From Gemmatimonadota bacterium (GTDB lineage Bacteria; Gemmatimonadota; Gemmatimonadetes; Longimicrobiales; RSA9), in NCBI GenBank assembly GCA_017881445.1, contig JADGQX010000021.1:1-32727 (forward strand): a stretch of 32,727 nucleotides of DNA, given 5' to 3'. How positions within the stretch are numbered: position 1 is the first letter of the stretch; each line of letters opens with the position of its first letter. The position numbers and the translations under genes are program-made. Positions 1-32,727 of this stretch are shown piece after piece. The notes under the pieces are model-generated. The model was not told the DNA's origin, ran no database searches, and worked only from the letters and a program-made list of their open reading frames with translations.

Positions 1-2
1 GC

Positions 3-767
3 CGCGCCGGCTCCTCCCTCACGCGGCTGGCTGCGTCGGCCGTGGAGCCCGCCTGGGCGGCGCCGGCGCCGCGCCCGCCGGCGTCGGCCCCGGCCGCGCT
101 CCCGGCCGAGACGGCGGCCACGCCGACGGCGAGGAGCGCGCCGCGCATCAAGGGAGGCGAGCCGGTGGCCGCCCCCACCCGGGCCCCGCACCATGACCCC
201 GACCCGGTGCTGCCGCCGCCGCCCGAAATCCGCGTGGAAGTCACGCCGCCACCGAGGGTGGATCTGGCGCCGTCGGATCCGGCGCCGCCGACGCCCGGAC
301 CCCCGGTGCTGGGGCGGGCGGTGGTCGTTCCGGCGCCGCCGCCGCCCGGACCCCCGGTGCTGGGGCGTGCGCTGGTCGCTCCGGGAACGCGGCACGGGGA
401 CGACATCGGGGGTCTGAAGGGGATCCAGGCCGGGCCGCCCGTGGCCGACCCATCGGCGGCGCCGACGTTCACGCCGTTCCAGGTCGCGCCGGTGCTCAGG
501 AACCGGGAGGATGTGCAGCGGGCGCTCCTGCACGTCCTTCCCGCGGTTACCCGGGAAACGGCGAACCCGGCGCGCGTGCTGGTCTGGGTGCTGATCGACA
601 CGAGGGGGGTGGTGCAGAAGGCGCAGGTCAAGCAGTCGAGTGGCTTCGCGCCGCTGGACCGGGCGGCGCTCCAGGTGGCGGCGAGGATGAAGTTCACGCC
701 GGCGTTGAACGGCGATCAGCCGGTCAGCGTCTGGGTTTCGGTGCCGGTGGACTTCAGCGTGCGCTGA
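3..767 (+). CDS. TonB C-terminal domain protein (5' end outside window)
   Basis: The last ~90 residues form a TonB C-terminal domain: a run beginning RNREDVQRALLHVLP, the core VLVWVLIDTRGVVQKAQVKQSSGF, then LDRAALQVAARMKFTPA and a closing [12 protein letters not shown] strand. This domain usually spans the periplasm and contacts TonB-box receptors or partner proteins. The preceding ~150 residues are Pro/Ala-rich, as in the linkers of TonB proteins. The frame is open to the left edge. The first possible start (GTG at 42) would leave no membrane anchor, so the N-terminus probably lies upstream of the window. The 3' end overlaps the convergent gltD end by 14 nt. It could be a TonB energy transducer or one of the shorter TonB-domain secreted proteins; the missing N-terminus prevents a choice. 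Confidence 0.82.
   Translation, partial: RAGSSLTRLAASAVEPAWAAPAPRPPASAPAALPAETAATPTARSAPRIKGGEPVAAPTRAPHHDPDPVLPPPPEIRVEVTPPPRVDLAPSDPAPPTPGPPVLGRAVVVPAPPPPGPPVLGRALVAPGTRHGDDIGGLKGIQAGPPVADPSAAPTFTPFQVAPVLRNREDVQRALLHVLPAVTRETANPARVLVWVLIDTRGVVQKAQVKQSSGFAPLDRAALQVAARMKFTPALNGDQPVSVWVSVPVDFSVR
279..380 (+). repeat. 51-bp direct repeat, two copies, in the proline-rich linker
   Basis: Copies at 279-329 and 330-380 match at 47 of 51 positions and keep frame, encoding two 17-residue units built around PGPPVLGRA. This is a recent in-frame duplication that lengthens the linker of the TonB-domain protein. Confidence 0.85.
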
Positions 768-2173
768 GCCAGTCGTCGATGGCCGCGGCGGCGTCGCGCC
801 CCTCGCGGATCGCCCAGACGATGAGGGAGGGGCCGCGCTGGGCATCGCCGGCGGCGAAGACGCCGTCCACGGCGGTCCGGTGCCCGGCGTCGGCGACGAC
901 ACGGCCGCGGCCGTCCGGGCGGAGGCCCAGGCCATCCAGCAGCGGCCCACCCGCGAACCCGACGAAGCCGAGGGCGAGGACGACGATCTGGGTCTCGATG
1001 TCCATGGTCTCGCCCAGCTCGACGAAGCGGAGCCGGCCATCGGGCCCCGGCTCCGGGGCGACGCGCACCGCGTGCAGTCGCTCGACCCGGCCCGCGTCCC
1101 CCGAGAACGCGGTCGTCGAGACGCTCCACTCGCGCAGACCCCCCTCCTCGTGCGCGTGCGAGCTGCGCAGCTGCATGGGGTAGAACGGCCAGGGCGTGGA
1201 CGGGTCGCGCTCTTCAGAAGGCCGGGGCAAGAGCTCGAACTGCATTACCTCACGGGCGCCCTGGCGCAGCGCCGTGCCGACGCAGTCCGACCCCGTGTCG
1301 CCGCCGCCGAGCACGACGACGCGCCTGCCCTCGGCGGTGATCCGGTCCTCCGCGGCGACGGCGTCGCCGTGCAGCAGCCGGTTCTGCTGCGTCAGGAAGT
1401 CCATGGCGAAGTGGATGCCCGCCAGCTCGCGTCCGGGGACATCGAGGTCCCGCGGCCGACCGCCGCCAATGGCCAGCAGCAGCGCGTCGAAGCTCGCGCG
1501 TAGCTCGGCCACGGGCAGGTCGACGCCCACCCGCACGCCGGTGCGGAAGACCACGCCCTCGGCCTCGAGCTGCACCAGCCGCCGGTCCACGATCCGCTTC
1601 TCCATCTTGAACTCGGGAATGCCGTAGCGCAGCAGGCCGCCGACGCGGTCCGAGGCCTCGAACACGGTCACGGCGTGGCCGAGACGCCGGAGCTGCTGGG
1701 CGGCGGCGAGGCCGGCGGGTCCAGAGCCGATGACGGCCACGCGGCGCCCGGTCTCGCGCGTGGGCGGCCGGGGCTCGATCCAGCCCTCCGCGAAGCCCCG
1801 CTCGGCGATGCGCTCCTCGATCTGGCGGATGCTGACGGGGCGGTCCACCAGGCCGAGAACGCAGGCGGACTCGCAGGGCGCGGGACAGAGCCGGCCAGTC
1901 ATCTCCGGGAAGTTGTTGGTGGCGTGCAGCGCGGTCAGCGCTTCCTGCCAGTGGCTCCCCCGGACCAGGTCGTTCCAGTCGGGGATGACGTTGTGCACGG
2001 GACAACCGGTGTCGCTCTGGCAGAAGGGCACACCGCAGTCCATGCAGCGGGTGGCCTGCCCCACGAGCGTGGCGTCCGGCGTGATCTGGTAGAGCTCGTT
2101 CCAGTCACGCAGACGCTCGGCGACGGGGCGGCGCGGGGGGTCCTCCCGCTGGAGTCGAAGGAACCCGGTGGGA

Positions 2174-2181
<8 letters not shown>
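754..2181 (-). CDS. gltD: Glutamate synthase (NADPH) small subunit
   Basis: This 475-residue flavoprotein passes electrons from NAD(P)H to the GltB subunit for reductive formation of glutamate from glutamine and 2-oxoglutarate. Residues 46-60 hold an iron-sulfur cysteine set (CMDCGVPFC followed by C60) and 99-107 a second (CPAPCESAC). An FAD-binding GSGPAG lies at 152-157, a second nucleotide fold [11 protein letters not shown] lies mid-protein, and a [14 protein letters not shown] segment closes the FAD site. Length and order fit bacterial GltD. The start is ATG at 2181. It overlaps the gltB stop by 8 nt, which suggests translational coupling. An upstream in-frame start at 2214 would only lengthen the overlap. 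The 3' end overlaps the convergent TonB-domain gene. Confidence 0.96.
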
Positions 2182-6772
<4,591 letters not shown>

Positions 6773-6794
6773 CCGCTGACTCCCCTGCGGGCAC

Positions 6795-6827
6795 AAAAAA
6801 GGCGGCCTCCCCGTGCGAGAGGCCGCC
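6795..6827 (-). terminator. Intrinsic terminator in the gltB leader
   Basis: On the minus strand GGCGGCCTC (6827-6819) pairs perfectly with GAGGCCGCC (6809-6801) around a 9-nt loop, followed directly by six T (6800-6795). The plus strand has no T-run after the hairpin, so the terminator works only in the gltB direction. It lies 22 nt upstream of the gltB ATG and cannot end any coding gene except the short leader frame, so it is either an attenuator or the end of a small RNA. Confidence 0.88.
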
Positions 6828-6852
6828 GATCGATTCACAACCCTGCTGAGCT

Positions 6853-6936
6853 TCAGCAGCGCGCCCGACCGCCGACCCCCGCTTTGCAGCGGAGTCGCGG
6901 CGCGTTAATGCAACGAAGCGTCAGGCGTGCCAGCAT
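6853..6936 (-). CDS. 27-codon upstream frame (candidate leader peptide) of gltBD
   Basis: ATG at 6936 is preceded by GAGG with a 7-nt spacing. The frame begins [14 protein letters not shown] and ends at TGA 6855-6853. Six of 27 residues are Arg and three are Cys; there is no Glu or Gln. Codons 13-16 (6900-6889) can pair with codons 19-23, forming a long hairpin. The stop codon lies in the 5' arm of a small hairpin (CTGCTGA/TCAGCAG, 6843-6859), and an intrinsic terminator follows 25 nt later. This order of ribosome binding site, short frame, competing hairpins, terminator and biosynthetic operon is that of ribosome-mediated attenuation. I do not recognise the peptide; expression and function are inferred. 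Confidence 0.5.
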
Positions 6937-6967
6937 TGTGTTGCCTCGAGCGGGTTTATCTTCGTCC

Positions 6968-6987
6968 GTACGATCGCTCGATCGTAC
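6968..6987. promoter_or_regulatory. Near-perfect palindrome, candidate operator for gltBD
   Basis: GTACGATCG, a 2-nt centre and CGATCGTAC form a 9+9 bp inverted repeat. It begins about 7 nt after the predicted gltB -10 box, so it would cover roughly +1 to +20 of the gltBD transcript and lies between the divergent gltB and 7149 genes. A regulator binding here would block initiation; it could also fold as a hairpin at the 5' end of the RNA. Confidence 0.5.
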
Positions 6988-6994
6988 CGCTCCC

Positions 6995-7024
6995 AGTGTA
7001 ACGGATGACCGGGGCCCACGTCAA
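6995..7024 (-). promoter_or_regulatory. Candidate promoter of gltBD
   Basis: On the minus strand TTGACG (7024-7019) and TACACT (7000-6995) are separated by 18 nt, a good housekeeping-sigma arrangement. The predicted start near 6988 gives a leader of about 215 nt that contains the palindrome, the short frame and the terminator. The same TACACT -10 hexamer with an 18-nt spacer occurs upstream of rpsU. Confidence 0.5.
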
Positions 7025-7148
7025 CCGCCATTGGGTCGTTCCGCATGGATCCGCACCCGCCGGGAGGGAGGCCCGGCACGGCCCTGGCAGGGTTCCCGGC
7101 CGTCGCCGGCGCGGGCCGGCACCTGGAACCGGTACGGGGGAGTCGTAA

Positions 7149-7871
7149 ATGGAATCAACTCTACTGGTGCGCGCCCTGGTGCTGTGGTCCGGTCTTGGCG
7201 CCATGGCGTGCGCCGGCGGCGTGCCGGCGCCGGCCGCACCCGTGCCGGCGACGCCGGTGCCGGCATTCCCGGCGACCGTGCCGTTCCGGGGCGTCCCCGG
7301 GTTCGACACCAACAGGTATCCCGGCGACGCGGCCATGGCGCACTGGCGGGCGGAGTCGCCGTACCGCTGGGTCGGCTACTACCTGCCGGCGCCCTGCCAC
7401 ACGGACACCAGCTGGGTGGGGCGACGCACGGCCCTGGAGCAGGCCGGCCGGGCGGACAGCCTGGCCGCCGCGGAAGGGTTCGCGCCTGGGAGCGCGATCT
7501 TCCTGGACGTGGAGCGGGTGGACACGGTCTCGGCCGACCTGGCATCCTACGTCCGCTCCTGGGTCGCCACGCTCCTCGACGGCGGGCGGTTCGTCCCCGC
7601 GCTGTACCTGCACGCCCGCAACCTGGCCGCTCTCGGGCCGATCCTGGAATCCGAGCTGACGCGCCACGGGTTCGCGGCGACGCCCCGGGTGTGGCTGGCG
7701 GGAGGGAGCGGGCCTTTCGATGTGCACGCGGCGCCAGCCGAGGCGGGCGTGGCGGGCATCTCCATCTGGCAGGGCGCGGGCAACGTGCGGGAGAGCTGGG
7801 GCGGCGTCACCCTGTCCATCGACGTGGACGTGGCCGACGCGGCCTCGCCCTCCGCGCCGGGCCGCCCCTGA
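7149..7871 (+). CDS. DUF1906 (Rv2525c-like glycoside-hydrolase-like) lipoprotein
   Basis: A 240-residue protein. Residues 1-21 look like a lipoprotein signal ending in GAMAC, with Cys21 as the candidate lipidated residue; the lipobox lacks the usual Leu at -3. A Pro/Ala linker (22-45) leads to a domain starting GFDTNRYP (51-58) and carrying IFLDVE (117-122), then WLAGG and SIWQG strands. This is the pattern of DUF1906, a TIM-barrel fold related to glycoside hydrolases acting on cell-wall glycans; D53, D120 and E122 are the likely acidic-site residues. GGGGGAG with 6-nt spacing supports the ATG. It is transcribed away from gltB, and no neighbour clarifies its substrate. Enzyme activity is not established for most of this family. 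Confidence 0.75.
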   Translation: MESTLLVRALVLWSGLGAMACAGGVPAPAAPVPATPVPAFPATVPFRGVPGFDTNRYPGDAAMAHWRAESPYRWVGYYLPAPCHTDTSWVGRRTALEQAGRADSLAAAEGFAPGSAIFLDVERVDTVSADLASYVRSWVATLLDGGRFVPALYLHARNLAALGPILESELTRHGFAATPRVWLAGGSGPFDVHAAPAEAGVAGISIWQGAGNVRESWGGVTLSIDVDVADAASPSAPGRP

Positions 7872-8013
7872 CGGCGCGTGCGACATTCAGGCTGGCCGCG
7901 GCATTCGGTGCGCTGCTGATCGCTGGCGCAGCGCTCGCGCCAACCCTAACCCTTGTAGTCACTTGCCGATCAGCGCCCGGCGCGCGCCCCTCCGCTCAGG
8001 GCGCCGCCGGCGG

Positions 8014-9960
8014 TCAGGGCTCGGCCGACTCCAGTAGCTGGGTGGCGGCGCCCCAGCGCTCGAAGGCCCCGTCCAGGGCGGCGCGGGCCTGGTCCAGCTC
8101 CCGGCCGAGCTCCGTGGCGCGGCGGGCCCCATCGGGAGTGGTGTAGAGGGCGGGGTCCTCCAGCACGGCGCGCAGCTCCTCCACCCGCGCCTCGAGCCGC
8201 GCCACCTCGCCCTCCGCCGCTTCCACCGCCAGGCGTGCGGCACGCAGCGCGCCGCGGTCCGGTCGAGCGTGGTCCTCCTGCCGGCGGGTCCGCTCCCGCT
8301 CCCGCACCCGGCGGGCCGCCTCTTCTTCCGCCGCGGCCACGGCGGCGGCGTGGGCGCGCTCGCGGCTGGTCACTTCCCATTCGGCGAAGCCGCCGGGGAA
8401 GTCGGACATGCGCGAGCCGTGCAGCACCCAGACGCGGGTGGTCAGTGCCCGCAGCAGGGCGCGGTCGTGGCTGACCAGCAGGACGGTACCCTCGTAGTCC
8501 TCCAGCGCGTCCTCGAGGGCCTCGATCGACTCGACGTCCAGGTGATTGGTGGGCTCGTCCAGGATGAGGAAATTGGCGCGGGAGAGCATGAGCATGGCCA
8601 GCCCGACGCGGGCCAGCTCGCCCCCGGAGAGGGTGTCGGTCCGCCGCTGCACGGTCTCGCCCGAGAAGGCGAAGCGGCCGAGGTGGTTCTGGACCTGGCC
8701 GCGGTCCCACATAGGCCGCAGGTCGTGGACGATCTCGAAGAGCGTCTTGCCGGCGGGCACCTGCGTCAGGTCCTGCCGGTAGAAGGCGACGTCGATCGAC
8801 TCACCCACCCGGAGCTCCCCCTGCTCCGGCGGCCGCAGCCCCGCGATGCCGCTCAGCAGCGTGGACTTGCCCGAGCCGTTGGGCCCCACCAATCCCACGA
8901 TCTCGCCCCGCTCCAGCCGGGAGCTGAAGTGCTGCAGCAGCGTGCGACCCTCCACCGCGAGGCCCACGTCACGCAGGACCAGCACCTGGTCGCCGCCGCG
9001 CTCGCGGGCGTCCAGGCGCAGCGCCATGGTGCCATCCTCGCCCGGGGGAGGGGAAAGCCGCGGCACGCGGGCCAGGCGCTTGCGCCGCCCCTTGGCCTGG
9101 CGGCTGTTGCCCCCCGCGATGTTGCGCCGGATGTAGTCCTCCTCTTTCGCTACCACGCGCCGCTGCTGCTGGAACGCCCGCTCCTGCGCCAGGCGCGCGG
9201 CCGCCCGCTGCTCGACGAAGGCGTCGTAGGAGCCGGCGTACGGCACGGCGGTACCGTCTTCCACGTGCAGCACGTGGTCCACGATGTCCTCGAGGAAGGC
9301 GCGGTCGTGGCTGATGACGAGGACGGTCGCATCGAGCCCGCGGATGTAGTCCTCGAGCCAGGCCGTGGTCTCCAGGTCCAGGTGGTTGGTGGGCTCGTCC
9401 AGCAGCAGCACGTCGGCGGGCGCGACCAGCTGGCGGGCCAGGCCCACGCGGCCGCGCTCGCCGCCCGAGAGCTGGGCCAGCGGCTGGCGCCGCGCCCGCT
9501 CCGGGTCGAAGCCCAGCCCGTGCAGCACCGCGTCCACGCGCGGCGCCGCCGTGTAGCCGCCCTCCCGCTGGAACCGCTCCAGGTCGCGGTCGTAACGGGC
9601 CAGTAGCGCCGGCGGCGTGGCCTCGCCCAGCCGGCCGATCTCCTCGGCCTGGGCCGCCAGCGCCAGCTCCAGCGCCATGAGCTCCGCAAAGGGCCCCGCC
9701 GCCGCCTCCCACACCGTCTTCGCCCCGCCGAAGTCACGGTGCTGCTCGAGGATGGCCATGCGGGAGCCCGCCGCACGGAACACGCTGCCACGGCTGGGCT
9801 CGAGCTCGCCGCTGACCACCCGCAGCAGCGTCGTCTTGCCGCTGCCGTTCCGGCCGACAATCCCCCAGCGGTCTCCGTGGGAGACGGTGAAGGTCACGTC
9901 CTGGAGTACGGGCGCGCCGCCGAATTCGACGGCAATGCCGTTGACCGCTATCTGCGTCAC
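8014..9960 (-). CDS. ABC-F family ATPase (translation factor type)
   Basis: A 648-residue soluble protein with two ABC ATPase domains and no membrane segments, the ABC-F layout. Walker A sequences are GRNGSGKT (36-43) and GPNGSGKS. Both halves carry LSGGE signatures, DEPTNHLD Walker B boxes and SHDRA switch histidines. A charged linker separates the domains. The last ~110 residues are a Glu/Arg/Ala-rich coiled coil, as in Uup- and YdiF-like members. Such proteins act on the ribosome; the exact subgroup, and whether it affects antibiotic resistance, cannot be read here. GTG 9960 is chosen because GGAG lies 5 nt upstream and the family's N-terminal strand begins right there. An ATG at 10095 would add a non-homologous 45-residue tail. 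Confidence 0.92.
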   Translation of the reverse strand: MTQIAVNGIAVEFGGAPVLQDVTFTVSHGDRWGIVGRNGSGKTTLLRVVSGELEPSRGSVFRAAGSRMAILEQHRDFGGAKTVWEAAAGPFAELMALELALAAQAEEIGRLGEATPPALLARYDRDLERFQREGGYTAAPRVDAVLHGLGFDPERARRQPLAQLSGGERGRVGLARQLVAPADVLLLDEPTNHLDLETTAWLEDYIRGLDATVLVISHDRAFLEDIVDHVLHVEDGTAVPYAGSYDAFVEQRAAARLAQERAFQQQRRVVAKEEDYIRRNIAGGNSRQAKGRRKRLARVPRLSPPPGEDGTMALRLDARERGGDQVLVLRDVGLAVEGRTLLQHFSSRLERGEIVGLVGPNGSGKSTLLSGIAGLRPPEQGELRVGESIDVAFYRQDLTQVPAGKTLFEIVHDLRPMWDRGQVQNHLGRFAFSGETVQRRTDTLSGGELARVGLAMLMLSRANFLILDEPTNHLDVESIEALEDALEDYEGTVLLVSHDRALLRALTTRVWVLHGSRMSDFPGGFAEWEVTSRERAHAAAVAAAEEEAARRVRERERTRRQEDHARPDRGALRAARLAVEAAEGEVARLEARVEELRAVLEDPALYTTPDGARRATELGRELDQARAALDGAFERWGAATQLLESAEP

Positions 9961-10106
9961 GAGGGCTCCGTTCGTTGCGAAAAGCGCGGAATCGCTTGAC
10001 TCCCGCGCCGGTCCGGAATACCTATGGGCTGGCTGGCTCCCCGGTTCAACGCCGCGCCCGTTGGAACAGGATGCACGGGCGCTTCCCGGAAGCAAGGAGT
10101 CGACCC

Positions 10107-10757
10107 GTGTCCCTGCGGCGCTCGGTCCCGGTCGCGATCCTGGCTGGCATCGCCCTGGCTTGCGCGCACGGGGGGGGCGGCCCCCCGCCCGAGCCGGCGC
10201 CCCCCGTTCCGCCCGTGACGCCCCCGGTCACGACCAAGGCCGGGCCCGCCCCGGCCGCCCCCGCGGAGCGGTCGCTGCGGCTTTGCGCGCTCGCCCCCTC
10301 GCAGCCATCGGGCCTGCGCACCCTCGACGCCGTCGTCGTCGAAGGTCGGGAGGACACGCTGGCCATCGTGGACGGCCGCCGCGTTCCGCTGGCCGCCGGG
10401 GTCGGACCGGTCCGCGTCCTGGGCGAGAGCGCCTGGGCCTCCGGCCGCACGCTGGACCTGCAGGTCGGCGCCGCCGTGCAGCGCTATCGAATCTACGACG
10501 TCGCCCGCGTCATCGAACCGGGGCAGCTGGCCTTCCTGGGCACGGCCGACGCGGTGCCGGTGTTCGCGGCGGCGGAGGACGTCGCGCCCGTGGCCGCGGA
10601 GCTGGCCCGCCTGCAGGCTGCCGAGCGCGAGCTGCCCATGCGGCTGACCGGCAGCGCGCCGCTGCGGGCGCGGCTACGGGAGATCGACGTGCTCTACGTC
10701 CCGGCGCGCGCCACCGGCTGCATCTTCCAGGCGATGCTCCGGGTGGGCGCGCCCTAG
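10107..10757 (+). CDS. Hypothetical lipoprotein upstream of cstA
   Basis: A 216-residue protein that I do not recognise. The GTG start has AAGGAG 7 nt upstream. Residues 1-19 form a signal with lipobox ALAC (Cys19), followed by a Gly/Pro-rich tether and a domain of ~165 residues rich in short beta-strands. Cysteines at LRLCALAP and near the end (ATGCIFQ) could form a disulfide. An Ala-rich helical stretch (VAAELARLQAAERELP) lies between. Only 36 nt separate it from cstA, on the same strand, so the two may be cotranscribed. No catalytic motif is visible; an outer-membrane-anchored structural or binding role is possible but unproven. Confidence 0.72.
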   Translation: MSLRRSVPVAILAGIALACAHGGGGPPPEPAPPVPPVTPPVTTKAGPAPAAPAERSLRLCALAPSQPSGLRTLDAVVVEGREDTLAIVDGRRVPLAAGVGPVRVLGESAWASGRTLDLQVGAAVQRYRIYDVARVIEPGQLAFLGTADAVPVFAAAEDVAPVAAELARLQAAERELPMRLTGSAPLRARLREIDVLYVPARATGCIFQAMLRVGAP

Positions 10758-10793
10758 CGTCTGCCCGGTCCCGATCCATCCCATCGGAGGTTC

Positions 10794-12860
10794 ATGCGCA
10801 AGCTGCTTTCCATCGGCGCCTGGACGCTGGTCTGTGCCCTGGGCGCCGCCGCCTTCGGCGTGCTCGCGCTGCACCGGGGCGAGACCGTCAACGCCGCCTG
10901 GCTGCTGACCGCGGCGCTCTGCAGCTACGTCGTCGGCTACCGCTTCTACTCCCGCTTCCTGGCCGCGCGGGTGCTGGGCCTCGACGACCGCCGCGCCACG
11001 CCCGCCGAGCGCCTGGCGAACGGCCGGGACTTCGTGCCCACCCGGCGCTTCGTCCTCTTCGGGCACCACTTCGCCGCCATAGCCGGGGCGGGTCCCCTGA
11101 TCGGGCCCATCCTGGCGGCCCAGTTCGGCTATCTCCCGGGCACCCTCTGGCTCATCATCGGCGTGGTCCTGGCCGGCGCGGTGCAGGACTTCGTGATCCT
11201 GTTCGCCTCCATGCGCCGCGACGGCAAGTCGCTCGGTCAGATGGCCCGGGAGGAGATCAACCGCCCGGCCGGCGTAGCGGCCATGGTCGCCATCCTCTTC
11301 ATCATGATCGTGCTGATTGCGGTGCTGGCGCTCATCGTGGTGAACGCGCTGCAGGCCAGCCCCTGGGGGCTGTTCACCATTGCCTGCACCATACCCATCG
11401 CCCTGCTCATGGGCTGGTGGATGGAGCGCTTCCGGCCGGGGCAGGTAGGCGAGGCCTCGGCCATCGGGCTGGTGCTGGTCCTGGGCGCGGTCGTCGCCGG
11501 CGGCTGGGTGGCGAAATCGGCCTGGGCCCCGGCCTTCACGGCCAGCGGCACCACGCTGACCTGGCTGCTCGTGGCCTACGGCTTCGCCGCCTCCGCGCTC
11601 CCCGTCTGGGTGCTGCTGCTGCCCCGCGACTACCTGTCCACGTTCCTGAAGGTGGGCACCATCTTCGCCCTGGCCATCGGCATTCTGCTCACCATGCCGG
11701 CGCTGAAGATGCCGGCCATGACCCATTTCGCCGGAGGCTGGGGTCCGGTATTCGCCGGCAGCATCTTTCCCTTCGCCTTCATCACCATTGCCTGCGGCGC
11801 CATCAGCGGATTCCACGCGCTGATCGCCTCCGGCACCACGCCCAAGATGCTGCGGCGCGAGAGCGACGCCCGTTTCGTCGGCTACGGCGCCATGCTCATG
11901 GAGTCCTTCGTGGGCATCATGGCCATGATCGCGGCTTCCATCCTGGAGCCGGGCGTCTATTTCGCCATCAACTCCCCCGCGGCCGCGGTGGGGCCGACGC
12001 TGGAGGCGGCGACCCAGACCATTCGCCAGTGGGGCTTTGCCGTCACGCCCGACCAGATGCTTGCGCTCGCGCGCCAGATCGGCGAGAAGACGCTGCTGGC
12101 CCGCACCGGGGGCGCGCCCACCCTGGCCGTGGGCATGGCCCACATCTTCTCCAACGTCATGGGCGGCACTGCGTTGCTCGCCCTGTGGTACCACTTCGCC
12201 ATCATGTTCGAGGCGCTCTTCATCCTGACCACGATCGACGCGGGCACCCGCGTCGGCCGCTTCATGCTGCAGGAGCTGGGAGGGCACATCTGGAAGCCGT
12301 TCGGGCGCACCTCCTGGTACCCGAGCGTGCTCGTGTCCAGCGCCGCCATCGTGGCGGGGTGGGGCTACTTCCTCTACCAGGGAGTGGTCGATCCGCTGGG
12401 CGGCATCAACTCGCTCTGGCCGCTGTTCGGCATCTCCAACCAGCTGCTGGGCGCGGTCGCCCTCTGCGTGGGCACCACCGTGATCATCAAGAAGGGGGCA
12501 GCGCGCTACGCCTGGGTCACGCTGGCGCCGCTGGCGTGGCTCGTGGTCGTTACCATGACGGCTGGCTGGGAGAAGGTGTTCGCCGCCGACCCGCGCCTCG
12601 GCTTCCTCTCCCACGCCCGCTCGGTCGCCGCCGCCCTGGCCGCGGGGCAGCTGCCGCACGGCATAACCAGCATCACGGCGGCCCGCCGCGTCGCCTTCAA
12701 CGACTACCTCGACGCTGCGGTCGCGCTGGTCTTCATGGCGGTCGTGGTGCTGGTGCTGGCGACGTCCATCACCGAGTGGGTGCTCGTCCTCTCGCGGCGC
12801 AAGCCGGCCCGGCCGCACGAGAGCGAGTTCGTGCCCAGCGCGCTGCTGGCCGAGCGGTAG
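10794..12860 (+). CDS. cstA: Carbon starvation protein A, peptide/pyruvate transporter family
   Basis: A 688-residue membrane protein with about 16 hydrophobic segments, close to the ~700 residues of Escherichia coli CstA. Diagnostic stretches are HHFAAIAGAGPLIGPILAAQ and GAVQDFVILFASMRRDGKSL near the N-terminus, then ACGAISGFHALIASGTTPKM in the middle. The family imports peptides or pyruvate during carbon limitation. GGAGG lies close before the ATG. The preceding lipoprotein gene may share its transcript. The gene ends 17 nt before the convergent end of the HD-GYP operon, with no obvious terminator in between. Substrate choice cannot be read from sequence. Confidence 0.95.
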   Translation: MRKLLSIGAWTLVCALGAAAFGVLALHRGETVNAAWLLTAALCSYVVGYRFYSRFLAARVLGLDDRRATPAERLANGRDFVPTRRFVLFGHHFAAIAGAGPLIGPILAAQFGYLPGTLWLIIGVVLAGAVQDFVILFASMRRDGKSLGQMAREEINRPAGVAAMVAILFIMIVLIAVLALIVVNALQASPWGLFTIACTIPIALLMGWWMERFRPGQVGEASAIGLVLVLGAVVAGGWVAKSAWAPAFTASGTTLTWLLVAYGFAASALPVWVLLLPRDYLSTFLKVGTIFALAIGILLTMPALKMPAMTHFAGGWGPVFAGSIFPFAFITIACGAISGFHALIASGTTPKMLRRESDARFVGYGAMLMESFVGIMAMIAASILEPGVYFAINSPAAAVGPTLEAATQTIRQWGFAVTPDQMLALARQIGEKTLLARTGGAPTLAVGMAHIFSNVMGGTALLALWYHFAIMFEALFILTTIDAGTRVGRFMLQELGGHIWKPFGRTSWYPSVLVSSAAIVAGWGYFLYQGVVDPLGGINSLWPLFGISNQLLGAVALCVGTTVIIKKGAARYAWVTLAPLAWLVVVTMTAGWEKVFAADPRLGFLSHARSVAAALAAGQLPHGITSITAARRVAFNDYLDAAVALVFMAVVVLVLATSITEWVLVLSRRKPARPHESEFVPSALLAER

Positions 12861-12877
12861 CCGCGCCCGGACGACGC

Positions 12878-13999
12878 CTAGGCGGGAGATCCCCGGGGCG
12901 AAGCCGTCCCGGGCTCCTCCTCCGGCGCCGCGTCCGCCGAGAGGGGCGAGGGCTCCTGCTCGAAGAACCCCGGCGGGATCTTCGGCAGCACCCGGAGGAA
13001 GGCCTCGACCACCGCCGGATCGAAGGCGCTGCCGGCCCCGTCCCGGATGTAGGCCACGGAGTCCGCTACGCTCCAGGCGCCGCGGTAGGGCCGCGGATGC
13101 GTCAGTCCGTCGAAGACGTCCACCACGGCGACGATGCGCGCCATGAGCGGCGTCTCCTCCCCCCGGAGGCTGCCGTAGCCCGTGCCGTCCCAGCGCTCGT
13201 GGTGGTAGCGGGCGATGGTCTCCGCCAGGCGCAGCACCGGCGACTGGCTGCCGGACAGCATCCCGGCGCCAATGGCCGCGTGCGCCTTGATCGAGCGGTA
13301 CTCCTCGGCCGTGAGCTTCCCGGGTTTCAGCAGAATGGTGTCCGAGATGCCGATCTTGCCGATGTCGTGCAGCGGCGCCGCCAGGCGCACCAGCTCGACT
13401 TCGGCCGGACTCTTCCCCAGGGAAGCCGCGAGCATGGCCGCCACGTCGCCCACTCGCTGCGCGTGCCGGCCCGTGTCGTAATCGCGGTACTCGGCTGCCC
13501 GGGCCAGCCGCTCCAACGTCTCCAGGTGCGCGTGCTCCAGCTGCGCCGTGCGCTCGACGACCTTCTCCTCCAGCACGTGCTTCTGCTCCTGCAGCGCCAC
13601 GTGCAGCATCCGCGTTTCCAGCAGATTGCGGATGCGCAGCAGGATCTCGTCGGCCTCCAGCGGCTTGGTCAGGAAGTCCCGGGCGCCACTGGACAGCGCG
13701 CGCCGCCGGGCGGCGGGCGTGATGTCGCCCGTCAGCACCAGGACCGGAACGTAAGCATCCGCGGCGATGCGGCCGCGAATCCTCTCCAGTAGCGTGAATC
13801 CGTCCACGTACGGCATGTGCAAGTCCAGCAGCACCAGGTCCGGCGCGAACTCGTCGAATGCCGGCAGCGCCTGGCGGGCATCGGTCTCGACCCGGACGTT
13901 CGGATAGCCGGCCCGGCTCAGGATGCGCGCCACCAGGCGGACGTTTTCGGCCTCGTCGTCCACGACCAGGATTCGCGACTGGTCGATCGTAGCGGGCAT
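12878..13999 (-). CDS. Receiver/HD-GYP response regulator (first paralogue)
   Basis: A 373-residue protein. The receiver domain (about 8-125) has the acidic pair D14-D15, phospho-acceptor D59, T90 and K112. A coiled helix (130-165) leads to an HD-GYP domain with H179, H211-D212, K215, H240, H266-H267 and D294, the expected metal and catalytic set for cyclic-di-GMP hydrolysis. The GYP signature itself is altered to GYG (274-276) and the usual Gly-Leu pair after it is missing. The C-terminal ~40 residues are acidic and Pro-rich. GGAGG precedes the ATG. It is the last gene of the kinase operon and is clearly paralogous to its upstream neighbour. Confidence 0.93.
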   Translation of the reverse strand: MPATIDQSRILVVDDEAENVRLVARILSRAGYPNVRVETDARQALPAFDEFAPDLVLLDLHMPYVDGFTLLERIRGRIAADAYVPVLVLTGDITPAARRRALSSGARDFLTKPLEADEILLRIRNLLETRMLHVALQEQKHVLEEKVVERTAQLEHAHLETLERLARAAEYRDYDTGRHAQRVGDVAAMLAASLGKSPAEVELVRLAAPLHDIGKIGISDTILLKPGKLTAEEYRSIKAHAAIGAGMLSGSQSPVLRLAETIARYHHERWDGTGYGSLRGEETPLMARIVAVVDVFDGLTHPRPYRGAWSVADSVAYIRDGAGSAFDPAVVEAFLRVLPKIPPGFFEQEPSPLSADAAPEEEPGTASPRGSPA

Positions 14000-14046
14000 G
14001 GCCTCCTCCAGGCTCGTCGCGACAGGTCAGGCTGCGCGCGGACCCA

Positions 14047-15171
14047 TCAAATCGTACCGCCGCCGTGCGGCCCGCCGACCACTGCCAGCGGTTCGGGCAC
14101 GGCGCGCGGCGGCTCTGCGGGGTCGGAGGTGCAGGACTCCTCCGACAGGTGCGCTAGTACACGGGTGAACGCCGATACGACGTCCGGGTCGAAGGAAAGA
14201 CCGGCCTCCTTGCGGATGTGTTTCGCCGCGTCCTCCAACGGCCAGGCCTCGCGGTACGGACGCCGGTGCGTGAGCGCGTCGAAGACATCGGCGACGGCGA
14301 CGATGCGCGCGGCCGGGGACGTGTGCTCACCCTCCATGTGGGCGTAGCCGGCGCCGTCCCAGCGCTCGTGGTGGTACAGGGCGATCTCCTCCGCGAGCTG
14401 CAGCAGCGGTGAGCGGCTACCCGAGAGCATGCCGGCGCCGATGACCGTGTGGGCCTTCATCGCCTCGAACTCCTCCGGCGTGAGCCGTCCCGGCTTGAGC
14501 AGGAGGGCGTCGGAGATGCCGATCTTGCCGATGTCGTGCAGGGGGGCCGCCTGGCGGATCAGCGCCAGGCGCTCGGCGCTCCAGCCGAGCTCGCCGGCCA
14601 GCAGGCGGGCGAGCTCACCCACGCGTTGGGCGTGCCTGCCCGTGTCGTAGTCGCGGTACTGCGCGGCGCGGGAGAGCCGCTCCAGGATCTCGAGGCGGGC
14701 GAGGTCGAGGTCCTGGGTCCGCTCCGCGACCTTCTCCTCCAGCACGTGCATCTGCCCCTGCAGCTGCAGGTGCAGGAAGCGCGTCTCAAGGAGGTTGTGG
14801 ATGCGGAGCAGGACCTCGGTAGCGTCCAGCGGCTTGGTCAGGAAGTCCTTGGCCCCGCCCGAGAGCGCGCGTTCCCTGGCCGCCGCGGTGATGTCGGCCG
14901 TGAGAACGAGGATGGGCAGGTACTCGTCGGTCGCGATGCGCGGCTGCAGCTGCTCCATGACGGCAAAGCCGTCGATGTAAGGCATGCGCAGGTCCAGCAG
15001 GACGAGGTCGGGGCGCGCCTCCTGGAAGAGCTGGAGCACACAGCGCGCGTCCGTCGTGCTGGCGACGTTCGTGTAGCCGCCTCGCTGGAGCACCCGCTCC
15101 AGCAAGAGCACGTTCGCGGGCTCGTCGTCGACGACGAGGATGCGTGCCTGCTGAAGAACCGGAGCCGGCAT
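14047..15171 (-). CDS. Receiver/HD-GYP response regulator (second paralogue)
   Basis: A 374-residue protein with the same layout as the neighbouring regulator: receiver with D15-D16, D60, T91 and K113, a coiled linker, then an HD-GYP domain with H180, H212-D213, H241, H267-H268 and D295. The GYP signature reads GYA (275-277). Its ATG directly abuts the kinase stop codon (TAG then ATG), with AGGAGG inside the last kinase codons, so translation is probably coupled. Long identical runs with the downstream paralogue (for example LHDIGKIGIS) show a tandem duplication. It is expected to receive phosphate from the hybrid kinase; output as a phosphodiesterase is likely but not certain. Confidence 0.93.
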   Translation of the reverse strand: MPAPVLQQARILVVDDEPANVLLLERVLQRGGYTNVASTTDARCVLQLFQEARPDLVLLDLRMPYIDGFAVMEQLQPRIATDEYLPILVLTADITAAARERALSGGAKDFLTKPLDATEVLLRIHNLLETRFLHLQLQGQMHVLEEKVAERTQDLDLARLEILERLSRAAQYRDYDTGRHAQRVGELARLLAGELGWSAERLALIRQAAPLHDIGKIGISDALLLKPGRLTPEEFEAMKAHTVIGAGMLSGSRSPLLQLAEEIALYHHERWDGAGYAHMEGEHTSPAARIVAVADVFDALTHRRPYREAWPLEDAAKHIRKEAGLSFDPDVVSAFTRVLAHLSEESCTSDPAEPPRAVPEPLAVVGGPHGGGTI

Positions 15172-17115
15172 CTAGGCCTCCTGCCGCTGGAGCAGCATCG
15201 CGTCCAGCACCTCGAGAAAACGCTTGACGTCGAGCGGTTTCGTGAGATAGTCACGCGCCCCGCCCTGGAGCAGCCGCTGGATCTGACCGGGGGTGGCGTC
15301 GGCGCTGATCACCACGACCGGGATGTGCCGCAGCGCCGGGTCCTGCCGCAGCGCCTCCAGCACATCGCTGCCGTGCATGTCGGGCAGGTCCAGATCGAGC
15401 AGGATCAGATCGGGATGGTGCTGGCCGGCCAGCTCCAGCCCGAGGTGCCCCTGCATGGCCGCCAGCAGCCTGACGCCCGGGCGACCGGCGAGGATTCTCT
15501 CCATGAGCTTGAAGTTGGAGATATTGTCCTCGACATACAGGATGGTCCGCCCCGGACCGCCTGCTACCACCCTCTCTTCGGCGCTTTCCGTGAGCTCGAG
15601 CGCGTCCAGCCGCTGATCGGGATCGTCGGTCAGCACGAAGCTGATGGTGAACTCGCTGCCCACCCCGACGCGGGATCGGACCTGGATGCGCCCGCCCATG
15701 GCTTCCACGAGCCGGCGGGAGAGGGCCAGGCCGAGCCCGGTCCCCTCGACGGGCGTGTCGTCCGCGCCCAGCCGCTCGAAGGGCGTGAACAGGTCGTCGA
15801 GCCGCTCCGCCGGGATGCCTATGCCCGTGTCGGCGACGGTCAGCTCGAGCATCTCGCTCGCGACCGCGGCCACGAGCGTGATGCGACCCCCGTCGCGGTT
15901 GTACTTGACTGCATTCGAAAGCAGGTTCAGCAGCACCTGCTTGAGGCGCTGCCGGTCGGCGATGACGTGGTGGGGCACGGCCGTGGCGGCCGAGATGTCG
16001 AGAACCAGCGAGCGCTGCTGCACCAGCGGCCGGACCAGGTCGCACGCTTCCTGGACGAGCTCGTCCAGCCGCACAGGTTCGGGCGACAACGAGATCCGTC
16101 CCGCCTCGATGCGGGCGATGTCCAGCACCTCGTTGATCAGGTCGAGCAGGTGCCGCCCGGCCTTCAGGATCTGCTCCACGCTCTCCCGCTGCTCCACGGG
16201 CAGCGGGTCCATTTCCAGCAGCTGGCCGAAGCCCAGGATGCCGTTCAGCGGCGTGCGCAGCTCGTGGCTCATCCGGGAGAGGAAGTCGCTCTTGGCGTGG
16301 TTCGCCGTCTCGGCGGCCTCCTTGGCCTGCGTCAGGGCTTCCTGCACCCGCTTGCGGTCGCTGATGTCGCGCACGATGCCGGTGTATCCGTGGGCGCCAT
16401 CCACCGCGAACTCGCCAAATGAGAGCTCCACGGGGATGCGCTGCCCGCTCCGGTGCAGGCCGGTCAGCTCCGCCGCGCCCCGCCCCTCGCTCAGCAGCCC
16501 ACCGGGCGTCGACCCGTCGCCGGCCATGTCGGGAAGCAGGCTCCGCAGCGGCCGGCCCACCATCTCCTCGATCTCATAACCGAAAATGGAGCGCGCCGCC
16601 GGGTTCGCGTAGCGCACGACGCCGGCATCGTCGATGGTGAAGATCGCTTCCGAGGCGCTTTCCGCGACGATGCGATAGCGCTCCTCCGTCTCGCGGCGGG
16701 CGCGCTCCTCCCGCTTGCGGGCCTCGATCTCGCGCCGTATCTGCTCGGCCACGTCGCGCAGACCGCCCAGCACCGCGCCCAGCACCAGCACCAGCACCGC
16801 GCTCTGCAGGGTGCCGGGCCGCTCCAGGATCGGCAGCGGTGCCTCGCCCAGCGCGAGCAGCAGCAGGCCGTTCAGCGGGAAGCTGAGCGCGGCCGTGATC
16901 ACGCCCGGCCAGAAGCCGAGCAGCCAGCTGACGGCCAGCACGAGCGCGGGCGTCAGCTCCAGCACGTCCAGCCCCGCGAGGTGGTAAAGGGCCACGAAGA
17001 GACCGACGTAGACCACGAGCGAGGCCGCCGCGACGGCCAGGCGCGCGACATCCGACTGCGGACCGAACGAGGTGACCGCCCGGGCGCTCCATCGCAGGAT
17101 CACAGGTGTGCGCAT
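15172..17115 (-). CDS. Membrane hybrid sensor histidine kinase with PAS and receiver
   Basis: A 647-residue protein. The N-terminal ~120 residues have several hydrophobic segments and no large periplasmic loop, suggesting sensing in or near the membrane. A PAS domain follows (ERYRIVAESASEAIFTIDD through YTGIVRDISDRKR). Then come the dimerisation/phosphorylation helix FLSRMSHELRTPLNGILGF, an ATPase domain with NLLSNAVKYN, DTGIGIP and GTGLGLALSRR, and a C-terminal receiver with DLILLDLDLPD and a KP dipeptide. Start ATG 17115 is chosen because the membrane region begins soon after; its ribosome binding site is weak, and the frame is open further upstream. Phosphate could pass from His to its own receiver or to the two HD-GYP regulators encoded downstream. 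Confidence 0.92.
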   Translation of the reverse strand: MRTPVILRWSARAVTSFGPQSDVARLAVAAASLVVYVGLFVALYHLAGLDVLELTPALVLAVSWLLGFWPGVITAALSFPLNGLLLLALGEAPLPILERPGTLQSAVLVLVLGAVLGGLRDVAEQIRREIEARKREERARRETEERYRIVAESASEAIFTIDDAGVVRYANPAARSIFGYEIEEMVGRPLRSLLPDMAGDGSTPGGLLSEGRGAAELTGLHRSGQRIPVELSFGEFAVDGAHGYTGIVRDISDRKRVQEALTQAKEAAETANHAKSDFLSRMSHELRTPLNGILGFGQLLEMDPLPVEQRESVEQILKAGRHLLDLINEVLDIARIEAGRISLSPEPVRLDELVQEACDLVRPLVQQRSLVLDISAATAVPHHVIADRQRLKQVLLNLLSNAVKYNRDGGRITLVAAVASEMLELTVADTGIGIPAERLDDLFTPFERLGADDTPVEGTGLGLALSRRLVEAMGGRIQVRSRVGVGSEFTISFVLTDDPDQRLDALELTESAEERVVAGGPGRTILYVEDNISNFKLMERILAGRPGVRLLAAMQGHLGLELAGQHHPDLILLDLDLPDMHGSDVLEALRQDPALRHIPVVVISADATPGQIQRLLQGGARDYLTKPLDVKRFLEVLDAMLLQRQEA

Positions 17116-17180
17116 TGCCGTTTCGCTATCCGGAACAGACCGCTGCGGGGTCGGGAGTGCTGCCGTGGCTGCTGATCGTC

Positions 17181-17206
17181 GGGATCCCGCCGCGGGCGGG
17201 AGTCCC
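17181..17206. other. Hairpin in the kinase/dehydrogenase divergent intergenic region
   Basis: TCCCGCC (17185-17191) pairs with GGCGGGA (17195-17201), extended by GGG/CCC across a small internal loop. It has no T-run on either strand. The 226-bp region between the divergent starts shows no clear -35/-10 pair and no short gene. Confidence 0.4.
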
Positions 17207-17341
17207 GGGAGGAATTGAAACGCCGACTGCATGAAGGCTACGCGTGCGAGGGACTCTGCGGCAAGAGTCGCGGCCGCCGTTGACGACTTCCGGAGACGAG
17301 CCCAGATTGCCCTCCCGCCTGAAGCAAACGGGGGAAAGGCC

Positions 17342-18652
17342 ATGCAATCACTTCGGTCCCGCCGGCTGCCGGCTCCGGTCGCCTGCATACTCGCCGCAGG
17401 CCTTCTGACCGGCGCCGACGCACGGCTCTCGCCCGATCCGGTGTCGCGGACGGCGCATTCGGCGCCGCGCTGCGCGCCCGACGGCGGCGGAATCCGCCTC
17501 GCCCGCGGGCTCTGCGCCGTCGTCGTCGGGGAGCAGCCCGGAGCACGCCACATCGCCGTCGCCGCCAACGGCGACCTCTTCCTCGCGCTGACCAGCACGC
17601 AGCGCGCACCGGGCGGCGTGGTCGCGCTCCGGGACGAGAAGGGCGACGGCCACGCCGAGCCCTCCCGGCGCTTCGGCCCCGATGGCGGCACCGGCATCGC
17701 CCTCCGGGCCGGGTACCTCTACTTCGCGCTCAACGACGCCGTGCTGCGCTGGAAGCTGCCCGCTGGCCGGCTCGAGCCGGCGGGAGCGCCCGATACGATC
17801 GTCGAGGGACTACCTGCCACCGGAAACCATACCGCCAAGACCATCGCCCTGGACGACCAGGGCAACCTGTACGTCAACGTCGGCTCGTTCACCAACTCCT
17901 GCCAGCAGGCCGATCGCATGCTGGAGTCGCCCGGCGCGGACCCCTGCACCGAGCTCGAGACCCGCGCCGGCATCTGGCGTTTCGACGCCGGCCGGCTGCA
18001 CCAGACCCAGCGGGATGGCAGCCACTTCGCCACCGGGATCCGCAACTCGGTGGCGATCACCGTGGACCCCCGCGGACGCCTCTGGGTGATGCAGCACGGG
18101 CGCGATCAGCTCTTCCAGAACTGGCCCCGCCTCTACGACTCGCGCCAGGGAGCCGAGTTGCCGGCGGAGGAGCTGCTCCAGGTGAAGAAGGGCGACGATT
18201 TCGGCTGGCCCTACTGCTACTATGACGGCGCCAAGCACCGCCTCGTCCTCGCGCCCGAGTACGGCGGCGACGGCGTGAAGGTCGGGCGCTGCGCCGGCAA
18301 GAAGGGGCCGGTCTACGCCTTTCCCGGCCACTGGGCGCCCGAGGCCATCGTCTTCAACACCGGCAGCGCCCTCCCCGGCTTCGGCGCCGGCATCTTCATC
18401 TCCTTCCACGGCTCCTGGAACCGCGCCCCCGAGCCGCAGGCCGACGGCCGCGTCGTCTTCCTGCCGCTGCGCGGGGACACGCCCGGCACACCCCTCACGG
18501 TAGCCGATGGCTTCGGCGGCCCCGGCTTCGCCAGCGGCGGCGCGCGCTACCGCCCCATGGGCCTCGCCCTCGGCCCCGACGGCTCGCTCTACATCGCTTC
18601 GGACCAGGGCGGCAGGATCTGGCGCATCATCCGGGAGGCCGCCGCCCGCTGA
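17342..18652 (+). CDS. PQQ-dependent sugar/sorbosone dehydrogenase family protein, secreted
   Basis: A 436-residue protein of the glucose/sorbosone dehydrogenase beta-propeller family. A signal peptide covers about 1-28 (RRLPAPVACILAAGLL, with a possible ADA cleavage site). Family hallmarks are HIAVAANGDLFLAL, IRNSVAITVDPRGRLWVMQHGRDQL, GDDFGWPYCYYDG, ISFHGSWNR and a closing MGLALGPDGSLYIASDQGGRIWRI. Such proteins oxidise sugars or related aldoses in the periplasm with bound PQQ, though many relatives are uncharacterised. Extra cysteines (CYYDG, GRCAGK, NSCQQ, DPCTE) suggest disulfides. ATG 17342 is chosen for the signal peptide and the GGGGGAAAGG just upstream; an ATG at 17231 would place the signal internally. 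No PQQ synthesis genes are present in the window. Confidence 0.85.
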   Translation: MQSLRSRRLPAPVACILAAGLLTGADARLSPDPVSRTAHSAPRCAPDGGGIRLARGLCAVVVGEQPGARHIAVAANGDLFLALTSTQRAPGGVVALRDEKGDGHAEPSRRFGPDGGTGIALRAGYLYFALNDAVLRWKLPAGRLEPAGAPDTIVEGLPATGNHTAKTIALDDQGNLYVNVGSFTNSCQQADRMLESPGADPCTELETRAGIWRFDAGRLHQTQRDGSHFATGIRNSVAITVDPRGRLWVMQHGRDQLFQNWPRLYDSRQGAELPAEELLQVKKGDDFGWPYCYYDGAKHRLVLAPEYGGDGVKVGRCAGKKGPVYAFPGHWAPEAIVFNTGSALPGFGAGIFISFHGSWNRAPEPQADGRVVFLPLRGDTPGTPLTVADGFGGPGFASGGARYRPMGLALGPDGSLYIASDQGGRIWRIIREAAAR

Positions 18653-18721
18653 CGCGCCAGCCCGCCTTGGAGCCGCGCCGACGCTGCCCGCCGGGGATTG
18701 GCCGGGCGCCCTGTTTCCAAG

Positions 18722-18751
18722 TTGACACGGCTCCGGTCATGAGCGAGTTTA
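18722..18751 (+). promoter_or_regulatory. Candidate secD promoter with consensus -35
   Basis: TTGACA at 18722-18727 is a perfect -35 hexamer located 88 nt before secD. The sequence 17-18 nt downstream (GAGTTTA) is a poor -10 match, so the assignment rests mainly on the -35 and its position in the 162-bp gap after the dehydrogenase gene. Confidence 0.35.
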
Positions 18752-18814
18752 CCTGCTTGTTCCCAAGCGCGGATTTGCCGCGAAAACCTGGCATCACACG
18801 GAGAAGGCCGCTCC

Positions 18815-20482
18815 ATGTTCGGCACGCTCAAAGGCCGAATCGCGATCATCGTTCTGCTTCTCGTAACCGCCGGTTATTTCCTCTGGCACAACGGCCTGCG
18901 GCTGGGCCTCGACCTTCAGGGCGGGATGCATCTCGCCCTCGAGGTTGCGGACTCCGCCGGGACCCTGACGCCAAAGGCCAAGGCGGAGGCGACGGACCGG
19001 GCGCTGGAGGTGATTCGCAACCGGATCGACCAGTTCGGCGTGCAGGAGCCGCTGGTCCAGAAAGTCGGCTCCGACCGCATCCTGATCGAGCTGGCCGGGA
19101 TTCGCGATCCGGCGCGGGCCAAGGCCATCATCGAGGAGACGGCGTTCCTGCAGTTCCTGCTGGTGCAGCCGCCGGCGGAGTTCGTGAAGGCGCTGCCGCG
19201 GCTGGACCGCGCGGTACTGCTGGCGCTGGGCGGCAAGGCGCCGACCCCGAAAGCCGGCGCGGCGGGACCGAAGCAGAACCCGCAGGCCGCGATGAACCTG
19301 ATCTTCGGCCAGCAGCAGAAGGACTCGGCCAAGAAGGCGGCCCAGGCCGACAGCGCCAAAGCGCGCGGTGACACGGGTGCCGCTGCCCAGGACACGGGGC
19401 TGCTGGCAGCCACGGACACTGCGCTTGCGGACCGGCCCTTCAGCGCCCTGCTCAACCAGGGCAATCAGGAAGGCGAGTTCCTGGTGGCGGAGCAGGACGT
19501 GGCGACCGCGGCCAAGTACCTGGCCCTTCCCGAGGTGCAGCGGTCGATTCCGCGGGGCATCCGGCTCTACTGGGCCGCGAAGCCCGAGGGCAAGGGCGCG
19601 AGCCTGTACCGCGGGCTCTACCTGCTAGCCGACAAGCCGTTCCTGACCGGTGACCTGCTGGAGGATGCGACCGCCGGCCGGGACCAGCAGTACAACTTCA
19701 CGGTGGTTAACTTCCAGCTGTCGCGCCGCGGCGGCCGGGTCTTCAGCGGCATAACCAGCAAGCACATCGGCGACAACATCGCCATCGTGCTGGACAACCA
19801 GGTGTACAGCGCGCCCGTGGTGAAGGGCGAGATCGGGGCGCGGGGCCAGATCGAGATGGGGCAGTCCCCCATGTCGCAGGCCCAGGACCTGGCACTGGTG
19901 CTGCGCGCCGGCGCGCTGCCCGCGCCGCTGCACATCGTCGAGGAGCGCACGATCGGTCCCTCGCTGGGTGCGGACTCGGTGCGGCAGGGCCAGCTCGCGG
20001 GCATCGTCGGCATCATCCTCGTCATCATCCTGATGATCGGCTATTACCGCTTCGCCGGTTTGCTGGCGATCGTCGGCCTGGCCTCCTACGTCCTGGTGGT
20101 GCTGGGCGGGCTGGCCATGTTCAACGCAACGCTGACGGCGCCCGGCATCGCCGGCTTCATCCTGTCGGTGGGGATGGGCGTGGACGGCAACGTGCTGCAG
20201 TTCGAGCGCATCCGGGAGGAGCTGGCCGGAGGCCGAACGATTCGAGCAGGCGTGGAGGCGGGGTTCCAGGAGGCGATGTCGGCCATCATCGACACGCACC
20301 TGACCACGCTGATCACGGCGCTGATCCTCTACTACGTCGGGACGGGCCCGGTGCGCGGCTTCGCCGTCACCCTGTCGGTGGGTATCGTCGCCTCCTTCTT
20401 CTCGTCGGTGTTCGTGACCCGCACGCTGTTCCTGCTCTACATGGAGCGGCGGCGCTCGGCCACGGAACCGCTCAGCATCTGA
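18815..20482 (+). CDS. secD: Protein translocase subunit SecD
   Basis: A 555-residue membrane protein that, with SecF, uses the proton-motive force to pull secreted proteins through SecYEG. It shows the N-terminal membrane segment, the LRLGLDLQGGMHLALEV signature (about 28-44), IRNRIDQFGVQEPLVQ, and the C-terminal membrane core with ERTIGPSLGADSVRQG and VGMGVDGNVLQFERIREE. Between these, roughly residues 130-205 form an Ala/Lys/Gln-rich low-complexity insertion in the periplasmic head. GGAGAAGG is 7 nt from the ATG. secF follows after 16 nt, the usual operon order. Confidence 0.96.
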   Translation: MFGTLKGRIAIIVLLLVTAGYFLWHNGLRLGLDLQGGMHLALEVADSAGTLTPKAKAEATDRALEVIRNRIDQFGVQEPLVQKVGSDRILIELAGIRDPARAKAIIEETAFLQFLLVQPPAEFVKALPRLDRAVLLALGGKAPTPKAGAAGPKQNPQAAMNLIFGQQQKDSAKKAAQADSAKARGDTGAAAQDTGLLAATDTALADRPFSALLNQGNQEGEFLVAEQDVATAAKYLALPEVQRSIPRGIRLYWAAKPEGKGASLYRGLYLLADKPFLTGDLLEDATAGRDQQYNFTVVNFQLSRRGGRVFSGITSKHIGDNIAIVLDNQVYSAPVVKGEIGARGQIEMGQSPMSQAQDLALVLRAGALPAPLHIVEERTIGPSLGADSVRQGQLAGIVGIILVIILMIGYYRFAGLLAIVGLASYVLVVLGGLAMFNATLTAPGIAGFILSVGMGVDGNVLQFERIREELAGGRTIRAGVEAGFQEAMSAIIDTHLTTLITALILYYVGTGPVRGFAVTLSVGIVASFFSSVFVTRTLFLLYMERRRSATEPLSI

Positions 20483-20498
20483 CCGGCAGGACACGACC

Positions 20499-21461
20499 AT
20501 GCGACTCTTCGGCAACGCGCACTTCAAGTTCATCGAGGTCCGCCATATCGCCTACGTCGGCAGCGGCATCGCGCTGCTGCTGGCCATCGCCTTCGGCATC
20601 TTCTGGCACTTCGACAAGGGCGACTGGGTCAACTACGGCGTGGACTTCACCGGCGGCAGCATCGTCCAGGTCCATTTCAGCCAGCCCATGACGGCGGCCC
20701 AGATCCGGGGCGTGGTGGAAGGCGTGGTGCCCGGCACCGAGATCAGCCAGTTCGGCGGAGCGGGCGATTTCGTGATCCGCGCGCCGGAGTTCACGGCGGG
20801 CAAGGCGCAGGCGGTCGATCTGATCAAGCAGGCGCTCGCGCAGAAGTTCGGCGCCGGGTCCTTCACGTCGGGGCGCACGGAGGCGGTGAGCGCCAAGGTC
20901 GGCGGCGAGCTGCAGAGCAAGGCGCTGCTCGCCATCCTCGCCTCCTTCGCCGCCACGCTGGTCTACCTGGCGTTCCGTTTCGAGTGGCGCTATGGCGTGG
21001 CGGCCACGCTGGCCACCGCGCACGACCTGATCTTCGTGCTCGGCTTCATCGCCGCTTTCCGCATCGACGTCTCGCTGACCACGGTGGCCGCGGTGCTGAC
21101 CATCGTCGGCTACTCACTCAACGACACGGTCATCATCTTCGACCGCATCCGCGAGAACGTGCGCAAGGCGGGCCGGCGCGAGGGCTTCATCGAGATCCTC
21201 GACCGCTCCATCAACGAGACGCTGCCGCGGACGATCCTGACCGTAACGACCACGCTGCTCACCCTGTACTCGCTCTTCTTCCTGGGCGGTGAGATCCTGC
21301 GCTCCTTCGCCGAGATCCTCATCGTCGGCATCATGGTCGGGACCTACTCCTCGATCTTCGTGGCCTCGCCCCTGCTCTACGAGATCAACAAGCGCTGGCC
21401 CGTGGTGAAGAAGCCCGGTCAGCGCACGCGTGCCGGCTCGTCACTGCCGGCCAGCGTCTGA
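20499..21461 (+). CDS. secF: Protein translocase subunit SecF
   Basis: A 320-residue partner of SecD. It has the N-terminal membrane helix, the periplasmic entry YGVDFTGGSIVQVHF, and the membrane core with LAFRFEWRYGVAATLATAHD and TIVGYSLNDTVIIFDRIRENVR, then SINETLPRTILTVTTTLLTL, all hallmarks of SecF. GCAGGA sits 7 nt before the ATG. Length and order are normal. A strong hairpin follows the stop codon, and tatD lies beyond it, so secDF and tatD may be only partly cotranscribed. Confidence 0.96.
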   Translation: MRLFGNAHFKFIEVRHIAYVGSGIALLLAIAFGIFWHFDKGDWVNYGVDFTGGSIVQVHFSQPMTAAQIRGVVEGVVPGTEISQFGGAGDFVIRAPEFTAGKAQAVDLIKQALAQKFGAGSFTSGRTEAVSAKVGGELQSKALLAILASFAATLVYLAFRFEWRYGVAATLATAHDLIFVLGFIAAFRIDVSLTTVAAVLTIVGYSLNDTVIIFDRIRENVRKAGRREGFIEILDRSINETLPRTILTVTTTLLTLYSLFFLGGEILRSFAEILIVGIMVGTYSSIFVASPLLYEINKRWPVVKKPGQRTRAGSSLPASV

Positions 21462-21477
21462 CGGCTCTTTCAGGCGA

Positions 21478-21515
21478 CGACGAAGGCCGCTCCGACCCGG
21501 GGCGGCCTTCCGTCG
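21478..21515 (+). terminator. Strong hairpin between secF and tatD
   Basis: CGACG (21478-21482) pairs with CGTCG (21511-21515), and AAGGCCGC (21483-21490) with GCGGCCTT (21502-21509), continuing to a 5-nt loop with a single bulged C. There is no T-run after it, so it may be a weak terminator, an RNA-processing site or a 3'-end stabiliser for secDF. Confidence 0.5.
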
Positions 21516-21529
21516 TTCCAGGACCCGCC

Positions 21530-22309
21530 ATGTTCTTCGACTCGCACTGTCACCTGACCGACGAGCGCTTCCGCGAGGAGGGCGCCGACGCCGTGGTGGC
21601 GCGCGCCCGGGCGGCGGGCGTCGTGGGCATGGTGACCATCGGCGTGGGTGCGGCCGACGCCGAGGCCGCCCTGGCCATCGCCGAGCGCAACGACGACGTC
21701 TGGGCCAGCGCGGGCATCCACCCGCACGACGCGACGGGCGCGGACGAGGACGGGGGCGCAGCTCTGGAGCGCATACGGGTTCTGGCGGCGCATTCCCGGT
21801 GCGTCGCGATTGGCGAGATCGGACTGGACTACCACTACGACAACTCGCCCAGGGACGTGCAGCGGCGCATCTTCGCCCGCCAGCTCGAGCTGGCGCGGGA
21901 GCTAGGCCTGCCCGTGGCCATCCACTCGCGGGAGGCCGAGCAGGACACGGCCGCGCTCATCCGCGAGGCGGCCGCGGCGGGCGTGAGGGGCGTGCTGCAC
22001 TGCTTCTCCAGCGGGCCCGCGCTGCTGGACGCCGGGCTCGAGGCGGACTGGTACGTCTCCTTCGCCGGGGTCGTGACGTTCCGGAACTACGAGGCCCAGG
22101 CGCTGGTGCGCGCCGTGCCCGCCGAGCGCCTGCTGGTGGAGACCGACTCGCCCTACCTGGCGCCCGTGCCCCACCGCGGCAAGAGGAACGAACCGGCGTT
22201 CGTGCCGCTGGTGGCCGCGGGCGTCGCGGCCATCCGGGGCGAGGAGCCCGAAGCGGTCGCCCGGCAGACAACGGAAAACGCGAGGCGGTTCTACCGCCTG
22301 GGCGCGTAG
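21530..22309 (+). CDS. tatD: TatD family metal-dependent hydrolase
   Basis: A 259-residue TIM-barrel deoxyribonuclease-like hydrolase. Metal-site residues are seen in order: DSHCHL (H6, H8), GEIGLDYH (Glu), AIHSREA (His), GVLHCFSS (His) and ETDSPYL (Asp). Family members have 3'-5' exonuclease activity and are linked to DNA repair and quality control, despite the historical Tat name. AGGA lies 6 nt before the ATG. Length is typical. Downstream, 91 bp hold two small hairpins (22316-22332 and 22351-22384) before the next gene. Confidence 0.93.
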   Translation: MFFDSHCHLTDERFREEGADAVVARARAAGVVGMVTIGVGAADAEAALAIAERNDDVWASAGIHPHDATGADEDGGAALERIRVLAAHSRCVAIGEIGLDYHYDNSPRDVQRRIFARQLELARELGLPVAIHSREAEQDTAALIREAAAAGVRGVLHCFSSGPALLDAGLEADWYVSFAGVVTFRNYEAQALVRAVPAERLLVETDSPYLAPVPHRGKRNEPAFVPLVAAGVAAIRGEEPEAVARQTTENARRFYRLGA

Positions 22310-22400
22310 TCGCCGCCGGGAACCAATCCCGGCCCTCGGGCGGTATACGCGGTGCCTCGCCTCGCCCCAGAGCGCGCAGGCACCTCACTGGAGGCGTTCC

Positions 22401-23513
22401 ATGGATGGGCACCGTCGCGGGCGTGCTGTCGCCCCCGCTCGATGGCTGTCCGCCGTCACTGGCGGCGCACTCGTCCTTTGGGCGCTCGGCACCCCTCTCG
22501 CCGGTCAGACGGCCACCCAGGACAATGCCTCCATCTCGGGCCGGCTGCGCGATTCCACGGAAGTGCCCCTCGGCTACACCACCGTTTACCTGGTCCCCCG
22601 CGACACCTCCCGGCGCTCCCAGGCCGCACTGACAGACTCGTCGGGCGCGTTCGCGTTCAGGGGCCTGGGCGCCGGGGCCTACTATCTCCGGGTGGACCGC
22701 GTGGGATTCGAGCCGGAGTGGAGCGACGCCAAGCAGTTGGCGGTCGGGCAGCACATGGCGCTGGCGCTGACCAGCGGGGCGGCGCCGGTCTCTCTCTCGC
22801 CCACGGTCCTGGCTGGGCTATGCCGCTCGGAGGGGCTCATCCAGGAGGGTACGGCGCTGGCCGTGCTCTGGCGCGAGGCGCGCAAGACCGCGGCCGCGCG
22901 GCGCTTGTTCGATCTCTCCTACAGCTACCGCCTCGACCTGGGGGAGCGGCTGTCCGTGCCGAACTCCTACGCCCATCGCACGGCCAGGCATCGCATCGTC
23001 AGCACGCCCGCGCGCGCCCGGGAGCTCGATCGTCGCGGCGCCTTCGCCGGCTTCGGCGTGCAGATGGACAGCACGCGCCTGGTCGCCGTGCCCGAGCTGC
23101 TCGAGGCGATGACCGACGCCTTTGCCCGTACCCACTGCCTGGCCATCCTGCCCGATCGCTACTCGGAGCACCGGATCCGCTTCGAGCCCTTCGTGGCCGT
23201 GAGCGACAGCACGGTCAAGGACTTCGCGGGCAACATCGTGCTGGACGACAAGTTCCGGCTGAAGCGCATCGAGTTCGAGTACCGCGTCGGCGACCTGAGC
23301 ATCTCCCGCGGCGTGGTGGACTTCGGCGATGGCCCGCTCCACCGGGGCCCGATCCGCTTCATCAAGAAGCTGACCCTTTTGATGTTCAACGCGCCCGCCA
23401 CGTCCTCCGAATGGCTCGAGATGGATCCGCGGCTTTACAGGACGAGGGCGTCGCTGCGTGGCACCGTGGACGTGCATTACGGCGCTTTCAGCCGGGACAC
23501 GACCGGGTTCTGA
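22401..23513 (+). CDS. Secreted carboxypeptidase-regulatory-like domain protein, copy A
   Basis: A 370-residue protein. A signal peptide (about 1-35, GALVLWALGTPLAGQ) leads to a ~75-residue beta-sandwich of the carboxypeptidase-regulatory type: SISGRLRDSTEVPLGYTTVYL, DSSGAFAFRGLGAGAYYLRVDRVGFEP. A conserved ~240-residue C-terminal region follows, shared with the next two genes: a cysteine near GLCRSEG, ARRLFDLSY, MDSTRLVAV, GNIVLDDKFRLKRIEFEYR and VVDFGDG. I do not recognise that region as a named family. GGAGG lies 6 nt from the ATG. It is the most diverged of three tandem paralogues. An outer-surface or periplasmic role is inferred only from the signal and the fold. Confidence 0.8.
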   Translation: MDGHRRGRAVAPARWLSAVTGGALVLWALGTPLAGQTATQDNASISGRLRDSTEVPLGYTTVYLVPRDTSRRSQAALTDSSGAFAFRGLGAGAYYLRVDRVGFEPEWSDAKQLAVGQHMALALTSGAAPVSLSPTVLAGLCRSEGLIQEGTALAVLWREARKTAAARRLFDLSYSYRLDLGERLSVPNSYAHRTARHRIVSTPARARELDRRGAFAGFGVQMDSTRLVAVPELLEAMTDAFARTHCLAILPDRYSEHRIRFEPFVAVSDSTVKDFAGNIVLDDKFRLKRIEFEYRVGDLSISRGVVDFGDGPLHRGPIRFIKKLTLLMFNAPATSSEWLEMDPRLYRTRASLRGTVDVHYGAFSRDTTGF

Positions 23514-23546
23514 AATCGGTCCTCGACCCCCGCGGAGGATGGTCTC

Positions 23547-24629
23547 CTGATCTCCCGGCGCAATTCCCGCCGCGCGGCAGTCCTGGCGCTGGCACTCGGC
23601 TGCGTCACCGCGACGGGGCTGCGTGCCCAGGGGGGCGCGACCGCCGCGATTTCCGGTCGGGTGGCGGACAGCGCGGGCAAGCCGCTCGCGCTCGCCACCA
23701 TCTGGCTGGTACCCGCCGACACCAGCGCACTCTCCCGCGGCGCCCTGACGGACACGGCCGGCGCTTTCGCCTTCGAGCGCCTGGCGGCGGGGCGATACTA
23801 CCTGCGCGTGGACCGCGTGGGCTTCCAGTCCGAGTGGAGCGACGCCAAGCCGCTGGCAGCGGGGCAGCACATGGCGCTGGCTGTGACCAGCGCTCCGCCG
23901 CCCATAGTGCTGGGACGCATCCGGGCGAGTGGCACCTGCCGCACGGGCGCGGACATGGCCGCGGACACGCCACTGGCCACGGTGTGGGGGGAGGCCCGGA
24001 AGGCGGCCGCGGCGCGTCGCCTGTTCGACCTGTCGTACCGGTTTGACGTGGACCTGAGGGAGCAGCTGGTCAAGTACGCCGTCCCCTCTTACACGAGTCG
24101 CGCCGCGCGCCACCAGCTCACGAGCACGCCCACGGCGGCACGGGTGCTGGCGGAGAAGGGGTCATGGGGCGGCTACGGCGTGGGAATGGACAGCACGCGG
24201 CTGGTGGCCGTGCAGGAGATGCTGCAGATCCTGACCGAGCCCTTCGCGCGCACGCACTGCCTCTACGCGCTCGAGGACCATCGGGGCCAGCGCCGGATCC
24301 ACTTCCAGCCGCTGGCGGATGCCGCGGCGGTGACGGATGTCGCCGGCACCATCATCCTGGACGCCCGCTACGGCCTCAGCCGCATCGAGTTCGAGTACCG
24401 CAAGTTCGATATGGCCACTTCCCGCGGCTACGTCGAGTTCGGCGACGGCGGTCTGAAGGGTGGCCCGGTGCGATTCCTGGCCAAGCTGGTCGTGTGGGTG
24501 TTCGTCGCCCCCGCCTCGCGGGGCGACGATGTCTCTATCGGATGGGGATCTCACGGATTTTGGGGAAAGGAGCAGGCCAGGGCCTGGGCCCGCTATGGTC
24601 CCTTCGTGCGGGACACGGCGGCTCCATGA
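23547..24629 (+). CDS. Secreted carboxypeptidase-regulatory-like domain protein, copy B (CTG start)
   Basis: About 360 residues, with the same layout as copies A and C. The frame encodes a good signal peptide (RRAAVLALALGCVTATGLRAQ) upstream of any in-frame ATG, GTG or TTG. The only sensible start is CTG at 23547, with GGAGG 8 nt upstream. The next in-frame start, GTG 23661, falls inside the first beta-strand of the regulatory domain and would remove the signal. The ATG at 23539 is out of frame and touches the ribosome binding site. The C-terminal region carries TCRTGAD, ARRLFDLSY, GVGMDSTRLVAV, FEYRKFD and VEFGDGGLK. Its end overlaps copy C by 4 nt (ATGA). Confidence 0.78.
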   Translation: MISRRNSRRAAVLALALGCVTATGLRAQGGATAAISGRVADSAGKPLALATIWLVPADTSALSRGALTDTAGAFAFERLAAGRYYLRVDRVGFQSEWSDAKPLAAGQHMALAVTSAPPPIVLGRIRASGTCRTGADMAADTPLATVWGEARKAAAARRLFDLSYRFDVDLREQLVKYAVPSYTSRAARHQLTSTPTAARVLAEKGSWGGYGVGMDSTRLVAVQEMLQILTEPFARTHCLYALEDHRGQRRIHFQPLADAAAVTDVAGTIILDARYGLSRIEFEYRKFDMATSRGYVEFGDGGLKGGPVRFLAKLVVWVFVAPASRGDDVSIGWGSHGFWGKEQARAWARYGPFVRDTAAP

Positions 24630-25717
24630 CGCATCTCCGGACGTGGCGGCTGCCGACGCGCGTCGCCGCCCTGGCCCTGATCGGCGCCGCGGCCTTTGCC
24701 GGGGGGCTCTCCGCCCAGGTGGCGGCGTCGGCCGCCATCTCCGGGCACCTGGTCGAGGCCGCAGGGAAGCCACTGCCATTCACCACCATCTGGCTCGTTC
24801 CCCGCGACACCCTGCTCCGCTCCCGGGGCACCCTCACGGACACGGCCGGCGCTTTCGCCTTCGAGCGCCTTCCGCCGGGCGGCTATTACCTGCGGGTGGA
24901 CCGCGTGGGCTTCCAGTCCGAGTGGAGCGATCCAAAGCCGCTGGCAGCGGGGCAGCACATGGCGCTGGCCGTCACCAGCGCCCCGGCGCCCATCGCGCTG
25001 GGGCGCATCCGGACGAGCGGCGCCTGTCGCCCGGGCGCGGACATGGCCGCGGACACGCCGCTGGCGACGCTGTGGGGGGAGGCGCGCAAGGCGGCCGCGG
25101 CCCGTCGCCTCTTCGACCTGTCGTACCGGTATGGCGTGGAGGTGAAGGAGAGCCTTCTAGCTCCACGCGAAGGATATGGGTCCGCCTGGCGGGGGCTGCG
25201 CAGGAAGCTGGTGAGCACGCCGGCGGTCGCCCGGACGCTGGCACAGCAGGGGTCGTACGCCGGCTATGGCGTCGGCATGGATTCGACCCGGCTCGTGGCC
25301 GTGCGGGAGATGCTGGACGTGCTGACGGAGCCCTTCGCGCTCAGCCACCGGCTCTGCGTGCTTTCCGATTCGCATGGACACCGCCGCGTCCGCTTCGAGC
25401 CGGTCGCGCTGGACTCGCTGCGCCTCGACGTGGGGGGCAACATCGAGCTGAACGCGGACTACTCGCTGCGCCGGATCGTGTTCGAGTACCGGCAGGGGCC
25501 GATCGCGTTCTCCCGCGGATACGTCGAGTTCGGAGACGGCGGTCTGAAGCGCGCTCCGGTCCGGTTCCTGAGCTACCTGCTCGTGTGGGTCTACGATGCG
25601 CCCGCGTCGAGGAACGGGAAGATCCACATGGTACCGGGTCCCTCCCGGACCGGCCGCGAGCTGGCCCGGGCCTGGGCCCGCTACGGGCCGTTCCAGCGCG
25701 ACACCACGCCGCCCTGA
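24626..25717 (+). CDS. Secreted carboxypeptidase-regulatory-like domain protein, copy C
   Basis: A 363-residue paralogue of copies A and B, closest to B, with long near-identical nucleotide stretches such as the VDRVGFQSEWSD and AAGQHMALAVTSAP regions. A signal peptide (AALALIGAAAFAGGLSAQ) precedes the regulatory-like beta-sandwich and the shared C-terminal region (ACRPGADMAADTP, ARRLFDLSYRYGV, YAGYGVGMDSTRLVAV, GNIELNADYSLRRIVFEYR, VEFGDGGLK). The ATG at 24626 overlaps the stop of copy B, so translation is likely coupled. Function is unknown. The gene ends 95 nt before the chosen mutL start. Confidence 0.82.
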   Translation: MTHLRTWRLPTRVAALALIGAAAFAGGLSAQVAASAAISGHLVEAAGKPLPFTTIWLVPRDTLLRSRGTLTDTAGAFAFERLPPGGYYLRVDRVGFQSEWSDPKPLAAGQHMALAVTSAPAPIALGRIRTSGACRPGADMAADTPLATLWGEARKAAAARRLFDLSYRYGVEVKESLLAPREGYGSAWRGLRRKLVSTPAVARTLAQQGSYAGYGVGMDSTRLVAVREMLDVLTEPFALSHRLCVLSDSHGHRRVRFEPVALDSLRLDVGGNIELNADYSLRRIVFEYRQGPIAFSRGYVEFGDGGLKRAPVRFLSYLLVWVYDAPASRNGKIHMVPGPSRTGRELARAWARYGPFQRDTTPP

Positions 25718-25812
25718 TGCCGCTCCGGCGCCGGCCGCGCCTGCCCTCGCCGGTCCCTGGCGGGCGCGCTATGTTGACGCGCACCGAACAAATCCCCCAG
25801 GCCCTGCAGAGC

Positions 25813-27696
25813 ATGCCGCGCCGCATCCACGTCCTTCCCGACACCCTGGCCAACCAGATCGCCGCGGGCGAAGTGGTGGAGCGCCCCGCATCGGTAGTGA
25901 AGGAGCTGGTGGAGAACGCGCTGGACGCGGCGGCCACCCGCATCGAGGTCTCGATCCAGAACGGCGGCAAGACGGAGATCCGGGTCGCCGACGACGGCTG
26001 CGGCATGGGGCGGGACGACGCGCTGCTCGCACTGGACCGGTACGCCACCAGCAAGATCGCGCGGCCGGAGGACCTGAAGGGCGTGCGCACCCTCGGGTTC
26101 CGGGGCGAGGCGCTGCCATCCATCGCGTCCGTGTCGCGACTCACGCTGGAGACGGCGGAGCCGGGCAGCGTGGGCACCCGCGTGCGTGTCGCCGGCGGCC
26201 GTGTGCTGGGCGCCGAGGACTGCGCCCGCCAGACCGGCACCACGGTGCTGGTCCAGTCGCTCTTCTTCAATGTGCCGGCGCGCGCCAAGTTCCTGAAGGG
26301 CGCGGGAGTGGAGACGCGCGGGATCGTGGACATCCTGAGCACGCTCGCCCTGGCCAACCTCTCCAGCGCTTTCCTGTTGCAGTCCAACGGCCGGACGCTG
26401 CTGGAGCTGCCCGCCGCCGTGGACCTGCCCACCCGGGTGGCCGACCTGTGGGGCGACGAGATCGCCCGCCGCTTCATCTCGGTGCAGCTGCAGCGCGAGG
26501 GCGTCAGCGTGGCGGGACTGGTCGAGCGCCCCGACGTGGTCTCGCCCACGCCGCGCCGGGCGCACCTGTTCGTGGGCGGGCGGCCCTTCCGCGATCGCTT
26601 CCTGATCGCGGCGCTGGACCGCGCCTACCGCACCACCATCGTGCAGGGGCTGCGGCCTTCGGCGCTGATCTACCTGGATGTGCCCGCCGGCGCGGTGGAC
26701 GTCAACGTGCACCCAAGCAAGGCCGAGGTCAGGTTCCGCGACCGCGACCTGGTGGAGGGCACGGTGGAGGCGGCGGTGCGGGAGGGGCTGGCCGGGCTCG
26801 ACAGCGCGGCTACGCTGGATGCCACGCCCGCCATGCCCCAGATCCGCCGCCTCACGACCGAGCCCCGCGGCGGCGGCGTTCCGGACAATCAGCTGGCCTT
26901 CTTCGTCGCCGGGGCCCGCCGCGGCGAGCCGCCGCCGGACGAGGACGCAGCCGCGGGGGGCGCCGTCGTGCCGCTGGACGAGGCGGTCGCCGCGGATGCC
27001 GTTCCCGAGCCGGAGGGGCCGCCCTCGCTCTGGCAGCTCCACGACACCTACATCCTGGCCGAGAGCCGCAGCGGCCTGCTGCTCATCGACCAGCACTCGG
27101 CTCACGAGCGCATCCTCTACGAGCAGCTCATGCGCGGCTTCGGCAGCACCCCCCACGGTCCGGATGGCGTACGCCCGGAAGCCGAATCGGGGAGTGTCGC
27201 CGCGGCCGCGGTCGGGGAAGACGGGGAAGATGAGGTGGACGTCGGCCGGAGCGGTGGTGTGGCCAGCCAGCGGCTGCTGTTCCCGCTCACGCTGCGTCTC
27301 TCGCCCGCGGAGTACACCGTGGTCGAGGATGCCATGGTGCTCCTGCGCCGGGCTGGCTTCGAGATGGAGCCCTTCGGCGGACGAACCGTGATCGTGCATG
27401 CCGCGCCGCAGCCGCACCCCTACTTCTCGCCCGAACGCTGCCTGCGCGACATGCTGGCGGAGCTGGCGGGCGGCAGCGAGCTGACGCGGGCGGCGCGCAA
27501 CCAGCACGAGCGCATTGCCATGACCTTCGCCTGCAAGGGCGCCATCAAGGCCGGCCAGCGGCTCAGCCCGCGGGAGATGCAGGAGCTGTTCGACCGCCTC
27601 TTCGCCACCGAGCTGCCCTACCACGACGTCCACGGCCGCCCCACCGTGGTGCGCCTGTCGCTGCAGGAGCTCGAGCGCCGCTTCGGCCGAACATGA
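25813..27696 (+). CDS. mutL: DNA mismatch repair protein MutL
   Basis: A 627-residue mismatch-repair ATPase. Residues 1-40 align directly with the MutL N-terminus (LPDTLANQIAAGEVVERPASVVKELVENALDA). DDGCGM (59-64) and GFRGEALPSIASVS complete the GHKL ATPase site. After an acidic linker the C-terminal domain starts LWQLHDTYIL and carries DQHSAHERILYE (426-437), matching the nicking-endonuclease motif DQHAxxExxxxE except Ala to Ser. ACKGAIKAG and a terminal FGR are also present. The usual CPHGRP reads DVHGRP (605-610), so the zinc-binding Cys is Asp. ATG 25813 is preferred on family length; ATG 25771 is possible. The stop codon abuts the inverted-repeat element before miaA. Confidence 0.95.
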   Translation: MPRRIHVLPDTLANQIAAGEVVERPASVVKELVENALDAAATRIEVSIQNGGKTEIRVADDGCGMGRDDALLALDRYATSKIARPEDLKGVRTLGFRGEALPSIASVSRLTLETAEPGSVGTRVRVAGGRVLGAEDCARQTGTTVLVQSLFFNVPARAKFLKGAGVETRGIVDILSTLALANLSSAFLLQSNGRTLLELPAAVDLPTRVADLWGDEIARRFISVQLQREGVSVAGLVERPDVVSPTPRRAHLFVGGRPFRDRFLIAALDRAYRTTIVQGLRPSALIYLDVPAGAVDVNVHPSKAEVRFRDRDLVEGTVEAAVREGLAGLDSAATLDATPAMPQIRRLTTEPRGGGVPDNQLAFFVAGARRGEPPPDEDAAAGGAVVPLDEAVAADAVPEPEGPPSLWQLHDTYILAESRSGLLLIDQHSAHERILYEQLMRGFGSTPHGPDGVRPEAESGSVAAAAVGEDGEDEVDVGRSGGVASQRLLFPLTLRLSPAEYTVVEDAMVLLRRAGFEMEPFGGRTVIVHAAPQPHPYFSPERCLRDMLAELAGGSELTRAARNQHERIAMTFACKGAIKAGQRLSPREMQELFDRLFATELPYHDVHGRPTVVRLSLQELERRFGRT

Positions 27697-27918
27697 ACCA
27701 CATCCTACCGCCGAGTTCGCCGAGGACGCCGAGAACTGCCGCCGAGGCGGCCAGGCGGACCGCAGGCCACCGGCGGCCGCAAGTTGTTGTTGTGGTTGTT
27801 GAACAAACAAACCCACACCCCCGCCCTGCGATTGCCCCAGCCAGTATCGCCTCCAAGCTGGCCCAGCGTACCTCGGCGTATCTCGGCGTCCTCGGCGTCC
27901 TCGGCGGTAGGATGTGGT
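27697..27918. repeat. 222-bp MITE-like element with inverted-repeat ends between mutL and miaA
   Basis: The ends are a perfect 19-bp inverted repeat: ACCACATCCTACCGCCGAG at 27697-27715 and its complement at 27900-27918. The match extends inward to 35 of 37 bp through 9-bp tandem units of the type GACGCCGAG. The centre holds a low-G+C run rich in TTG (27782-27812), unlike the neighbouring genes. The element begins at the base after the mutL stop and ends 4 nt before the miaA ATG. It encodes no credible protein. It could be a non-autonomous mobile element, a REP-type repeat or a large RNA hairpin. Confidence 0.7.
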
Positions 27919-27922
27919 GTCT

Positions 27923-28867
27923 ATGACTCGGGATGCGCTCGTGATCACGGGGCCGACGGCGTCGGGGAAGACCGCGCTGTCGATCCTGGTGGCGGAGCGG
28001 CTGGGGGGCGAGGTCGTGTCCATGGACTCGCGCCAGGTGTATCGCGCCATGGACATCGGCACGGCCAAGGTCACGGCCGGGGCGGCGCGCGGAATTCGGC
28101 ACCACGGCCTCGACCTGGTGGACCCCGACCAGCGCTACAGCGCCGGTGCCTTCGCCCGCGATGCCCGCCGCTGGATCGCCGCGATCGCGGCGTCGGGGCA
28201 CGTGCCGATCCTGGTGGGCGGAACCGGCTTCTTCCTGCGCGCGCTCACGCACCCGCTCTTCCACGAGCCGGAGATGGAGCCCGCCCGCCGGGAGCGGCTC
28301 AAGCGCTGGCTGCAGGGGCAGTCCGACGAGCGGCTGCACGGTTGGCTGCGGGTGCTCGACCCGGCCAGCGCGGCGGCGCTCGAGGCGGCGGGCGGCCGGC
28401 AGCGGATCTCCCGGGCCCTCGAGGTTGCCCTGCTCACCGGCCGCCCGCTATCGTGGTGGCACGCCCACGCCCCCCCCGAGCACGCCCCTCTGTCGCCGCG
28501 GGTCTTCGTGCTGGACCTGCCGCGGGACGAGCTGTATCGCCGCATCGATGCGCGCGTCCACGACATGCTCGCGGCGGGGCTCGAGGCGGAGGTCCGGGCG
28601 CTGGTCCGGCTCGGCTACGATCCTGGCGCGCCGGGACTGAACGCCACCGGCTACGTCGAGCTGCTGCCGTACCTGCGAGGGGAAATGTCGCTGGAAGTGA
28701 CGGTGGACGCGATCCAGCGAGCGACGCGACGGTACGCACGTCGCCAGCTCACCTGGTTCCGGCACCAGCTGCCGGCGGACGCGGTCCGGCTGGACGGGAT
28801 GCGGCCGCCGGGCGAGCTGGTGGAGCAAATCGCGCGCATCTGGCAGGATGAGGAGGTCGGGACGTGA
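27923..28867 (+). CDS. miaA: tRNA dimethylallyltransferase
   Basis: A 314-residue enzyme that adds a dimethylallyl group to A37 of tRNAs reading UNN codons. GPTASGKT (10-17) is the P-loop; DSRQVYRAMDIGTAKV is the substrate-binding signature; GGTGFFLRAL and ATRRYARRQLTWFR are further hallmarks. The ATG at 27923 follows TAGGATG, which lies in the right arm of the upstream inverted-repeat element, so the element supplies the probable ribosome binding site. GTG codons at 27914 and 27917 are possible earlier starts inside the repeat. The mutL-miaA order is conserved in many bacteria. The stop overlaps bshA by 4 nt (GTGA). Confidence 0.95.
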   Translation: MTRDALVITGPTASGKTALSILVAERLGGEVVSMDSRQVYRAMDIGTAKVTAGAARGIRHHGLDLVDPDQRYSAGAFARDARRWIAAIAASGHVPILVGGTGFFLRALTHPLFHEPEMEPARRERLKRWLQGQSDERLHGWLRVLDPASAAALEAAGGRQRISRALEVALLTGRPLSWWHAHAPPEHAPLSPRVFVLDLPRDELYRRIDARVHDMLAAGLEAEVRALVRLGYDPGAPGLNATGYVELLPYLRGEMSLEVTVDAIQRATRRYARRQLTWFRHQLPADAVRLDGMRPPGELVEQIARIWQDEEVGT

Positions 28868-29982
28868 AGATCGGGATCACCTGCTACCCGGTGTACGGCG
28901 GCTCGGGCGTCGTCGCCACGGAGCTCGGCATCCAGCTCGCCAAGCGCGGGCACGAGGTACACTTCATCACCTACGCACAGCCGTTCCGGCTGCCGTACTA
29001 CATGGAGCGCATCTACTACCACGAGGTGGACGTCCCGTCCTACCCGCTCTTCGACTACCCGCCCTATGACCTGGCCCTCGCCTCCGCCATGCACAACACC
29101 GTGCTGAAGCGGAACCTCGACCTGCTGCACGTGCACTACGCCATCCCGCACGCGGTGTCGGCATGGCTGGCCAAGGAGATGGGGCAGGGGCGGGTCAAGG
29201 TCGTGACGACGCTGCACGGCACCGACATCACGCTCGTCGGCCAGGACCCGTCCTTCTTCAGCATCACCAAGTTCTCCATCCAGAAGTCCGATGGCATCAC
29301 GGCGGTCTCCGAGTCGCTCTGCCGTGAAACGGTGCTGCGCTTCGACGTGCCGCGGGAGGCGATCCGGGTGATCCCGAATTTCGTGGACCTGCAGCAATAC
29401 CGGCGCGACCTGCAGCCCTGCCACCGCGACAAGCTGGCGGAGCCGGGAGAGAAGATCGTGATGCACATCTCCAACTTCCGTCCGGTGAAGCGGGTGGAGG
29501 ACGCGGTGCGGGTCTTCGCGCGGCTGAACAAGCGCATCCCCTCCCGCTTCGTGCTCATCGGCGACGGCCCCGACCGCGCCAAGGCGCAGGCGGCGGCGGA
29601 GGAGGAGGGCGTGGCCGATCGGGTCTCCTTCCTCGGGAAGCAGGAATCGGTGGCGGAGCTGCTCTCCTGCGCCGACCTGTTCCTGCTGCCCAGCGCCAAC
29701 GAGGCTTTCGGTCTGGGCGCCCTCGAGGCCATGGCCTGCGGCGTCCCCGTCGTGGCCACCGCCGTGGGCGGCCTGCCGGAGGTGGTGCCCCAGGGCGAGG
29801 CCGGGCTGCTCGCGCCCGTGGGCGACCTGGAGGAGATGGCCGCCGACGCGATCTACCTGCTCGAGGACCGGGACCGCTGGCGCCAGTTCAGTGCCGCCGC
29901 GCGGCACACCGCGGAGAAGTTCTCGTCCGACATCGTGGTCCCCATGTACGAGGAGTACTACCAGGAGGTACTCGCTCGATGA
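28864..29982 (+). CDS. bshA: N-acetyl-alpha-D-glucosaminyl L-malate synthase BshA (bacillithiol synthesis)
   Basis: A 372-residue GT4 glycosyltransferase that joins UDP-GlcNAc and L-malate in the first step of bacillithiol synthesis. BshA features are the start MKIGITCYPVYGGSGVVATELG, LHVHYAIPHAVSAWLA, TTLHGTDITLVGQDPSF, VIPNFVD, SNFRPVKRV and the GT4 acceptor motif NEAFGLGALEAMACGVPVVAT. GTG 28864 overlaps the miaA stop. No bshB or bshC lies in the window. Adjacency to birA and coaX resembles the Bacillus bshA-cca-birA-panBCD order, which strengthens the BshA call over a generic glycosyltransferase. Confidence 0.93.
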   Translation: MKIGITCYPVYGGSGVVATELGIQLAKRGHEVHFITYAQPFRLPYYMERIYYHEVDVPSYPLFDYPPYDLALASAMHNTVLKRNLDLLHVHYAIPHAVSAWLAKEMGQGRVKVVTTLHGTDITLVGQDPSFFSITKFSIQKSDGITAVSESLCRETVLRFDVPREAIRVIPNFVDLQQYRRDLQPCHRDKLAEPGEKIVMHISNFRPVKRVEDAVRVFARLNKRIPSRFVLIGDGPDRAKAQAAAEEEGVADRVSFLGKQESVAELLSCADLFLLPSANEAFGLGALEAMACGVPVVATAVGGLPEVVPQGEAGLLAPVGDLEEMAADAIYLLEDRDRWRQFSAAARHTAEKFSSDIVVPMYEEYYQEVLAR

Positions 29983-30056
29983 GCATGCGCGAGATCGTGG
30001 AGGGAACTACCCCGGCGCGCGTGCTGCCCGTCGCCTTCGCCCGCGCGCCAGGGTGA
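29979..30056 (+). CDS. 25-codon mini-frame linking bshA and birA
   Basis: The frame begins MSMREIVEGTTPARV and ends at TGA 30054-30056. Its ATG overlaps the bshA stop (ATGA) and its stop overlaps the birA GTG (GTGA), so it is chained to both neighbours like every gene from miaA to coaX. Without it birA would be 70 nt from bshA with a GTG start and only a weak ribosome binding site (AGGG touching the start). It may encode a tiny protein or act only to pass ribosomes to birA. I do not recognise the peptide. Confidence 0.4.
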   Translation: MSMREIVEGTTPARVLPVAFARAPG

Positions 30057-30934
30057 GCGGACCTGCGCCGGTGCACGAGTGGGAGGGGCGCCCGGTCGAG
30101 GAGTGGCGCCTCGCCTGGGGGCTGCCATCGCTGCTGGTCTTCACCTCCGTCGAGTCCACCAACGACATCGCGCGCTCGCTCGCGGAGGGCGGTGCCCCCG
30201 GCGGTACCACCGTCCTGACCGATCAGCAGAGCCGGGGGCGCGGCCAGCGGGGCAGGGAATGGCAGGCGCCCACAGGCCGCGCCGTCCTCCTCTCCGTTGT
30301 GCTCCGCCCGCTTTCCGCGGGAGGAGCGGGCGTGCCGGGCGTCCTGCCGATCCGCGTGGGGCTGGCCGCGGCGGCGGTCATCGAGGCACTCACCGGCCAG
30401 GTGACATCGCTCAAGTGGCCCAACGACATCATGGCCGATGGCGGCAAGCTGGGTGGCATCCTCTGCGAGGGCGCGCTCGCCGGCACGGCCTTCAGCGCGA
30501 TCGCGGGGGTCGGAGTCAACGTGCTCCAGTCCGAGGAGGAGCTGCCGGCCGGGGTCGACCCCTCGGCCGTGTCGCTGGCCATGCTCGGCCGGCCGGCGCA
30601 GCGGCCCGCACTCGCGGGCGCGCTGGCCGCCGCCGTGGCCGCCCTGGGCCAGGACGCGGTGCGCCCGCTCTCCACCGCCGAGTTGCGCGAATTTGCCGGG
30701 CGTGACATTCTGCGCGACCGGGTTGTCACCTACGAGGGCGCGCCCCTCGGCATCGCCCGCGGCATCGCCGCTGACGGCGCGCTGCTCGTGGACGGCCCCG
30801 GCGGTCGCGCCGCGATCCGCAGCGGTACCATCCGTCCGGCCGACGGCCGTTATGCGCCGCCCGGAGACACGGGCCCCGCCGCCCCATCCGGGCGACCGGC
30901 GAGCCATCCACGTTCCCGCGACATCGGCTCATGA
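30053..30934 (+). CDS. birA: Biotin-[acetyl-CoA-carboxylase] ligase
   Basis: A 293-residue enzyme that activates biotin to biotinyl-AMP and attaches it to carrier proteins. Hallmarks are STNDIARSLAEGG, TDQQSRGRGQRGREW (the biotin/ATP loop) and SLKWPNDIMADGGKLGGILCEG. A small C-terminal beta-domain (VTYEGAPLGIARGI, GALLVDGPGGR) follows. There is no N-terminal helix-turn-helix, so it is a ligase-only form that cannot repress transcription in the E. coli manner. The start is GTG 30053, which overlaps the mini-frame stop; an earlier in-frame ATG at 29891 lies deep inside bshA and is not credible. Its stop overlaps coaX by 4 nt. Confidence 0.93.
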   Translation: MSGPAPVHEWEGRPVEEWRLAWGLPSLLVFTSVESTNDIARSLAEGGAPGGTTVLTDQQSRGRGQRGREWQAPTGRAVLLSVVLRPLSAGGAGVPGVLPIRVGLAAAAVIEALTGQVTSLKWPNDIMADGGKLGGILCEGALAGTAFSAIAGVGVNVLQSEEELPAGVDPSAVSLAMLGRPAQRPALAGALAAAVAALGQDAVRPLSTAELREFAGRDILRDRVVTYEGAPLGIARGIAADGALLVDGPGGRAAIRSGTIRPADGRYAPPGDTGPAAPSGRPASHPRSRDIGS

Positions 30935-31761
30935 ATCTCGTCTTCGACGTGGGCAACACCGAGACCGTCCTGGGCCTCTTCGACAACGGGAAGCTCCAGG
31001 AGCACTGGCGCATCGCCTCGTACCCGGAGCGGACGGTGGACGAGCTCGGGCTCCTCGTCCGCTCGCTCATCCGCGAGTCCGGGTTCGACTCTCAGCTCGT
31101 CACCGGCTCCACGGTCGGCTCCGTCGTGCCCCAGATCACGCCCGTGATCCTGGAGATGTGCGAGCGCCACCTCGGCGTGCACCCCTTCCTGGTCACCGCC
31201 GCCTCGCCCCTGCCCATCCGCCTCGACGTGGACGAGCCCTTCGGCGTCGGTGCCGACCGCATCGTCAACACGCTGGCCGCGGCACGGCTGTACCGCAGGG
31301 ACACCATTGCCGTGGATCTCGGCACCGCCACTACCTTCGACTGTATCACCGCCGACGGCGTCTTCCACGGCGGCGTCATCGCCCCGGGCGTCCGCACCGG
31401 CGCCGACAACCTCATCCGCCGCACCGCCAAGCTGCCACGCGTGGACCTCGAGCTGCCCGAAGCCGTCATCGGCCGCCGCACGGAAACCGCCGTCCGCAGC
31501 GGCATCTTCTTCGGCGTCGTGGACGCCATTGACGGCATGGTCCGCCGCATCAAGGCCGAATGGAAGCGCCCCGAAGCCCTCGTCGTCGCCACCGGCGGGT
31601 TCGCGGCCCTGGTCGCGCCCCACTGCACCACCGTGGACCGCGTCGAGCCCTTCCTCACCCTCATCGGCCTGGACATGGCGCACCAGCACCTGGCCGCCGC
31701 CGCCAGGCAACGATCTACCCCCACGCCCGCCCCCGCCCGTCCCGCTCCCCGGCGCAGGTGA
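30931..31761 (+). CDS. coaX: Type III pantothenate kinase
   Basis: A 276-residue kinase for the first step of coenzyme A synthesis. Motifs typical of type III are FDVGNTETVLGLF (phosphate loop, 5-17), PFGVGADRIVN, AVDLGTATTFDCI and GGVIAPGVRTGADNL. Unlike other pantothenate kinases this type is usually insensitive to CoA feedback. The ATG overlaps the birA stop (ATGA). The last ~20 residues are Pro/Arg-rich and look like a non-conserved tail. It ends the overlapping miaA-bshA-birA-coaX chain; the 150-bp gap after it holds the rpsU promoter and leader. Confidence 0.95.
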   Translation: MNLVFDVGNTETVLGLFDNGKLQEHWRIASYPERTVDELGLLVRSLIRESGFDSQLVTGSTVGSVVPQITPVILEMCERHLGVHPFLVTAASPLPIRLDVDEPFGVGADRIVNTLAAARLYRRDTIAVDLGTATTFDCITADGVFHGGVIAPGVRTGADNLIRRTAKLPRVDLELPEAVIGRRTETAVRSGIFFGVVDAIDGMVRRIKAEWKRPEALVVATGGFAALVAPHCTTVDRVEPFLTLIGLDMAHQHLAAAARQRSTPTPAPARPAPRRR

Positions 31762-31785
31762 GCGGCGCGATCGCCGCAAGGGGGG

Positions 31786-31815
31786 CTGGACGAAAGCAGA
31801 ACCCGGCGCTACACT
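31786..31815 (+). promoter_or_regulatory. Candidate rpsU promoter
   Basis: CTGGAC (31786-31791) and TACACT (31810-31815) are 18 nt apart. The predicted start near 31822 gives a leader of about 90 nt that includes a strong hairpin. The -10 box and spacer equal those predicted for gltBD. Confidence 0.45.
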
Positions 31816-31862
31816 TCAAGTCTGTCATCGCGGCAGGGAGGCGCCTCGCCTCCGCCGCCTTT

Positions 31863-31887
31863 CCGGGCGCGACTCTCTCGCGCCCGG
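31863..31887 (+). promoter_or_regulatory. 10-bp hairpin in the rpsU leader
   Basis: CCGGGCGCGA (31863-31872) pairs perfectly with TCGCGCCCGG (31878-31887) around CTCTC. It lacks a T-run, so it is unlikely to be a terminator, and it ends 9 nt before the AAGGGGGGGA ribosome binding site of rpsU. It could be a binding site for autogenous control of a ribosomal protein, or a 5' stabiliser. Confidence 0.5.
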
Positions 31888-31911
31888 GTCGGTTCGAAGG
31901 GGGGGACGTCT

Positions 31912-32115
31912 GTGATCGAAGTCACGCTCGGCGAAAACGACCGGCTTGACTGGGCACTCAAGCAGTTCCGGCGCAAGCTCATCCGCTCCGGCCTGCTGAA
32001 GGAGATCAAGAAGAAGCGCTTCTACGAGAAGCCCAGCGAGGCCAGGAAGCGCAAGCAGGCCGCCGCGCGCCGCCGCAGTGGCCGCGCCCGTCGCGCCGCC
32101 CAGCGCGCCACCTGA
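31912..32115 (+). CDS. rpsU: 30S ribosomal protein S21
   Basis: A 67-residue basic protein with the S21 pattern: an N-terminal strand IEVTLGENDRLDWALKQF, RRKLIRSGLLKEIKKKRFYEKPSEARKRKQ, and a Lys/Arg-rich tail. It binds near the 3' end of 16S rRNA in the 30S subunit and helps initiation. The GTG start has a very purine-rich ribosome binding site 6 nt upstream. It is not linked to dnaG or rpoD, as in proteobacteria, but stands alone with its own predicted promoter, leader hairpin and terminator. Confidence 0.95.
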   Translation: MIEVTLGENDRLDWALKQFRRKLIRSGLLKEIKKKRFYEKPSEARKRKQAAARRRSGRARRAAQRAT

Positions 32116-32141
32116 GCAATCGCTGACAGCCTCACCCCCAC

Positions 32142-32181
32142 AAGAAGGGGGCGCGGAGTCACTCCGCGCCCCCTTCTTCTT
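32142..32181 (+). terminator. Intrinsic terminator of rpsU
   Basis: An almost perfect inverted repeat (32142-32158 with 32162-32178, 3-nt loop TCA) has a GGGGGCGCGGAG core and ends in the T-rich tract TTCTTCTT (32174-32181). The A-rich start of the stem mirrors the tract, so it could also work in the opposite direction. The group II intron starts at the next base. Confidence 0.92.
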
Positions 32182-32727
32182 GTGTGCCCAGCATGGGCGA
32201 TGACTTGGAGGTGAAAGTCCTCCGGGGAGTTGGTCGTGGCGACCCAAGTGAACCGCAAGGCGCCGACGGTGAGGGGAGCGCTGAAAGAAGCGGCTAGCGA
32301 ACCCGCGGGCTGACGTACAGGAATCGGATGTGAGGCGGAGCCGACCAGGGCGAGCGGGCATGTGACCGCGAAGCTCTCGCGACCAAAGGTCAGGCGACGT
32401 AGATCCGGCAGTCGTGCGGGGACGGCCATCGTTCTTACCTGGGGAGATCTCGCTTCACGCCTGAAAGGGCGACGCCGCCGGGGAGCAGTCGACGTGGCGG
32501 AGCGAGAAGTCAGCGGAGGCCGTAGTACCGGGGCCGCAGGAGCGGACGCAGGGGAGGCCCTAAACGGGCACGAAGTCGGAAACGGCGGACACAGCCAAGG
32601 GCGGACCTAAACGGCTGAGGCCGGACCACGGGAAGGGCCGAACGAGAAGGAGAGCGCCACGCTCACGAAATGTGGGAAGGCATGGCACCAGATGTCCGCT
32701 TTGGCGGAGCTAGCGTGGGAGGGTACA
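32182..32727 (+). mobile_element. Group II intron, probable class C, 5' part (cut by window end)
   Basis: The sequence starts GTGTGCCCAGCATGGGC, a typical 5' end of class C introns. It continues with landmarks I recall from the Oceanobacillus iheyensis class C intron: GGTGAAAGTCC, CCGCAAGG, GTTCTTACCTGGGGAG (about 32431-32446) and GAAGTCAGCGGAGGCCGTAG (32506-32525), then GGAAGGGCCGAACGAG (32631-32646) where the internal protein frame should begin. The insertion point is directly after the U-tract of the rpsU terminator, the target class C introns prefer. The 3' ribozyme domains and most of the reverse transcriptase lie beyond the window. Confidence 0.88.
32692..32727 (+). CDS. Possible N-terminus of the intron reverse transcriptase/maturase (partial)
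   Basis: A frame open from 32611 to the window end reads KCGKAWHQMSALAELAWEGT near its end; the first ATG is at 32692. Many intron-encoded reverse transcriptases have a similar LAELA-type helix just before the first conserved RT blocks. Twelve codons are too few for a firm call, and the true start could be an upstream non-ATG codon. Confidence 0.35.
   Translation, partial: MSALAELAWEGT

Follow-up and report, generated by a model that had tools for sequence, protein, structure and literature searches.

A probable asparagine-responsive leader-peptide attenuator upstream of the glutamate synthase genes gltBD in Gemmatimonadota

Glutamate synthase is where nitrogen enters the amino acids. Leader-peptide attenuators are known for the trp, his, leu, ilv, thr and phe operons. 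In the Firmicutes, asparagine-specific T-box leaders respond to the charging of asparaginyl-tRNA and control read-through, binding the tRNA directly and having no upstream open reading frame (uORF). The system at ilvB1 of Mycobacterium tuberculosis is an amino-acid leader-peptide attenuator (PMC13236596). Mycobacteria also have polycysteine uORF attenuators on leaderless transcripts that, in the account of Canestrari et al. 2020 as cited in PMC13236596, act on translation and sense cysteine. Glutamine riboswitches and the gltD (SRC-18-1) motif sit upstream of glutamate synthase genes, the latter having been reported from Selenomonadales and Veillonellales only (PMC8632094). No asparagine-sensing leader peptide, gltB attenuator or Gemmatimonadota leader peptide was found in the literature searched, which covered few subscription papers. 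The initial annotation of the locus presented here likewise knew of no described attenuation by leader peptide for glutamate synthase in this kind of organism.

The stretch of DNA analysed (the window) consists of 32,727 nt of contig JADGQX010000021.1 from a Gemmatimonadota bacterium, and carries gltB and gltD on its minus strand. The leader of these genes is probably an asparagine-responsive, ribosome-mediated transcription attenuator, with asparaginyl-tRNA as the most likely sensor. The leader parts listed in the initial annotation were all found in place when the minus strand was checked, and the features of the locus are as follows.

6995..7024, minus strand: sigma-70-type promoter, TTGACG-18 nt-TACACT, 9 of 12 matches
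6968..6987, minus strand: perfect inverted repeat of 8 bp, GTACGATC/GATCGTAC, where the transcript would be expected to begin
6944..6947, minus strand: Shine-Dalgarno GAGG of the uORF, 7 nt upstream of its ATG at 6936
6853..6936, minus strand: uORF of 27 codons, with a counterpart ORF in 56 related leaders
6904..6906, minus strand: Asn codon 11 (AAC), the proposed regulatory codon, 17 codons 5' of the stop
6870..6902, minus strand: predicted pre-antiterminator (sequestering) hairpin, 12 bp
6865..6880, minus strand: leader strand of the putative antiterminator, codons 19–24, from folds and a swap test
6818..6833, minus strand: distal strand of the putative antiterminator, overlapping the terminator 5' arm, from folds and a swap test
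6843..6859, minus strand: predicted CTGCTGA-AGC-TCAGCAG hairpin spanning the uORF stop, nested in the antiterminator
6795..6827, minus strand: intrinsic terminator, stem 6827–6817/6811–6801 followed by T6 (6800–6795)
2174..6772, minus strand: gltB, glutamate synthase large subunit, 1532 aa, with GATase_2, Glu_syn_central, Glu_synthase and GXGXG domains
754..2214, minus strand: gltD, glutamate synthase small subunit, with Fer4_20 and Pyr_redox_2 domains; the true start is possibly further in

The promoter-like match is the sole one found, where shuffled sequence is expected to give 0.0 (sd 0.1), and transcription would be expected to start near 6988. The inverted repeat at this point is a candidate operator or a candidate 5' stem-loop of the leader. 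The uORF, which has its own ribosome-binding site, encodes 6 Arg, 3 Cys and 1 Asn, with no Glu, Gln or Asp. Folding predicts that the sequestering hairpin pairs 6902–6898 with 6874–6870 and 6894–6888 with 6883–6877, and that there is further back-pairing within the uORF, of 6927–6920 with 6869–6862. A terminator scan found this one terminator against 0.3 expected in shuffles, and its stem pattern matches once in the whole genome. The terminator is a strong one and is located between the uORF and gltB, leaving a gap of 22 nt before the gltB ATG at 6772. The complete leader folds with a z-score of -4.3, and none of 200 shuffles folded equally well.

GltB is full length, with all four of the expected Pfam domains. 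In the phylum gltB is patchy, being present in 117 of 395 sampled genomes. Within family f1, to which the window belongs, gltB of this type is found in 2 of 12 genomes, and the two GltB proteins are 52% alike. This scarcity and divergence suggest loss or transfer. Near the end of the contig, at 32263–32433 of the window, Rfam model D1D4-3 of group II introns matches with 97.6 bits.

The arrangement suggests that the promoter is used, that the uORF is translated, and that stalling of the ribosome leads to read-through in response to asparagine. With plentiful asparagine, the ribosome would reach the uORF stop and mask codons 19–24, so that the terminator would fold immediately ahead of gltB. 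A shortage of Asn-tRNA would instead make it stall at Asn codon 11, where it covers the 5' side of the sequestering hairpin; this would leave codons 19–24 to pair with the 5' arm of the terminator and RNA polymerase would continue into gltBD. In an untranslated leader the sequestering hairpin would stay, and the terminator would win. A ribosome-mediated attenuator of gltBD had been proposed in the initial annotation, and both the anatomy of the leader and its recurrence in the Gemmatimonadota support this.

Recurrence of the uORF was studied closely in 56 leaders from 25 genera, these genera being related and not fully independent. All 56 have a short uORF, with its stop codon 20–36 nt upstream of the terminator stem. 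At least one Asn codon is found in 55 of the 56 uORFs, and in 24 of the 25 genera. Taking one leader per genus, there are 40 Asn codons out of 647 in frame, compared with 2 out of 622 and 3 out of 622 in the other two frames, and with a mean of 14.8 and a maximum of 26 in 1000 dinucleotide shuffles. Several uORF start codons are uncertain, and those of family f3 and of leader L024 were picked with an eye to the Asn codon; the argument for asparagine is carried by the frame counts, which are little affected by the choice of start. When an objective rule is used for the choice of frame, Asn again shows the highest enrichment of any residue (2.9-fold), with Glu at 0.25-fold and Gln at 0.29-fold, and Asp is also depleted.

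The uORF peptides differ strongly between families and have the Asn codon in common, as in the segments VVNPAC, LLNL, LANI, LELNNPPAP and LALNM, and CINAPRL in the window. Selection on the leader peptides is weak (pN/pS 0.74). The Asn codon at -10 to -18 from the stop is nearly always AAT, in uORFs whose remaining codons have G or C as third base in about three cases out of four; genus g57 has synonymous switches between AAT and AAC. In the window it is at -17 and is AAC rather than AAT. Both here and across the genera, the Asn codon is directly 5' of the sequestering hairpin. In the f4 leaders L146, L149, L151, L201 and L210 the uORF starts about 10 nt or less from the -10 box, and the transcripts that encode these peptides may be leaderless.

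There are exceptions to this pattern. The uORFs of genomes G164 and G114 have Lys and lack Asn; Asn is present in G175, which belongs to the same genus as G164. In G290 there is Lys where its relatives carry Asn, its own Asn being only near the start, and leaders L107 and L110 carry their Asn codon at a much greater distance from the stop (-31 and -29). In G287 (leader L300) the uORF is reduced to MAHS and a stop codon, and the terminator hairpin is retained with its T tract missing; this leader may be a natural deletion that became constitutive. These exceptions could be altered or lost sensors, or another residue could be read in some species.

A rival reading, an unlikely one, is that the leader is a ribosome-mediated attenuator responding in this organism to a different amino acid (Arg or Cys, to judge by composition, with Lys in some relatives) or to a general slowing of translation. 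Against asparagine in the window itself is its sole Asn codon, an AAC, beside three Cys and six Arg codons. Likewise, Cys (1.9-fold) and Lys (2.2-fold) are enriched in the leaders when weighted by genus, and the Lys codons of G290, G164 and G114 noted above fit the same explanation. However, Arg is just 1.3-fold enriched in uORFs over long ORFs across the genera and is spread along the peptide at no conserved position, while many leaders contain no Cys. Arginine, which had been raised as a possible signal, is not supported, and asparagine is common to nearly all of the genera at a position that suits the hairpin. The case for placed Asn codons is made across the genera and is weaker in the window.

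A hidden antiterminator that excludes the terminator is indicated by predicted folds and by the exchange of strands between families. In the window, 6880–6865 would pair with 6833–6818 over 15 bp, covering most of the terminator 5' arm, with a duplex energy of -25.6 kcal/mol. The antiterminator had originally been drawn against the 3' arm of the terminator, as GGCGGTC with GGCCGCC. That pairing is possible and was set aside for the stronger one with the 5' arm, which is the usual attenuator layout. When the strands of the window were swapped, its own arm with foreign leaders gave -16.0 and its own leader with foreign arms gave -21.5. Swapping strands across families gives a poorer duplex than a genus's own leader and arm in 20 of the 25 genera, with a mean of -3.0 kcal/mol in favour of the own pair and p = 0.0018 in a Wilcoxon test. 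Swaps across families were chosen because covariation within family f4 is uninformative, the antiterminator strands there being too conserved to vary. The f4 strand GGGAGCGACCGGG and arm CCCGGCCCGCTCCC are nearly invariant, with 89.7% of cells paired compared with 37–63% when slid, and the f4 terminator is 100% paired.

In the predicted folds the long hairpin does hide the antiterminator segment, as had been proposed. Codons 19–24 are able to pair either back into the uORF or forward, which is the classical 1:2, 2:3, 3:4 arrangement of an attenuator. A pause at codons 9–14 had been thought to favour read-through, and this is consistent with the folding of the window, in which the probability of the terminator 5' arm being unpaired is 0.18–0.33 with the ribosome up to about codon 15 and 0.50 with it at the stop codon. 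In the window alone this difference between stall and stop is not above that of shuffles, 48% of which reach it. Across the 25 genera, the 5' arm is unpaired at 0.25 with a stall at Asn and 0.59 with the ribosome at the stop, compared with 0.35 and 0.50 in shuffles (z = 5.4).

Upstream regions of gltB were gathered from 118 Gemmatimonadota loci. With a fixed score threshold and a limit of 175 nt from the GltB match, a terminator is present near the gltB start in 52 of these, in families f1, f3, f4 and f5, and there are two weaker cases in family f2. The same scan was positive in 2 of 77 gltB loci from other phyla, and among 30 asnB homologues of the same Gemmatimonadota genomes there were no terminators and no Asn leaders. 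This indicates that the terminator accompanies gltB in the Gemmatimonadota. Of 102 f4 genomes, 46 have gltB and 56 lack it; a covariance model of the f4 leaders matches 39 of the former and none of the latter. Directly upstream of gltB are 40 of the 41 matches. The model does not detect the leaders of the window, f3 or f5, which have the same architecture and an unlike sequence. Conservation among relatives had been named in the initial annotation as the check on its reading, and the architecture does recur across the phylum.

The remaining match to the f4 model is a leader of similar build in genome G278 (C220:6991-7098; L292:292-399), before a gene for a HAD-type phosphatase. Its uORF begins MMITACHKNMHHTGN and in full is MMITACHKNMHHTGNLLGGAAAS, followed by a stop codon, with three His codons and two Asn. 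It may represent another attenuator with the same kind of terminator.

These distributions also bear on the suggestion, which is quite improbable, that the terminator closes an independent gene for a small RNA or small protein, with gltB having its own promoter or constant read-through. The promoter, uORF and terminator do make up a complete transcription unit upstream of gltB, but the terminator ends just 22 nt from the gltB ATG, the f4 model is confined to genomes with gltB and its matches are nearly always directly before that gene, and across families the alternative pairing shows leader strand and terminator arm fitted to each other. Rfam gave no credible match for the leader at either the gathering or a relaxed threshold; the glutamine riboswitch and T-box models were negative, and the gltD motif was covered insofar as Rfam includes it. 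Control of the terminator by an RNA that binds a ligand or a protein, for instance a glutamine riboswitch, with the uORF incidental, is highly improbable: although in other bacteria glutamine riboswitches and the gltD motif accompany genes for glutamate synthase (PMC8632094), no Rfam match was above chance, and it is the uORF, Asn codon and geometry that are conserved between families, not the leader sequence.

Asparaginyl-tRNA synthetase is encoded in nearly all of the genomes in the leader study, and the input to an asparagine-responsive attenuator would therefore be asparagine itself. Asn-tRNA as a sensor of glutamine, through indirect synthesis from Gln where the synthetase is missing, was considered and ruled out by this near-universal presence. 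It is not obvious why Asn would be chosen over Glu or Gln for the control of glutamate synthase. The supply of asparagine would depend on aspartate and amide nitrogen, and hence on nitrogen status. There is about an even chance that this is an old attenuator of the Gemmatimonadota, in which the charging of asparaginyl-tRNA is a proxy for nitrogen status that drives glutamate synthase. If so, a phylum with little worked-out regulation ties its central ammonia-assimilating enzyme to asparagine supply via an RNA switch.

The gltB leaders resemble the amino-acid leader-peptide attenuators in having a short uORF with regulatory codons, a sequestering hairpin, and competition between antiterminator and terminator; a ribosome at the stop codon is also predicted to promote termination. 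They differ from the classical cases in that they would sense asparagine, usually through one to three codons and not a run, and in that their target is glutamate synthase, the product of which is not asparagine, in the phylum Gemmatimonadota. The glutamine riboswitch and gltD motif are ligand-binding RNAs or candidates for such, without an Asn uORF, unlike the leader described here. With the polycysteine attenuators the gltB leaders share a short ORF that would sense an amino acid, and many f4 leaders, with their start codon beside the promoter, may likewise be leaderless; the intrinsic terminator and the Asn codon set the gltB leaders apart. The T-box leaders have the asparaginyl-tRNA input and the control of read-through that are proposed here, whereas the gltB leader has a uORF and no T-box match. 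The mechanism would be a known one, and the sensor residue, the target and the phylum would be new.
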